Assembly: GCA_017540085.1 (NCBI GenBank)
Contig: JAFYBQ010000034.1
Span: 1 to 59,235 of the forward strand
Direction of reading: 5' to 3'
Length of the DNA: 59,235 nt
DNA from: Synergistaceae bacterium
Lineage (GTDB): Bacteria > Synergistota > Synergistia > Synergistales > Aminobacteriaceae
Under the pieces are notes generated by a model. The model saw only the letters and a program-made list of their open reading frames with translations. It did not search any database and had not been told where the DNA came from. The first letter of the stretch is position 1; every line of letters begins with the position of its first letter. Made by a program: the position numbers and the translations under genes. This document shows positions 1 through 59,235 of the stretch, one piece after another.

Positions 1-28
1 ACTCAGGACTCAGGACTCAGGACTCAGG
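1..28. repeat. Tandem heptamer repeat (ACTCAGG)x4 at window edge
   Basis: Four perfect head-to-tail copies of ACTCAGG occupy the first 28 bases, and the array may continue beyond the window. The repeat lies inside the open frame of the downstream PP-loop gene. Seven is not a multiple of three, and no forward frame of the repeat contains a stop, so gain or loss of a copy would shift the frame rather than end it at once. Confidence 0.9.
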
Positions 29-1213
29 CGTATTCTACGCATTGACGCTCCCCGCATAGAGGCTTTAGACGGAAAAGCCCGGCTGACGTTTGACATTCAC
101 GACCCCGAAAAGGGACCATGCCCCGTCTGGTATGAGGTCTCAGAGAAATACGCGCAGTATCTCACCGATGAAGTGTCAGACTCGTGCCTCGTGTGCGTCC
201 TGCTTTACGCTATGGAGCATGATTATGACATTGAGTGTGCCGGGAATGTCTCGGAGCGGATATATCATCAGCTTACGGAGTACTTCATTCCGGCACTGTC
301 GCAGAATGTTCCGCGCTACAAGAAAATCAGCATAACCTGCCCGACATCGGATATTGAGTTTCACCCGCAGGCAGTCGGGGCGGGGCTTTCGTGCGGGGTT
401 GACTCATTCTACACGATACTGAAAAATTTGTGTCATCCCAAGGGAAGCAGGCTCAAGATTACGCACCTTTGCTGCTTCAATGTCGGTGCCTTTCAGAAGA
501 GGAAAGAATTTGCACAAAGCGTGTATCTTGAGAGCGTGAAAGCGTTTGAGCCTGTCGCCAAAGAGCTGGGCTGCGAGTTCTTCACCTGCGACTCCAACGT
601 CAGCGGCTTTCTTAATCAGAGCCATCTTAGGACTCACTCATTGCGGACTCTTTCTGTTCCTCTGGCAGTGCAGAAACTTTTCTCACTCTACTATTTCTCA
701 TCAGGCTATCAATACTCAAAGTTTCACATAAACGATCATGACACAGCGGATTATGACATTTTCACGCTCCCGCTTCTGTCAAATCAGAATGCCCGCTTTG
801 AGCTTGTTGGCGGTGAGGTTACGAGGCTGGGCAAGCTCGAATATCTCACCCGGCACGAAATCACGCGCAAGCATCTCAATGTCTGCAACGACAGCAAGAA
901 CGGCGGCAACTGCTCTGTATGCGGGAAATGTATACGTACAATGCTTGAGCTTGATTTGCTGGGCAAACTTGATGACTACAGCGCGGTTTTTGACGTGGAA
1001 AAGTTCAGGAAGCGCAAACGGCGTTACATCTGGGCGGCGGTGTGTGAAAGGCGGCAGGCGGACATGGCCGAGATTGTGAGGGAGCTTAGACAGCGGGGGC
1101 AGATAGGCATTATTGATTACGCTGTCGGTTATGCTATGAGGCTTGCGGAAATGCTTGCGGAAAAATTCGGCTTCCTTTCGGCCATGAAAAAAATTTACGA
1201 GCGGCATATTTGA
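2..1213 (+). CDS. PP-loop ATPase, QueC/ExsB-like, 5' end outside window
   Basis: The frame is open from the window edge to the TGA at 1211-1213, so the true start is probably upstream. The first in-frame start seen is a GTG at 173. A PP-loop-like motif (LSCGVDSF, near 390-415) suggests an ATP pyrophosphatase that adenylates its substrate, as in QueC and related enzymes. A C-terminal CSVCGKCIRT cluster (near 910-940) looks like the zinc-binding cysteines of QueC-like proteins. QueC itself makes the 7-cyano-7-deazaguanine precursor of queuosine. This protein is longer than QueC and more like the PP-loop proteins found in polysaccharide and some defence loci, so the substrate is not assignable. 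The N-terminal part translates the heptamer array into repeats of TQDSGLR. No operon partner is visible downstream; two tRNA genes follow. Confidence 0.7.
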   Translation, partial: LRTQDSGLRRILRIDAPRIEALDGKARLTFDIHDPEKGPCPVWYEVSEKYAQYLTDEVSDSCLVCVLLYAMEHDYDIECAGNVSERIYHQLTEYFIPALSQNVPRYKKISITCPTSDIEFHPQAVGAGLSCGVDSFYTILKNLCHPKGSRLKITHLCCFNVGAFQKRKEFAQSVYLESVKAFEPVAKELGCEFFTCDSNVSGFLNQSHLRTHSLRTLSVPLAVQKLFSLYYFSSGYQYSKFHINDHDTADYDIFTLPLLSNQNARFELVGGEVTRLGKLEYLTRHEITRKHLNVCNDSKNGGNCSVCGKCIRTMLELDLLGKLDDYSAVFDVEKFRKRKRRYIWAAVCERRQADMAEIVRELRQRGQIGIIDYAVGYAMRLAEMLAEKFGFLSAMKKIYERHI

Positions 1214-1303
1214 CGGACAGCCCCTCGGATTCTCAGCCGGGACAAAATTAATGTTTGACAAGAATTTATCGGCGGGGTAATATATCCCCTGTTTTGCGTA
1301 AAT

Positions 1304-1398
1304 GGTGGGTTGGCCGAGTAGGTCGAAGGCGCTCGCCTGCTAAGTGAGTATACGGTTAAGACACCGTATCGTGAGTTCGAATCTCACACCCACCGCCA
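1304..1398 (+). tRNA. tRNA-Ser (anticodon GCU)
   Basis: A 7-bp acceptor stem (GGTGGGT with ACCCACC) is closed by an encoded CCA end. The anticodon loop CTGCTAA gives GCU, which reads AGC/AGU serine codons. A long variable arm, typical of tRNA-Ser, and a TTCGAAT T-loop are present. Confidence 0.95.
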
Positions 1399-1400
1399 TT

Positions 1401-1477
1401 GCGCCAGTAGCTCAGCTGGATAGAGCGAAGGCCTACGGAGCCTTAGGTCGTGGGTTCGAATCCTGCCTGGCGCGCCA
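1401..1477 (+). tRNA. tRNA-Arg (anticodon ACG)
   Basis: The acceptor stem GCGCCAG pairs with CTGGCGC and is followed by G and an encoded CCA. The loop CTACGGA gives anticodon ACG (A34 expected to be edited to inosine), reading CGN arginine codons. It starts two bases after the tRNA-Ser, so the two are probably co-transcribed. Confidence 0.95.
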
Positions 1478-1496
1478 ATATTGCGATTAACGAAAG

Positions 1497-1525
1497 CGGC
1501 TGAACTCAATTCAGGCCGTTTTTTT
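1497..1525 (+). terminator. Terminator after the tRNA pair
   Basis: CGGCTGAA pairs with TTCAGGCCG (one bulged G) around a five-base loop, followed by a run of seven T. Confidence 0.75.
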
Positions 1526-1540
1526 GTATTCTTACGGCTT

Positions 1541-1585
1541 TAACCCTGAGAGTCTCACATGGCCGTGAAAGAAATTCTCAGGTTA
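1541..1585 (+). promoter_or_regulatory. Inverted repeat in livJ leader
   Basis: TAACCCTGAGA and TCTCAGGTTA form a 10-bp stem with one bulged C around a 24-base loop. It ends about 15 bases before the livJ ribosome binding site (AAGGAG, 1601-1606). It could be an operator or an mRNA leader hairpin. There is no T-run, so it is not a simple terminator. The loop holds one copy of the CATGGCCG octamer (1558-1565). Confidence 0.4.
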
Positions 1586-1617
1586 AGCATAAATTCACAC
1601 AAGGAGAGATTCACGCG

Positions 1618-2739
1618 ATGAAGAAAATATTTGTATCCGCTCTGCTCGTCCTGGCAATGTCAGCAAGTGCTTTCGGGGCAGCCTTCAAGATTGGCGGAAC
1701 AGCCCCCCTCACGGGAGGAGCTGCGATTTACGGCACTGCGGCCATGAGAGGCGCACAGATAGCGGCGGAAGAAATCAACGCAATGAAGGGTGATATTCAG
1801 TTCGATTTGCGCTACGAGGACGACACCCACGACGCAGAGAAAGCCGTCAACGCCTACAACGCCCTCAAAGACTGGGGAATGCAGATCTCGCTGGGTTCCG
1901 TAACGTCAAAGCCGGCTGAAGCCACAGCGGCGGAGAATTTTGCGGACAGGATTTTTGCCCTCACCCCGTCAGCGTCATCAGCGGCAGTAACAGAGGGAAA
2001 AGACAACGTTTTTCAGATGTGCTTTGTTGACCCGAACCAGGGCACAGCCTCAGCGCAGTATATCGGCGACAAGAAATTAGCCAAGAAAGTCGCGGTAATC
2101 TGGAAGAATGATGATGTCTACTCAAAGGGAGTCCGTGATACGTTTGTCGAGAACGCCAGCAAGTACGGACTCGAAATCGTAAGTGAGACAGCATTCGCGG
2201 ACGGCAACGACACCGATTTTTCCGTTCAGCTCACGGACGCAAAGAACAAGGGCGCGGAACTCGTATTCCTCCCGATGTACTATCAGCCCGCCTCGCTCAT
2301 TCTCGCACAGGCTCAGGCAATGGGATACGCTCCCAAATGGTTCGGCATTGACGGAATGGACGGTATTTTGACGATGGAAGGATTCGACAAGTCATTAGCG
2401 GAAGGCGTTATGTTATTGACACCGTTCAACGCAGACGCAAAAGACGAGAAGACTCAGAAGTTCGTCAAGAAGTATCAGGAGAAATTCGGCGAGATTCCGA
2501 ATCAGTTTGCGGCAGACGGCTATGACTGCATATATGCTTACTGCCAGGCACTGACTCAGGCAAAAGCGACTCCCGATATGAGCGCGGAAGACCTTTGCGG
2601 GAAAATGATTGAGCAGTTCACGACAATGACATTCAACGGCGTTACAGGCGAAAATGTCAGGTGGGCGAAGAACGGCGAAGTAACAAAAGATCCCAAAGGC
2701 ATGGTCATAAAGAACGGCGCGTATGTCGGTCTTGACTAA
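1618..2739 (+). CDS. livJ: Branched-chain/amino acid ABC transporter substrate-binding protein
   Basis: This 373-residue periplasmic-binding protein (type I fold, Peripla_BP_6/LivJ family) captures branched-chain or related amino acids for the LivHMGF transporter. Residues 1-20 are a typical Sec signal peptide (two lysines, hydrophobic core, small residues before the cut). There is no lipobox cysteine, so the mature protein is probably free in the periplasm. The mature start (FKIGGTAPLTGGAAIYG) is the usual opening of the family. AAGGAG lies 11 bases before the ATG. It heads the liv gene set, separated from livH by about 100 bp that contain an attenuator-like hairpin. Synergistota ferment amino acids, so this may be a central nutrient uptake system. 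The exact ligand cannot be told from sequence. Confidence 0.92.
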   Translation: MKKIFVSALLVLAMSASAFGAAFKIGGTAPLTGGAAIYGTAAMRGAQIAAEEINAMKGDIQFDLRYEDDTHDAEKAVNAYNALKDWGMQISLGSVTSKPAEATAAENFADRIFALTPSASSAAVTEGKDNVFQMCFVDPNQGTASAQYIGDKKLAKKVAVIWKNDDVYSKGVRDTFVENASKYGLEIVSETAFADGNDTDFSVQLTDAKNKGAELVFLPMYYQPASLILAQAQAMGYAPKWFGIDGMDGILTMEGFDKSLAEGVMLLTPFNADAKDEKTQKFVKKYQEKFGEIPNQFAADGYDCIYAYCQALTQAKATPDMSAEDLCGKMIEQFTTMTFNGVTGENVRWAKNGEVTKDPKGMVIKNGAYVGLD

Positions 2740-2783
2740 TCACAATCTCAATCACACAGATTAATACCTGAAATTTTGCGGGG

Positions 2784-2829
2784 CAGTCGGGAATATCGGC
2801 CACAAGTAAAAATTTCCGGCTGCTCTTTT
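2784..2829 (+). terminator. Attenuator-like hairpin between livJ and livH
   Basis: CAGTCGGGAA can pair with TTTCCGGCTG (with wobble pairs), followed by CTCTTTTC. Partial termination here would give more binding protein than membrane complex, a common arrangement in liv operons. Confidence 0.45.
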
Positions 2830-2846
2830 CGTATAAGGAGATATTA

Positions 2847-3728
2847 ATGACATTCCTAAACTTTTTCATAAGCGGTATAAGTCTCGGCAGTATTTACGCG
2901 ATTATTGCCCTCGGCTATACGATGGTTTACGGCATAGCGAAAATGCTGAATTTCGCGCACGGCGATGTGATTATGGTCGGCGCGTATGTCTGCTTCTATG
3001 CTGTGGCGCGGTATGAGCTGAATCCCTTTCTCGGTGTCGTAATTGCTATGGCAGTCTGCACATTACTGGGAATGATTGTCGAGCGTCTCGCCTATAAGCC
3101 ATTGAGGCAGGCACCGTCCCTAGCAGTATTGATTACGGCAATCGGCATGAGCTACTTTTTGCAGAACACCGCGCTTTTATTGTGGTCGTCAAATCCCAAA
3201 GTATTCCCGTCAATAGTAGGCAGGGGGTCATTCAAGCTCTTTGACGGCGAATTATCCATATCACATATCACCGCATTAACGATAATTGTATGTCTCGTAA
3301 TCATGGCCGTATTATCGCTCTTTATCAGCAAAACGAAAATGGGCAAGGCTATGCGAGCATGTTCAGAAGACAAGGGAGCCGCCCAGCTCATGGGAATAAA
3401 CGTAAACGCTACAATCTCGATGACGTTCGCAATAGGTTCGGGGCTTGCGGCGGTTGCGGGCGCGCTGTTGTGTTCAGCATATCCCACACTCATGCCGACA
3501 ACGGGATCGCTTCCGGGAATCAAGGCATTCACGGCGGCGGTGTTCGGGGGAATAGGGTCTATACCCGGCGCATTTTTGGGAGGGCTTATGCTCGGAGTGA
3601 TTGAGATTTTCGCAAAGGCTTATATTTCGAGCCAGTTATCAGACGCGGTAGTGTTCGGGGTATTGATTGTAGTGCTTCTCGTGAAACCCGCAGGCTTGCT
3701 CGGAAAAATGACGCAGGAGAAGGTGTAA
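2847..3728 (+). CDS. livH: Branched-chain amino acid ABC transporter permease LivH
   Basis: A 293-residue polytopic inner-membrane protein of the LivH family, one of the two permease subunits forming the translocation path. The N-terminus (GISLGSIYAIIALGYTMVYG) and the following MLNFAHGD motif are hallmarks of LivH. Several hydrophobic segments span the whole length. The ribosome binding site AAGGAG at 2835-2840 sits six bases before the ATG. The stop is four bases before livM, so the two permeases should be translated together. Confidence 0.95.
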   Translation: MTFLNFFISGISLGSIYAIIALGYTMVYGIAKMLNFAHGDVIMVGAYVCFYAVARYELNPFLGVVIAMAVCTLLGMIVERLAYKPLRQAPSLAVLITAIGMSYFLQNTALLLWSSNPKVFPSIVGRGSFKLFDGELSISHITALTIIVCLVIMAVLSLFISKTKMGKAMRACSEDKGAAQLMGINVNATISMTFAIGSGLAAVAGALLCSAYPTLMPTTGSLPGIKAFTAAVFGGIGSIPGAFLGGLMLGVIEIFAKAYISSQLSDAVVFGVLIVVLLVKPAGLLGKMTQEKV

Positions 3729-3732
3729 ATCA

Positions 3733-4791
3733 ATGACAATGCGGAGACTCATAAACTTAAAGCGCGCCGAGGCCCGGAAAATTTACTTGACATATGCCGT
3801 TGTCATAGTCGCGTATATAGTCTGTCAGGTGATGAGCAGTACAAAATTTCTCAGCTCGTCAATGCGCGGAATGTTAGTGCCAATTTGCGCGTATATGGTA
3901 ATGGCCGTGTCGCTGAATCTCGTTGTCGGAATCCTCGGCGAATTGTCGCTAGGCCACGCGGGATTTATGTCGGTCGGGGCATTTTCGGGTGTCGCAACGG
4001 CTATATTATTGCAGGGGGTTATACCGTTCGCCCCGGTCAGGCTCGCAATCGCTATGATTGTCGCGGCAATTTTCGCGGCGTTCGCGGGATTCGTCATCGG
4101 GATTCCTGTTTTGCGGCTGAAGGGGGACTATCTCGCCATTGTTACGCTGGCATTCGGTGAGATCATCAAGAGCATTCTCAACAATTTTTACATGGGAATA
4201 GACTCGCAGGGGATTCAGATTAGCATGTTGTCAGACACAACGAGGCTTTTACCCGGAGGCAAGCTCATAATCCGCGGGCCTATGGGAATCAGCGGCATTC
4301 AGAAAATCGCGACATTCCCGGCGGGCGCAATCCTCCTCATAATCGCGTTGATGATCGTCTTCAACCTCGTAAACTCTCGTTCGGGGCGGGCGTTCATGGC
4401 AATACGTGATGACAGAATCGCGGCTGAAAGTATCGGGCTTGACATAACAAAGTACAAGATGATGGCTTTCGTGATGTCTGCGGCTCTAGCAGGGGCGGCT
4501 GGGGCATTGTTCGCAATGAACTATTCTACGATTGTCGCGAATAAGTTTGACTTCAACACGTCAATATTGATACTTGTCTTTGTCGTTCTCGGCGGGCAGG
4601 GAAATATGTTAGGCGGAATTATTGCGGCGGCGGTGCTAACTATATTGCCGGAAAAATTGCGGAGTTTCTCTGAGTACAGAATGCTTCTGTATGCCATTGT
4701 CTTAATCGTGATGATGCTGGCCACGAATAACGCTGAGATAAAAGAATTTCTGTCGCGGCTAAACCCTTTCAGGCGAAAGGAGGAGGAGTAA
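3733..4791 (+). CDS. livM: Branched-chain amino acid ABC transporter permease LivM
   Basis: A 352-residue second permease subunit. The LivM signature region is visible around residues 60-80 (SLNLVVGILGELSLGHAGFM) and in the cytoplasmic loop with GRAFMAIRDDRIAAESIG, which couples to the ATPases. Multiple membrane segments are present, and the C-terminus is short and charged (NPFRRKEEE). It starts four bases after livH and ends three bases before livG. CAGGAGAAGG within the livH end serves as its ribosome binding site. Confidence 0.95.
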   Translation: MTMRRLINLKRAEARKIYLTYAVVIVAYIVCQVMSSTKFLSSSMRGMLVPICAYMVMAVSLNLVVGILGELSLGHAGFMSVGAFSGVATAILLQGVIPFAPVRLAIAMIVAAIFAAFAGFVIGIPVLRLKGDYLAIVTLAFGEIIKSILNNFYMGIDSQGIQISMLSDTTRLLPGGKLIIRGPMGISGIQKIATFPAGAILLIIALMIVFNLVNSRSGRAFMAIRDDRIAAESIGLDITKYKMMAFVMSAALAGAAGALFAMNYSTIVANKFDFNTSILILVFVVLGGQGNMLGGIIAAAVLTILPEKLRSFSEYRMLLYAIVLIVMMLATNNAEIKEFLSRLNPFRRKEEE

Positions 4792-4794
4792 GCC

Positions 4795-5634
4795 ATGAAG
4801 GCAAAAACGAAATATGTACCAGTCCCGTCAACAACAATCCTTCCTGAGAGGGACGCAGGGCGCTCGCCCGTTCTCGAATGCGTCAAGCTCGGTATCACTC
4901 TCGGAGGCATTAAGGCTGTTGAGGATTTCAACCTTACTGTAGGACGCACGGAAATTGTCGGCTTAATCGGCCCGAACGGCGCGGGAAAAACTACAGTGTT
5001 CAATTTGCTGACGAAAGTATATCAGCCCACGACAGGAACAATTTTGCTCAACGGCCAGGACACTCACGGCATGGACACGCAGCAGGTCAACAAAGCCGGA
5101 ATCGCCCGCACGTTTCAGAATATACGGCTCTTCCGCAACCTAAGTGTTATCGACAACGTGAAGACAGCCATGAACAACGAAATGCACTACAGCATGTTGA
5201 GCGCGATATTGAGACTTCCGGATTACAGGCGCGAGGAAGTAGCCGCACACAGGCGGGCATTGAAGCTCCTCTCAATTTTCGACATGCAGCACATGGCCGA
5301 TGCTCCTGCGGGTTCACTTCCCTACGGTGCGCAGAGACGGCTTGAGATTGTCCGGGCACTTGCCACGAATCCTTCACTGTTGCTTCTTGATGAGCCTGCC
5401 GCAGGTATGAATCCTTCTGAGACTGCCGACTTGATGGACAATATACGCAAGGTTCATGAGATGTTCCAGATTGCAATCGTACTGATTGAGCATGATATGA
5501 GTCTGGTAATGAACATTTGCGAGGGAATATGCGTCCTCAATTTCGGCCATGTAATCGCGAAAGGGACTCCCGATGAGATTCAGAGAAACCCCGCTGTAAT
5601 TGAGGCGTATTTAGGCAGGCGGAAGGAGGCGTAA
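4795..5634 (+). CDS. livG: Branched-chain amino acid ABC transporter ATP-binding protein LivG
   Basis: A 279-residue ABC ATPase. Walker A (GPNGAGKTT) lies near residue 60 and Walker B with the catalytic Glu (LLLLDEPAAGMNP) near 200. The signature position reads LPYGAQRRLEI instead of the usual LSGGQ type, which is characteristic of LivG. About 25 residues precede the ABC core, slightly more than in E. coli LivG. It pairs with LivF on the cytoplasmic face of LivHM. AAAGGAGGAGG directly upstream is a strong ribosome binding site. Confidence 0.95.
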   Translation: MKAKTKYVPVPSTTILPERDAGRSPVLECVKLGITLGGIKAVEDFNLTVGRTEIVGLIGPNGAGKTTVFNLLTKVYQPTTGTILLNGQDTHGMDTQQVNKAGIARTFQNIRLFRNLSVIDNVKTAMNNEMHYSMLSAILRLPDYRREEVAAHRRALKLLSIFDMQHMADAPAGSLPYGAQRRLEIVRALATNPSLLLLDEPAAGMNPSETADLMDNIRKVHEMFQIAIVLIEHDMSLVMNICEGICVLNFGHVIAKGTPDEIQRNPAVIEAYLGRRKEA

Positions 5635-5636
5635 CG

Positions 5637-6347
5637 ATGTCAGACCCAGTATTGAAGGTAGAGAATATCAATGTCTATTACGGGAGCATTCACGCGATAA
5701 AGGGAATATCATTTGAGGTTTACGAGGGCGAAATAGTAACCCTAATCGGTGCGAACGGTGCGGGGAAGTCAACAACCCTCAACACAATTTCAGGATTATT
5801 GCACCCTGCAACGGGGAGCGTGTCATTTCTCGGTGAGTCTCTGGCGAAAATTCAGCCTCACAAAATCGTAGAGCGTGGCCTCGCGCAGGTGCCTGAAGGC
5901 CGCAGAGTGTTCGCGCAAATGACGGTGCAGGAGAATTTAGAGATGGGAGCATTCACGCAGAACGGCGACATTTCCTGGGACTTGGAGAAAGTTTACGGGC
6001 TTTTCCCGCGCCTGAAGGAGAGAATGACTCAGACAGCCGGGACTTTATCCGGGGGAGAACAGCAGATGTTAGCGATGGGCCGTGCGTTGATGAGCCGTCC
6101 GAAATTGTTGATGCTTGATGAGCCGTCAATGGGACTCGCGCCGATTCTTGTTGAGCAGATTTTCGAGATTATCGCCGACCTTCACAGGACGGGCGCGACA
6201 ATACTTCTCGTTGAGCAGAACGCGCAAATGGCTCTGAGCATTGCGAGCCGGGGCTACGTCATGGAGACCGGGAGAATTGTTACGACAGGGACAGGGCAGG
6301 AGCTTTTAGCGTCGGAGGAAGTCAGGAAGGCGTATTTAGGCGGTTAG
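5637..6347 (+). CDS. livF: Branched-chain amino acid ABC transporter ATP-binding protein LivF
   Basis: A 236-residue ABC ATPase forming the heterodimer with LivG. It shows Walker A (GANGAGKST), the signature LSGGEQQMLAMGRAL and Walker B (LLMLDEPSMGLAP). Its length is that of typical LivF. It starts two bases after the livG stop with GGAGG inside the livG end. It is the last gene of the transporter set; a hairpin with a T-run follows. Confidence 0.95.
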   Translation: MSDPVLKVENINVYYGSIHAIKGISFEVYEGEIVTLIGANGAGKSTTLNTISGLLHPATGSVSFLGESLAKIQPHKIVERGLAQVPEGRRVFAQMTVQENLEMGAFTQNGDISWDLEKVYGLFPRLKERMTQTAGTLSGGEQQMLAMGRALMSRPKLLMLDEPSMGLAPILVEQIFEIIADLHRTGATILLVEQNAQMALSIASRGYVMETGRIVTTGTGQELLASEEVRKAYLGG

Positions 6348-6383
6348 TCTTTGTGCAAAAATAAAACTGTAATGTAAAATGCT

Positions 6384-6413
6384 CCGTAGTTAAATGACTG
6401 CGGGGTGTTTTTT
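6384..6413 (+). terminator. Terminator after livF
   Basis: CCGTAGT pairs with ACTGCGG (one G:U pair) around a six-base loop and is followed by GGTGTTTTTT. The 3' part overlaps the ribosome binding region of the next gene. A weak sigma70-like pair (TTGTGC 6351-6356, TAAAAT 6375-6380, 18-base spacer) lies just upstream, so the hairpin could also attenuate transcription of the restriction gene. Confidence 0.6.
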
Positions 6414-9400
6414 ATGAACATTGCACTGCCGGAAGGAAAAATACAGGATTACATTGACGGGAAATTCCGAAATGACACGCCGGAAGAATACGTGCGTCAG
6501 ACAATCGAGAAACGTTTGATTGACGAACTCAAATACAGAAGCGCACAAGTTCAGATTGAGTACGCTCTCAGGCTCGGAACTTCAAGGCCGCGTGCTGATA
6601 TTGTCATCTGGGATTATAACGCTCAGGAAAAATCACAGGAAACTATACGAATCATCATCGAGTGCAAGAAAGACTCAATCCCTCCCGAAAGCTCAAAAGA
6701 CGGAATTGATCAGCTTAAATCCTACATGCACATCTGCCCTAACTGCGAGTGGGGAATGTGGACAAATAGCATCTTCAGAGTCGTATACAGAAAACAAAAG
6801 CTCCCTTCAGGAAAATTTGAGCTGATTGAATACAACGATATTCCGTCAGCAAACGGAAGCATTGAGGAAATTGACAGGCCAAAATTATCGACTCTCCGCA
6901 ACGCGTCATCGGATAATTTATTGTTCGTTTTCAGGACTTGCCACAATTATATTTACGCTAATGACGGACTCCAAAAGCAGCCGGCATTCTTTGAGTTCCT
7001 CAAGATAATTTTCTGCAAGATTCATGATGAGCACAACAACCTGAAAGCCCTCAAATTTTACGCGACATCGCAGGAACGCTCTAACCCGGACGGACAGTTA
7101 GCCGTGAAGAACCGTATCTCTCAAATTTTCAGCGAAGTGAAGAAACGTTACGGCAGAATTTTTGACGAGAAAGATTTGATTGCGCTCTCTCCCAGAAGCC
7201 TCGCTTATATCGTCAGCGAACTCCAAAGCTACAGCCTCCTTAATACGAACATTGACATAAAGGGCAAAGCATACGAGGAAATTGTAGGCGCAAATCTCAG
7301 GGGCGACAGAGGAGAATTTTTCACCCCACGAAACATCATGAAGATGACCGTCGAAATGATTAACCCCGGCCTCAATGAGAAAGTTTTAGACAGCTCATGC
7401 GGTACAGGCGGATTCCTCGTTACGGCCATGACTCACACAATGGACAGCTTGCGCCGCGAATATGAAGAGGCTTTTGGGATTCCGTTTGCGAATTGGGACG
7501 CTAATATTCAGGCGGACTTCAACAAACGCAAGAACGAAATCATATCGGCTCAGTATTTCGGCTTCGACCTTAACCCGGACTTGGTGAAAGCTACGAAAAT
7601 GAACATGGTCATGAACAATGATGGAAGCGGCAATATCCTTCAGGTAAATTCGCTACTTCCTCCGCAGATGTGGCCGGAAGATTTCAGGTCAAGACTCGCA
7701 AACGCTCTCGGCATTCAGAGCAGCTCAATCACAAATTACAGGACGATTAATCTTTTTGATGTCATTGTTACAAATCCGCCGTTCGGCAGCAAAATACCCG
7801 TAAAAGATGAATATATCCTCGAACAGTTTGAACTCGCTCATTCATGGAAGCACGACAAAATTTCAGGGCAGTGGATCATGACCGACAATCTTCAATCGTC
7901 AGTGCCTCCTGAGATTCTTTTTGTCGAAAGATGTACTCAGTTCCTCAAAGAAGGCGGGAGAATGGGAATCATATTGCCCGATTCGATTCTCGGTTCTCCG
8001 AGTCTCGGTTACATCCGCCAATGGATTCTCGTCAACCATACTGTTATCGCAAGCATTGATTTGACACCTGACACTTTCCAGCCTCATAACGGCACGCAGA
8101 CTTCTATATTAATCCTTCAGAAGAAAACGCAGAGGCAGAAAGACAGCGAGGCAATGAATCATCATATAGCATCGTACAAAATCTTCATGGCCTGCATTGA
8201 CAGAGTAGGGCATGACAGGCGCGGGAATCCCCTCTACAAACGCGACAAGGACGGAAGCGAAATTGTTTTGCGCGACATTGGCGGGAAACCCGAAAGAATC
8301 CCTGACGACCAGACAGAAATTCTTGCTGAGATTTTCAGGGAGTGGCAAAAAAAAAATTCTTTCTCCGGGCGTGAGGGTATAAAGTGCTGTGCTGTTGGCC
8401 TCGATGAGATATTAGCGGGGGAAAATCTGCGGCTTGAGGCTAATATCTTCAACGATGATGCGAGGAATGCGGCAAGGGATATAGAGAGCGGGAAATTTCC
8501 GGCAATGAAATTCTCGGAGCTTGCAAGGTCGTATACTCTTGGGCGTGCAGTCAGAGTCATCAAGGTAAAATCACCATACCCGTTTTACCAGCCTTCAAGC
8601 GTTACTGACATCAAGCCAAAACTTGACGGCTATTTATACTCGCGCAATGTTTCAGATATTGAGGCTCTGAAGATTCACAAAGGGCAGGTGTTATTGACAT
8701 GTTCAGGCACAATCGGAAAAGCTGTATATGTTTCTGACACTCTCAGCGGCAAATATCTCAGCTCGGACATGATAAGAATCGACTGCAATAACGCTGAGGA
8801 CTCCGGCTATGTTTATGCGTATCTCAGAAGCCGACCATGTCAGAAAATCCTACAGTCATTGGCATATGGAGCAGTCATTCAGCACATAACGCCCGAACAC
8901 CTTAACGACATTCCCATACCTGACGCGCCCGCAGAAATCCGCCGCAAGATTCACACGCTCATAACTCAGTCTTACGCGCTCAGAGACGAGTCCAACATTA
9001 TGCTTGATGAGGCCGAATCGATTCTTGTCCGCGAGCTTGGACTCCCTCCGATTGACAGCATGATGAATCACGATGACATTCTCACGTTCGAGGTGAGCAG
9101 CAATGATTTTCTCAGCTCAGGAAGATTCGAGGCCTCGTATCATTCGCCGTTATTCAGGGAAATAGTGAGGCACCTTGAGGACAACGCCGGGGAAGTCCTA
9201 GCACTCGGAGATGAGAGAGTCAGCAGGGATATACTTTTGCCGGGAAGATTCAAGCGCGTTTATGTCAGCGAGGGTTACGGGGCTGTGTTCATCGGCGGAA
9301 AACAGTTAGGCGAGCTTGACCCGTCGGACAAAAAATATCTTGCCTTCTCACAGCATGAGGACAGAATACGCAGAGAACTCACAATACACACGAACATGAT

Positions 9401-9767
9401 ACTAATCACATGCAGCGGGACTATAGGGGATGTGAATCTTGTGCCAAAACACTGGGACGGATGGACAGCAAGCCAGCACATTATACGGGTATTGCCCGCG
9501 TCAGATGATATTACCGGGTATGCGTATGTATTTCTTGCGTCAGAATGCGGGCGCGAATTATTGAGGCGGTATAGATATGGGGCTGTTATCGATGAAATTA
9601 ATGATGAGCATGTAGCTTCCGTGCCGTTCCCGTTACTGAGGGACAAAGAGACTCAGAGCCGTATAAACTCCCTTGCGCTTTGTGCGAACGACAAAAGATT
9701 TCAGGCGTATAACCTTGAGCGTGAGGCCATGAAAATTATTGAGGGTGAAATTCTGAGCGGTGAATAA
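6414..9767 (+). CDS. Single-chain restriction-modification enzyme (nuclease + N6-adenine methylase + two specificity domains)
   Basis: About 1117 residues from the ATG at 6414; a GTG at 6405 is a weaker alternative. Residues 1-150 resemble the N-terminal nuclease domain of type I HsdR, with a conserved opening (YIDGKFRNDTPEEYVRQ) and a PD-(D/E)XK-like core: the Asp of RADIVIWD (near 65) and the ECK of IIIECKKD (near 85). Residues 280-560 are an HsdM-type methylase with a SAM site (DSSCGTGGF, near 327) and a catalytic NPPFG (near 453). Two HsdS-like target recognition domains follow (about 690-880 and 940-1100); each has an LLTCSGTIGK/LITCSGTIGD-like segment and a YGAVI..I segment. The enzyme would methylate and cut DNA at a bipartite site. 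No SF2 helicase motor is present, so it looks like a type IIG-like fusion of type I parts. Neighbouring genes supply no separate subunit. Confidence 0.82.
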   Translation: MNIALPEGKIQDYIDGKFRNDTPEEYVRQTIEKRLIDELKYRSAQVQIEYALRLGTSRPRADIVIWDYNAQEKSQETIRIIIECKKDSIPPESSKDGIDQLKSYMHICPNCEWGMWTNSIFRVVYRKQKLPSGKFELIEYNDIPSANGSIEEIDRPKLSTLRNASSDNLLFVFRTCHNYIYANDGLQKQPAFFEFLKIIFCKIHDEHNNLKALKFYATSQERSNPDGQLAVKNRISQIFSEVKKRYGRIFDEKDLIALSPRSLAYIVSELQSYSLLNTNIDIKGKAYEEIVGANLRGDRGEFFTPRNIMKMTVEMINPGLNEKVLDSSCGTGGFLVTAMTHTMDSLRREYEEAFGIPFANWDANIQADFNKRKNEIISAQYFGFDLNPDLVKATKMNMVMNNDGSGNILQVNSLLPPQMWPEDFRSRLANALGIQSSSITNYRTINLFDVIVTNPPFGSKIPVKDEYILEQFELAHSWKHDKISGQWIMTDNLQSSVPPEILFVERCTQFLKEGGRMGIILPDSILGSPSLGYIRQWILVNHTVIASIDLTPDTFQPHNGTQTSILILQKKTQRQKDSEAMNHHIASYKIFMACIDRVGHDRRGNPLYKRDKDGSEIVLRDIGGKPERIPDDQTEILAEIFREWQKKNSFSGREGIKCCAVGLDEILAGENLRLEANIFNDDARNAARDIESGKFPAMKFSELARSYTLGRAVRVIKVKSPYPFYQPSSVTDIKPKLDGYLYSRNVSDIEALKIHKGQVLLTCSGTIGKAVYVSDTLSGKYLSSDMIRIDCNNAEDSGYVYAYLRSRPCQKILQSLAYGAVIQHITPEHLNDIPIPDAPAEIRRKIHTLITQSYALRDESNIMLDEAESILVRELGLPPIDSMMNHDDILTFEVSSNDFLSSGRFEASYHSPLFREIVRHLEDNAGEVLALGDERVSRDILLPGRFKRVYVSEGYGAVFIGGKQLGELDPSDKKYLAFSQHEDRIRRELTIHTNMILITCSGTIGDVNLVPKHWDGWTASQHIIRVLPASDDITGYAYVFLASECGRELLRRYRYGAVIDEINDEHVASVPFPLLRDKETQSRINSLALCANDKRFQAYNLEREAMKIIEGEILSGE

Positions 9768-9770
9768 CAA

Positions 9771-9797
9771 AATCCCCCCTGAACATCACAAGGGGGA
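9771..9797 (-). terminator. Hairpin between converging genes
   Basis: TCCCCCCT pairs with AAGGGGGA around a short loop. Read on the minus strand it is followed by GGATTTTG, so it may end the dapA-antitoxin transcript. It may also stop the restriction gene from the other side. Confidence 0.5.
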
Positions 9798-9819
9798 CTC
9801 AATTATCGCTTTTGTTTCG

Positions 9820-10007
9820 TTAATATGCTGTAAGAAATTCAGACGCGGTTATACATTTCGGATGTTCCATATTTAGGCTGAGAAAATCTTTATCACCTGT
9901 CAGGATAATATCAACTTCATACAATATTGCGGCGTTTAGTATGGGCTTTTGCGTACCTGATGATTTCTCCCGCGCTATAAACAGCGGGTGTCAATAAGCA
10001 CTCTCAT
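9820..10007 (-). pseudogene. Decayed PIN-domain (VapC-like) toxin with internal deletion
   Basis: On the minus strand an ATG overlapping the end of the antitoxin gene opens MRVLIDTR, the typical start of a PIN-domain RNase with its first acidic residue. The frame stops two codons later. In another frame, downstream codons read LFIAREKSSG, then a PIN C-terminus with ILTGDKDFLSL, ending at TAA 9822-9820. The middle of the domain (roughly 60 residues) is missing and the two halves are out of frame. It should not make a functional RNase. This leaves the upstream AbrB-type antitoxin without a working partner. Confidence 0.7.
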
Positions 10008-10257
10008 ATGCCGTAACGCACTTCATTAACAAGAGCCTGCACATCAACTCATCTTTCACGCCAAGCATTTCCGCTGCTCCCTCAAAAGCCTTCTGAGCCT
10101 TTGCGAGCGCACCCGCTGAAGCATTGCAGAGCACTATTTCTCCGTTCTCGTTCTGTGCAAAAGCAATCTTATCACCTGAGCGAAGACCGAGAATTTTCCG
10201 TACATCAAATGGCATCGTTATCTGCCAGGTTTCAGAAATTCTAGCTAAGTATGTCAT
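9991..10257 (-). CDS. AbrB/MazE-type antitoxin or transition-state DNA-binding protein
   Basis: An 88-residue protein with a SpoVT/AbrB swapped-hairpin domain at residues 1-45: MTYLARISETWQITMP, then RKILGLRSGDKIAF and a short strand. Proteins of this type are antitoxins of PIN toxins and autorepress their operon. The ATG overlaps the stop of the dapA-like gene (TAATG), implying translational coupling. The toxin remnant overlaps its 3' end. The C-terminal part (residues 50-88, ending in TAYESAY) would normally bind the toxin. With no intact toxin in cis it is an orphan antitoxin or simply a local regulator. Confidence 0.75.
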   Translation of the reverse strand: MTYLARISETWQITMPFDVRKILGLRSGDKIAFAQNENGEIVLCNASAGALAKAQKAFEGAAEMLGVKDELMCRLLLMKCVTAYESAY

Positions 10258-11147
10258 TACTTCAGCAATCCGATATTCTTCATCACGGCTTCAAGTTTTG
10301 CGTGCTGTTCAGGCGTAAGGGGCTGAATCGGTTCGGCGCATTTCCCGACATTGTAGCCGATCATGTTCAGAGCCTCTTTGATGACAACCGGGAAGCTGCC
10401 CATGTTCGTGGCAATCCGTAATTCACTCAGCTTGAACTGTGCCTCTAATGCCGCGTCATATTTCCCGGCCTTGAAGTTCTCGTAAATATCGACAGCGATT
10501 CTCGGCGCAATGTTCCCGCATGACGTTATCGCCCCGGCCGAACCGTACCACAACGCCGCATATATCAGCGTGTCCCGTCCCATCAGAACGCAGAACTCCG
10601 GATTGTCGCGGGTGAGCCTGATATATTCCTCGCTGTTCGTCATGTCGCCCGTTGAGTCTTTCACGGCTATGATGTTCTTGACCTTCGCGAGCTTCTGTAT
10701 CGTAACGGGGTCGACTCCGACATTCGTTTTCGGCTTGTTGTTGTAGATGACTATCGGCAGGCTTGTAGCGTCGGCTATCTTCCTGTAATAGATCTCAAGC
10801 TCCGCCTGCGTCTGACTCACGAACATAGGAGTCAGCACGCTCAGTGCGTCAACTTTGCACTCCTCCGCGATTTTCGCCAGCTCTATAGCTCCCTGCGGGG
10901 TGATGTGATTCGCTCCGGCGTAAATGTCCATCTTCCCGCGGGCATATTCACAGGTTACTTCAAGAACATGGCGGTAAAATCCGTTGTCAAATGCGTAGAA
11001 CTCTCCCGATGTCCCGAAAGGAAAGACCCCGTGAATCCCGTTGTCGATGAAATACTGAAGCAGCTTTTTGTACTCGTCCTCTTTGAATTTCCCGCTGTCA
11101 TCAATAGGAGTAACAACAGGTATGACGATACCCTTCGGCTTGAACAT
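10257..11147 (-). CDS. DapA/NanA-family aldolase (dihydrodipicolinate synthase-like)
   Basis: About 296 residues from the ATG at 11147, which has AAAGGGGA ten bases upstream. A longer frame from 11204 lacks a convincing ribosome binding site. This TIM-barrel class I aldolase carries the family motif GTSGEF (GTTGES in true DapA), the catalytic Tyr in VIYNNKPKTN and the Schiff-base Lys in IIAVKDSTGD. Substrates in the family include pyruvate with aspartate semialdehyde, N-acetylneuraminate and 2-keto-3-deoxy sugars. The altered YNNKP motif (often YNVPGRT in DapA) makes lysine biosynthesis only one of several options. It is coupled to an antitoxin gene, an unusual partner. Confidence 0.85.
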   Translation of the reverse strand: MFKPKGIVIPVVTPIDDSGKFKEDEYKKLLQYFIDNGIHGVFPFGTSGEFYAFDNGFYRHVLEVTCEYARGKMDIYAGANHITPQGAIELAKIAEECKVDALSVLTPMFVSQTQAELEIYYRKIADATSLPIVIYNNKPKTNVGVDPVTIQKLAKVKNIIAVKDSTGDMTNSEEYIRLTRDNPEFCVLMGRDTLIYAALWYGSAGAITSCGNIAPRIAVDIYENFKAGKYDAALEAQFKLSELRIATNMGSFPVVIKEALNMIGYNVGKCAEPIQPLTPEQHAKLEAVMKNIGLLK

Positions 11148-11195
11148 GTAATGATGTCCCCTTTCATTTGTGAAAAAATTTCCTGCGGTGAAATT

Positions 11196-11201
11196 ATTAT
11201 A
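11196..11201 (-). promoter_or_regulatory. Candidate -10 of the dapA-like gene
   Basis: A perfect TATAAT (minus strand) lies about 50 bases before the start at 11147. The best -35 match, TTCACA, is 21 bases upstream, which is longer than ideal. Confidence 0.4.
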
Positions 11202-11221
11202 CACTGAAAAATGCGGGCTGT

Positions 11222-11250
11222 TTGTGAAAAATTTGCGGTTATTATAGAAT
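11222..11250 (+). promoter_or_regulatory. Sigma70-type promoter of the coiled-coil gene
   Basis: TTGTGA (11222-11227) and TAGAAT (11245-11250) are separated by exactly 17 bases. A leader of about 30 bases precedes the GGGAGG site and the ATG at 11289. It is divergent from the dapA-like promoter. Confidence 0.55.
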
Positions 11251-11288
11251 TATCGCCGTAAAAATCCATTCACAGGGAGGATATTAAT

Positions 11289-12557
11289 ATGTTCAGGAAG
11301 ACAGCTCTGTTTATGCTGCTGGTGATGTTGCTTGCGCCTTCAGCATGGGCGGATGAAGCCGAGACAGTTTCCGCAGAACCCGCCGAATTATCGCAGGACT
11401 CTCAGCCCGATGAGATGACTCTCAGAGAGAACGCCGTGAATCAGAAGGCCGCCGAGCTTGAAGCATTAGCCAGCGACTTGGCCGCCCGTGAGTCAAAACT
11501 CGTTCAGCAGGAGAAAGCCTCAGCCGAGACCGCAAGGCGCACGAACGCCGAGGCCCGCAGAATTTCCGGGATAAGCACATCTCTTTTGGGACGCGAGAAT
11601 CAGATGGCAAAGCGCGAATTAGACCTCAAAGCGCGTGAGGCAGAATTAGCCCGCCGTGAGATGACATTCGCGCAGGAGAGCCAGAAATTTACGGAGGCAT
11701 CATCGGCTCTTGCAGGGCGCGAGGCAGACATCGCCAAACGTGAGTCAGCACTTGCGGAACGTGAAGCCGAACTCAACGCGAAAATTTCAGCAAAAGAAGA
11801 GGCCGACAAACTCACAGCACGCGAGGCAGATTTAGTGAAACGCGAGGCAGATTTGACCGCAAGAGAAGCAACAGGGGCAAGACTCAGCGCATTAGAGTCA
11901 GACCTTAACGCAAGAGACGAGGCACTAAAGGCGCGTGAAGAGGCCGTAGCAGGAAGAGAGTCAGCCGTAACGGAAAGCGAAAAGAAATTAGCCGAGTCAA
12001 CAGAGAAAATCAACGCACACGAATCCGAACTCACGAAAAAAGAGTCAGACCTCAACGCAAGAGAGTCAGAACTTGAAGCCAACAACAAGAAACTTACTGA
12101 GGCTACAGCGTCATTAGGGCAGAGGGATTCAGCACTCATGAAACGCGAGGCAGAGTCGGCCAAAAAAGCCGCAGACCTTCAGGAGCTTGAGACGTTAATC
12201 CGTGAGCTTCCTGCGTTTGACCCGAACAGCTCAACGGAGGCGGCAATGATTCTCACGTACAAGATTCCCGCACAGAAACGCCGGGAGTTAATCGCAATGC
12301 AGAGAGAAGCATACAGCCGTTACAGCTCCAACAGAATCACGCAGGCACTTGAGAGCTACACGGCGGCGTTTGAGGCAGAACCGACAGCAAATTACCTCGC
12401 GGCATACTGGGCAGGGCTTGCTGCTGAGAGACTCCGCAACAGGCGCGACGAGGCATTAGAGTGGGCAAACCGTGCGCTTGAGATTAACCCGGATTACCGT
12501 CCGGCGCAGGAGTTAAAGCGCAGACTCGAATCACGCGGCGGAAGGCGTTCGCGCTAG
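11289..12557 (+). CDS. Exported coiled-coil protein with C-terminal TPR-like region
   Basis: A 422-residue protein with a Sec signal peptide (residues 1-21, ending SAWA). Residues 40-310 are one long, highly charged coiled coil built from a recurring pattern of Ala-Arg-Glu-x-(Asp/Glu)-Leu, such as AREADLVKREADLTAREA, about ten times. Residues 320-422 contain helical pairs resembling TPRs: YSRYSSNRITQALESYTAAF, then a second pair ending with ALEWANRALEINPDYRPAQEL. It is predicted to be periplasmic. A structural or scaffold role at the envelope is an inference; no enzyme motif was seen. It precedes dnaJ, with a terminator-like hairpin between. Confidence 0.7.
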   Translation: MFRKTALFMLLVMLLAPSAWADEAETVSAEPAELSQDSQPDEMTLRENAVNQKAAELEALASDLAARESKLVQQEKASAETARRTNAEARRISGISTSLLGRENQMAKRELDLKAREAELARREMTFAQESQKFTEASSALAGREADIAKRESALAEREAELNAKISAKEEADKLTAREADLVKREADLTAREATGARLSALESDLNARDEALKAREEAVAGRESAVTESEKKLAESTEKINAHESELTKKESDLNARESELEANNKKLTEATASLGQRDSALMKREAESAKKAADLQELETLIRELPAFDPNSSTEAAMILTYKIPAQKRRELIAMQREAYSRYSSNRITQALESYTAAFEAEPTANYLAAYWAGLAAERLRNRRDEALEWANRALEINPDYRPAQELKRRLESRGGRRSR

Positions 12558-12568
12558 GCACAAGGAAT

Positions 12569-12606
12569 ATTACTGCCCCTCGTGCGTTAATGCGGGGGGT
12601 ATTTCT
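12569..12606 (+). terminator. Terminator before dnaJ
   Basis: The arms TACTGCCCC and CGGGGGGTA pair imperfectly and are followed by TTTCTTT. They probably end the coiled-coil transcript. Confidence 0.5.
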
Positions 12607-12625
12607 TTAGGGAGGCTATTAACGT

Positions 12626-13759
12626 TTGGAGGATTTATACGAGATTCTTGAAGTCCCGAAAGACGCAACACAGGCGGACATCAAGAAGGCTTACAGGAAA
12701 TTAGTCCATCAGTATCACCCCGACTCACATCCCGGCGACAAGGAAGCTGAAGAGAATTTCAAGAAGATTAACGCGGCTTACTCCGTCCTGAATGACCCGG
12801 AGAAACGCGCAAAGTATGATCAATTCGGCACAACCGGCCCTAACTCGAATCCTTTCGGCGGCATGGGAGGTGCTGACTTGGGCGACTTGTTCGGGGACTT
12901 GTTCGCGCAGGCATTCGGCGGGGGATTCGGCGGTTTCGGAGGCTCGCGGAGGCATTCGGCAAACTCTCCCATGCAGGGCGATGACATCGAGCAGGTTGTT
13001 CATGTTACGCTGCTTGAGGCAATGAAGGGAGTAACACGGGATATTAACGTCATGAAGTACGAGACATGCCAGCACTGTAACGGCTCAGGCGCAAAACCCG
13101 GCACTAAGCCCGAAACTTGTCCGCGCTGTCATGGGCAGGGGCAGGTCAGGCAGAGTCAGCAGAGTCTTTTCGGACAGTTCATGACTATCACGACATGCCC
13201 CGAATGTCATGGGACGGGGAAAATCATCCGCGAAAAGTGCGATGAGTGCGGCGGCTCCGGCCATGTCCGAAAGAAGCACACGCTTGAAGTGAAGATACCC
13301 GCAGGAATCGCAAGCAACATGAGAATCCGAATACCAGGTGCGGGCGAGGCAGGCGTGAACGGAGGCCCGGCAGGCGATTTGTATCTTGTCGCGGACGTTG
13401 AGCTTCACCCCGATTTCGAGAGGGACGGCGCAGACCTTCACACAACGCTGATTTTGACTTACCCGCAGGCGGTCTTAGGGACTGAGGCAAAAATCAAGAC
13501 TCTTGACGGCTCGGAGGAAGCCCTAACTGTTCCTTCAGGGACTCAGCATGGGCAGACGCTCAAAATTAAGGGAAAGGGTATGCCCCGCGTAAACTCGAAA
13601 GCTGTCGGGGATTTGTACGTTCATATTTACATCGAGATTCCCAAGAAGCTCACCGACAAACAGCGCGAGCTGATAAAATCCCTTGCTGACGAAATGAAAG
13701 CACCAGTCAGCGAAAAAGACTCAGGCATAGCGGGCTGGTTCAAAGGGCTGTTCAATTGA
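12626..13759 (+). CDS. dnaJ: Chaperone DnaJ (Hsp40)
   Basis: A 377-residue type I J-protein that stimulates the DnaK ATPase and binds unfolded protein. The J-domain spans residues 1-68 with HPD at 31-33. A Gly/Phe-rich linker follows (about 72-112). Four CxxCxGxG zinc motifs are present in order: CQHCNGSG, CPRCHGQG, CPECHGTG and CDECGGSG. The two beta-barrel client domains and the C-terminal dimerisation part complete the usual layout. The start is a TTG with GGAGG about ten bases upstream; no better ATG exists. No dnaK or grpE is adjacent. The stop overlaps the acpS start. Confidence 0.97.
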   Translation: MEDLYEILEVPKDATQADIKKAYRKLVHQYHPDSHPGDKEAEENFKKINAAYSVLNDPEKRAKYDQFGTTGPNSNPFGGMGGADLGDLFGDLFAQAFGGGFGGFGGSRRHSANSPMQGDDIEQVVHVTLLEAMKGVTRDINVMKYETCQHCNGSGAKPGTKPETCPRCHGQGQVRQSQQSLFGQFMTITTCPECHGTGKIIREKCDECGGSGHVRKKHTLEVKIPAGIASNMRIRIPGAGEAGVNGGPAGDLYLVADVELHPDFERDGADLHTTLILTYPQAVLGTEAKIKTLDGSEEALTVPSGTQHGQTLKIKGKGMPRVNSKAVGDLYVHIYIEIPKKLTDKQRELIKSLADEMKAPVSEKDSGIAGWFKGLFN

Positions 13760-14124
13760 TAGCGGGAATCGGCGCGGATCTCTGCCATGTCGGGAGAATG
13801 AAACGGGCGTTAGAGTCGCGGCATTTCAGGGACAGGATATTCAGCCCGGAGGAAATAGAGTACTGCGAGTCAAAAGGCTCTAAACGTTACGAGAGCTACG
13901 CGGGAGGATTCGCGGCGCGTGAGGCGTTCTGCAAAGCGTCAGGAAAAAATCTTGCGTCTGTAATGTTCGGGGGAAATTTCGCGCTCATTCATTCGGACGG
14001 AGTGCCAAGCATACGGCTAACAGGAGGGCTTGCGATTCCGTCAGCAAACATTTTCGTGTCAATCAGTCATGAGAAAGATTACGCGCTCGCATTCGTAGTA
14101 ATCGACAAAAAGGAAGGAGAATAA
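13756..14124 (+). CDS. acpS: Holo-[acyl-carrier-protein] synthase
   Basis: A 122-residue enzyme of the expected length. It transfers 4'-phosphopantetheine from CoA to the serine of apo-ACP, activating fatty acid synthesis. The motif GIGADLCHVGRM near the start holds the Mg-binding Asp. YAGGFAAREAFCKASG (near residue 50) is the family's ARFAAKEA-type motif. ISHEKDYALAFVVI closes the fold. The TTG start overlaps the dnaJ TGA (TTGA), so it is translationally coupled to dnaJ. The next gene starts three bases after its stop. Confidence 0.93.
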   Translation: MIAGIGADLCHVGRMKRALESRHFRDRIFSPEEIEYCESKGSKRYESYAGGFAAREAFCKASGKNLASVMFGGNFALIHSDGVPSIRLTGGLAIPSANIFVSISHEKDYALAFVVIDKKEGE

Positions 14125-14127
14125 TTT

Positions 14128-14931
14128 ATGGTAATCGACATTAGCGACGCAGGAAGCATTCTGTCAAGCATAGGAAGCATATTTGTTGCGGGATTCGTTC
14201 TCCTGCTGATTATCTCGTCAGCAGTCAAAATCATTCCCGAATATCGGCGGATTGTTCTATTCAGGCTCGGAAGACTCGTAGGAAGCCGCGGGCCGGGAAT
14301 CGTCTTCATTGTGCCATTTATCGACAAGGCAGTAACGGTTGACTTGAGGATTCTGACTCTTGATGTCCCCGTCCAGGAAGTAATCACAAAGGACAACGTA
14401 GCAATAAAGGTGAATGCTGTCGTGTATTTCCGCGTTCTTGACCCGGCGAAATCTGTCGTTGAGGTTGAGAATTACATCGTCGCAACAAGCCAATTAGCGC
14501 AGACTACGTTACGTTCAGTTGTGGGAGCTGTTGAGCTTGACGAGGTATTATCATCGAGGGAGAAAATCAATCAGGAATTGCAGAACATCATTGACGAGCG
14601 TACAGACCCCTGGGGAATCAAGGTCAGCGCGGTTGAAGTGAAAGAGCTTGAATTACCCGAAGGAATGAAGCGGGCTATGGCGCGTCAGGCAGAGGCAGAG
14701 AGAGAACGCAGAGCCAAAATCATCGCGGCTGAAGGAGAGTTACAGGCGGCGGAAAAACTTTCGGAGGCCGCTCACAAAATGGAGTCATCGCCCGTAACAT
14801 TACAGCTCAGATATTTGCAGACGATACGCGAAATTTCCGGCGAGAGGAACACTACAACATTTTTCCCGATTCCTGTCGATCTCATTCAGCCGTTCATTGA
14901 CAGACTCACACGTAAGGAGGATAAAGCGTAA
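14128..14931 (+). CDS. SPFH/band-7 membrane protein (slipin/stomatin type)
   Basis: A 267-residue protein with one N-terminal membrane segment (residues 10-32), followed by the SPFH core starting at [18 protein letters not shown]. The signature stretch [19 protein letters not shown] is typical of prokaryotic slipins. A charged helix (about 180-215) rich in Ala, Glu and Arg supports oligomerisation. Such proteins form large rings on membranes and often pair with an NfeD-type protease, but no nfeD is present here. It lies three bases after acpS, and its stop overlaps the alaS start (TAATG). Confidence 0.9.
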
Positions 14932-17567
14932 TGCAGTACCGCAAAGCCTCAGAATTACGCGAGATGTTCATAAAGTTCTGGGAAGAGAAAGGTGCGAAAC
15001 ATCTCCCAAGTTTTTCCCTCGTCCCTGAAGACCCGTCATTACTCTTCACCATCGCTGGAATGGTACCCCTAAAGCCGTACTATCTCGGCATAAAGGAGCC
15101 TGAATACCCCCGTGTTGTAACCTGTCAGAAATGTGTACGCACGAATGACATTGAGAATGTCGGACGGACGGCCAGACATCACACATTCTTTGAGATGCTC
15201 GGAAATTTCACATGGGGCAGCTACTTCAAGAACGAGGCTATATCATGGGCGTGGGAATTTCTGACGGAAAGAGTCGGGCTTGACCCTGAGAGACTCTACG
15301 CAACAATATATCTTGACGATGAGGAAGCCTTCAATGCGTGGCGTAAATTTCTCCCTGAGAGCAAAATTTACCGTTTCGGGCAGGATGATAATTACTGGTT
15401 CATGGGCGACACAGGGCCGTGCGGGCCGTGCAGTGAGATTTATTACGACCGCGGGGAAAAGTATTCTTGCGGTAAACCCACATGCGGAGTCGGCTGCGAC
15501 TGCGACAGGTACATGGAGATATGGAATCTCGTCTTCACCCAGTTCGACAGGCAGAAGGACGGCTCACTCCCCTTATTGCCTCACAAGAATATTGATACGG
15601 GGATGGGACTTGAGCGGCTCGCGTCAGTGATTCAGGGAGTCGATACGGATTACGAGACTGATTTATTCACGCCTATGATTGAGCATACCTGCAAGCGCGC
15701 CGGAATAGCTTACGGGAATAATCCTCGTGATGACATGGCCGCAAGGGTCATCGCCGATCACGTTCGGAGCGTTGCCTTCATGCTTGCTGACGGGGTATTA
15801 CCCTCAAACGATGGGCCGGGATATGTCCTGCGGAGACTCCTTCGGCGGGCTGTGAGATTCGGTAAACTTCTCGGCTTTGATGGACTCTTCCTGAATGAGT
15901 ACATGCCGATTCTGATTGATATTATGGGCGACCCTTACCGCGAATTAATCACGCAAAGGCCGGTAATCGAGCAGATAATCACGCTTGAGGAGGAGAAATT
16001 CAACAAGACTCTGAAGCAGGGAACAGAATTATTTGACGCAGAAACATCACGCCTGAAATCACAGGGAGCGACAGAGATTCCCGGAGATGTCATCTTCACG
16101 CTGTACGACACATACGGATTCCCCCCTGAGCTGACTCGCGAAATGGCCGGGGAATTAGGATTTACGGTTGACGATGACGGCTTCAAGTCGGCCATGAATG
16201 AGCAGAAAGAACGCGCAAGAGCCTCAAGCAAGCAGAAGAAAAGCGCATTGGCCGGGGACGTATATCTCGAAATCGAGAACGAGAACGGAGCAACAAATTT
16301 CACTGGCTACACTAAATCAGCAGACACAGGAAAAATTATCGCCCTCGTAACAAAAGACGGAAGAGCCGACTCCGTAACATGTCCCGGAGAATTTGAGGTT
16401 GTACTTGATACGACTCCTTTCTACGCTGAAAGGGGCGGTGAAGTCGGCGACACAGGCACGATTACGGCCAGCGGATTAACGCTGCGAGTCCTCAGCACGA
16501 TTCCGCACGGGAAAATCACAGTCCACACCGTAAAAGCAGAGACTCCCGGAGAGATTCATGTGGGCGATGAAGTGATGAGCATTGCTGACGATGAGAGACG
16601 CTCCGCAATCCGCAGAAATCATACGGCGACTCACTTATTGCACGAGGCATTAGGGCGTGTATTGGGACGGCACGTAAGGCAGGCAGGCTCACTCGTAACA
16701 GAAAAATTTTTGCGGTTCGATTTCACCCATCATTCAGCAGTAACAGACTCCGAAATTGCAGAGGCCGAAAGACTCGTGAACGCCGAAATTTTAGCCAACA
16801 TTGAGGTGAATATCTCCGAGCATACGAAAGACGCGGCGCAGTCTCTCGGAGCTAAAGCACTCTTTGATGAGAAATACGGCGACATTGTGAGGGTTGTTGA
16901 CGTTCCTGGCTTCTCGATGGAGTTATGCGGGGGGCTTCACGTTTCGCGGACGGGTGATATTGGGTGCTTCAAGATTCTGCGCGAGGAGAGTATCGGATCA
17001 GGGACACGGAGAATTTTTGCGGTTACGGGAATGAATGTTCTTGACTTGCTGCAGAAATTATTTGCGCTTAGAAACTCAATGACCGCTCTGTTATCGACAG
17101 ACGAGGACGGACTCGCCGACAAAGCAAAGGCGCTCGTTGACGAAGTGAAGACAATGAAATCACAGATTCAGGCGGCGAAATTGCGCGAGCTTCTCGACAA
17201 CTCAGAGAGATTCTTAGAGCGTGAAGAGGTCAGCGGAGTCTTGCTGCAGATTGGGAGATTCCCGGAAATCCCCGCGAATATGCTGCGTGATATCGGCGAC
17301 AAAGCGCGGGCAATACCTGAAGCAAACGCTGTAATTCTCGCGTCAGTCAGCAGTGATGAGTCGTGCCAGCTCGTAGTCATGGCCGATGAGAAATCCGTGA
17401 ACATGGGAGTCAATGCCGGCGATCTCGTGAAGGAAGCGTGCAAAATTCTCGGCGGTAAAGGAGGCGGGCGCAAAAATCTAGCACAGGGAGGAGGGCGTGA
17501 AGGCTCAAAACTTGACGAAGCCTTAGCGCGTATTCGTGAGCTTGTGAAATCACAGGTTAGGGCGTAA
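14931..17567 (+). CDS. alaS: Alanine-tRNA ligase
   Basis: An 878-residue class II synthetase, full length for bacterial AlaRS. The catalytic domain carries HHTFFEMLGNFTWGSYFK. The editing domain has the zinc-binding HTATHLL motif (near residue 563) and CGGLHV (near 665) for hydrolysing Ser-tRNA(Ala) and Gly-tRNA(Ala). A Gly-rich C-terminal C-Ala domain (GGKGGGRKNLAQGGG) ends the protein. Its ATG overlaps the stop of the SPFH gene, so acpS, slipin and alaS look like one transcription unit with dnaJ. A hairpin with a short T-rich tail follows. Confidence 0.98.
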   Translation: MQYRKASELREMFIKFWEEKGAKHLPSFSLVPEDPSLLFTIAGMVPLKPYYLGIKEPEYPRVVTCQKCVRTNDIENVGRTARHHTFFEMLGNFTWGSYFKNEAISWAWEFLTERVGLDPERLYATIYLDDEEAFNAWRKFLPESKIYRFGQDDNYWFMGDTGPCGPCSEIYYDRGEKYSCGKPTCGVGCDCDRYMEIWNLVFTQFDRQKDGSLPLLPHKNIDTGMGLERLASVIQGVDTDYETDLFTPMIEHTCKRAGIAYGNNPRDDMAARVIADHVRSVAFMLADGVLPSNDGPGYVLRRLLRRAVRFGKLLGFDGLFLNEYMPILIDIMGDPYRELITQRPVIEQIITLEEEKFNKTLKQGTELFDAETSRLKSQGATEIPGDVIFTLYDTYGFPPELTREMAGELGFTVDDDGFKSAMNEQKERARASSKQKKSALAGDVYLEIENENGATNFTGYTKSADTGKIIALVTKDGRADSVTCPGEFEVVLDTTPFYAERGGEVGDTGTITASGLTLRVLSTIPHGKITVHTVKAETPGEIHVGDEVMSIADDERRSAIRRNHTATHLLHEALGRVLGRHVRQAGSLVTEKFLRFDFTHHSAVTDSEIAEAERLVNAEILANIEVNISEHTKDAAQSLGAKALFDEKYGDIVRVVDVPGFSMELCGGLHVSRTGDIGCFKILREESIGSGTRRIFAVTGMNVLDLLQKLFALRNSMTALLSTDEDGLADKAKALVDEVKTMKSQIQAAKLRELLDNSERFLEREEVSGVLLQIGRFPEIPANMLRDIGDKARAIPEANAVILASVSSDESCQLVVMADEKSVNMGVNAGDLVKEACKILGGKGGGRKNLAQGGGREGSKLDEALARIRELVKSQVRA

Positions 17568-17573
17568 TTATTT

Positions 17574-17612
17574 TTCCCTCTCATCAAGAAACGGTGAGGG
17601 GGTATTTCTTTG
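17574..17612 (+). terminator. Terminator after alaS
   Basis: CCCTCTCA and TGAGGGGG can pair around a loop of about ten bases, followed by TATTTCTTT. Confidence 0.55.
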
Positions 17613-17634
17613 CCCAAATGGAGGAATAATTATC

Positions 17635-20055
17635 ATGAAAAAATTTTTGCTGTTACTGTTTTTGCTTCCGGCCATGTTAACCGGGAGTGCGTTTGCGGAT
17701 GATCTTCCTGTTTCGTTTGACCTCCGCACAAAAGGTTTAATGCCTCCCGTGAGGAATCAGAGTCCTTTCGGAACATGCTGGGCACATGCGGCTATTGGAG
17801 CTTCTGAGACAAATTATCTCATGCAGCTGAGCGATGACGAGATTCCCAACTTCCTGAACACTTCAGCAGAGTCTATAGACCTATCGGAGCTTCATCTTGT
17901 GTTGGCGGCGTTCAAGAATCCCGTGAAGTATCAGAGATTCACAACGATAGTAAAAGACAAGGACGATATATACTACGTAGTTGATAATCCTACAGCGCTT
18001 CAGGCACTCAACAGGGGAGGCCGTCCCTTTGAGCCTCTTGCGGTTCTTACTCGCGGGATCTCTGAGGGCTTGACGTGGGGGCCTGTTTCTGAAAATGAGC
18101 TGCCCTACAAGAAATATGCCTCGGAAGAATCAGCAGACCTCCTCAGCAATGACGCGCTGCCCTTCAGCAAATACACTCCGATTTTGCGGCTTACGGAGGC
18201 TGAAAACTTCTCTGATACATACTCCTCGCTTATGTTCAAAGAGGAAAACAGGCACGAGATTAAACGGCTCATAATGAATAAGGGCGGACTCTACGTAAGA
18301 TACTGGCACGCAGGAGACAGAAAATATCTCAACAAAGAGCATAACGCATACTTCTTCACAGACCCAAGCAAGAGCGACAACCAAAGGGATAGGAGAAATG
18401 ATCCCAATAAGGCAACGAATCATGCTGTTCTCGCTGTGGGATGGGATGACAATTTCCCCGCAGAGAATTTCGGCTACGACAAACCCAGCAAGCCCGGTGC
18501 ATGGCTCATCCGTAACTCATGGGGCAGCGATTGGAGCGACGGCGGCTATGTATGGATGTCCTACGAGCAGGGAATCAAAGGAGGCACAGCGTACACCGTT
18601 GAAGAAGCTAATCCGAATATGCACGCTTATTACTGGGACGACCTCGGAAGCTGCAGCTTATGGGGAATCTCTGAAGCCGGCACTTACTCTCAGGCAGCAA
18701 ATGTATTCCGAGTCCGCTCAGACGGTGAACAGCTCATTGAGGCAGGATTCTACACAACTGGAATGGATGCAAATGTCGAGATTTCCGCAATAAGTTACGG
18801 AGATGAACACCCCGGCAATAACATAACAAGCGGGGACATCATAGCAACTGCAAGCGCAAATTATCATCTTCCGGGCTATCACACGCTGAAATTTGATTCA
18901 CCCGTCCAAATGACAAAGGGAGATTATTTCTCAATAGTTCTCCGTGCTTCAAACTCCGACAAAAACGCCCCTATATCCGTAGAAACTGCGCTGAAAAGAG
19001 TAACTGACTATGCGCTTGTGAGAGAGGGTGAAACATACTTCTACTTTTCTGGCCAGAATGTTTGGCGGGACGGAGCATATTACACGCTGAAAGACAGAGA
19101 CGGCATATCATATGTCTACCCTATGAACGCATGTATAAAGGCTTTCACTGTTGATTTGATTTCTGACAATGAGCCAATCTCAGAAGACACTAAACCGCAA
19201 ATATTTTACGGGATTGAAGTGCGTGATTTCCCTGAAGTTACCGTGCCGGAAGAAGGAATCAAAGCTCATAATCCTGTCCCATATTATGAAGGCAGAAGAA
19301 TCACAGCAAAACTTGTGAGCAATGACAGCAATACATTCTCAGAAGGCACCGGGGCAGATGCATATTTCGTTTACATTGACGGCCTCGAAGATGAAAACAA
19401 CGTGAGCGATGACAACACGATAATAATCAACGATGACAATGAAAGCTATGACATTATAGTGATTGAAGACCTGCCCGAAGTCGAGTCGGCTGATCCTAAT
19501 ACGTTTTTCCCGGCGGGCTATGAGCCTGATATGTTCTTCAGGGACAAAGACGGAATGTATTACGCTGTTTACGGGCCTCTTAACGTTACAGCAAGTGCGG
19601 ACGGAGCTGTAGTACTTGATCTTGTGTCGCTTGATATTCCTGAAGGATATTATGATGTCTTCTACACATCCGGGCATGTTACGGGTGAGCTTCCTATAAT
19701 GCACTTCACCTACGCAGAGAGCAGAGACAAAGACACAAAGTATGACGAGAAAAAATACTGGGACGATGATGACACACCAGAACCAGAACCAGAACCAGAA
19801 CCGGCACCCAAAACTGAATCAGATGACGAACAACCGACACCGCCGACTCCGACTCCCAAAACTGAGTCGGATGACAAGACTCCGAAAACCGACACTGACC
19901 CTGAGTCAAAAGACATAACGCCGACTCCCAAAACTGAATCAGAAGATACGACTCCGACTCCTGTTCGTATAGTCAACTCATCACACAGCGGATGCAGCGC
20001 GGGGATTTTCGGAGCGTTCGCCCTCTTGCTGATGTTCTTCAGGAAAAATGATTAA
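17635..20055 (+). CDS. Exported papain-family (C1A) cysteine protease with Synergist-CTERM tail
   Basis: An 806-residue protein with a signal peptide (1-21). The peptidase domain (about 25-320) shows Gln42 and Cys48 in NQSPFGTCWAHAA, His263 in NHAVLAVGWDD and Asn294 in IRNSWGSDW, a complete C1A catalytic set. A beta-rich region (about 330-510) matches the lectin-like domain that often follows such peptidases. After further beta-rich sequence comes a linker of Pro, Glu, Thr and Asp repeats (about 708-780; EPEPEPEP, TPTPKTESDD). The end reads SSHSGCSAG, a hydrophobic stretch and RKND, fitting the Synergist-CTERM sorting signal. The protein is probably exported, anchored through this tail and processed at the surface. 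Its 3' end overlaps ruvX by eight bases. Confidence 0.88.
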   Translation: MKKFLLLLFLLPAMLTGSAFADDLPVSFDLRTKGLMPPVRNQSPFGTCWAHAAIGASETNYLMQLSDDEIPNFLNTSAESIDLSELHLVLAAFKNPVKYQRFTTIVKDKDDIYYVVDNPTALQALNRGGRPFEPLAVLTRGISEGLTWGPVSENELPYKKYASEESADLLSNDALPFSKYTPILRLTEAENFSDTYSSLMFKEENRHEIKRLIMNKGGLYVRYWHAGDRKYLNKEHNAYFFTDPSKSDNQRDRRNDPNKATNHAVLAVGWDDNFPAENFGYDKPSKPGAWLIRNSWGSDWSDGGYVWMSYEQGIKGGTAYTVEEANPNMHAYYWDDLGSCSLWGISEAGTYSQAANVFRVRSDGEQLIEAGFYTTGMDANVEISAISYGDEHPGNNITSGDIIATASANYHLPGYHTLKFDSPVQMTKGDYFSIVLRASNSDKNAPISVETALKRVTDYALVREGETYFYFSGQNVWRDGAYYTLKDRDGISYVYPMNACIKAFTVDLISDNEPISEDTKPQIFYGIEVRDFPEVTVPEEGIKAHNPVPYYEGRRITAKLVSNDSNTFSEGTGADAYFVYIDGLEDENNVSDDNTIIINDDNESYDIIVIEDLPEVESADPNTFFPAGYEPDMFFRDKDGMYYAVYGPLNVTASADGAVVLDLVSLDIPEGYYDVFYTSGHVTGELPIMHFTYAESRDKDTKYDEKKYWDDDDTPEPEPEPEPAPKTESDDEQPTPPTPTPKTESDDKTPKTDTDPESKDITPTPKTESEDTTPTPVRIVNSSHSGCSAGIFGAFALLLMFFRKND

Positions 20056-20470
20056 CGGCCGTGTACTTGCGCTTGACATCGGGACGGTGAGAATCGGAGC
20101 GGCAATTTCTGACCCTCTCGGAATAACCGCGCAGGGTCTCGGAGTCTGGAACGCTGAGAATGACGAATGGCGCAAAGATTTTGACGAGGCAATACGGAAG
20201 TATGACCCGAAAATTATTGTCGCGGGACTCCCTTTGCGGACTGACGGAAAACCCAGCGAGGCCGCAATCAGGATTTCAGGAATCATTGACGGACTGAGGG
20301 CGGAATATCCCGGGCGTGAGTTCGTGTTTCAGGATGAGAGATTCACGACGGTGATAGCACAGCGGGCGATGATTGAGGCAGATATTTCACGCAGGAAGCG
20401 GAAAAAGAATGTCGATAAAGTAGCGGCTGTGATAATTCTTGAAGACTGGCTAGAATCTCACAGGCAGTAA
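20048..20470 (+). CDS. ruvX: Pre-16S rRNA processing nuclease / Holliday junction resolvase-like protein
   Basis: A 140-residue RNase H-fold protein of the YqgF/RuvX family. The first strand VLALDIGTVRIGAAISDPLG carries the conserved Asp. DERFTTVIAQRAM and VDKVAAVIILEDWL are the other family motifs. YqgF takes part in maturation of the 16S rRNA 5' end and has been proposed to resolve recombination junctions. The gene starts inside the last codons of the protease gene. In many bacteria yqgF follows alaS, so the protease gene looks inserted between two ancestral neighbours. Confidence 0.93.
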   Translation: MINGRVLALDIGTVRIGAAISDPLGITAQGLGVWNAENDEWRKDFDEAIRKYDPKIIVAGLPLRTDGKPSEAAIRISGIIDGLRAEYPGREFVFQDERFTTVIAQRAMIEADISRRKRKKNVDKVAAVIILEDWLESHRQ

Positions 20471-20480
20471 ACAAAAAAGT

Positions 20481-20516
20481 ATCCCCTTTCTTACGCAAAG
20501 AGAGGGGATTAATTTT
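20481..20516 (+). terminator. Terminator after ruvX
   Basis: ATCCCCT pairs perfectly with AGGGGAT, with an inner CTTT/AAAG pairing, followed by TAATTTTG. Confidence 0.65.
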
Positions 20517-20585
20517 GCTGATTACAGCTCCCCTCCCCTAACCGTATAATCGCAAAAATGTCAAGAGCCAAAGGAGGCAATTTTC

Positions 20586-21173
20586 ATGAAGAAATCTGCG
20601 CTGCTTCTGGCCGTGATTATGGCGGTCTCGTTATGCGGAGTGCTATGGGCGGATGATGATGAACATCCTGTACCCAGCCCGATTGATGACTATATCGGCG
20701 ATACAGACCTTCTTCGAGACAATCCCGAAATCAAAGAGCGTATCCACAATCAGCGCAAGAATCCCGCAGGAAAGAATGAGTCCAGCGAACGCAAAAGCGA
20801 TGAGTCGGCGGTCAGTTCCGGGGAATGGCATCCTGACGCTAAATACAGAGTTACAGACTGGACTGAGAACGGCAACATGCTGATTCTCAAAGTTGAGGAC
20901 AGAAAAGGCAGTACCAGCACATTGAAGGGCATAAAAGGTACGCTGAAAAATGAAAGAAAGGTAAATCTTCAGGACAAGCTACCGATTCAGTTCACAGTTC
21001 CCGAATGGGTTGAAGTCGTCCATGTGTGGAAAGACACAGGCTACAACTACGAAATCACAGAAGGCGGAAAGCTCAAGCCTCTTCCCGTAAAAGGCGATGC
21101 CAGAATGGCATATCCCGACAAAACGATATTGGTGAAACAAGGAAGCACCATGACAGTGTGGTTATTACAGTAG
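20586..21173 (+). CDS. Exported protein of unknown function
   Basis: A 195-residue protein with a signal peptide (residues 1-22, ending LWA), an acidic mature start (DDDEHPVPSP) and a charged, probably disordered stretch to about residue 80. The second half (WHPDAKYRVTDWTENGNMLILKV onward) alternates hydrophobic and charged residues, suggesting a small beta domain. I do not recognise the family. AAAGGAGG precedes the ATG by about nine bases. The next exported protein starts 12 bases downstream, so the two are probably co-expressed. Confidence 0.65.
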   Translation: MKKSALLLAVIMAVSLCGVLWADDDEHPVPSPIDDYIGDTDLLRDNPEIKERIHNQRKNPAGKNESSERKSDESAVSSGEWHPDAKYRVTDWTENGNMLILKVEDRKGSTSTLKGIKGTLKNERKVNLQDKLPIQFTVPEWVEVVHVWKDTGYNYEITEGGKLKPLPVKGDARMAYPDKTILVKQGSTMTVWLLQ

Positions 21174-21185
21174 GAGGGAAAAATC

Positions 21186-21938
21186 ATGAGAAAAATAAGC
21201 GTGTTTATTGCGGTGATGGCGGCTATCATAATTATGACTCCGGCGGCGTTCGGAATATCATACAGATACTATGCTGAACCCGTAACAGGGATTAACATTG
21301 AGTCTGTCAGGGAGCTTTTTGTCAGGGCTATGGACAAGCAGAGCGGCGACACATATATTGAAGGGGATGTGAAAGCGCAGTATGAGCTGGGAGTGCTGTT
21401 TGTCGAAATGTACAATGCGACGCAGTTTGACGGCTCTGTTGATTATGACGAGGCGAAAAATTACGGAAAGCTCTTCAACCTGAATCAGGCGGCTTACTGG
21501 CTCAGGAAAGCGGCATACCGGGATTACGCCCCCGCGCAGTATCTTCTGTACAATATAGGACGCTGGGCAGATGTTGACAGTGCTCCGTATATGTGGCTCG
21601 ATAAGTCTGTTGAGCTTGGCTACGCAAGAGCGCAGGCTCAGAAGGCAGATTTGGAGCTTAACAAAGTAGACAGCATGATTCACAAGGGGGAAGACTTCAC
21701 AGAGGCATTGAAGCAAGTAATAAGGCTCGCGGAAAAATCAGCGGAACAGGGCGATGCGTTCGGAATGTATGTTCTCAGCAGAATATACAAAAATAAACGC
21801 TACCCGGTATATGATGAGTCAAAATCTGCTGAATGGGAGAAAAAAGCCAGGAAAGCAGCCAAGAATGACCCTACAATAGATTTTGACGATGATGATGAGG
21901 AAGACCTGCCGAAAATCAGAGAGAAGAAAAAGAAGTAA
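21186..21938 (+). CDS. Exported Sel1/TPR-like repeat protein
   Basis: A 250-residue protein with a signal peptide (1-19, ending AFG). The mature part has Sel1-type helical repeats: AAYWLRKAAYRDYAPAQYLL, then MWLDKSVELGYARAQAQKA and LAEKSAEQGDAFGMYVLSRI. The C-terminus is very acidic then basic (FDDDDEEDLPK to EKKKK). Sel1 repeats usually bind other proteins, in envelope complexes or signalling. No enzymatic motif was seen. AGGAGG lies before the ATG. A strong terminator follows, ending the unit with the preceding exported protein. Confidence 0.75.
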   Translation: MRKISVFIAVMAAIIIMTPAAFGISYRYYAEPVTGINIESVRELFVRAMDKQSGDTYIEGDVKAQYELGVLFVEMYNATQFDGSVDYDEAKNYGKLFNLNQAAYWLRKAAYRDYAPAQYLLYNIGRWADVDSAPYMWLDKSVELGYARAQAQKADLELNKVDSMIHKGEDFTEALKQVIRLAEKSAEQGDAFGMYVLSRIYKNKRYPVYDESKSAEWEKKARKAAKNDPTIDFDDDDEEDLPKIREKKKK

Positions 21939-21948
21939 ACAATGAAAG

Positions 21949-21979
21949 TCCCCCTGAAGCTCTGAGGGGGATTTTTTTT
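21949..21979 (+). terminator. Strong terminator after the Sel1-like gene
   Basis: TCCCCCT pairs with AGGGGGA around a nine-base loop, followed by eight T. Confidence 0.85.
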
Positions 21980-22022
21980 GCTGAAAAATTTTCCGCAAAC
22001 CTGAATGCCGCGAATATTTCTG

Positions 22023-23174
22023 CTACATCGGAGATTTTCTGCGGCTCTTGGGAAACATGTCGGGACTCTCTTCCGTCCACAGAACATTAAAGCCGTAACC
22101 GTCAAAATCTTTCTGCGCTCCGAGAAATTCATTCACAGCATGGCCGATACTCCGCAGATTATTCACCTGCGACTTGTTCAGACCGTCAAAATCTAGCGAC
22201 ACAATCAGCGACTCATTATCCCCCGCGTAAGTTACCTCCGTCCGCTTTGAGCCGGGCGCAACTACATACAGCGGAGCAATCCCGACAGCCGCAAGCCTCG
22301 TTTCACCGTCATCACTCTTCACGAACTCCGCCGACAATATCACGCTTCTTTCACGCGGGCGAGTCCTCTGAAATGATACGAAATTTCCCAATGACCACGC
22401 TACAGCCTTCACAGTGTCCCCGCTCACAATAACGTCAACAGGCTGAAGCACATGCGGGTGTGTCCCAACGACTAATGACGCTCCCTCGCGGAAGGCAGTA
22501 TTTGCGGCTCTCTTCTGATGGACATTCGGCTTGTAGTGGTACTCGTTGCCCCAGTGGAAAAGCGCGATGATTATATCGGGACTCAATGCCCTTGCGCGGG
22601 TCATGCTCGCAGAAATGTCATCGTCTCCGTAAACATTAAGGTGAACATCCGATGATTTCGGCCACAAATTACTCCCGTATGAGTGATTGACGAACGCCAC
22701 CCGGATTCCGTTGTTGCTGAGGATTATTGCGTCATTCGAGGGAATATCGCCGACTCCCAGTCCTAGCCACGGAATATCGGAGGATGTCAGGATTTCCGCC
22801 GTTCGCCTCGCACCGTCCGCGCCTCGGTCAAAAATATGATTGTTCGCCAGAGTCAGCAAGTCAACACCCAAATCGCCCGACAGATTCCCAATGAATGAGT
22901 CAGGCGTGTTGAAGAGGGGAAATCCCGCGTAACGCAATTTCTTTCCTTCCCCGGCGAAAACTGTCTCAAGATTTCCCACAAGGAACGAGTCCCGCAGTAA
23001 CGGCTTCACCCTCCTGAATGACGGCGTGAAATCATACGTGCCATCTTTGCGCCTGGCCGCGTCTAACTGCTGGTCATGAATCATTATGTCCCCTATGAAC
23101 AGAAAACGCGCTCTAGTCTCAGCGCAGGCACTTCCGCAAAACATCATCAGCATTAACACGCACAATTTCTTCAT
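22023..23174 (-). CDS. CapA-family metallophosphatase-like protein (poly-gamma-glutamate/capsule)
   Basis: About 383 residues from the ATG at 23174, which has GGGGGTG seven bases upstream; an in-frame TTG at 23180 is the alternative. A signal peptide (ending ACA) points to export. The CapA/PgsA calcineurin-like fold is shown in order by FIGDIMIHD, VGNLETVF, LLTLANNHIFDRG, ALFHWGNEY, VGTHPHVLQ and WSLGNFVSF, which supply the metal-binding Asp, Asn and His residues. The founding members help make or release poly-gamma-glutamate, but no pgsB/C (capB/C) ligase gene is adjacent. The role could be another cell-surface polymer. It is divergent from prmA. Confidence 0.88.
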   Translation of the reverse strand: MKKLCVLMLMMFCGSACAETRARFLFIGDIMIHDQQLDAARRKDGTYDFTPSFRRVKPLLRDSFLVGNLETVFAGEGKKLRYAGFPLFNTPDSFIGNLSGDLGVDLLTLANNHIFDRGADGARRTAEILTSSDIPWLGLGVGDIPSNDAIILSNNGIRVAFVNHSYGSNLWPKSSDVHLNVYGDDDISASMTRARALSPDIIIALFHWGNEYHYKPNVHQKRAANTAFREGASLVVGTHPHVLQPVDVIVSGDTVKAVAWSLGNFVSFQRTRPRERSVILSAEFVKSDDGETRLAAVGIAPLYVVAPGSKRTEVTYAGDNESLIVSLDFDGLNKSQVNNLRSIGHAVNEFLGAQKDFDGYGFNVLWTEESPDMFPKSRRKSPM

Positions 23175-23256
23175 GGACAATCACCCCCGGAATACTTTTT
23201 CCCCCGCGCATGATAACATATATACTTATCACAACATATAACGAGGAAATATTTTC

Positions 23257-24168
23257 ATGCAGAACTATAATTTCTGGTGGACTGTTGAATTAAGCGTACC
23301 AAGCGCAGTCCGTAACCGTCAGCACAATGAAGAGAGACTCAGCACTGTGGCGGCTCTCACGGATTCTATTGGGTCAGAAATTTTCACGGAGAATGATTTT
23401 TACGGCAATGAACTTCTGTTCCTGCGGGCAAGCTATAACGGCTCTATAGGAATCGACGAAATAATACATCACCTGCTGTTTATTCTTGAGGACGCGAATT
23501 TTTTCGGGATTCAAATTGCGCGGTGCTACAGGGTCGATAATCAGGCGTGGGACACACAGCACTATGACGCATTCCCCCCTCTGCCCGTCGGGAAGGGATT
23601 AATCGTTATGGCTCCGTGGCATGAGGATGACGAGATCCCGGAAGGACGTATGCCCGTCTACATTTACCCGGCCAGCGCGTTCGGGACAGGGTATCACGAA
23701 AGCACACAGATTGCTTTGTCGCTGCTTGAGGAAATTGTGAAGACGGGAGACACGATTCTTGACGTAGGCACAGGCACCGGGATTCTATTTATCACTGCGC
23801 TGAAGCTCGGAGCAGGAAAGGCAATCGCAAGAGACATTGACCCCGATACATTAGCCGAGGCAAAACGAAACATGAATCTCAACGGCATTAACCCGAAAAT
23901 CTGCGACCTCTCAGAAGGCGACCTCCTAAAAGGCTTCAAGGGACAAGTAAACATACTCACCGCAAATATACTCCTCAATCCAAATATTACCCTTCTGCCT
24001 GACGTAAGAAGAGTCCTAAAGCCCAAGGGGTTCGCGATATTTTCCGGGATGACTAACGTAGAGCGTCATATGTTCGTGTCAGTGATGGAGTCATCGCGTC
24101 TTGAGATTGAGCGCGAAATGAGAATAGGCGACTGGTGGGGCTGCCGCGCCGTCAAAGCATGGGGATAA
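23257..24168 (+). CDS. prmA: Ribosomal protein L11 methyltransferase
   Basis: A 303-residue SAM-dependent methyltransferase. A diverged N-terminal substrate-recognition domain (1-120) is followed by the PrmA signature YPASAFGTGYHESTQ (PGMAFGTGxHxTT in most members). The SAM site is ILDVGTGTGIL and the catalytic-region motif LTANIL is present. It trimethylates ribosomal protein L11. It ends 11 bases before the mtaB start and probably forms a unit with it. The substitution of PGM by PAS in the signature is mildly unusual. Confidence 0.88.
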   Translation: MQNYNFWWTVELSVPSAVRNRQHNEERLSTVAALTDSIGSEIFTENDFYGNELLFLRASYNGSIGIDEIIHHLLFILEDANFFGIQIARCYRVDNQAWDTQHYDAFPPLPVGKGLIVMAPWHEDDEIPEGRMPVYIYPASAFGTGYHESTQIALSLLEEIVKTGDTILDVGTGTGILFITALKLGAGKAIARDIDPDTLAEAKRNMNLNGINPKICDLSEGDLLKGFKGQVNILTANILLNPNITLLPDVRRVLKPKGFAIFSGMTNVERHMFVSVMESSRLEIEREMRIGDWWGCRAVKAWG

Positions 24169-24179
24169 AGGCCGGGTTA

Positions 24180-25466
24180 ATGGGCAGGGTATATATTCAC
24201 GTTTTCGGGTGCCGTACAAGTTTGTGCGAGGGGGAATATATTGCAGGCGGGCTAATGTCGCTCGGCCATGAAGTAACAGAAGACCTCACTGACGATATAT
24301 CATCCGCCGTAATCGTAACATGCTCGGTTACGCAGGAGGCCGACAGGAAATGCAGAAACCTAATCCGCCGGGCGCGCAAAGTTTTAGGGGATGAGGGAAT
24401 TTTGGCGGTGTGCGGGTGCTGGTCTCAGGCTGTGGACTCTGAAGCGGCGCGGGAAATGGGCGTTGACATTCTCGCAGGCACAAAGGGAAAACGCCTAATC
24501 CCTGACGCTGTGAATGACATGATGAGACACGGACGGGGCTTCAGGGATATGCGTATCAGGGAGATATTCACGCCGTCAGAATGGGAAGAGCTGCCGATAA
24601 TTTCACCCGTTATGCATTCGCGTGCGTTCGTCAAAATTCAGGACGGCTGCGATCACTTCTGCACATACTGCATAATCCCATACCTTAGAGGAAGACCCGT
24701 AAGCCGCCCCCCCGAAAACATAATCAGCGAGATTCACCGCCTTGTCGACTCCGGCACAAAGGAAGTAATCTTCACGGGGATTCACCTGGGTGTCTACGGG
24801 CGCGATATTGATACATCACTTTCGGAGCTTATACGGAGAGCCGCAAAAATTGACGGGCTGAAACGACTCCGGCTAGGCTCGCTTGAACCTTTCTGCCTCG
24901 ATGATGAATTGATGAGTACGCTTGCTGACTGTGAGTCATTCTGTCAACATTTACACCTGCCGTTACAGAGCGGTGATGACGGGATACTCTCGGCCATGAG
25001 ACGCGGATATACTGCGCGGGATTTCGTGAGGGTATGCGATTCTGCGCGGTCAAAAATTTCGCCTGACATACACATTTCAACCGACATAATTACGGGCTTC
25101 CCCGGCGAAAATGACTCGGCGTTCCTTCACACGCTCGACATAATGAGGGCTTCAGGGTTAGGGCGTGTACACGTCTTCCCGTACTCAGCTAGGCGGGGGA
25201 CAATCGCAGCAGACATGCCCGGGCAAGTTCCGAGTCCCGTGAAAGCCGCAAGAACTTCCGAGGCCATATCGCTTGGGCGGGAGCTGTACGAATCTTACGC
25301 CCGGAAATTTATCGGCCATGAGGCTGAAATTCTCATTGAGCGCGATAACAGGGGGCATACACGGCACTACATAGAGGCGACATGCACGGGCAATGACAAC
25401 GAAATCGTGAAAGCTGAGGTGATTCGCTTTGACGGCTCCGGGCTTGAGTGTGTTCGCAGGGATTGA
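24180..25466 (+). CDS. mtaB: tRNA t6A37 methylthiotransferase, MtaB-like (radical SAM)
   Basis: About 428 residues from the ATG at 24180, 11 bases after prmA; upstream in-frame ATGs overlap prmA and are less likely. The UPF0004 N-terminal domain binds one Fe-S cluster through Cys in FGCRTSLCE, VTCSVTQEAD and VCGCWSQ. The radical SAM cluster is the CxxxCxxC in GCDHFCTYCIIPYLRGR. A C-terminal TRAM domain (GHEAEILIERD onward) binds tRNA. MtaB converts t6A37 to ms2t6A37 in tRNAs reading ANN codons. MiaB is the alternative, but the RGRPVSRPPENIISEI region and lineage fit MtaB better. Confidence 0.88.
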   Translation: MGRVYIHVFGCRTSLCEGEYIAGGLMSLGHEVTEDLTDDISSAVIVTCSVTQEADRKCRNLIRRARKVLGDEGILAVCGCWSQAVDSEAAREMGVDILAGTKGKRLIPDAVNDMMRHGRGFRDMRIREIFTPSEWEELPIISPVMHSRAFVKIQDGCDHFCTYCIIPYLRGRPVSRPPENIISEIHRLVDSGTKEVIFTGIHLGVYGRDIDTSLSELIRRAAKIDGLKRLRLGSLEPFCLDDELMSTLADCESFCQHLHLPLQSGDDGILSAMRRGYTARDFVRVCDSARSKISPDIHISTDIITGFPGENDSAFLHTLDIMRASGLGRVHVFPYSARRGTIAADMPGQVPSPVKAARTSEAISLGRELYESYARKFIGHEAEILIERDNRGHTRHYIEATCTGNDNEIVKAEVIRFDGSGLECVRRD

Positions 25467-26394
25467 CGCGGGGTCGTCATGCTCAAAGCTGGCATACTCC
25501 GACAATCTCGGAACGCGGGTTCTTTCGCGGGCTGACGGGGCGGACTTCATGACCTTGCGCGAGGATGCGGAGATATTTTTCGGGGAGCCTGTGTATTCGT
25601 GCGTTGTGGCCGTTCATGATGACATGCCAAGACGACAGCGGGAGACTCTGCGCTCTAAGGCGGTCAGCGCAGGCTTCAGGGACGTGAATATTATCGGACA
25701 ATACGAGGCTTTGAGTCTGTCTCTTGCTGACAGTGGGAGGATTCTTGCGTGTGATTTCGGCGCGTCCGGGTGTAAATTCGCGGTGCTTGAAGGGGAAGAA
25801 GTACTAGAGAGCGTGAATGTTGACGCGGGCGGGGAAATGTTCGGCAGAATTTTTGCTGAATACCTCTGTGAACGCCGCCTGCTGAAGAAAGTTACCCCCG
25901 AAATTATGAGCGAGGCAAAAAGAATCATGCACATTCTCAGCGAGAACGAGTCGCGATTGTGGCATAACATGAACATTTGCCGGGATGATTTCGCGAGGCT
26001 GATATATTTTCCCGTCAAGAGAGCCTCTCACACATTCCGCAGATTGTTGCGCGTGTGGAAGCCTGAGAGAGCCATACTCACAGGAGGGTGCGCGAAAATA
26101 CCGCTAGTGCGGGAATTTTTCCCGGAGGCAGAAATTATTGATGACGTTATTGTGAAGGGCGCGGCGTTGAAGGGGCTGTCGTTGTCGAAACAGGAAGCCC
26201 GCAAGAACATCGCCGACTCTGTGTCTCGTCTCCGGGCGTTGAGGGCGGAAATTCTCAGGATTGAGGACGGACTCACGCGGTCTCAGAAAGACAGGGTATA
26301 TACATTGTTCCGTCAGGCGGAAGGATTTTTCGCGAATGACGCGGGAATCATAACGATGATGGAAAACTTAATCCGCGAAATCAGGAACGCTTGA
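25429..26394 (+). CDS. Hsp70/actin-fold ATPase without a substrate-binding domain
   Basis: Up to 321 residues; the start overlaps mtaB, with ATG 25429, TTG 25444 and GTG 25450 all possible. The actin/Hsp70 ATPase signature is present in order: phosphate-1 (FAGIDAGSSCSKLAY), phosphate-2 (LACDFGASGCKFAVL) and the adenosine motif (AILTGGCAKIPLVREFF). A second GG (VDAGGEMFGRIF) fits the Hsp70 subdomain layout. After the ATPase only about 80 helical residues remain, so the beta-sandwich client domain of DnaK is absent. The function is unknown; it could be a specialised chaperone or a regulator ATPase. It is tightly coupled to mtaB by overlap. Confidence 0.75.
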   Translation: MTAPGLSVFAGIDAGSSCSKLAYSDNLGTRVLSRADGADFMTLREDAEIFFGEPVYSCVVAVHDDMPRRQRETLRSKAVSAGFRDVNIIGQYEALSLSLADSGRILACDFGASGCKFAVLEGEEVLESVNVDAGGEMFGRIFAEYLCERRLLKKVTPEIMSEAKRIMHILSENESRLWHNMNICRDDFARLIYFPVKRASHTFRRLLRVWKPERAILTGGCAKIPLVREFFPEAEIIDDVIVKGAALKGLSLSKQEARKNIADSVSRLRALRAEILRIEDGLTRSQKDRVYTLFRQAEGFFANDAGIITMMENLIREIRNA

Positions 26395-26397
26395 GAC

Positions 26398-26434
26398 GAA
26401 AAAAATTCCCCCCGCGATTTCTCACAGGAGGAAT
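26398..26434 (-). terminator. Terminator of the hemC-cobA/hemD-esterase unit
   Basis: On the minus strand ATTCCTCC pairs (with wobbles) with GGGGGGAAT, followed by a run of T. It lies between the converging Hsp70-like and esterase genes. Confidence 0.55.
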
Positions 26435-26449
26435 CATTCTGACATTACG

Positions 26450-27412
26450 CTATTTCTTGAGATACTTGTCGAAAAAGTCCACCATAATTTTCATGACAGG
26501 CTCCTGAACCCAGTGCGGCCCCCCGTGAGCAGCTCCGGGGATAACGTACCTTTCAGCCTCAACACCTTTCGCCCTCAGTTCCTGATACAGTTTGTCCGTC
26601 TGACTCGGCGACACTGATTTGTCCTTGTCCCCGTGCATAAGCAGCATGGGCGCGGATTTCTCGCTGACATAATACAGCGGGCTTGCCTTCTTTGACTCCT
26701 CCGGGAAATCCTTGACTCCTCCGTCAGGCCCCCCGAACCCCGGAACGCCTTTGACCCACATCGCCTCGGTGATTCCGGCTGAGTCGTGGAGCTTTCGCTC
26801 TTCCTCCGGGTAGTCGTCCCCTATGCTCATGACTTCCGATATGCCGAAAATGTCCGCCGCGCATAATACCTCGCTTGAGTACTCTAGGTAGTCGCCCTTG
26901 TCGAACTCCTTGTTACCGTTCGTTACTCCCACGAATGACGAGAGATAGCCCCCCGCGCTGTTTCCCAGTACGCCGACTCTGTTCACGTCAATGTTGTACT
27001 GACTCGCATGGGCGCGGAGCCATCTTATAGCAAGTTTGCAGTCCTCCAAAGGAAGCGGGAACTTTGACAGCGGCGCATGACGGTATTCAATGCTGGCCAC
27101 AACGTAACCGGCCTCCGCGAGTCTCATTCTCTGCTGAATCCAGTTGTTTTTCGGTGCCATTATGAAACCGCCCCCGGATATGTACACGATTAACGGCAGA
27201 GGCTCTTTGCTGTCCGGCTGAAGAATGTCCATTGCAAGCGTGAACATCTGACTCCCGCGCTCTTTCCCGGAATTGAACGGTATATTCTCGTAAAGATTGA
27301 TGGGATTTTTCGTCAGCTCAACGGGGAAAATTTTGCTCTCGAATTTCTCATCAGCAAAAGAAAACGAACACATTACCGCGACAAGTAACAACGCAAGAAA
27401 AATTTTACGCAT
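26450..27412 (-). CDS. Exported alpha/beta hydrolase (esterase/lipase family)
   Basis: About 320 residues from the ATG at 27412, preceded by GGGAGGT and opening with a signal peptide (MRKIFLALLLVAVMCSFSFA). The longer frame upstream overlaps hemD and is unlikely. It has an HGG-like oxyanion segment (IVYISGGGF), the nucleophile Ser in VGVLGNSAGGYLS, the Asp in LLMHGDKDKSV and the His in VIPGAAHGGPHW. This order is that of BD-FAE/hormone-sensitive-lipase-like esterases, which cleave small acyl esters. The location is the periplasm. It is last in a minus-strand unit with cobA/hemD, although its function seems unrelated to tetrapyrroles. Confidence 0.85.
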   Translation of the reverse strand: MRKIFLALLLVAVMCSFSFADEKFESKIFPVELTKNPINLYENIPFNSGKERGSQMFTLAMDILQPDSKEPLPLIVYISGGGFIMAPKNNWIQQRMRLAEAGYVVASIEYRHAPLSKFPLPLEDCKLAIRWLRAHASQYNIDVNRVGVLGNSAGGYLSSFVGVTNGNKEFDKGDYLEYSSEVLCAADIFGISEVMSIGDDYPEEERKLHDSAGITEAMWVKGVPGFGGPDGGVKDFPEESKKASPLYYVSEKSAPMLLMHGDKDKSVSPSQTDKLYQELRAKGVEAERYVIPGAAHGGPHWVQEPVMKIMVDFFDKYLKK

Positions 27413-27440
27413 GAAACTATTACCTCCCGAAATATATTTA

Positions 27441-28847
27441 TCACGTGCAGGCTTCAGCAATTGCTTCAACTGTTGCCCGCTCCGCAATTCTCACACGCTC
27501 AAATCCCGCACTCATGGCCGCGTCCGCCGTCTGAGTCCCAATACACACCGCTAACGACTCCCGCAATGTGTCAGTACTGGCCGCAAAGCCCCTCACAGTT
27601 GAAGACGATGTGAATATTATTATGTCCGCAAATTTTGGAATACGCGACAATTTTACATAATCAATGCGGTAAATACAAACATTCGCGGCATTAATTCCGT
27701 AATTCCTGAAGACCGTATCAATTTCGGGAGTCCCGTTTTCTGCGCGGAACATTAGAATCTTCCCGCCCATTTCCGAAAGCCCTTCCGCCAAGTGAACACC
27801 GTCAAATATTTCCGGCACATAATCCACTCTCAGCCCGTGAGATTTCAGCGCGTCCGCCGTCGCACTACCTATCGCCGCAATTTTCGCACCGCCAAGCCCG
27901 CGAATGTCCCGCCCCGTTTCAGCAAGAAGAGAGAACAGAGCCTCGACTCCCGTTACGCTCGTGAAGCCAGCCCAGTCCCAGCCCGACAAATTCACGCCGT
28001 CAATGCTCCCGTGAAGTATGCTTGTCTTTATCGTCGGCATTAATATTACTTCCGCGCCAATACCGCGCAGGAGGGACGATAATTTTCCGGCTCTCCCTTC
28101 AGGGCGTGTGATGATGACTCTTTTTCCTGACAGGGGCAAATTTTTTCGCGGCTCAAGATTTAGACTCGCGACATGGCCGACAACGATAACCGCCGGAGGG
28201 GTAATATTATTTCTGACGACTGACTCATGAAGCCGTGAAAGTGCCGTGCGAATCGTGCGCTGTCTTGGTGTTGTTCCGTTCTCGATTATGGCGCAAGGGG
28301 TATCAGGACTCATAGTCTCAATCAATTTCGCCTGCAATGACTCCGAATTTCCCGCACCCATCAGAAATATTGACGTTGACTCGCTGAGACTCGGTATATT
28401 TCCGTTCTTGTCGTGAGCGGTGAATATGCTGACCCCTGAGCAGTAATCCCGGTGCGTTGCGGGGATTCCGGCGCATTCCGGGACGCTTATGGCTGACGTT
28501 ACGCCGGGGATAACCTCGAAAGCTGACGAGAATCCTGCCCGGATTAATGCTTCTGCCTCCTCGCCTCCCCTGCCGAAAATATACGGGTCTCCGCCTTTGA
28601 GACGGACTACAGTTTTTCCCGCCCTCGCACGGTCTATCATGGCCGACTCTATTTCGCGCTGTGCCATTTTGTGGCGGCCTGCGTATTTCCCCGCGTCAAT
28701 AATTTCTGCCTCACTGGGAATCATCGCTAATATTCCCTCGCCGACAAGATGATCATATATCACGACATCCGCCCGCCTCAAGACCTCATAGCCCCTCAGA
28801 GTCAGCAGTCCCGAATCACCCGGCCCGGCTCCCACAATGTATATCAC
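27441..28847 (-). CDS. cobA-hemD: Fused uroporphyrinogen-III methyltransferase / uroporphyrinogen-III synthase
   Basis: A 468-residue two-domain fusion. Residues 1-240 are the SAM-dependent methyltransferase (SUMT): VGAGPGDSGLLTLRG at the start, LKGGDPYIFGRGGEE, then PGVTSAISVP. It converts uroporphyrinogen III to precorrin-2 for B12, siroheme or factor F430-type routes. Residues 250-468 are uroporphyrinogen-III synthase (GKRVIITRPEGRAGKLSSLL; GIGSATADAL-like segment; IIIFTSSSTVRGF), which closes the tetrapyrrole ring. The fusion is common in Firmicutes and Synergistota. It overlaps hemC by four bases, so the two act in sequence and are co-translated. Confidence 0.95.
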   Translation of the reverse strand: MIYIVGAGPGDSGLLTLRGYEVLRRADVVIYDHLVGEGILAMIPSEAEIIDAGKYAGRHKMAQREIESAMIDRARAGKTVVRLKGGDPYIFGRGGEEAEALIRAGFSSAFEVIPGVTSAISVPECAGIPATHRDYCSGVSIFTAHDKNGNIPSLSESTSIFLMGAGNSESLQAKLIETMSPDTPCAIIENGTTPRQRTIRTALSRLHESVVRNNITPPAVIVVGHVASLNLEPRKNLPLSGKRVIITRPEGRAGKLSSLLRGIGAEVILMPTIKTSILHGSIDGVNLSGWDWAGFTSVTGVEALFSLLAETGRDIRGLGGAKIAAIGSATADALKSHGLRVDYVPEIFDGVHLAEGLSEMGGKILMFRAENGTPEIDTVFRNYGINAANVCIYRIDYVKLSRIPKFADIIIFTSSSTVRGFAASTDTLRESLAVCIGTQTADAAMSAGFERVRIAERATVEAIAEACT

Positions 28848-29689
28848 CCTAGAATCACCCCCGCCAATTTCATGCCGATAATTTCAGCCTCTTCACGCCT
28901 CCCGGAAATAATGCCGTGCCGGAATTTTCCCGTATCATCAATATACAGCCCGCGCAATGTCAGAATATCCCCGTGAATTTCAGCATACGCCCCCGCAGGA
29001 ATGTTGCACCCCGCACCAATGAGCCGCGAAAAACTCCGCTCCGCCGCGGCGCAGTCCCGCGAGTCAGAATCATTCACGCACGAAAGCCACACATAATTTT
29101 CACCCCCACGCCCCTGACACGCTATAATACCCTGCCCTGCTGACGGCATAATCTCCTCAGCCGTGAAGACCCGCGAAATTCTCCCGGCCATGTTCAGACG
29201 CTCAAGACCCGCCGCCGACAATACAAGCCCGGTAAATTCCCCCGCGTCAAGTTTCCGCAGGCGAGTCCCGACATTGCCCCGCACAGGAACAACACGCGCA
29301 CCCGGGTAAAGCCTCATCACCTGAAGCCGCCTCCGCAGTGATGACGAGCCTATGACGTTTCCCCCGCCTATGAGAGCGTCAAACGGATTCCCGCGTCGCG
29401 AATACGCCACAACCGGCAATTCAGGACTCATATTGACGGGTAAATCTTTCAGGCTGTGAACCGCTATGTCAATTTCACCCGCCGTTAGTGCCTGCTCAAT
29501 TTCCCGCGTGAACATTCCCTTAATGCCATTGGGATTCGTGCTGAAAGGTGTCATGTTTCTGTCGCCTGTCGTCTTTATGGGTACTGTGATTATTTCCGCG
29601 CCCGGCCATGATGATTTTATTCCGCCCGCTATGATTTCAGCCTGCGCCAGTGCCAGCGGGCTTGGCCGTGTTCCTATTCTTATCCGCAA
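28844..29689 (-). CDS. hemC: Porphobilinogen deaminase (hydroxymethylbilane synthase)
   Basis: A 281-residue enzyme that polymerises four porphobilinogen units into hydroxymethylbilane. The start IRIGTRPSPLALAQAE, the loop KGMFTREIEQAL, the catalytic VHSLKDLPV (Asp) and SSLRRRLQV are all present. The cofactor-binding cysteine lies in IGAGCNIPAGA. The C-terminal domain is slightly short for the family (about 300-310 residues). It starts the minus-strand tetrapyrrole unit and is divergent from the gene at 29753. No hemA, hemB or hemL lies in the window. Confidence 0.95.
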   Translation of the reverse strand: MRIRIGTRPSPLALAQAEIIAGGIKSSWPGAEIITVPIKTTGDRNMTPFSTNPNGIKGMFTREIEQALTAGEIDIAVHSLKDLPVNMSPELPVVAYSRRGNPFDALIGGGNVIGSSSLRRRLQVMRLYPGARVVPVRGNVGTRLRKLDAGEFTGLVLSAAGLERLNMAGRISRVFTAEEIMPSAGQGIIACQGRGGENYVWLSCVNDSDSRDCAAAERSFSRLIGAGCNIPAGAYAEIHGDILTLRGLYIDDTGKFRHGIISGRREEAEIIGMKLAGVILG

Positions 29690-29752
29690 AATTTCACCTT
29701 CGTGATATATACTTGTTACATCACAATTGTAATGGGAGATGAGATTTTCGCC

Positions 29753-30550
29753 ATGCCTGAAGATTTAGACCCTACTACAGCCCGGCTTGTCTCGGAGCTT
29801 TCCGCTATGATCCTTCCGGGACTCTCAAAGTCTCTTGCCTCTGCGATCCCTTCTGTCGATTTTAACGGGGCAATTGAGCGCACTAACAGAACAGCGCAGG
29901 ACATGCGAACCGAAATCGTGAAGGCTCTGCGTTCCACAACAGACGACTCACGCGCAGGACGCAGCATGATTATGCAGTCAATCGGGACTCTTCTTGAGGA
30001 AATCGCCGCACTACGCAAGAATATCGACAAACTTCCCGGAATAATCACATCAGCCGTCAAAGAAAACTCCCCCGAAATCAGGCAGGACGACTCAAAATCT
30101 GATGCCATTATCGCCGAAATTGATAGTATGTCAGAGCGCATTGACACACTAACGCAGGGAATAAAGGCATTCTTTGAGACTTACGCCGAGCACCGCGAGA
30201 ATGAAGCGGCGGGGAAAAATATCACGGAAATTTTGCGGCCATCGGTTGACCCTGAAATGCTTTCGGGGCTTGAAGGTCTCGTGAAAGCAGAGGGAAAGAC
30301 TCACAGCACCGAGCTTGCAGAATTGTCCCGCGAGATTTCAGCCATGACTGAGGAAAACGGCAAAGCACTAGTTCATGAAGTCCGCGAGGCAGTAGCAGAA
30401 GAAATTTCCGTGATTAACCCTGACAGCGATTATACGGGGCATTCAGGCAATGACGGAAAATATTTCAGGCTCATGAAAATTACTGCGGGAATGACCGGGG
30501 CGGGCGTTGTTCTTTTGCTGGCGAATCTCGTCATGCTCTGGCTGAAATGA
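29753..30550 (+). CDS. Tail-anchored coiled-coil protein of unknown function
   Basis: About 265 residues from the ATG at 29753, with GGGAG 14 bases upstream; in-frame ATG 29732 and GTG 29702 are alternatives with no visible ribosome binding site. There is no signal peptide. The protein is largely helical with heptad-like stretches (about 95-190, SMSERIDTLTQGIKAFFETY). It ends in a single hydrophobic segment (AGMTGAGVVLLLANLVMLWL) followed by Lys, which is the layout of a C-terminally anchored inner-membrane protein with a cytoplasmic coiled coil. I do not recognise the family. The next gene starts 21 bases downstream and may be co-transcribed. Confidence 0.65.
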   Translation: MPEDLDPTTARLVSELSAMILPGLSKSLASAIPSVDFNGAIERTNRTAQDMRTEIVKALRSTTDDSRAGRSMIMQSIGTLLEEIAALRKNIDKLPGIITSAVKENSPEIRQDDSKSDAIIAEIDSMSERIDTLTQGIKAFFETYAEHRENEAAGKNITEILRPSVDPEMLSGLEGLVKAEGKTHSTELAELSREISAMTEENGKALVHEVREAVAEEISVINPDSDYTGHSGNDGKYFRLMKITAGMTGAGVVLLLANLVMLWLK

Positions 30551-30571
30551 ATCACAAAGGAGGAGTATTGC

Positions 30572-33391
30572 ATGAAAAAATTTCTGACGGCTATTCTTGC
30601 GTGTATATTGCTTGCGTCTTCTGCTTACGGTGTCGAAATCAATTCCGCAAATTTCCCGGATGAGACGTTCAGGGATATATTATCGTCTGATTTTGACGCT
30701 GACGGGGACGGCTCATTGTCGCAGGAGGAAATCGCCCAAATCACGCAAATCACCGCAAACGGAGTCGGCCTCTCATCGCTTGAAGGAGTCGAATACCTGA
30801 CCTCCCTTCAGTATCTCGACTGCTCCGGCAACTACATAGCACTGTTAGACCTCAGCAGCAACACAGCTTTAACGGATCTCATCTGCTCAGACAATCAATT
30901 AATCTGGCTCAACATCGACAACTGCTCACTGCTTCAGACTCTCGCCATACTCAGCAACGACATCCCGGAGCTGAATATTTCCGGCTGTCCTGATCTTTAC
31001 TCAGAAGATATTGACGGGGAATATACATTTTTCTTTGAGCATGACGAAAGCACCGCGATAATTTTCGAGAGCGTCCCGAATCCCGCGCTCGACTCCGCTC
31101 CGACAATACGCGCAAACAATATCCCCCGCGCCGAAATCGGACTCCCGTTCTCGTTCACCCTCAAAGCATACGGAACGAGGCCGATAACATGGAGCGTATC
31201 CGGGACTCTTCCTGACGGCTTGACGCTGAGTGATGATACGATTCTTGGAGTCCCGGAAGTTTCCGGGGATTTCGCAGTAACATTGAGGGCGGAAAACTCG
31301 TTCGGCGATGATACTCGGACAATCACAATTTCTGCGGCTGACACCGTAACAATTTGCCCTGAGCGTTTCCCTGATGAGAAATTCCGGGCATGGTTTACGG
31401 CTATGGAGCGTGATACTTTTGACGGGGACGGGAAATTTTCGCGTGAGGAATTAGCGCGGGTTACGGAGATTGACATTTCGGACGGTGTTGATGTCATTGT
31501 TGACGGCGTTCAGTTCACGGGCAGAATTGAGTCTCTTTCGGGGATTGAGAATTTCAGCGCGCTTGAAAAACTTTCCTGCGGTGAAAACAATCTCGGCGAA
31601 ATCGTCATAGCCTGCAAAAATCTAAAGCAGCTTAACTGCCGGGACAGCCGTATAAACTTCCTCGATGTTTCCGGCTGTGAGTCTCTTGTCTCGCTTGACT
31701 GCACATCTAACCGCCTCAACATTTTAGACCTCAGCAATAATTCAGCCCTGAAGGAGTGCCATTGCGACATCAATCCGCTGTATTCCCTCAACATAGACTC
31801 ATGCCCGGCCATGTCCTATTTGAGCCTGACGGGAACGGGGCTTCCCAAGCTGAATGTGTCAGGCTGCCCGGAGCTTTTCACACGTGAGGACGGGACATAT
31901 ACATATCACTTTGCGTTTGACGATGTTACGCAGATTGTATTTGACACTGTAACTGATGACCCCTTTGCGCCCAAGCTACCGCCTGTGATTTCGCGGGACT
32001 CTCTTGCGGCGGCTACGGTATCGCGCTCGTACATGACGCGGCTTAGTGCGTCCGGGGCAGGCTCTGTGATATGGACGCTGGAGTCAGGGAGGCTCCCAGA
32101 GGGGATGAGCTTTGACTCTTCCGGCATGATTTACGGAATCCCTGCAAGGGCGGGAACATCATCATTCACCGTGAAAGCCTCAAACGATTACGGAGCGGAC
32201 ACAGCCGGATTCACACTTCAGGCAGCAGAGGCAGTTACAATCACAACAGACAGCCTAAAGTCCGGGAAAATCGGCAGAACCTACATATTTACGCTCAAAT
32301 CATCAGGAACATCCCCGGTAACATGGACAGCAGAAGGACTCCCGCAGGGTCTCACACTCAGCGAAAGGGGCAGGATTTCAGGCTGGCCGGAGGAGTTTGG
32401 AACGTTCAGCGTGAAATTCACCGCGTCAAATTCGGCTGGGTCAGCAGAAGCCATACTCCCCCTCACGATAAAGGGAATTGCTCCGAAATTGTCCGGGTCT
32501 CTCGCGAAGGCCGCGCTTAACTCGCCGTACTCATCCGGCTTGAGGCTCAAAAGAGGAAGCACGCCGATGACATGGAGCATTTCCGGGACTCTCCCTGACG
32601 GACTCACATTCGACACGTCAACAGGAATCATTTCGGGGACTCCCGTGTCATATTCGCGCTCAGGATTCAGGCTCAGGATTACGGCCGCAAACGGCGCGGG
32701 GAGCAAAACGAAATCCGCCCGCCTCACAGTCAAAGGCACAAGGCCGAAAATCGCAACATCAACCCTTCCTGACGCGACACAGAGACAAGCCTACAGCGCG
32801 AAACTTTCAGCCACAGGAAGCACCCCGCTAACATGGACGGCGGTAAATCTCCCGGCGGGACTCACTCTCAGCGGCGACACAATAACGGGTACTCCGTCAG
32901 CATCAGGAACATTCAGAGTCAGAATCATGGCCGAAAATCCCGTGAAGTATGCCCGGAAAATATTAACCCTCAAAGTTTCTCCGTCTGATGATGATACGAA
33001 GCTCCCGGTAAGGTCAGCCCCGGACGGCGAGTCATACACAGCAGGCGGAACAGCGCAAAGCGGAGCGGGGACAGGCTACAGCGGACAGGCTACAGGCACA
33101 TACGCGGGCGGATATGTCATTGTCGGGGAGTTAGGCGTGATTTCGTGCGATGAGGAAGGACTCTATGAGTTCGGGCTGACTCTCAGCGCGGACGCTCATG
33201 AAGGGGACGAATTAATTTACATCGCTAACTCGGACAACCCTTCAGACGATGACGACATAGCAGAGTTTTACGATGACACGGGCGCGGAAATTCTGCCTCC
33301 GTTAGTCCCGGAGAACAGGCGCATAACCATAGGGATATGGCTCAACCCTGACACAATATATAATCCAGTTATCGCAGTGCCTTCACGGTAA
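30572..33391 (+). CDS. Large exported protein with EF-hand, LRR and Ig-like (PIG) repeats
   Basis: A 939-residue protein with a signal peptide (1-20). It is built as two related modules. Module 1 (about 21-255) has FPDETFRDIL, a calcium-loop motif (DFDADGDGSLSQEE, 40-53), leucine-rich repeats (LQYLDCSGN, LTDLICSDNQ) and one putative-Ig PIG domain (ITWSVSGTLPDGLTL, LGVPEVSGDFAVTLRAEN). Module 2 (about 265-830) repeats FPDEKFRAWF, a DTFDGDGKFSREE loop, LRRs and four PIG domains, each with a W..(S/E)..LP.GLT motif and a G.P...G.F motif. The C-terminal 100 residues are acidic and beta-rich. Such proteins act as surface adhesins or binding scaffolds. Strong ribosome binding (AAAGGAGGAG) and a strong terminator flank it. 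Confidence 0.82.
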   Translation: MKKFLTAILACILLASSAYGVEINSANFPDETFRDILSSDFDADGDGSLSQEEIAQITQITANGVGLSSLEGVEYLTSLQYLDCSGNYIALLDLSSNTALTDLICSDNQLIWLNIDNCSLLQTLAILSNDIPELNISGCPDLYSEDIDGEYTFFFEHDESTAIIFESVPNPALDSAPTIRANNIPRAEIGLPFSFTLKAYGTRPITWSVSGTLPDGLTLSDDTILGVPEVSGDFAVTLRAENSFGDDTRTITISAADTVTICPERFPDEKFRAWFTAMERDTFDGDGKFSREELARVTEIDISDGVDVIVDGVQFTGRIESLSGIENFSALEKLSCGENNLGEIVIACKNLKQLNCRDSRINFLDVSGCESLVSLDCTSNRLNILDLSNNSALKECHCDINPLYSLNIDSCPAMSYLSLTGTGLPKLNVSGCPELFTREDGTYTYHFAFDDVTQIVFDTVTDDPFAPKLPPVISRDSLAAATVSRSYMTRLSASGAGSVIWTLESGRLPEGMSFDSSGMIYGIPARAGTSSFTVKASNDYGADTAGFTLQAAEAVTITTDSLKSGKIGRTYIFTLKSSGTSPVTWTAEGLPQGLTLSERGRISGWPEEFGTFSVKFTASNSAGSAEAILPLTIKGIAPKLSGSLAKAALNSPYSSGLRLKRGSTPMTWSISGTLPDGLTFDTSTGIISGTPVSYSRSGFRLRITAANGAGSKTKSARLTVKGTRPKIATSTLPDATQRQAYSAKLSATGSTPLTWTAVNLPAGLTLSGDTITGTPSASGTFRVRIMAENPVKYARKILTLKVSPSDDDTKLPVRSAPDGESYTAGGTAQSGAGTGYSGQATGTYAGGYVIVGELGVISCDEEGLYEFGLTLSADAHEGDELIYIANSDNPSDDDDIAEFYDDTGAEILPPLVPENRRITIGIWLNPDTIYNPVIAVPSR

Positions 33392-33414
33392 CAAACGCAA
33401 CAAAACAAACAAAA

Positions 33415-33449
33415 TCCCCCCGGCCATGAAACCGAGGGGGAATTTTTTT
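33415..33449 (+). terminator. Strong terminator after the LRR/PIG gene
   Basis: TCCCCCCGG pairs with CCGAGGGGGA (one bulged A), followed by seven T. The stem-loop contains an exact CGGCCATG octamer (33421-33428). Confidence 0.85.
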
Positions 33450-33463
33450 CCTTTTTCTGTGTG

Positions 33464-34213
33464 CTACTTGATTGTTACATCGGGCTGAGTGTTCCCGGTG
33501 AACCTGATTCCAGCGTCATACATTCCGAATGCTGACACCTGCGGGACTCTGAACGTTCCCCGCGTAACCGCCCTCATCCTGAAGCCGTATGACCTCTCGC
33601 CCGTCAGCCTCCCGAAGAACAGCACGATTCTGTCGTCCCTAATGTCGCTCACGACTCCCGTGTATGTCTCCTCATCGCCGCGGCCGTCGTCAAGTCTCGG
33701 ATTCTCGATCTCGAAGCCAGCCGGAAGAAGGTACGTTACAGCAAGATTGTTGACCGTCATGGAAGGCTTCACGCTCAGGACTGCCTGAATGACTCTGCCG
33801 TGATTGATGGGCTGTGTGAAGTCGGCGATGTTCCCGCGCTCGTCATAATATAGGCACTCTACATTGAGATTCCTGCGCTCAGGTTTAGGGGCTGAATTGG
33901 GAACGCCGGTTATGTTCCATGAGTAGAAGCCCTGCCCGGAGCCGTTAGCGTCAATCATAATGTTTGCTGACTTGGGAAGCTCGCCGATATTCACGCCCTG
34001 CGCGCCCTGCCCGGAAGTGAATGTGATTATCGGCCTGCTGTCTGTCTCGGTGTTTACGTGGGCTGTAATGTCGCTCTTAGCCCCGGCTGACTCGACATTG
34101 TAGCGCGACAAGGCGACTATAGCCGCGGCGTTGTCCTGAGTGCTGTACCATCTCATTCCCGCGAGCCTCATTGCAAGCTCTGTAACTTCAGGTGCCTGCG
34201 GATCTGTGTCAAG
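33464..34213 (-). pseudogene. C-terminal segment of alpha-2-macroglobulin, cut off by an in-frame TGA
   Basis: Directly after the TGA at 34214-34216 the same reading frame continues for 14 codons (LDTDPQAPEV and so on) and then through MRLAGMRWYSTQDNAAAIVALS to a TAA at the 33464 end. RWYSTQDNAAAIVAL is the end of the thioester-domain helices in this family, and the rest is the C-terminal receptor-like domain (about 235 residues from an internal ATG at 34171). No frameshift is involved. If the TGA is read as stop, this part could be made only from an internal start and would not attach to the main chain. Confidence 0.75.
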
Positions 34214-37200
34214 TCACATTGTGAGGAGGACTGCTGTATTCCGCGCTTCAGACTCAAGAGTCGCACCTGAGTAACCCGTAGCCCTGCCGATATTGAGATC
34301 CCTTAATGCGTCGGGCTTTCCGTCTGAGACTGCCTGCGCCCCGGCAAGATATATTCTCCCTGACTGGTGAAGGCTGTCGATATTTTCGCGGAGATACTCA
34401 ATCCATCCCAGCGGCTTTTCTCCTGACAGCGCGAGGACGTAAACGGCGTAGGCTTTTGCGGTCATGTCGTCTTTCTCCTGACTGTCATATGTATAGTCAG
34501 GCATTGACGCTAGGAACTCCCGCAGCCAGTTCATGACTCCCGTGAGCATTTCTTCAGGGAAATTAACGCCCGCATTTTTCGCACTCAGTAAGAAGTGAGC
34601 CGCATATACGCTCCCCCAGTTGTAGGGCTGATTTGTTCCCGGCCACATCGCGAATGAGCCGTTGTAGAGCTGCATTGACTGTATGCGGGTGATTGCCCCC
34701 TCTGCGCGTTCTCTGACCTGGTAATCAGTGAAGGCTGACGGGTCAAGCTCGGCTACAGCGTCCGGCACAATCAGGAAAGGCCACGCCGCTGAAATTGTCT
34801 GCTCAAGACAGCCATACGGGTAAGCGTTCAGGAAGTCAACAGCCTTGTTGATGTTGACCGCAGGAGTCCCCGAAAGAGTGAGAGTCCCGGAAATTTTCCC
34901 GCTGAAATTGCCGAACGGTATATCAAGTCTCGTCTGCCCCTCGCTGAATGTCCCTGAGTCGCCGACTGTTACGACAGGCCACGCCGCCCGCACAGGCATT
35001 TCAATTTCCTGCGTGAACGACTTTTCACCGCCTGACTCCGGCCATGACGTTACGACTTTCAGCACCGCTTTGTCTGCGCCTCCGAGAGCTTTTGCCTGCG
35101 CCGTGAATGACGATTTTCCCCCGGCGGAAATATTCAGGTCTGCGAACGAATTATCGAGCATCAAGCCTTCGGGGATGAGATTTACATGTACATTCCTGTT
35201 TTCGTTTGACGTGTTGAAGACTGAGACGGGGATCGCAAAAGTGTCGCCCGGTGCCGCGAATCTCGGTAATCCTGCCTCCGTAACAATATCCCGCGCAATC
35301 TCGATAGTTGTCTCACCCCTGCCGAAATTCCGCCCGGAAGCCGCCACAACAAAAAGCCTTCCGCGCCCGGAAAATTCCGGAAGCTCGAACTCCGTCTGAA
35401 GTATTCCGCGCTCGTCAGGGTACAATACTCCGTCAAACAGCGTCAGAATCTTGAACCGCTGAATATTCCCGTCAAGCGCAAGTGAGTCGGCTCCCTCATC
35501 ACCGCCCGGGTGTAACTGCTCTGTAGCTCTGTCCTCAACGGGTATTAACTGGTCGTAAATGTCAAATCCCTGTGAGTTGAGCTTCTTTTTGCCCCAGAAA
35601 TGATTTAGAAGGTCGGGGACTTTGTACTTTGTCAGACCTAGTACGCCGTCATCAACAAGGGCTATTGATACGTCAGCATTCTTTGAGATCATCGCGCTTG
35701 AGCCTTTGAGGGTGATTGTTACGGGGAGTTTTGCGGACGGCTCTGCTTTCTTTGCGACACTGATTCCAACGTCAATATTGTAGTCGCTGAGGTCAGTATT
35801 GATTCGTGTGAGGCCTATTGCGCGGTGAGAGGCCCACTGCTTTGCGTCAGAGCCTTCAACGGGACGCACAAGCCACGCCGAAAGCCAGACATTTGGCCGC
35901 AAGTCCTGCGTTATGAGAATGTCATATGTGAACTCGGACTCCTCGACAAGTCTGACGTTGCGCGAAATCAGTTTAGCCCCTTCAACCGTAATCATCATGA
36001 GTCCCGCGAAAGGAGCTTTGATTTTGACGTGGGCTGTGTCTCCGAGCCTGTACGAATCTTTGTCCGGGGTAATCTCTATCCTGTCGATTAACTGAGCTGT
36101 TCCGCCGGAGTCCTGCGGGTCTGAGGCGTAGAACCTGTATGCCGCCCTTGCGCTGTCGTCCGAGTCGCTGACTCTCACAAGGTACGAGCCGTAAGATTCC
36201 GGCCTGAATGAGAATGTGCCGAGTCCGTTGCGGAGTGATAATTTCTTCTCGTCAACCTTCTGTAACTCTTCTGTTGACTGCCATCTCTTTCGCCCGTCAA
36301 TCTCTACCATGTTGTAGTTCCATGTTACGCGGTATAACTCTGCTGTAAGCTCACCGGGATTTGCGGGTTCCTCATCGGGCGTAATCCCTGCCACGCTGAA
36401 GGCAATATCATTCCTCACGGCGAAATTTTCCGACACAGGCGCGATTCCCAAAAGCCACGGGGCGGAATAGTACGGGCGGGAAAGAGTCGCGATTGTCCAT
36501 CGGCCGGAGTCCTCCATGACCTCAGTACGGAGCGTAAGATTGATGATTGTGGGAGCCTCCCAAGCGTCTTCAAGTTTCAGGCTGACTTTTGACTTCCCGA
36601 AATTGTCGAGCTTTCCTTCTCCTATTTCACCCTCAGCCCCCGCGAATTTCCTCGACGGGTCGCCGAAATTGTAGCCCTTCCATCTGTCCTGAGTCGGCGT
36701 GAAATTTGCCTCTCTTGCCGTCCATGAGGCTTTGTAGTCAAGCCCGGCACCGTCAGCCCCGAAAAGCCAGCGCGTATAAATGTCCGCCGCGAACGTGTCG
36801 CCGTGAATCAAGTATGGCCTGTGATTGTTCAGCGTAACTTCAATGCGCGGGGGTGCAAAATCTTCAACGTGGAACTTGTACGAGGCTATTGGCTTGTCAT
36901 CATTTCCGGGAATTGATACATAGGCTGTCCATGTTCCTGTGAGGGCATTTCCTGGGAGCTGTAAGTTTGCGATTGCGCTTCCTTTTGCGTTGAGGGTGAT
37001 AGCTTCCTGCTTGACCTTACGGCCTAAAGTGTCGCGGACAGTGAACATCACCGGGAATGCGTCAGGTGTGGTAAGGTCGGCGTTCCTGACAATGAGCTTG
37101 AACGGTGCGCTTTCCCCTGTGCGGTAAATGTCTCGCGGTGAGAATATAGCGGCATCGTAACCGGATTTCAGCCAGTCGCGGCCGGAAGTGTCGAAAATTT

Positions 37201-38806
37201 CGCGGTTAAGCAAATTCCGTGTGAGCTGTATATATGTCAGATCATTTCCCTTTGAGATTACAGCCAGCGCGGGAAGGTTGTCGCTGTCCCATGCTTTTCC
37301 GTCGGGGCGTTCGTAGTAGAAGACTCCTCCCTGATTCGTCTTGCCCTGTGCGATTAATTGCTTTTTGCCGGAGAATATTTTGACGTTTGCCTCATTCACG
37401 CCTCTTGCTGTCGTGAGGGTGTTTACCCAGACAAGCGCGGCATCTTCCCAGAGTCTGACGGTTGCGCCCAAGTCAGAAAGGTTAATCATCTGGCTTGCCT
37501 CTTGCCATTCCTCGCCGTCAGAATCTCTTGCGGTCAGCAGGAATAATCCCCTGTCGCCTGAAGCCATCTCATCAATGGGAATACTTCTGCGGACTCGTTC
37601 ATTCAACGGGAGGTTAAGCGGAATTTCTTTCGTGAAAACCCTGCGGGCAATGTCCTTGTTGAAGTAATCATACTCATCGTTGAGGACATACGGAATATTA
37701 TTCTCATACATTCGCCACAAGTCGAGCTGTAATTTCTTTACGTTAATCATCTCAACGGGGATTAGCCCTTTGTCTAGCGGAGTGAGATATGACCCTGCCG
37801 CCGGTAATGTAATCTCCGTATCAAGATCGGGCATGATTATGGCCTGCCGGAAGTCCTCAGCGAGAACGAGTCCGCCTTTTGACGGGAAACCCTTTCGGAA
37901 CGTAATCACGAACCTTTCGCGGGGCTTGAAGCCGTCTGACCTGATGTCTAAAATTTCGTCATTCCATCCCGACTCGAATCGCACATTGTTCAAAGCAGGC
38001 TCAATGTCAACAAAATTCCTGACAGTCTCCGGGTCAACGCCGAAATTCAGCACGGCGCGTATTGTGTTCTGCCCGTTAGATCTCATCTCCTGAACCATCA
38101 ATTTCGGGTCAAGAATGACGGTCTCGGAAATGTCGCGGTCAATGCCTAAATCGCCCTCGCCGGATTTGAGTCCCGCGGCGATTCTTACGGTATATTTCTG
38201 GCGTGAGGAAGTCTTGTTGACTGGTACAGAGGCGCGAATAGTCCGTGAAGGAAGTGCGCCGTTAATGCTGTAGGGCATTTCTTTTCCCTCCGGGCTGATG
38301 ATACGCATGTAGCCTTTGAGCCTAGCGGGGTCGACTCTCATGTTGAAGTTCAGCGTGAAATATGCGCTGCCGTCTCTGCCCATTGAGGCGCGAATGTCTG
38401 AGGGGGATAATGCCTCTGTCTGAAACCTGAACACCCCCGGCCCTATGGCTCTTCCGCTTCTGTCTTTGAGGCCGTCTCTGAGAGTCGCAGTATAAGTTGT
38501 TGCGTTCCTGAGCGGTGATAATAATTTTGCGGTGAATGTCTTGTCGTTCTGCCAGCGTCCCTCAAGCTGTAACGGCGGGTTGACCTCGAACGGGAAAAGG
38601 GCGTTGTCCGGGGTGATAGATTTTCCGGTCTGCGCCCGTGTTACGACTGACCCGGTGAAGACGACTCTGAATGATACATTGTCGGGTACTGTTCCTGTAG
38701 GGGTGAAAGTCCTGACTCCCGCGGGCATTTTCTGCGCGGACATGGCCGGATTCGTCATGAGGAGCAATACCAGAATCAGCAATATGAATCTGTTATGCCT
38801 GAGCAA
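34214..38806 (-). CDS. Alpha-2-macroglobulin family protein (main part, ends at premature TGA)
   Basis: A 1530-residue bacterial alpha-2-macroglobulin, YfhM-like. A signal peptide (1-23, no lipobox Cys) sends it to the periplasm as a soluble protein. MG domains follow, and the ISPRDIYRTGESAPFKL-type region marks the core. The thioester motif PYGCLEQT is intact (Cys near residue 1333), so a protease-trapping function was selected for. These proteins inhibit proteases entering the periplasm and usually pair with PbpC, which is not in the window. The chain stops at TGA 34216-34214 after ARNTAVLLTM, short of the C-terminal domain, which continues in frame downstream. A TGG-to-TGA mutation, readthrough or an assembly error are the options. 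Confidence 0.88.
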   Translation of the reverse strand: MLRHNRFILLILVLLLMTNPAMSAQKMPAGVRTFTPTGTVPDNVSFRVVFTGSVVTRAQTGKSITPDNALFPFEVNPPLQLEGRWQNDKTFTAKLLSPLRNATTYTATLRDGLKDRSGRAIGPGVFRFQTEALSPSDIRASMGRDGSAYFTLNFNMRVDPARLKGYMRIISPEGKEMPYSINGALPSRTIRASVPVNKTSSRQKYTVRIAAGLKSGEGDLGIDRDISETVILDPKLMVQEMRSNGQNTIRAVLNFGVDPETVRNFVDIEPALNNVRFESGWNDEILDIRSDGFKPRERFVITFRKGFPSKGGLVLAEDFRQAIIMPDLDTEITLPAAGSYLTPLDKGLIPVEMINVKKLQLDLWRMYENNIPYVLNDEYDYFNKDIARRVFTKEIPLNLPLNERVRRSIPIDEMASGDRGLFLLTARDSDGEEWQEASQMINLSDLGATVRLWEDAALVWVNTLTTARGVNEANVKIFSGKKQLIAQGKTNQGGVFYYERPDGKAWDSDNLPALAVISKGNDLTYIQLTRNLLNREIFDTSGRDWLKSGYDAAIFSPRDIYRTGESAPFKLIVRNADLTTPDAFPVMFTVRDTLGRKVKQEAITLNAKGSAIANLQLPGNALTGTWTAYVSIPGNDDKPIASYKFHVEDFAPPRIEVTLNNHRPYLIHGDTFAADIYTRWLFGADGAGLDYKASWTAREANFTPTQDRWKGYNFGDPSRKFAGAEGEIGEGKLDNFGKSKVSLKLEDAWEAPTIINLTLRTEVMEDSGRWTIATLSRPYYSAPWLLGIAPVSENFAVRNDIAFSVAGITPDEEPANPGELTAELYRVTWNYNMVEIDGRKRWQSTEELQKVDEKKLSLRNGLGTFSFRPESYGSYLVRVSDSDDSARAAYRFYASDPQDSGGTAQLIDRIEITPDKDSYRLGDTAHVKIKAPFAGLMMITVEGAKLISRNVRLVEESEFTYDILITQDLRPNVWLSAWLVRPVEGSDAKQWASHRAIGLTRINTDLSDYNIDVGISVAKKAEPSAKLPVTITLKGSSAMISKNADVSIALVDDGVLGLTKYKVPDLLNHFWGKKKLNSQGFDIYDQLIPVEDRATEQLHPGGDEGADSLALDGNIQRFKILTLFDGVLYPDERGILQTEFELPEFSGRGRLFVVAASGRNFGRGETTIEIARDIVTEAGLPRFAAPGDTFAIPVSVFNTSNENRNVHVNLIPEGLMLDNSFADLNISAGGKSSFTAQAKALGGADKAVLKVVTSWPESGGEKSFTQEIEMPVRAAWPVVTVGDSGTFSEGQTRLDIPFGNFSGKISGTLTLSGTPAVNINKAVDFLNAYPYGCLEQTISAAWPFLIVPDAVAELDPSAFTDYQVRERAEGAITRIQSMQLYNGSFAMWPGTNQPYNWGSVYAAHFLLSAKNAGVNFPEEMLTGVMNWLREFLASMPDYTYDSQEKDDMTAKAYAVYVLALSGEKPLGWIEYLRENIDSLHQSGRIYLAGAQAVSDGKPDALRDLNIGRATGYSGATLESEARNTAVLLTM

Positions 38807-38884
38807 AATTCAACAATCCTTTCTGTAAAGTGATGGGATAAAATCAACTGGCTTATTATATCCCGTAAAAATCAAAAATTAAGC

Positions 38885-38890
38885 TATAAT
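38885..38890 (+). promoter_or_regulatory. Candidate -10 of cheV
   Basis: A perfect TATAAT lies 38 bases before the cheV start at 38928. No good -35 hexamer is visible at the right spacing, so an activator or a different sigma factor may help. Confidence 0.4.
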
Positions 38891-38927
38891 TCAAATGTTC
38901 ACAAGCACAGGGGAGGAAGTTCAGACA

Positions 38928-39839
38928 ATGGAAGAAAAACGGAATGTAGAAGCAGCGAGCAAAAAATGGGAAGTAGTAGTGTTTACGTTAGGCAAGGACG
39001 CATTTGCGATAAACGTCAACAAGACCCGCGAGATTCTGCGCTGGACCGGGTGCCGTCCTGTTCCCACGAAAACGCCTGCCTTTGTCGGCATAACTACTCT
39101 GCGTGATGCACTTCTGCCGCTGATTGATCTTCGCATATTCCTTGGGATAAATTCCACCGTGCCGATGGCGAACACAAAAGTGATGGTAGTGGAGTTCAAC
39201 GACATAAAATTAGGCTTTCTTGTTGACGGAGTAGAAAGAATCCGGCAGGTGAACGCGGAAGATTTAGACTCGTCCAAAATGCGCGGTGTGTCATTGAAGT
39301 GGGTGCTGTACATCATCAAGAGGGACGAGCGGAATATACTTCTTCTCGATTACGAGGCAATAATTCAGGAGACGGCTCCGGCAGTTGCGGAACACATGTT
39401 TGACCAGAGCAAGCTGGAGACGTTCCACAGGCAGATAGGACACGTTGAGGATTTCCACATTCTTGTGGCTGACGACTCGCCGCTGTTGAGGCAGCAGACA
39501 TGTGATGTGCTGAAGCAGTCCGGGTTCACGAGCATTTACCCGGTGAAGGACGGAGTCGAGGCGCGGAAGTTATTGCTTGACCAGGGGGAGAATTTTGACC
39601 TTCTTGTGTCTGACATTGAGATGCCGTTGCTTGACGGCCTGAGTCTTGTTGAGACATTGCGGAATGACTCGCGCACGGAGAACATGCCGGTGATATTGTT
39701 CTCGTCGATAATGGTGAAGGAGCTATTAGACCGGGCGGAGAAGCTGAAGATTACGCACGTATTGAAGCCCGATGTGTATAAACTTGTCGAGGCCGTAATG
39801 AAAATCTACCACGAGTGCAAGAAGAACAGAAACTATTAG
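38928..39839 (+). CDS. cheV: Chemotaxis coupling protein CheV (CheW-receiver fusion)
   Basis: About 303 residues from the ATG at 38928, which has GGGGAGGAAG upstream; an ATG at 38895 is less likely. Residues 15-165 are a CheW domain (VVFTLGKDAFAINVNKTREILRW; FVGITTLRDALLPLIDLR). Residues 185-300 are a response-regulator receiver: acidic pair in VADDSPLLRQQ, phosphoacceptor Asp in LLVSDIEMPLLDGL, Ser/Thr in ILFSS and Lys in HVLKPD. CheV couples CheA to chemoreceptors and tunes adaptation. It stands alone here, away from any cheA or mcp gene, facing the prepilin-prmC cluster. It fits the flagellar operon at the end of the window. Confidence 0.93.
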   Translation: MEEKRNVEAASKKWEVVVFTLGKDAFAINVNKTREILRWTGCRPVPTKTPAFVGITTLRDALLPLIDLRIFLGINSTVPMANTKVMVVEFNDIKLGFLVDGVERIRQVNAEDLDSSKMRGVSLKWVLYIIKRDERNILLLDYEAIIQETAPAVAEHMFDQSKLETFHRQIGHVEDFHILVADDSPLLRQQTCDVLKQSGFTSIYPVKDGVEARKLLLDQGENFDLLVSDIEMPLLDGLSLVETLRNDSRTENMPVILFSSIMVKELLDRAEKLKITHVLKPDVYKLVEAVMKIYHECKKNRNY

Positions 39840-39855
39840 AGCCTGCCCCCGTGAA

Positions 39856-40167
39856 TCAGGGCTGAAGCTCGAACGTCATCGGGGGGAAGCTGTTGCGTGT
39901 TACTGTGAGTATTTTGCCGTTTGTGTCGTTTGTCAGATTGTATTTTGTTGTTCCGTTGTCCTCATTTACTGCCTTATTATTTGCTGGCCGTTTGTCTTCC
40001 GGCGTGTTAATGTATTTCTGAGCGTAGAACATAAGGTCGTCCTTTATGCGTAAGTCGGCAAGATTCTCCGTCTGATTTGCTATGAACTCGAAAATTCCCG
40101 TTGTGATTACTCCGAAAACAGCCGCCGCTATAAGAAATTCCGTCAAAGTTTCGCCCCTGCGCTTCAT
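39856..40167 (-). CDS. Prepilin-like protein with class III signal sequence
   Basis: A 103-residue small protein starting MKRRG, then ETLTEFLIAAAVFGVITTGIF. This is a type IV prepilin leader: a short basic leader, Gly at -1, Glu at +5 and a hydrophobic helix. The rest is a small globular domain ending in TFELQP. It may be a minor pilin or pseudopilin of a type IV pilus, competence pseudopilus or type II secretion system. It overlaps the prmC stop by four bases and is last in the translation-factor cluster, an odd place. No other pilus gene lies in the window. Confidence 0.72.
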   Translation of the reverse strand: MKRRGETLTEFLIAAAVFGVITTGIFEFIANQTENLADLRIKDDLMFYAQKYINTPEDKRPANNKAVNEDNGTTKYNLTNDTNGKILTVTRNSFPPMTFELQP

Positions 40168-41012
40168 TGCGAGTCCCTCCTCAGTATAATACAGCGCGGA
40201 AAATTCCCCGTGTCAAAAATTTCTCTCACCGTCTCAAAATCTCCGAAAGTCTCAAGCTCCGTAACCTGCTCAATATTCCCCGTCTCAAGAATTATATACC
40301 CTCCGTGTTTCAGCCGGGAATGTGCCTGCGTCAAAATCTCCCTGTAATATCTCATCCCGTCATTGCCGCCGTCAAGCGCGGTAATCGGCTCAAAGTCCCT
40401 AACCTCGCGCATAAGCCCGGAAATTTCCCCTGAAGGTATATACGGAGGATTGCTGATTATGAGGTCAAATTCACCCGAAACATCAAAATTTGCCCTGTCA
40501 TGAACGCCGTAACGCCTCAAATTTTCGCTGGCATATCTCAAAGCGTCCTCGCTCACGTCAAGCATACAGCCTTCAGCATTCGGGAACTCAAGCAGAATTG
40601 TTACGGCAATACAGCCCGAACCCGTACCCCAGTCAAGAAAGCGGAAGGCATTATCACGCGGAAAAATCATCTTCACGCCGTCAATTAGCGTCTCGGTGTC
40701 ATGACGCGGAATCAATACGCCCGGCCCTACAGCGAAATCACGCCCGTAAAAATCAGCTTCCCCGGTGATATACTGCAGCGGCTCACCGTCAATCCTCCGC
40801 GAAATTACAGCGTCAATCCTGCGTTCCTCATCGGGTGAAAATTTGCCCCTTGCGAGAATCTCAGCATGACTCAGGCCGAGAGCATGAGCCGCAAGCCATA
40901 ATGACTCCTGCGCTGCGTTTGCGACTCCTGCCCGTTTCAGGCGTGAGATTATCCCGTCAGCCGTCAATTTCCTGTAATTTCTGTGTCTGCTCGGCCAGCA
41001 CCATAGCGTCAA
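40164..41012 (-). CDS. prmC: Release factor glutamine methyltransferase PrmC
   Basis: Up to 282 residues. It methylates the Gln of the GGQ motif in RF1 and RF2. The SAM site is [16 protein letters not shown] and the catalytic motif [12 protein letters not shown] is typical of PrmC/HemK. An N-terminal helical domain ([21 protein letters not shown]) recognises the release factor. The ATG at 41012 lies 56 bases inside prfA; a TTG nearer 40967 could be the real start. prfA-prmC is a classic pair in which the enzyme follows its substrate. Confidence 0.93.
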
Positions 41013-42036
41013 TCATCTCGTACAAATCGCCGTCAAGATACGTATCGAGCTTGTAGAGCGTCAAATTTATGCGGTGATCCGTGATTCTGTTCTGCGGGAA
41101 ATTGTACGTCCTTATCCGCTCTGACCTGTCCCCGGAGCCTATCATGCCGCGCCTTTCAGCTGACTGCTCCGAGTTCTGCTTCTGCTGTTCGAAGTCAAAA
41201 AGTTTCGTCTTCAGGTACGACATTGCCCGCGCCTTGTTCTTGATTTGCGAGCGTTCGTCCTGACATGTTACGACAATCCCTGTGGGAAGGTGCGTAATTC
41301 TGACGGCTGAGTCAGTCATGTTGACGTGCTGACCGCCTGCCCCGCTTGAACGGTACGTATCAATCTTGAGATCTTCCGGCCTGATTTCGACTTCAACATC
41401 ATCAGCTTCCGGCAAAACCGCAACTGTTGCCGCGCTTGTGTGGATTCGTCCGCTTGCTTCTGTTACTGGGACTCTTTGGACTCTGTGAACGCCTGACTCA
41501 TATTTCATTTTGCTGTACGCTCCCTGCGAGTCAATCCTGAAAACTATTTCCTTGTAGCCTCCGATCCCGGCGGTATTCGTTGAGCTGTCGATTACTTCAA
41601 TTTTCCACCTTTGCCGCTCACAGAAACGTGTGTACATTCTGAACAGGTCAGCCGCGAATAATGTCGCCTCATCGCCTCCCGTCCCCGCTCTAATCTCAAC
41701 GATAACGCTTTTGTCGTCGTTCGGGTCTTTCGGGAGTAATAACAGCGTCAAATCATGCGTGAAGCTCTCAATTTTCGGCTCAAGCTCTGAGATTTCCTCG
41801 CGTGCTAATGACTCTAATTCAGCGTCCCCGGACTTGATTAACTCCTTTGCCTCAGCTATGGATTTCTGCGCTGATTTATACTCTTGGTACATTAATACGA
41901 CTGGCTCAAGCTGGGCGCGTTTCTTGCCTAATACCTGTAATTCTTTCGGGTCAGACGCTATTTTAGGGTCAGCAAGTTTCCGCCCTACATCATCATATTC
42001 CTGCTCTATGGCCTGTAATTTAGGCTCTATGTTCAT
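40957..42036 (-). CDS. prfA: Peptide chain release factor 1
   Basis: A 359-residue RF1 that ends translation at UAA and UAG. It has the GGQ motif in [16 protein letters not shown], which triggers peptide release. The RF1-type recognition-loop region ([19 protein letters not shown]) lies before it. Helical domain 1 ([21 protein letters not shown]) is typical. The start overlaps the yqhQ stop by four bases, and the end overlaps prmC. Confidence 0.97.
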
Positions 42037-42959
42037 GATACTATGCCTCTTTCCATTGCTGTATCTAGTGAGACTAAAGCGACTTCCGCCTGCTTAATGT
42101 CAGGTTCTCTTGTGGTAAGGTATTGTAACGTAAGGAACGGGGCAATAACGCAGAGGCCGATTTTCCCGGATTTTGACGCGAGCCGGATTATCTCGTAGGA
42201 TATTCCGACAACAACGGGTATCAGCACTATTCTTGCGATGACCTGAAGCGCGAAACTTTCCCCGGCGATGAGTGTCTTAACGGGCGAGAATATTATTATG
42301 CTGACGATTACGGCAATCAGCAGGAACGATGTCCCGCAGCGTGGGTGAATCCGTGAGCATGTCATGATATTTTCGGGAGTCATTTCGAGTCCGTGCTCGA
42401 ATGCGTTAATCGTCTTATGCTCCGCGCCGTGATACCTGAAGACCTCGCGGATGTCCTTCCACAGCCCTATAACAGCAACGTACCCGACAAATATAACCGC
42501 CCTCAATGCCCCCTCCGTAACATTCACCCACAAAGGAGTTTCCGCGACAAATCCGGCGAGCCACAAGGGAAGCGCGATAAACAGCCCTCCTACAGCTATA
42601 ACCGCGAGAATGACCGCCGATAATATGTCCTTCCACGTCATTTTTTCTTCTTCCTCTTCAAGTGCGACTTCAGCGGATTTTGACAGAGCTTTGAATCCTG
42701 TCGACATCATTTCGCACATTATGACGACTCCCCGCAGGAAAGGCAGCTTCCAGGGATAACGCTTTGTGCGCGATGAGTTCGGCCATTTGTCCGTAAAGAT
42801 TTCTCCTGAAGGTTTCCTCACCGCGAGTCCCCATAAATTTTTCCCCTTCATTAATACGCCTTCTATTACGGCCTGACCTCCGACGGGTATTTTCCTGTCA
42901 GCGTCATCAGCGAAAAGATTCGCCGTTACCATCAGCCACAAACAAAATTTATTCAGCAA
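42033..42959 (-). CDS. yqhQ: DUF1385 (YqhQ-like) membrane protein
   Basis: A 308-residue inner-membrane protein. The DUF1385 signature [14 protein letters not shown] lies near residue 26, and [16 protein letters not shown] with [13 protein letters not shown] near 190. Four or more hydrophobic segments are present. The start is a TTG overlapping the thyX end with GGAGG six bases upstream. The molecular function of the family is not established. The arrangement rpmE-thyX-yqhQ-prfA-prmC resembles that in several Firmicutes and Synergistota. Confidence 0.88.
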
Positions 42960-43641
42960 ACAACAAATCCTCCATATCTCTATAGGGTTTACCGCATGTG
43001 CGCGACTCCGAGCATTTCCCGAAAATGCACCCCGGCCCGGCCATGTCGAAAATTACGGGTGCGACTCCTCTGCATAGTGCCAGCATTCTCCGCGCAAGCT
43101 CGTGAATCTCCCACTGCGCCCTGCGGCAAAGTCTCAGGCTGAAGAAGTGATGTAATTCCCGTGCGTTCATTGTCATAACAAGCCGCGTTGAATGCCCGTG
43201 AGGAAGGATAAATCTTGCGTCCTCTTTCGGGATTCCCATTTCCGTCAAAGCCCTGTAAGTTTCCTGCGAATGTCTGACGGCCTGAAGGTAGAGTGCTTTT
43301 GCGTCCGGGTTTTTGCTGACTGACGGCGGGACTATCACGGCTTCGGGGTCATCGGTCATCTTCACATATCGCTGGCTCTGCTGGCTGAAACTTGCGACTC
43401 TGTGCCGTACAAGCTGATGGGACGCAACCCGGCTGAGTCCGTCAATCCCAAACGTGAATGATACATGCTCAAACGCCGACATATGACCGCTGGCGAACAA
43501 GTCAGCGATTAACCTGCGGGATAAATTCTGCTCCTCCCCCTGCAATAATTCCCCCGCTGTAACATCCCTGTAACATATCCGGGCGGCGGCGGCTACTAGT
43601 GCGTCAGGTTCGGGAGTGTGTGAGAGTAATATTACGTTCAT
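42949..43641 (-). CDS. thyX: FAD-dependent thymidylate synthase ThyX
   Basis: A 230-residue flavoenzyme that makes dTMP from dUMP with methylene-tetrahydrofolate and NADPH. The ThyX motif RHRVASFSQQSQRYV (RHRxxSxxxxSxRY) is complete. Further family segments are SAFEHVSFTFGIDGLSR and TMNARELHHFFSLRLC. It substitutes for ThyA, common in anaerobes. No strong ribosome binding site is visible before the ATG. A terminator of the upstream rpmE lies between the two genes. Confidence 0.95.
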   Translation of the reverse strand: MNVILLSHTPEPDALVAAAARICYRDVTAGELLQGEEQNLSRRLIADLFASGHMSAFEHVSFTFGIDGLSRVASHQLVRHRVASFSQQSQRYVKMTDDPEAVIVPPSVSKNPDAKALYLQAVRHSQETYRALTEMGIPKEDARFILPHGHSTRLVMTMNARELHHFFSLRLCRRAQWEIHELARRMLALCRGVAPVIFDMAGPGCIFGKCSESRTCGKPYRDMEDLLFAE

Positions 43642-43650
43642 GTCTCAATA

Positions 43651-43679
43651 ACAAAAACGGGAGCCGTTATCAGCCCCCG
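43651..43679 (-). terminator. Terminator after rpmE
   Basis: On the minus strand CGGGGGC and GCTCCCG pair with one mismatch around a loop, followed by five T. Confidence 0.6.
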
Positions 43680-43697
43680 CAAACGGTCTGTGTATGG

Positions 43698-43925
43698 CTA
43701 CACTTCTGTTTTCTGGCCGTAGTTCACGCCTTTGTACTTGCGCTGGAACTTTTCGAGGCGGCCGGCTTCTGTGAGGACTCTGCCCTTCTTGCCTGAGTAG
43801 AACGGATGACAGGCGGAGCAGACTCCTACGCGGATTTCCTTCATTGTTGAGCGGGTCATGAAGGTGTTTCCGCAGGCGCATGTTACTTTGCATTCCTGAT
43901 AGTCGGGGTGAATATCTTTCTTCAT
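43698..43925 (-). CDS. rpmE: 50S ribosomal protein L31 (zinc-binding type)
   Basis: A 75-residue protein from the ATG at 43925, with GGAGGAAT upstream; a longer frame overlaps rpsO and is unlikely. The start [16 protein letters not shown] and the cysteines in CACGNTF and [11 protein letters not shown] form the zinc site of the C+ type. L31 bridges the ribosomal subunits, and the C+ form can act as a zinc store. It follows rpsO by a short gap and is probably co-transcribed. Confidence 0.96.
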
Positions 43926-43938
43926 GTGATGATTCCTC

Positions 43939-44205
43939 CTAGTGTCTGAGGCCGAGACGCTCAATCAGTGAGCGGTAGCGGTTAAAGTCCTTGTTCATGA
44001 GGTAGCGGAGAAGCCTGCGTCTTGAGCCTACCATTTTGAGAAGGCCGCGGCGCGAGTGAAAGTCTTTCTTGTGGACTTTGAGATGTTCTGTGAGTTCGCG
44101 GATTCTTTCGGTGAGGATTGCTACCTGTACTTCCGGCGAGCCTGTGTCGGTATCGTGAGTCTTGTACTCAGATATTACGGCCTGTTTCTTGTCTTTCTGG
44201 ATCAT
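43939..44205 (-). CDS. rpsO: 30S ribosomal protein S15
   Basis: An 88-residue protein of standard length, recognised by [20 protein letters not shown] and [22 protein letters not shown]15 binds 16S rRNA early in 30S assembly and represses its own mRNA in many bacteria. The ATG has GGAGG upstream. A leader of roughly 100 bases precedes it and may hold the autoregulatory structure. The pnp gene that often follows rpsO is replaced here by rpmE. Confidence 0.97.
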
Positions 44206-44633
44206 ATAGAGAAACCTCCTGTGTATTACTTCAGAGCCGGGAACAACGCCAATCCAGAGGGCGATATTCTCAGCTTTGAGTGTAAGCGGTGATTATGATA
44301 GCACAAGAGGAGAAATTATTGTACACTTCCGGCACTTATGTTAGCGCATTGCATTGGGCCGGGACTTTTACGGCTTGAAGCGTGAAAACGCTGTTTCGTC
44401 ATCATACATAGCATAGTCATCAAAGCGTTTTTCTGCTTATGCGGTGTAAGCTCAAAGGGTGTGAGTCGTTTTTCTGTTACGGGATTGAAATTTTCCCATT
44501 TAAGACGGCATATATAGTGATTGAATGTCTCGATTAACTTTTCCCGAATACTTTTATCATAAACGTGCTGAAAGCCTCCCTACGCAAAAAAAATTTCCCC
44601 GCCATATTTCAGACGGGGATTCGTTTCTTCTGT
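44206..44633 (-). other. Intergenic region: rpsO leader, orphan open frame, terminator
   Basis: About 430 bases lie between rpsO and the amylosucrase-like gene. Nearest rpsO is a leader with a possible -10 (TATCAT, 44295-44300, minus strand). From 44579 to 44316 on the minus strand runs an AT-rich open frame of 87 codons with no proper start, reading (in part) KSIREKLIETFNHYICRLKW. It has no ribosome binding site and could be a decayed gene. A terminator occupies 44586-44619. Confidence 0.5.
44586..44619 (-). terminator. Terminator after the amylosucrase-like gene
   Basis: On the minus strand CCCCG pairs with CGGGG around a 12-base loop, followed by AAATTTTTTTT. Confidence 0.7.
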
Positions 44634-46484
44634 CTACATTTCCGCGAGTACCCACAAAAATCCGTAGGGCTGAAGCGTTATTGTCCCGTCAGGATTTCCC
44701 GTGAACTTTTCGCCCGTAATCATGTCGCGATAGTCGAACATTCCGCCGAGAGTCTCATTTGTCCCGAAAGTCTGAGATTTCCCGCTGAAGTTGAAGAACG
44801 CCAGCATTTTCTCTTTCTTGGTCTTTGCGCCCTCATAGCGTCCGATTCCGAGAACCTGATTATTTCCCGTCTCAATCAGCCACGTGTCAGCCTCATTCGC
44901 GAAAACCGAGTGCGAGTCCCTCAGTGTTACGAGCTGACGCACAGCCCGGAAGATTTTTCCCTGCGGTGTGCCGGGGTCATTGCGCTTTTCTGCGTCCTCC
45001 CAATGAAACGCCCCGCGGTGTAAATATCTGCTGTCGGCGGCCTTGTCGGGGTCATCGCTCTGATGATAGCTGTAATCGTTGAGCTGTCCGATTTCGTCTC
45101 CGCTGTATAGCACGGGTATTCCGCTCTGTGTCAGAAGGAAGGCATGAAGCATAATGTCGAGATTGACGGCTGAGTCCTTGTCGCCTGATTCGAGTCCGCA
45201 AAGTGAAGCCGTTGTACCGCACATTCTAGCATCGCCGAGTTCGGGAGCATCGTTGTACGTCTCGCCCTTTGACGGAGACCCGGCGAAATCCCCCTTGAAG
45301 TAGTCATTGAGATATTTCTTGTGGGCGACCTCATCAATTCCGAACGTCCGCAGAAAATCATAATCGAGTCCCCAGCCTATATCATCGTGGCACCGCAGAT
45401 AGTTCAGGAACACATACTGTTTCGGGAGGGCAAAGACGCTCTCTAACTGGTGCTTCATTAGGCGGGTATCCTGAGTCGCAACTGTGTGCCATGTGCTTGC
45501 CATTGTCGTAACGTTGTAGAGCATGTTGCATTCGGGCTTCTCGACTGTGCCGAAATAGGGTACGACTTTTGACGGCTCCATTACGACCTCGCCAAGAAGG
45601 AGCGTTCCGGGGCAGACGATTTCAGCGGCCATTCTCATTATGCGGACGAGGGTATGAACCTGCGGGAGATTCCTGCAATTTGTGCCGAGAGTCTTCCAGA
45701 TGTACGGAACAGCGTCAAGCCTGATGATGTCGATTCCCTGATTGCACAGGTAGAGCATATTTTCTGTCATGTCGTTGAACACAACGGGGTTGCGGTAATT
45801 CAAATCCCACTGGTACGGGTAGAATGTTGTCATTACGACTTTGCCGGACTCGCTGTCATACGTGAAATTTCCGGGTGCTGTTGTCGGGAAAACTTCCGGC
45901 AAATTCTGCTCAAACTGGCGTGGGATTTCCCAGTTGTCGAAAAAGAAATATCTGTCCTGAAACTCTTTCTCGCCCTTCTTGGCTCTCATCGCCCACTCGT
46001 GATCCTCGCTTGTGTGGTTCATGACGAAATCCAAGCATACGCTGATTCCGCGTGAATGGCATTCCCTCGACAGGTCAGCAAGGTCATCCATTGTACCCAA
46101 ATCCGGCCTGACTTTTCGGAAGTCTGAGACCGCGTAGCCTCCATCGCTCCTGCCTTTAGGGGTGTCAAGAAGCGGCATGAGGTGCAAATATGTTACTCCG
46201 CATTCCTGAATATAATTGAGGTGAGACTTAATGCCCTGCAAATTTCCGGCGAAGCACTCCGTGTACATCATCATTCCGAGAATGTCATTGCCCGCGTACC
46301 AGTCCGGGACAACGGCGCGCGCGTCATCTAAATCGTGCTTGAGGTAGTCGGGGCGGTTATTCCAAGATTTTCGGAGCATGTAGCAGAAGTAATCGAATGC
46401 CTGCTTGTCTTGGCCGTATAACTCGTAGTAAAGCCATTTCAGCTCGTCATAGTGAAAATCGAGCCTGCTGTCAAAATCACTCAT
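44634..46484 (-). CDS. GH13 amylosucrase-family enzyme
   Basis: About 616 residues from the ATG at 46484; a GTG at 46496 sits too close to its Shine-Dalgarno. The order of motifs follows amylosucrase (GH13_4): TYLHLMPLLDTPKGRSDGGYAVSD, VMNHTSEDHEWA, nucleophile Asp in IIRLDAVPYIWK, acid/base Glu in LLLGEVVMEP and the transition-state Asp in LRCHDDIGWG. A helical N-terminal domain (1-80) and C-terminal beta domain complete it. Amylosucrases make an alpha-1,4-glucan from sucrose; close relatives are sucrose hydrolases. There is no signal peptide, so the enzyme is cytoplasmic. No sugar transporter or glycogen gene is adjacent, so the substrate supply is unclear. Confidence 0.87.
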   Translation of the reverse strand: MSDFDSRLDFHYDELKWLYYELYGQDKQAFDYFCYMLRKSWNNRPDYLKHDLDDARAVVPDWYAGNDILGMMMYTECFAGNLQGIKSHLNYIQECGVTYLHLMPLLDTPKGRSDGGYAVSDFRKVRPDLGTMDDLADLSRECHSRGISVCLDFVMNHTSEDHEWAMRAKKGEKEFQDRYFFFDNWEIPRQFEQNLPEVFPTTAPGNFTYDSESGKVVMTTFYPYQWDLNYRNPVVFNDMTENMLYLCNQGIDIIRLDAVPYIWKTLGTNCRNLPQVHTLVRIMRMAAEIVCPGTLLLGEVVMEPSKVVPYFGTVEKPECNMLYNVTTMASTWHTVATQDTRLMKHQLESVFALPKQYVFLNYLRCHDDIGWGLDYDFLRTFGIDEVAHKKYLNDYFKGDFAGSPSKGETYNDAPELGDARMCGTTASLCGLESGDKDSAVNLDIMLHAFLLTQSGIPVLYSGDEIGQLNDYSYHQSDDPDKAADSRYLHRGAFHWEDAEKRNDPGTPQGKIFRAVRQLVTLRDSHSVFANEADTWLIETGNNQVLGIGRYEGAKTKKEKMLAFFNFSGKSQTFGTNETLGGMFDYRDMITGEKFTGNPDGTITLQPYGFLWVLAEM

Positions 46485-46559
46485 TGCAGAAAACACATCC
46501 TTTGCATAAAAATTTTTGGGAATTGGAGATATTATAGCCTATGCGGGAAAATTTCAGGC

Positions 46560-46598
46560 AAAAAAAAAATCCCCCTCCCGTAAAATTCAGGAGAGGGA
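46560..46598 (-). terminator. Terminator of the flagellar operon after flgE
   Basis: On the minus strand CCCTCTCC pairs with GGGAGGGGG (bulge), followed by ten T. It sits directly after the flgE stop. Confidence 0.75.
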
Positions 46599-46617
46599 AA
46601 AATTTTCCGTATTAATG

Positions 46618-49221
46618 TTACCTCTTGAGGTTGACGACTTCCTCTAATATCTGGTCGCTGACTGTAACGACTCTCGTGTTCGCCTGGAAGCCTCTCTGAG
46701 CGATTATCAGATGGGTAAACTCCTCTGTTAGGTCAACGTTCGACATTTCAACGTACTGACCCATGATAGTGCCTTTTCCGTTTGAGCCTGCGCCGTCAAT
46801 GTTGGCTGTTCCTGAGTTTACGGAAGCCTGGAACATAGTGTTGCCGACCTTTTCGAGTCCCTGCTCATTCGCGAAAGTTGCCAGCGCGACGCGGTAAAGC
46901 GGAATGCTGACTCCGTTGCTGTATGAGCCTGTGATTGTTCCGTTTGCGGCGACCGAGTAATTTTTCAGAATGCCCATCGTGTAGCCGTCCTGATAAACGG
47001 GCTTTGTTGTTGTCTCTGAGGCGAACTGAGTAACGCCTAGAAGAGCGTCCCCGCTTCCGCCGAAATTGAGCCTTACTGTGCTGTTGGGCTGTCCGTTGAG
47101 GCTGAACGGGAGCGTGATTTCGACTTCTGCGTTGTCTGTGCTTCTGAGTGCGCCGTCGGCGATGGCGTTGTTGATTCTTCCTGAGCCGTCAAACTCGATC
47201 TCGCCTGTTCTGGGTTCGGGCATAACGTTTGACATGATTTCTTTTCCGTTCTCGTCAGTCTCGACTATGAACGCTTCCCATCTCCAGCGGTTTTCGGTGA
47301 TTTTCTTGTACGTAACTTCGAGGGTATGCTCTTTTCCGTCATCGTCATATATTGTGGCCTTTGTAGCGTGGTAACCGCCCTGTGAAGCCGCGCCCAATGT
47401 AGTCCATGAGCCGAGCTGATCTTTCGGACTTGGCGAGTCAACGTTCTGTGCAACCATGAATTTCAGCGTGTCATTCTTTGAGCTTGCATTGCTGGCTGTT
47501 GATGCGGCTATCTGGAAGTTAGGATCGCCGTTAGTGTCAGGCAGTATACGGAATCCCAGAGGCGCGTTGCCGTTATCGGTCTCGTTCCAGTCCACACGGT
47601 CAAATGAGCCGTCAGGGTTGAAGAATACGTTTGCTTCAATCTTGTGCAGTCCCTTGAGTACAGCAGTAGCTCCCGTACCTACAGTACCTTCCTGAATCTG
47701 TGTTGCTGTTCCTGCTGCTACTGCGGTGGCCTGTGCGTTGGCGTAGCCGTAGTACCAGAGAGTCATCTTTGATACAGTTTTGCCCAAGTCTGAAGGTGAA
47801 GCGGCGGTCATATTGCTTTCTTCAAATTCTGCTATGAAGTCGTACTCAAGCGGCACTCTCTCCGTAGTGCTTCCTGCTGGTGCGCTTGCTGTTGCGATAG
47901 AAGGTGCGCCGGACAGAGTGAAATTCGAGTAGTCCATCTTGCCCTTCACATCATAATTGAAGACCGTATCACTGACTTTGAGATGATGTACCTGTGTAGC
48001 AACTGTACCTGTTGTGTCAACAAGATCTGCCGCGAGTCCCGCTGTTGTGCCTGATACTTCTTCGTTATTCGCATTCATCAAGGACAGCGTGCGAATCTGC
48101 ATTGTCCCGGTTGTGTCGTTGTAGTCCACCGTGTAATACTTCGGGGGAGTCTGGCCGGGAAATTTGTACACGGGCTTGTAGTAATTGTTGACGGTAGTAT
48201 TTATGTCATTCTCTGTCAGTGTTAATGTCCCTGATGTTCTGTTGGTTATTCTTGACAGTGTAGTACCGTTAGTGCTTGTAACCAAGTTGTTATTCTCATC
48301 AAGCCAGCCTATAAAGCCGTCGCTGCCGCTCCCTGTTGCTGTTGTAAGCTTTGTGGTTAAGGGTGCGGTGGTGGCAGCATTCCATATTATTGTCGGAAGG
48401 CTAAGTTCAGGCTTGCCCGTTGTGCTGTTTATGCCGGTCATGTCGAACGTCATCTTAGTAGTTTCTCCGCCGTTAGCTAGGGCGAAATCAAGATAGTTGA
48501 TTCCGTATGCCGAGTTGTTTGCATTATTCAGCGTTGCGTCAAAACTTGTCGAGAAGCTCATATCATACTCAACGCCGTTCATCGGAACTTTTGCCATTCC
48601 TTCATTCAGCCCGTTAGCACCCGCAACAGCATTGAACGGAAGATCCGCGAAACCGTAAGACAGGAAATTTTTCTGCCTGCTGTCAAGGTTGCACTGGTAA
48701 TCGACTCTAGTCGTGGCTTTGGCTTCCATCTTCTGCCCAAGCGGTATATTTATCGTGGAAAGCTCTGCGGCCTGCTGGAATCCCTCTAGGGCTGTCTCCT
48801 CCATCTTGTAGCCCTGGAGCTTGTAGCCTGAGCCTGACTGAACGAGGTCAGAATTTCCGTCAAGAGTGCAGGCACCCGAACGGCTGAACATCTGGTTGGT
48901 GCCGTCAGAGTACACAAAGAACCCGCGCTCCTGAATCATCATGTCGGAGGCATTGCCGGTGTATGAGCTTGAACCCTGAGTGTGTATCGTCTCAATTGCC
49001 GCGACGCTAACGCCGAGTCCGACCTGGGCGGGGTTGATTCCGCCTCTGTTGCCGTCCGCGCTTGAAGCGTACTTGTTGGCCTGATACATGAGATCGGCGA
49101 AAAGCGTGTTGTCCTTCTTGAAGCCTGTTGTGTTTGCGTTTGATATGTTGTTGCCTGTTACGTCGAGCATGGTCTGGTGAGCGCGAACACCCGTTACCGC
49201 TGTCATCAATGATCTTAACAT
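46618..49221 (-). CDS. flgE: Flagellar hook protein FlgE (long form)
   Basis: An 867-residue protein, about twice the size of enterobacterial FlgE. The N-terminal D0 region (MLRSLMTAVTGVRAHQTMLDVTGNNISNANTTGFK) and C-terminal D0 (EEFTHLIIAQRGFQANTRVVTVSDQILEEVV) are canonical and build the hook core. The extra 400-450 residues lie in the middle, rich in Asn, Thr and Gly, and probably form outer D2/D3-type domains exposed on the hook. There is no signal peptide, as expected for type III export. It follows flgD at the end of the operon. A terminator follows. Confidence 0.95.
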   Translation of the reverse strand: MLRSLMTAVTGVRAHQTMLDVTGNNISNANTTGFKKDNTLFADLMYQANKYASSADGNRGGINPAQVGLGVSVAAIETIHTQGSSSYTGNASDMMIQERGFFVYSDGTNQMFSRSGACTLDGNSDLVQSGSGYKLQGYKMEETALEGFQQAAELSTINIPLGQKMEAKATTRVDYQCNLDSRQKNFLSYGFADLPFNAVAGANGLNEGMAKVPMNGVEYDMSFSTSFDATLNNANNSAYGINYLDFALANGGETTKMTFDMTGINSTTGKPELSLPTIIWNAATTAPLTTKLTTATGSGSDGFIGWLDENNNLVTSTNGTTLSRITNRTSGTLTLTENDINTTVNNYYKPVYKFPGQTPPKYYTVDYNDTTGTMQIRTLSLMNANNEEVSGTTAGLAADLVDTTGTVATQVHHLKVSDTVFNYDVKGKMDYSNFTLSGAPSIATASAPAGSTTERVPLEYDFIAEFEESNMTAASPSDLGKTVSKMTLWYYGYANAQATAVAAGTATQIQEGTVGTGATAVLKGLHKIEANVFFNPDGSFDRVDWNETDNGNAPLGFRILPDTNGDPNFQIAASTASNASSKNDTLKFMVAQNVDSPSPKDQLGSWTTLGAASQGGYHATKATIYDDDGKEHTLEVTYKKITENRWRWEAFIVETDENGKEIMSNVMPEPRTGEIEFDGSGRINNAIADGALRSTDNAEVEITLPFSLNGQPNSTVRLNFGGSGDALLGVTQFASETTTKPVYQDGYTMGILKNYSVAANGTITGSYSNGVSIPLYRVALATFANEQGLEKVGNTMFQASVNSGTANIDGAGSNGKGTIMGQYVEMSNVDLTEEFTHLIIAQRGFQANTRVVTVSDQILEEVVNLKR

Positions 49222-49325
49222 GTCCCGTGATTCCTCCTGCTGTGAAATTTCCTGTGATATGACTGTATATTTTACTCTGGCCGGGCGTCCTTCCTGCCGT
49301 GTCTCGTCCGTGAGAGCAATTTATT

Positions 49326-49787
49326 CTAGCTTATTACCGAAACGCCTTCAACTTTCTCAAGCGGCACTTCGCCTTCTGTCGTGTCAAGTATTGTGCCTTC
49401 TTTCGGGTCAAACCAGACATGATTCACGACTGCTACTTTCTGAGTTGCCTCTTCCCCTTCGCCTGAAGTGAAAGCTACTGCCTTCCCGATGTACTGAACC
49501 GCGCTGAATTTGTTTGCGTCCGATATTGTGGTGAGCGTCTTGTTCATGTTCTGCATCTGCTCAAGGCTTGAGAATGTAGCCATCTGCGAGATAAATTCCC
49601 TGTCCTCCATAGGATTCAAGGGATCCTGATTCGACAATTCGGCGATTAACAGCTTGAGGAAAGCGTCTTTTCCGAGAGTGTCATTTGTGGCTGTTGTTAC
49701 GGCTGATGTGCTTTGCGTGCTTGTTGTTGCCTGCGTTGTGTTTATGTTTGCTAGGTTAGTGTAGCTGTTTACGTCTGTTACTGGCAT
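49326..49787 (-). CDS. flgD: Flagellar hook capping protein FlgD (short form)
   Basis: A 153-residue protein. After a Thr/Ser-rich N-terminus comes the conserved FlgD segment LGKDAFLKLLIAELSNQDPLNPMEDREFISQMATFSSLEQMQN. The C-terminus (VWFDPKEGTILDTTEGEVPLEKVEGVSVI) is short. The FLG_D Ig and Tudor-like domains of enterobacterial FlgD (231 residues) are absent, as in Bacillus-type FlgD. FlgD caps the growing hook and directs FlgE assembly. It lies between fliK and flgE. Confidence 0.92.
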   Translation of the reverse strand: MPVTDVNSYTNLANINTTQATTSTQSTSAVTTATNDTLGKDAFLKLLIAELSNQDPLNPMEDREFISQMATFSSLEQMQNMNKTLTTISDANKFSAVQYIGKAVAFTSGEGEEATQKVAVVNHVWFDPKEGTILDTTEGEVPLEKVEGVSVIS

Positions 49788-49801
49788 TCGTCATCTCTCC
49801 T

Positions 49802-52800
49802 TCATGCTATCCAGTATAGCAGTCCTTCTTCAAGGTCAGCCCTGAAATTTTCTGTGTCATCGTCATTATCTGACGGGGTGTAACTGTAATAATCCCTCTG
49901 GTTCTGACCGCCTGAGTCCTGACCCTGCCGGCTGCTGTCCTGCTGAACGTCAACCGTAAACTCTGACACCTGAACACCCTGCTGGGCTAAATTGTCCCTT
50001 AACTGTGTGAATTGTTCCTGCACTATTTGTCGGATTTGCTCACTTGCTACTTTAACGGACGCTTCAACGCCTGAAGTTGTAGATGTAAGCTCAACGGAAA
50101 TCCGTCCGAGCGCGGGCGGGTCAACGATGATATTTGCCTTCCTCACGTTGTCTGCGCGTATGAATCTCACGACGTTTACGATGCCATTGCGGAGAGTCCT
50201 TCCCTGAGACTGAACGCCGTTAGCCTCGTATGTGTCAGTCCTGAGACTAAGCGGGCTGGTATTCACGCGTGGAGATGATAAACGTTTTGCGCGTGTTACG
50301 GTGTCAAAGAACGACTGAAAATCGCTGAGGACTTCTGCCTTTCGTGAGTCAATTCGCGGCTCATTCTGCGAATCATTGCGCGGTGCTGTGCGTGAAGCTC
50401 TTGCGGGTGATACGCGGACTCTTTCGGGTGAAATTGCGCCGTCAGTCTGTGAGTCATTGCCGGGATTCTGCGATGGCTGGCGGGATTCTGACTCTGTGCT
50501 TTCCTCATGGCCGGAATGATTCTGAGTGCGTGAAATTTTCGGCTGTGAGTCTGTCTCGGTGGCCTGCGTAATTTCGGGCTGTGAGTCGTGCGTCATGGCC
50601 TGAGTCTTTCTGCGAGGTGTCCGGGAGATTTTCGGGGACTCAGTGCTTTCGGGGACTGTTTTGGGTGCTGACTGTGTTACGGTTTCGTGAACAGTCTGCG
50701 CTGTAGTCGCGGGCATTTCGCGTGTTACGGTTTCGGGTGTGGACTCGGAAATGATTTCGGGAGCGTCCTTAGTGTTTACGGGGATTTCCGGCGCGGTGAT
50801 GATTATATGTTCGGGAGTCTCCGTGATTGTGCGGACGGTGCGAGGCTCTGACGGTGAATCGGTCTGCGCGGGCTGAATGTCATTTGCGGGCTGTGCGTTT
50901 TGAGTCGGCTGAACCTGAGCGAATCCGGCCATGACTGTAACAGCGTCCGTAATTCCGGGGAACTCTGCGCGTGTCTTTTCGGGAGTCTCGGCCTCGGAAT
51001 CCTCGCGGGAGTCGGCGCGTTCGTGCGTAACTTTGCGGGGCTGTGCTGGCTCTGCGTCATTCCTGCGGGGCTGAACGGGGGCGGGAGTCTCGGCGGGGGC
51101 TTCAGGGCGTGGGCTGTCGGTCTCCCTGCCAGTGTCAGAAGCCGGAATCCCGTAATCCTCCGTATCATTTGCGGGGACTGTCTGAGGCTGTGAGTCATCT
51201 GCGGGAATTTCGCGCTGTATGGGCGTGTCATTTTTGGGCGACTGAGGAATTGCCCGCTGTGTTTCGGGAGCGTCATTGCGAGTGTCAACAGTTTGTGATT
51301 TCTGCGTGTTACGTGTTGACGGCGGAATGTCGGTATCTTCCTGCTGTAACGGCTCATGACTCGGCGCGTCATTTTCGGGAGTCCCGTCAATTTCTGGCGA
51401 CTCAGGAATTACCCGCTGTGCTTTTGGTGCGTCATTCTGTGCGCCAACAGTCTGCGATTTCGGCGTGTCGTGTTTTGACGGTGGAATGTCGGTATCTTCC
51501 CGCTGTGATGACTCATGAATGGGCGCGTCATTTTCGGGAGTCCCGTCAATTTCCGGCGACTCAGGAATTACCCGCTGTGTTTCGGGAGCGTCATTGCGAG
51601 TGTCAACAGTCTGCGATTTCGGCGTGTCCTGTCTTGACGGCGGAATGTCTGTAGCCTCCTGCTGTGATGACTCATGAATAGGAGCGACATTTTCGGGAGT
51701 CCTGTTAATTTCTGGCGACTCAGGAATTACCCGCTGTGATTTCGGCGCGTAATTCTGTGCGTCAACAGTCTGCGATTTCGGCGTGTCCTGTCTTGACGGC
51801 GGAATGTCTGTATCTTCCGGCTGTGATGACTCGTGAATAGGCGCGTCATTTTCGGGAGTCTCGTCAATTTTGGGCGACTGAGGAATTACCCGCTGTGATT
51901 TTGGCGCGTCATTGTGTGCGTCAACAGTCTGCGATTTCGGCGTGTCGTGTTTTGACGGTGGAATGTCGGTATCTTCCCGCTGTGATGACTCATGAATGGG
52001 CGCGTCATTTCCGGGAGTCCCGTCAATTTCCGGCGACTGAGGAATTATCCGCTGTGATTTCGGCGCGTAATTCTGTGCGTCAACAGTCTGCGGTTTCGGC
52101 GTGTCATTTGCTGACGGCTGAATGTCGGTATTTTCCCGCTGTAACGGCTCATGATTGAGTGCGTCATTTCCGGGAGTCCCGTCAATTTCTGGCGACTGAG
52201 GAATTACCCGCTGTGTTTCGGGCGCGTCATTCTGTGCGTCAACAGTCTGCGGTTTTGGCGTGTCCTGTCTTGACAGCGGAATGTCGGTATCTTCCTGCTG
52301 TGATGACTCGTGAATAGGCGCGTCATTTTCGGGAGTGTCAACAGCTTCCGGCGACTCAGGAATTACCCGCTGTGCTTTCGGTGCGTCATTGTGTGCGTCA
52401 ACAGTCTGCGATTTCGGCGTGTCATGCCTTGACGGCTGAATATTGGTATCTTCTTGCTGTAACGGCTCATGAATAGGCGCGTCATTTTCGGGAGTCCCGT
52501 CAAATTTCGGCGACTCAGGAATTATCCGCTGTGATTTCGGCGCGTCATTGTGTGCGTCAACAGTCTGCGATTTCGGCGTGTCATTTGCTGACGGCTGAAT
52601 ATTGGTATCTTCCTGCTGTAACGGCTCATGACTCGGCGCGTCATTTCCTGGAGTCTCATCAATTTTCGGCGAGTGAGAAATTCCCCGCTGAGTTTCGGGC
52701 GCGTCATTAGGAGCGTCAACAGGCTGTGAGTCCTGCGTGTCTTGCGGCTTATCCGTGATGATTGGCTGCGTTTTCTGCGGAATATTAGTCCCTTCTGCCT

Positions 52801-53383
52801 CATTATTCGTAACTTCCTGCCGTAAAGCCCCGTCATTATGCGAGACAAAATCCGGCCTCACTGATTCGGGCGGCTCATTCCCGGAAAATCTCACGTTATC
52901 CGCCATATTCCCGGCCATGTCAGAATTGCGCGAAATCTCCGGCTCAACAGCGGTAACTCCCTCGTCAAAATCATTCTGCGGGATAATTTCCGCTGTCCTC
53001 CTTGCGGGATTGTCCGTTATTCGCCTGCTGTCAGCAAAAAGATTCCGCCATGAGTCAGCCTTTGGCGAACGTGATTCCGTATTCGCATGTGTGTACGGCT
53101 CTGTACTGGCCTGCGTGTTTGTTCCGTCGTCAGCAAGAAATCTCACACCGCTGAACGCTGACGGCCTGCCCTGCGTTAATGTCATAGCCTGCTGTGTGTT
53201 GTTGGGATTGATGTCTGTAACTTGCTCCTGCCCTGCGCTTTCACGGGCTGTATATTCCGTCATGAGCGCGTCAAATGCTCCTGCGTCCTGGCCTGTGAGT
53301 CCCTGCTGTGTGCTGTCTGTATTGCCTCCCGGCATGAGCAGATTTATTTGCGCCTGAAGAAATGACCATATTCCTGCCGGCAT
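49802..53383 (-). CDS. fliK: Giant flagellar hook-length control protein FliK
   Basis: A 1193-residue protein, against about 400-600 in most species. The C-terminal Flg_hook domain (about 1060-1160; PALGRISVELTSTTSGVEASVKV, EQFTQLRDNLAQQGVQVSEFTVDV) is the switch that touches FlhB to stop hook export. The rest is Pro-, Gln-, Thr-, Asp- and Glu-rich, without hydrophobic core, as expected for an extended ruler. The middle holds nine 53-residue repeats (see repeat entry). The N-terminus begins MPAGIWSFLQAQINLLMPGG. It sits between motE/ylxF and flgD, the conserved order. Ruler theory predicts that added residues lengthen the hook. Confidence 0.9.
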   Translation of the reverse strand: MPAGIWSFLQAQINLLMPGGNTDSTQQGLTGQDAGAFDALMTEYTARESAGQEQVTDINPNNTQQAMTLTQGRPSAFSGVRFLADDGTNTQASTEPYTHANTESRSPKADSWRNLFADSRRITDNPARRTAEIIPQNDFDEGVTAVEPEISRNSDMAGNMADNVRFSGNEPPESVRPDFVSHNDGALRQEVTNNEAEGTNIPQKTQPIITDKPQDTQDSQPVDAPNDAPETQRGISHSPKIDETPGNDAPSHEPLQQEDTNIQPSANDTPKSQTVDAHNDAPKSQRIIPESPKFDGTPENDAPIHEPLQQEDTNIQPSRHDTPKSQTVDAHNDAPKAQRVIPESPEAVDTPENDAPIHESSQQEDTDIPLSRQDTPKPQTVDAQNDAPETQRVIPQSPEIDGTPGNDALNHEPLQRENTDIQPSANDTPKPQTVDAQNYAPKSQRIIPQSPEIDGTPGNDAPIHESSQREDTDIPPSKHDTPKSQTVDAHNDAPKSQRVIPQSPKIDETPENDAPIHESSQPEDTDIPPSRQDTPKSQTVDAQNYAPKSQRVIPESPEINRTPENVAPIHESSQQEATDIPPSRQDTPKSQTVDTRNDAPETQRVIPESPEIDGTPENDAPIHESSQREDTDIPPSKHDTPKSQTVGAQNDAPKAQRVIPESPEIDGTPENDAPSHEPLQQEDTDIPPSTRNTQKSQTVDTRNDAPETQRAIPQSPKNDTPIQREIPADDSQPQTVPANDTEDYGIPASDTGRETDSPRPEAPAETPAPVQPRRNDAEPAQPRKVTHERADSREDSEAETPEKTRAEFPGITDAVTVMAGFAQVQPTQNAQPANDIQPAQTDSPSEPRTVRTITETPEHIIITAPEIPVNTKDAPEIISESTPETVTREMPATTAQTVHETVTQSAPKTVPESTESPKISRTPRRKTQAMTHDSQPEITQATETDSQPKISRTQNHSGHEESTESESRQPSQNPGNDSQTDGAISPERVRVSPARASRTAPRNDSQNEPRIDSRKAEVLSDFQSFFDTVTRAKRLSSPRVNTSPLSLRTDTYEANGVQSQGRTLRNGIVNVVRFIRADNVRKANIIVDPPALGRISVELTSTTSGVEASVKVASEQIRQIVQEQFTQLRDNLAQQGVQVSEFTVDVQQDSSRQGQDSGGQNQRDYYSYTPSDNDDDTENFRADLEEGLLYWIA
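51230..52720 (-). repeat. Nine 159-bp tandem repeats plus one partial copy inside fliK
   Basis: Each unit encodes 53 residues with the pattern VDAxNDAPxxQRxIPxSPxxDxTPxNDAPxHExxQxEDT and then DIxPSxxDTPKxQT. The landmark GTCAAC (plus strand) falls at 51284 and 52715, exactly nine periods of 159 bp, so no indel has accumulated between copies. Units 1-9 cover 51290-52720; a tenth, truncated unit lies at about 51230-51289. Copies differ by substitutions, so the array is not brand-new. Confidence 0.92.
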
Positions 53384-53407
53384 TCTGCACCCTCCTGTTA
53401 TTGTGAT

Positions 53408-54115
53408 TTATCGCTGCTGGGGATGTGCCATAAGTTCGGTTATCCTTGCTGCTTTTGTCGGCTTAATTTTGCCCATAATTGAGGCTCTTGCGTCATTGGG
53501 AAGCCTCATCAGCAATTCTACTGCCATAGCATCGCGCAATTGTTCAACGACTGCCGCGGCGTTTCTCGCTGACATGTCCTGATATGTTCGGGCTACTTGG
53601 TTCATTAATTCCTGCTCACGCTCGGTAGGGGTGTTCGCGTTAGCTCCGGCGGCTTGGGTTGCTTCCTGCGCTCTGAGCCTGCGCTGCCTTCTTGCCACAT
53701 CACGCGATAATTCAACGAGGGCTAATTCTCTCTTCTCGTAGACTTCCATGCGGGCAATGTCGCGGCTTTCCATTGAGCGTTCGAGAGCGTCAAGCCTTCT
53801 CTGCCACTGCTCAAGCTCTACGGCTCTGCGCTCCTCAACCGTAAGCGCGTAAAACTCCGGCACCTGGAAAAACTCCGCAAGTCTCGGCCCGAAATATGGC
53901 ACTCTCGGTATAGTCTCCCAGAAAAGCGGCCTGCCGTCCCAAATTCCGCTCAGGTGCATTCCGACAGCAGTCCCAAGACCAAGCAACAACATCCACAGGA
54001 AAAACGTAAATTTTCCCATGCCCTTTTTCTTTTTCTTCTTTTTGACGACTGGCGCGGGGGCAGCAGCTTGTTCAGCCGGGGGATTAGCTCCTGCCGCGGG
54101 GCGTTCTTCTGCCAT
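53408..54115 (-). CDS. MotE/YlxF-like flagellar membrane protein
   Basis: A 235-residue protein with a Pro/Ala-rich N-terminus, a run of lysines (about 25-31), one membrane segment (FTFFLWMLLLGLGTAVGMHL, 35-55), a long charged coiled coil (95-150) and a C-terminal MgtE-N-like helical domain (VEQLRDAMAVELLMRLPNDARASIMGKIKPTKAARITELM). This layout is that of MotE/YlxF, encoded between fliJ and fliK in Bacillus and relatives. MotE-type proteins act as chaperone or stabiliser of MotB or motor parts. It starts two bases after the transglycosylase stop. Confidence 0.8.
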   Translation of the reverse strand: MAEERPAAGANPPAEQAAAPAPVVKKKKKKKGMGKFTFFLWMLLLGLGTAVGMHLSGIWDGRPLFWETIPRVPYFGPRLAEFFQVPEFYALTVEERRAVELEQWQRRLDALERSMESRDIARMEVYEKRELALVELSRDVARRQRRLRAQEATQAAGANANTPTEREQELMNQVARTYQDMSARNAAAVVEQLRDAMAVELLMRLPNDARASIMGKIKPTKAARITELMAHPQQR

Positions 54116-54116
54116 G

Positions 54117-54686
54117 TTAGCCGACCTCCCTTAATCTGCGGTATATTGACATGATATTACGCACGTAGCGTTTTGACACTTCCGGGATATTCCCGCTGTC
54201 GACTCTGGCCGGCCCTGCGTTGTAGGCGGCTAATGCTTTCTCGATGTCGCCCCGGTATTTGTCCGTCAAGTCAGAAATATATCTTGTCCCGCCGTCAATA
54301 TTCTGCGCGGGGTCAAAAGGGTCATCAACTCCCAGCATTGCGGCTGTGCGAGGCATGAGCTGCATTAGTCCCTGTGCGCCCTTGTTCGACACAGCGTCAG
54401 TCGTCCACCCTGACTCAACCTGAATCATTGCGCGTATTAATTCTTGGTCAACGTTATATTTCTCGGCGCATTCGGTGATTATGTCTTTGAGTTCGTCATA
54501 ATTCGTTTTGCCGGAAATGTTGCTTGTACGTTTTGCGACTCTCTTTGCCCGCTCAACGTCATTCAGAACGTCAACAAACCTGCTTTTGAGTGGCTGAGTC
54601 TGCTGGTACATGTCCGGCATAAGCTGCCTGTTAATTTCGTCTATGCGTGTCAATACTCTTGATATGTTCGTCATGTTAGGCCCCAT
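54117..54686 (-). CDS. Lytic transglycosylase (SLT domain) of the flagellar operon
   Basis: A 189-residue protein from the ATG at 54686, with AAAGGGGA upstream inside fliJ. Residues 70-185 are an SLT (C-terminal Slt70-like) domain: the catalytic Glu in MIQVESGWTTDAVSNKGAQGLMQLMPRTAAMLGV, then NIDGGTRYISDL and ALAAYNAGPARVD. It would open peptidoglycan for the flagellar rod. The N-terminal 65 residues are helical, with no signal peptide, so it may be exported by the flagellar type III system, as is FlgJ. It lies between fliJ and motE/ylxF. Confidence 0.88.
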   Translation of the reverse strand: MGPNMTNISRVLTRIDEINRQLMPDMYQQTQPLKSRFVDVLNDVERAKRVAKRTSNISGKTNYDELKDIITECAEKYNVDQELIRAMIQVESGWTTDAVSNKGAQGLMQLMPRTAAMLGVDDPFDPAQNIDGGTRYISDLTDKYRGDIEKALAAYNAGPARVDSGNIPEVSKRYVRNIMSIYRRLREVG

Positions 54687-54689
54687 GTG

Positions 54690-55139
54690 TCAATTGTCCC
54701 CTTTCCGTGAATACTGCATTGTTGTAACGTCATCAAGCTCATTCTGCTCAATGCCAAGCTGTTCCTGCATGTCGGCTTCTTTGAGGTGATCTATGTATGT
54801 CTCCATTATCCTGACATCTTTATGACGCTCAACGAGTCTGGCTTCAGTATCGGCGATTCGAGTCCTGACTTCGGCGAGTGAGGTTTGACCGCGGGCAATG
54901 TCAGTGTTTATTGCGTCTATGAACTGCCGCTGAAACCATAAATCTGTGGCTGAGACGGCCTGAGTCCCGGCCCGGCTGAAGTCGGAGATTGCCTGCTTCT
55001 TTTCGCCCTCAAGCTGTGTGATATGGGCTATGGCTTCGCGCTCCTCGCTTCTTTCGGCGGCTAAAATTGCCTGCTCATTACGGCGGCTGTCCTCGCGGAT
55101 TTTGAGTATGCGGTTGAACCGGGCTATTCTCTCGTGCAT
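54690..55139 (-). CDS. fliJ: Flagellar export protein FliJ
   Basis: A 149-residue, almost fully helical coiled-coil protein (FNRILKIREDSRRNEQAILAAERSEEREAI; then WFQRQFIDAINTDI). This is the FliJ fold: the stalk that sits in the FliI hexamer and works with FlhA. Its length and place after fliI (with two inserted genes) fit. It ends three bases before the transglycosylase start. Sequence conservation in FliJ is low, so the call rests on size, coiled coil and context. Confidence 0.85.
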   Translation of the reverse strand: MHERIARFNRILKIREDSRRNEQAILAAERSEEREAIAHITQLEGEKKQAISDFSRAGTQAVSATDLWFQRQFIDAINTDIARGQTSLAEVRTRIADTEARLVERHKDVRIMETYIDHLKEADMQEQLGIEQNELDDVTTMQYSRKGDN

Positions 55140-55142
55140 GGC

Positions 55143-55454
55143 CTAAATCAGGGTGTCAAGATCACGCCCGGCATATGCTACACGTATAATGCTGACAGTA
55201 TGCATGGCATCATCAACGCAGTACATAATAATGAAATTATCGGAAGGCATGTAGCGTATTTCCCGCCCTTTGCGATCTTTTCTGCGGACACGGTATCTTT
55301 TTGGCAACAGCGCAAGTGATGAGGCAGACGAAAATACTTTGTCCGAAAATTTCTGCGCGGCTGAAGGATTATCCAGTTTCCCGGCAATATAAGCGCGTAT
55401 GCCGTTGACATCTTCAAGAGCCGGGACAGTAACAATAAGCCTATATTCTGCCAT
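55143..55454 (-). CDS. RelE/ParE-family toxin
   Basis: A 103-residue small basic protein. The ParE/RelE fold is visible in DVNGIRAYIAGKLDNPSAAQKFSDKVFSSASSLALLPKRY, then GREIRYMPSDNFIIMYCVDDAMHTVSIIRVAYAGRDL. Such toxins either cut mRNA on the ribosome (RelE) or poison gyrase (ParE). RelE-type catalytic residues are not clear, so the target is open. It overlaps the antitoxin by 14 bases and stops three bases before fliJ. It therefore sits inside the flagellar operon. Confidence 0.88.
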   Translation of the reverse strand: MAEYRLIVTVPALEDVNGIRAYIAGKLDNPSAAQKFSDKVFSSASSLALLPKRYRVRRKDRKGREIRYMPSDNFIIMYCVDDAMHTVSIIRVAYAGRDLDTLI

Positions 55455-55749
55455 ATTCAGCCTCTATTATTTTCCTAGCTTCCTCAAGCGTGTAGACTCT
55501 CCCAGTTTCAAGAGCGTCAATACCTTCCTGAATCGCAGAGTCTATTTCGTCTTCTGTCATATTCCCAAGACATAAAGGCTTGTTTATCGGTGCATTAAGC
55601 TCAACGGGAAAAGCCCTCCGCAAAATTATCTGCCTCGTGAACAAATCTACGGCCATTGTGTACGACATGCCTATTTTCCTCAGAATTTCCTCTGCCTTGC
55701 GCTTGATTTCAGGTTCAACTTCTACATATGATATTTCTGCTGTGCTCAT
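55441..55749 (-). CDS. RelB/DinJ-family antitoxin
   Basis: About 102 residues from the ATG at 55749, which has AAAGGAG nine bases upstream; a longer upstream frame covers the fliI end and is not real. The RelB/DinJ ribbon-helix-helix domain is VEPEIKRKAEEILRKIGMSYTMAVDLFTRQIILRRAFPVEL, which binds operator DNA as a dimer. The C-terminal part (MTEDEIDSAIQEGIDALETGRVYTLEEARKII) should wrap and neutralise the toxin. It starts 19 bases after the fliI stop and precedes the toxin gene, the usual order for such modules. Confidence 0.9.
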   Translation of the reverse strand: MSTAEISYVEVEPEIKRKAEEILRKIGMSYTMAVDLFTRQIILRRAFPVELNAPINKPLCLGNMTEDEIDSAIQEGIDALETGRVYTLEEARKIIEAEYGRI

Positions 55750-55768
55750 TTTCCTTTTCTCCTTTCTG

Positions 55769-57109
55769 CTACTGCTGATTAGGATACGGCGCAAGCTCCA
55801 ATAATCTTTTGTCGGTCTCCTCGAAACTTGTCGGATCTTCAACTCTCTGCGACAAGAATCCCCGTACGTTCTCCATGTTCGCCAATGCCCAGTCAACCCG
55901 CATATTTGACCCGGATTTATACGCGCCAATGTTGATGAGATCTTCCGACTCCGCGTAAGTTGCGAGAAGGTCGCGGACTCTTCCGGCGGCGTTGAGGTGT
56001 TCGCGTGATACAAGGGCGGGCATAACACGGCTCACGGAATCCAGTACGCTCACAGCGGGGTAGAAATTTCTTGCGGCAATCTTCCTCGACAAAACTATAT
56101 GGCCGTCAAGTATTCCTCTCACTGTGTCGGCTACAGGCTCGTTCATGTCGTCCCCGTCAACAAGAACCGTGTATATTCCCGTAATGCTTCCGACTTCCCC
56201 GGCCCCGGCGCGCTCCAACAATCTCGGCAGCATCTCGAATACGGACGGAGTATAGCCCCTTGTGGCGGGAGGCTCACCGATTGCGAGGCCGATTTCACGC
56301 TGTGCGCGGGCGACTCGTGTTACAGTGTCCATCATCAATAGGACATCTTTCCCCTGATCCCGGAAATATTCTGCGATTGCCGTTGCTGTCATGGCCGATT
56401 TCAGGCGGATTAGCGCGGGCTGGTCTGAAGTCGCAATCACAAGTACCGAACGTTTCAGCCCCTCCGGCCCTAAGTCGCGCTCGATAAATTCCCGAACCTC
56501 TCTGCCACGTTCGCCGACAAGCGAAATCACATTAACGTCCGCAGTTGTGTAACGCGCCATCATTCCGAGAAGGGTGCTTTTTCCCACGCCTGAACCCGCG
56601 AATATCCCGATACGCTGTCCCTTGCCTAGCGTGAGCATTCCGTCAACAACTCTGACTCCGACGCTCAAAGGAGTGTCAACCATTTTCCGCCGCAAAGGGT
56701 GAGGGGGAGTCGCGTAAAGCGGGTAAAAGTCGCTGGCGGCTATCGGCCCTTTGTCATCGATGGGATTTCCGAGACCGTCAAGAACACGCCCTAATAACGC
56801 CTCGCCTACAGGGACTTCAAGCGGTCTGTTTGTTGACACGACATCGCAACCCGGCCCGACTTCCTGCAATGCTCCCAGCGGCATTAAGAGTACACGGTCT
56901 CCCCTGAAGCCGACAACCTCCGCGTCAAGCTCGTGCGAGCCGTCCCGGAATTGTATGTGGCACAAATCGCCGACTCTGACATCCGGCCCCTGGGATTCCG
57001 CGACAAGCCCGACAACCTGAACGATTCGCCCGTTTATTTTCACCAGCGGCTTCTGCAACAGGTCAACCGCAAAAAGCTGGAACAAATCAACATCCTGTAT
57101 ATCATTCAC
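55769..57109 (-). CDS. fliI: Flagellum-specific ATP synthase FliI
   Basis: A 446-residue F1-like hexameric ATPase of the flagellar type III export apparatus. Walker A is GIFAGSGVGKSTLLGMMARY, Walker B lies in VLLMMDTVTRVARAQREIGLA, and GEPPATRGYTPSVFEMLPRLLERAG is a FliI/YscN hallmark. The length is standard. FliI unfolds and delivers export substrates with FliH and FliJ. It starts three bases before the fliH stop region, within one transcription unit. Confidence 0.97.
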   Translation of the reverse strand: MNDIQDVDLFQLFAVDLLQKPLVKINGRIVQVVGLVAESQGPDVRVGDLCHIQFRDGSHELDAEVVGFRGDRVLLMPLGALQEVGPGCDVVSTNRPLEVPVGEALLGRVLDGLGNPIDDKGPIAASDFYPLYATPPHPLRRKMVDTPLSVGVRVVDGMLTLGKGQRIGIFAGSGVGKSTLLGMMARYTTADVNVISLVGERGREVREFIERDLGPEGLKRSVLVIATSDQPALIRLKSAMTATAIAEYFRDQGKDVLLMMDTVTRVARAQREIGLAIGEPPATRGYTPSVFEMLPRLLERAGAGEVGSITGIYTVLVDGDDMNEPVADTVRGILDGHIVLSRKIAARNFYPAVSVLDSVSRVMPALVSREHLNAAGRVRDLLATYAESEDLINIGAYKSGSNMRVDWALANMENVRGFLSQRVEDPTSFEETDKRLLELAPYPNQQ

Positions 57110-57112
57110 GGC

Positions 57113-58060
57113 CTAACGACTCTCCTTTGCTGACTGCTGGAATACTTCATCAACAACCGACTCAACCTGTCCCATCTGAGTCTTCCATCTCGCGTCATAA
57201 ACTCCGAGTCCAGTCTCAACAATACAGCTTCCATTCTCGATATTGGGATCTGATTTCAGCTCTAACTTTTTGACACCGCGCAGGGCTTCCCGGAATTTCG
57301 TATCCATATTCCCCTCAAGCCGTTTCATGTCGTCCGGCGAAACGTAGATTAATATCTGATTTTTGTCGCTCAGGCGTGAAAGTAATTCCGACAAAACCGA
57401 GTCGATTGTGTCCGGGTTCAATTCAACCTGCCTGTAAAGCATTCGCCGTAACATTTCAGTCCACACACGAACAAGCCTCGGCTGATTGAGCTTGACGAGT
57501 TCGGCAAAATTTTCCTCCAGCTTTTTCCCGAAGGTGTCAATCACTCCCGCAAGAGCCGAAAATTTCCCGGAATATTCCTGCTCAACTTCAGCGCGTGCCT
57601 TCTTGAGTCCTTCCTCGTAGCCTGTGATTTGTCCCTCGCTTATGGCCTGGGCGCGTGCTTTCTCGGCGATTCTGTCGGCGTTGTTCTGGGCTTCGGCTTC
57701 AAGCTGCTGCTTCCTGCGCTCATAGTCTGACCTTATACCGCCGATTTCCGACTCTAACTTTGCTTTTGCCGCGGACAGTTCTGCGTTGGCGACTTCTGCA
57801 TTACTCAAGCTGTTTGTGAGGGCTTTAACCTGCGCTGTAAGCTCTTCGATTTCGCGGGAATTTGGCGCAGGAGTCTTCACCTGCAATTTTTGCGGCTCAG
57901 GCTTTGAGGGGGACTGCGGTTTGTCGGGCTTTGGTGATTTCTGCGGCTCAGGCTTGGCGGCTGACTGCTTTATTTCGCTCTCAAGTATTCCGATCTTCAC
58001 AGCCTGAGGCAGTAATCGGACTGTCCGCAGTACTCTCTGATGTGCAAGACCGCTAGACAA
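57113..58060 (-). CDS. fliH: Flagellar assembly protein FliH
   Basis: A 315-residue protein. The N-terminal third is Pro/Lys/Gln-rich (SAAKPEPQKSPKPDKPQSPSK), the middle is a coiled coil (about 70-150), and the C-terminal half has the FliH/YscL pattern (GYEEGLKKARAEVEQEY; MLYRQVELNPDTIDSVLSELLSRL). FliH binds FliI and holds it at the C-ring. The TTG start overlaps the fliG stop by eight bases, and no better in-frame ATG is seen near the start. Confidence 0.88.
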   Translation of the reverse strand: MSSGLAHQRVLRTVRLLPQAVKIGILESEIKQSAAKPEPQKSPKPDKPQSPSKPEPQKLQVKTPAPNSREIEELTAQVKALTNSLSNAEVANAELSAAKAKLESEIGGIRSDYERRKQQLEAEAQNNADRIAEKARAQAISEGQITGYEEGLKKARAEVEQEYSGKFSALAGVIDTFGKKLEENFAELVKLNQPRLVRVWTEMLRRMLYRQVELNPDTIDSVLSELLSRLSDKNQILIYVSPDDMKRLEGNMDTKFREALRGVKKLELKSDPNIENGSCIVETGLGVYDARWKTQMGQVESVVDEVFQQSAKESR

Positions 58061-59087
58061 TCATATCGTCCCCTCCGCCGGAAGCTATCACTATTTCGCC
58101 CTGTTCCTCAAGCCCGCGGATTATGTTCACTATTTTCTGCTGGGACTCTTCAACGTCCTTGACACGTACAGGCCCCATGAAATCCATATCCTCTTGGAGC
58201 ATTTCGGCGGCACGTTTTGACATGTTCTTGAGATACTTTGTCTTGAGGTCTTCTGTCGCACCTTTTAGAGCGAGACTCAATTCCTTCATGTCGACTTCAC
58301 GCAATACCCTCTGCAATGACCTATCATCAAGCCGCATTGAGTCCTCGAACACAAACAGACGTTTCTTGATTTCCTCGGCTAATTCGGGGTCGTTCTCCTC
58401 TAAGTATTCCATGATATTCCGCTCGGTCGCTCTGTCTGTGCTGTTGACGATGGCCACAACCGCGTCTATTCCGCCCGCTACCGTGAAATCCTGACCCATT
58501 ACGGTGCTTAGTTTCCGCTCCAAGACTCTCTCAACCTCCCGCAAAACTTCCGGCGTAATCCTGTCCATGTTGGCGATCCTCTTTGTTACGTCAGCCTGCA
58601 ATACCGGGTTAAGGCCGCTGAGAATCATTGCAGCCTGTGTAGGCTCAAGATACGACAGAATCAGCGCGATTGTCTGCGGGTGTTCGTTCTGAATGAAGCC
58701 AAGTATCTGGCCTGCGTCTGTATGTCTCATGAAATCGAACGGCTTGACCTGCAAACTTGCCGTAATCCGTGCAAGAAGGCTCTGCGCTCTCTCCGGTCCG
58801 AGGGCTTTCTCCAAAACATCACGCGCATATTCGACTCCTCCTCTGGCCATGAACTCACGCGCCATTAATATCTCTTGCGCTTCTTTCAGCACCGTGAGTT
58901 TTACGTCAGGCGTTACTTTTCTGAGATTTGCTATTTCGAGTGTGATTAACTCTATTGTAGAGTCATCAAGTTTCTTGTAGATTTCGGGAGCTATATCACT
59001 GCCTAGGGAGACCATCAGGACCGCGATTTTCTCACGGCCCGTGAGTCCTTTTGCGCCCTCATTCTTTCCTTCATTTTTCGGGGGCAT
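58053..59087 (-). CDS. fliG: Flagellar motor switch protein FliG
   Basis: About 344 residues from the ATG at 59087, the normal FliG length; a TTG at 59195 would add 36 unusual residues. Domains appear in order: FliG-N (GREKIAVLMVSLGSDIAPEIYKKL), FliG-M with the EHPQ motif (GFIQNEHPQTIALILSYLEP) and FliG-C (LVVFED-type stretch VFEDSMRLDDRSLQRVLREVDMKEL), with torque-site charged residues. The ribosome binding site before the ATG is weak. It heads the visible part of the flagellar operon. Confidence 0.95.
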   Translation of the reverse strand: MPPKNEGKNEGAKGLTGREKIAVLMVSLGSDIAPEIYKKLDDSTIELITLEIANLRKVTPDVKLTVLKEAQEILMAREFMARGGVEYARDVLEKALGPERAQSLLARITASLQVKPFDFMRHTDAGQILGFIQNEHPQTIALILSYLEPTQAAMILSGLNPVLQADVTKRIANMDRITPEVLREVERVLERKLSTVMGQDFTVAGGIDAVVAIVNSTDRATERNIMEYLEENDPELAEEIKKRLFVFEDSMRLDDRSLQRVLREVDMKELSLALKGATEDLKTKYLKNMSKRAAEMLQEDMDFMGPVRVKDVEESQQKIVNIIRGLEEQGEIVIASGGGDDMIV

Positions 59088-59195
59088 ATAAACATCTGCT
59101 ACGTAAAAAGTGTATTTTTGTGCTGTGTACACTCTTTCGAGTTTTCCTCGTTCTTTCCGCATTCCTGCGACATTTCCTGCTCCCTTTCGCCGCAA

Positions 59196-59235
59196 CTACT
59201 CAGGTTGGTTCAGCAGTCCAGAGGCTTTAACTTCC
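59196..59235 (-). CDS. Possible 3' end of fliF
   Basis: On the minus strand the last bases of the window read 12 codons (EVKASGLLNQPE) followed by TAG. fliF usually precedes fliG, so this may be its end, but the fragment is too short to recognise by sequence. Confidence 0.25.
   Translation of the reverse strand, partial: EVKASGLLNQPE

Follow-up and report, generated by a model that had tools for sequence, protein, structure and literature searches.

The stretch of DNA considered here (the window) comprises positions 1 to 59,235 of a contig from a rumen Synergistaceae bacterium, and it carries a flagellar operon. The order of genes, all on the minus strand, is fliJ (54690..55139; PF02050, E 1e-10), a lytic-transglycosylase-like gene (54117..54686; an ORF whose motif was judged by eye), an MgtE_N-domain gene lying upstream of fliK (53408..54115; PF03448, E 8.5e-6), fliK itself (49802..53383), flgD, encoding the hook cap (49326..49787; PF03963, E 3.5e-27), and flgE, encoding the 867-aa hook protein (46618..49221; PF07559, PF06429 and PF00460). 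The neighbours of fliK are also present in relatives. Within the genus, FlgE is 75-97% conserved over residues 1-190 and 600-867 but only 39-62% over residues 190-600, where identity to the otherwise nearest relative is just 45%; this middle part, close to the variable FliK, is a hypervariable, exposed hook domain that may have been exchanged. A TreS-like (trehalose synthase-like) gene encoding 620 aa (44634-46496) lies directly behind the hook genes; it is 80-93% conserved and found near the hook genes in relatives as well. The contig starts with four exact copies of ACTCAGG (positions 1-28).

FliK, the flagellar hook-length control protein, is 1193 aa long in the window. An earlier note on this DNA had called it FliK, and the name is borne out by a C-terminal Flg_hook domain (PF02120, E 2.6e-14; 53.2 bits at residues 1078-1151 against a Pfam cut-off of 29.8) and by flgD and flgE alongside; the note's interval, 51230-52720, did not reveal that the gene is on the minus strand and reaches far past both of its ends. 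The Flg_hook (T3S4-type) domain (49928..50152, minus strand) holds most of the invariant alignment columns and, together with the hook-gene neighbours and a Pro-rich linker that is predicted to be disordered, places the protein among the type III secretion substrate-specificity-switch (T3S4) proteins. The N-terminal region (residues 1-150; 52934..53383, minus strand) has short conserved helices at residues 4-13 and 36-45, and its G35 and F37 are invariant in the FliK alignment (A1). In Salmonella FliK, a ruler part at the N-terminus is followed by a Pro-rich linker and an FlhB-binding C-domain (PMC6972891), and by analogy with it residues 1-150 are presumed to serve export and hook binding. 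The Pro-rich linker precedes the conserved C-terminal domain and contains a tandem array; the linker behind the array (residues 717-1000; 50382..51235, minus strand) is Pro/Thr/Glu-rich in composition and free of tandem repeats. Pro makes up 15% of the array and 13% of the linker behind it, and aromatic residues are almost absent from the array. A second protein with a weak Flg_hook domain, of ~370 aa and near-constant length (contig C30:23763-24005 of G000; locus L002), recurs in most of the Synergistaceae genomes searched.

The array occupies 51237..52741 on the minus strand (FliK residues ~215-716). Tandem Repeats Finder (TRF) gives it a period of 159, 9.5 copies, 86% matches, 0% indels and a score of 2015, and an ungapped repeat search finds nine copies, each spaced by exactly 159 bp. 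Identity at a lag of 53 residues over positions 201-730 is 0.72, compared with 0.085 on average and 0.13 at most in 1000 residue shuffles. The nine 53-residue units that the earlier note described, with exact 159-bp spacing and substitutions only, are thus really there, although a matrix of unit-to-unit identities describes the layout better as eight close inner units (51353..52624; 81-93% mutual nucleotide identity, indel-free) flanked by two diverged edge copies, N-terminal at 52625..52783 (64-70% identical to the inner units) and C-terminal at 51194..51352 (69-75%), all on the minus strand; taken together, the edge copies have 58-75% nucleotide identity. The repeats are tandem, in frame and lodged between functional ends, as in rulers of the YscP type. 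A dispersed mobile element was considered as the source of the array and rejected: when the genome was searched, array DNA was confined to fliK apart from one 30-bp match.

Since this genome is in 42 contigs, it is likely to be a short-read assembly, and one has to ask whether the copies are false or miscounted, an artefact of the metagenome bin. We regard this as very improbable. The reading frame is open throughout, each unit is marked by its own substitutions, and comparable FliK arrays occur in closed genomes of the phylum. The usual read length is 150 bp and the longest exact repeat within the array is 89 bp, so that the order of the diverged units should be correct; a run of identical units may nevertheless have been collapsed.

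The history of the array is best read against G011 (a rumen Synergistaceae MAG; locus L037), the relative that most operon genes place nearest to the window and that is 91-97% identical in amino acid sequence in fliI, fliJ and neighbours. Its FliK, of 1047 aa, resembles that of the window in having a homologous motif, HEP.Q...D.PKSQ.VI..SPK.D.P, at the same place in 10 or 11 units, and a fresh origin of the window's repeats was rejected on that ground. In contrast to the invariant 53 residues of the window, the G011 units are 34-41 aa long and mostly 34/35 (34, 35, 40 and 41 are seen); the long form of the unit is common to all the window's units, and most of its extra residues are missing from all of those in G011. 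Mean dS among the window's units (0.24) is far below that separating the window species from G011 in seven neighbouring genes or domains (0.64-0.96), so that the array must have been rebuilt, by amplification or homogenisation, since the two lineages split. The exact phase is therefore a sign of recent amplification, with no requirement of a ruler behind it, and the note's "phase-perfect" spacing is no design feature, given the homologous G011 units of 34, 35, 40 and 41 residues. Site patterns among the units are also mosaic: of the 190 informative site pairs, 83 are incompatible, and incompatibility is rarer between close sites (P ~0.014), which points to exchange between units. That the inner units resemble one another more closely than they do the edge copies is what unequal exchange is expected to produce, and exact runs of up to 52 nt common to neighbouring units make a whole-unit event possible in this array too.

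Whole in-frame units have been gained or lost in the FliK of relatives. Two closed Synergistota genomes of one genus in another family (G095 and G099), 99% identical over an 8-kb test stretch, have fliK genes of 4536 nt (1511 aa) and 4170 nt (1389 aa), respectively, and these genes are the same but for a single in-frame segment of 366 nt; a 31-nt sequence is repeated exactly at the break. On one side the flanks of fliK differ at 9 of 7051 nt and on the other 3740 nt are identical. These FliK proteins resemble that of the window in having a tandem array between conserved ends, and the change of unit number is seen directly in them; they differ in that their units are Ala/Pro/Thr-rich, ~98-123 aa long and unrelated in sequence to those of the window. 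In another pair of close relatives (G101 and G108), the ends of FliK are near-identical and the arrays different. The in-frame exchange of units that the earlier note had proposed accordingly has direct backing in relatives, as well as in the turnover of the array relative to G011; within the window species itself, unit number may change in the same way.

The near-clonal pair, whose fliK genes differ by a single unit and are the same elsewhere, so that unit change has outpaced point substitution there, invites comparison with contingency loci: unit number would change often in a population, and hook-length variants would be selected, as a form of phase variation. Contingency loci have near-identical short repeats that change fast and usually act as frame-based on/off switches. 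The window's units are 159 bp long, 81-93% alike and in frame. Changes in their number would preserve the frame, so that an on/off switch is absent, and the divergence of units by 7-19%, with a longest exact repeat of 89 bp, should slow exchange. A contingency locus is, for these reasons, an improbable description of the array, and the earlier note's "built-in, adjustable" ruler, if understood as an adaptive switch, goes unsupported, because units that differ by 7-19% are unlike typical phase-variable repeats.

Of the 43 genomes of the genus, 41 gave a FliK match (records with a related FlgE are bins of Synergistaceae from rumen and gut, some bearing the label Fretibacterium). Complete FliK proteins of the genus fall into a short group (n=19; 483-598 aa, mean 550, CV 5%) and a long group (n=11; 699-1214 aa, mean 949, CV 22%). 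A tree of concatenated conserved operon genes places the long proteins to one side of a branch supported at 100/100, although the forks on that side are weak. (A gene tree of FlgE was dropped in its favour, because the hypervariable middle of FlgE makes that tree misleading inside the long clade.) In the rest of the family, FliK frames reach 705 aa at most. Repeat periods among the long proteins of the genus are 53 aa (the window), 34/35, 51 and 42, 34, 47 and ~113-114 aa, and some of these proteins have no clear repeat. In other families of the phylum, genomes that are closed or nearly so encode FliK proteins of 1511, 1389, 1380, 911 and 805 aa, each with large repeats of its own, and one of 648 aa with 46-aa repeats. 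The tendency to repeat is conserved, and the repeat unit itself is not. In the gene for one long FliK (G040; L034 5777-9418), a 30-nt stretch that includes the palindrome CTCGCTTGCGAG is present in three exact copies, two of them within an exact 51-aa duplication. The stretch was not found outside fliK in that genome, and a mobile element was rejected as an explanation of this palindrome-like insert.

What such a block does can be read in two main ways. The reading that we think probable is that the array is a disordered tether, expanded within an otherwise normal FliK and changed in length by recombination between units, and that it lengthens the hook. By analogy, the FliK of the window species would be exported, bind FlhB and control hook length. 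During hook growth, exported FliK would engage the hook or its cap with its N-terminal part, and its C-terminal domain would then meet FlhB and switch export to filament proteins; a Pro-rich repeat block of ~500 residues would lengthen the chain between these two ends, while recombination of neighbouring units would add, remove and homogenise 159-bp units with the frame intact. We infer that the array lengthens the tether from its Pro and aromatic composition and from the absence of predicted structure. An AlphaFold2 model of the whole protein leaves the array without structure, which is weak evidence because the model is poor overall (mean pLDDT 39.7); a profile search of solved structures gave just a weak, meaningless match. 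The effect on the hook is argued from Salmonella, in which FliK variants of 363-785 aa yield hooks measuring 42-135 nm, a slope of 0.2 nm per residue (PMC6126814). On that scale each unit would be worth ~10 nm (10.6 nm) of hook, and up to ~20 nm if fully extended. Arithmetic extrapolation to 1193 aa gives a hook of ~213 nm, a figure far outside the tested range and based on a slope that came from helical inserts, the window's block being Pro-rich.

The other reading makes the block a length-neutral linker: a disordered spacer under weak constraint, which grows and contracts through recombinational drift and which, past some length, is compact or ignored, so that other parts of FliK or timing set the hook. 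Much in the sequences is in keeping with it. FliK lengths are much more scattered in the long clade (CV 22%, n=11) than outside it (CV 5%, n=19), which is odd for a tightly used ruler; dN/dS of the units is 0.51, compared with 0.03-0.14 for neighbouring genes and the FliK C-terminus; variation is near-equal over codon positions (16/15/19); and unit sequence and period are different in each relative. In Salmonella, moreover, long hooks impair swimming (PMC6126814), which, together with the wide spread of FliK length in close species, makes drift of a neutral linker a serious rival; adding 40 residues to the Salmonella FliK linker makes switching worse (PMC6972891). Against it, inserts in Salmonella FliK lengthen the hook, and inserts and natural repeats in YscP lengthen the needle (PMC6126814, PMC3469391). 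The frame and composition of the array have also been maintained, which implies that the block is under some selection. On balance, we consider the length-neutral linker rather unlikely, and continue to favour the tether that lengthens the hook. For the long clade as a whole, the choice is between rapid divergence of hook length and long disordered linkers that have ceased to determine it.

Models of the hook-length ruler rest chiefly on engineered variants of FliK and YscP. The phylum offers a natural series of FliK proteins from ~480 to 1510 residues, including the near-clonal pair one unit apart, that bears on how a ruler scales when disordered chain is added and, if it does scale, on the tolerance of long hooks. 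Our broader proposal, put forward with somewhat less than even confidence, is that in one rumen Synergistota clade, and in at least two other families of the phylum, FliK is a ruler built of repeats that evolves by whole units, so that close species have hooks of ~115-215 nm, or else that these FliK proteins escape the ruler law by way of an extended disordered tether; either outcome, if true, would be new for the flagellum.

The idea of a repeat-adjusted ruler is not itself new, because repeat variation in YscP is already known. In this needle ruler of the Yersinia injectisome, natural strains differ in how many in-frame tandem repeats of 14, 25 and 46 aa they carry, and needle length is linearly correlated with the size of YscP (PMC3469391). 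What appears to be new is repeat-number variation in the flagellar FliK rather than in YscP; in the open-access literature no relevant report of repeats in FliK was found. YscP and the FliK of the window belong to the same functional class of secreted rulers and have in-frame tandem repeats in common. They differ in that YscP serves an injectisome, is 452-538 aa long, has a few repeats and works in helical form, whereas FliK serves a flagellum and at 1193 aa has about ten Pro-rich units of 53 aa. Salmonella FliK (405 aa) is like that of the window in its C-terminal Flg_hook domain, its N-terminal part and its Pro-rich disordered linker, but that linker is ~60 aa long and repeat-free, in contrast to the ~850 residues between the conserved ends of the window's protein, and the inserts engineered into it are helical pieces of YscP, whereas the units of the window are Pro-rich.
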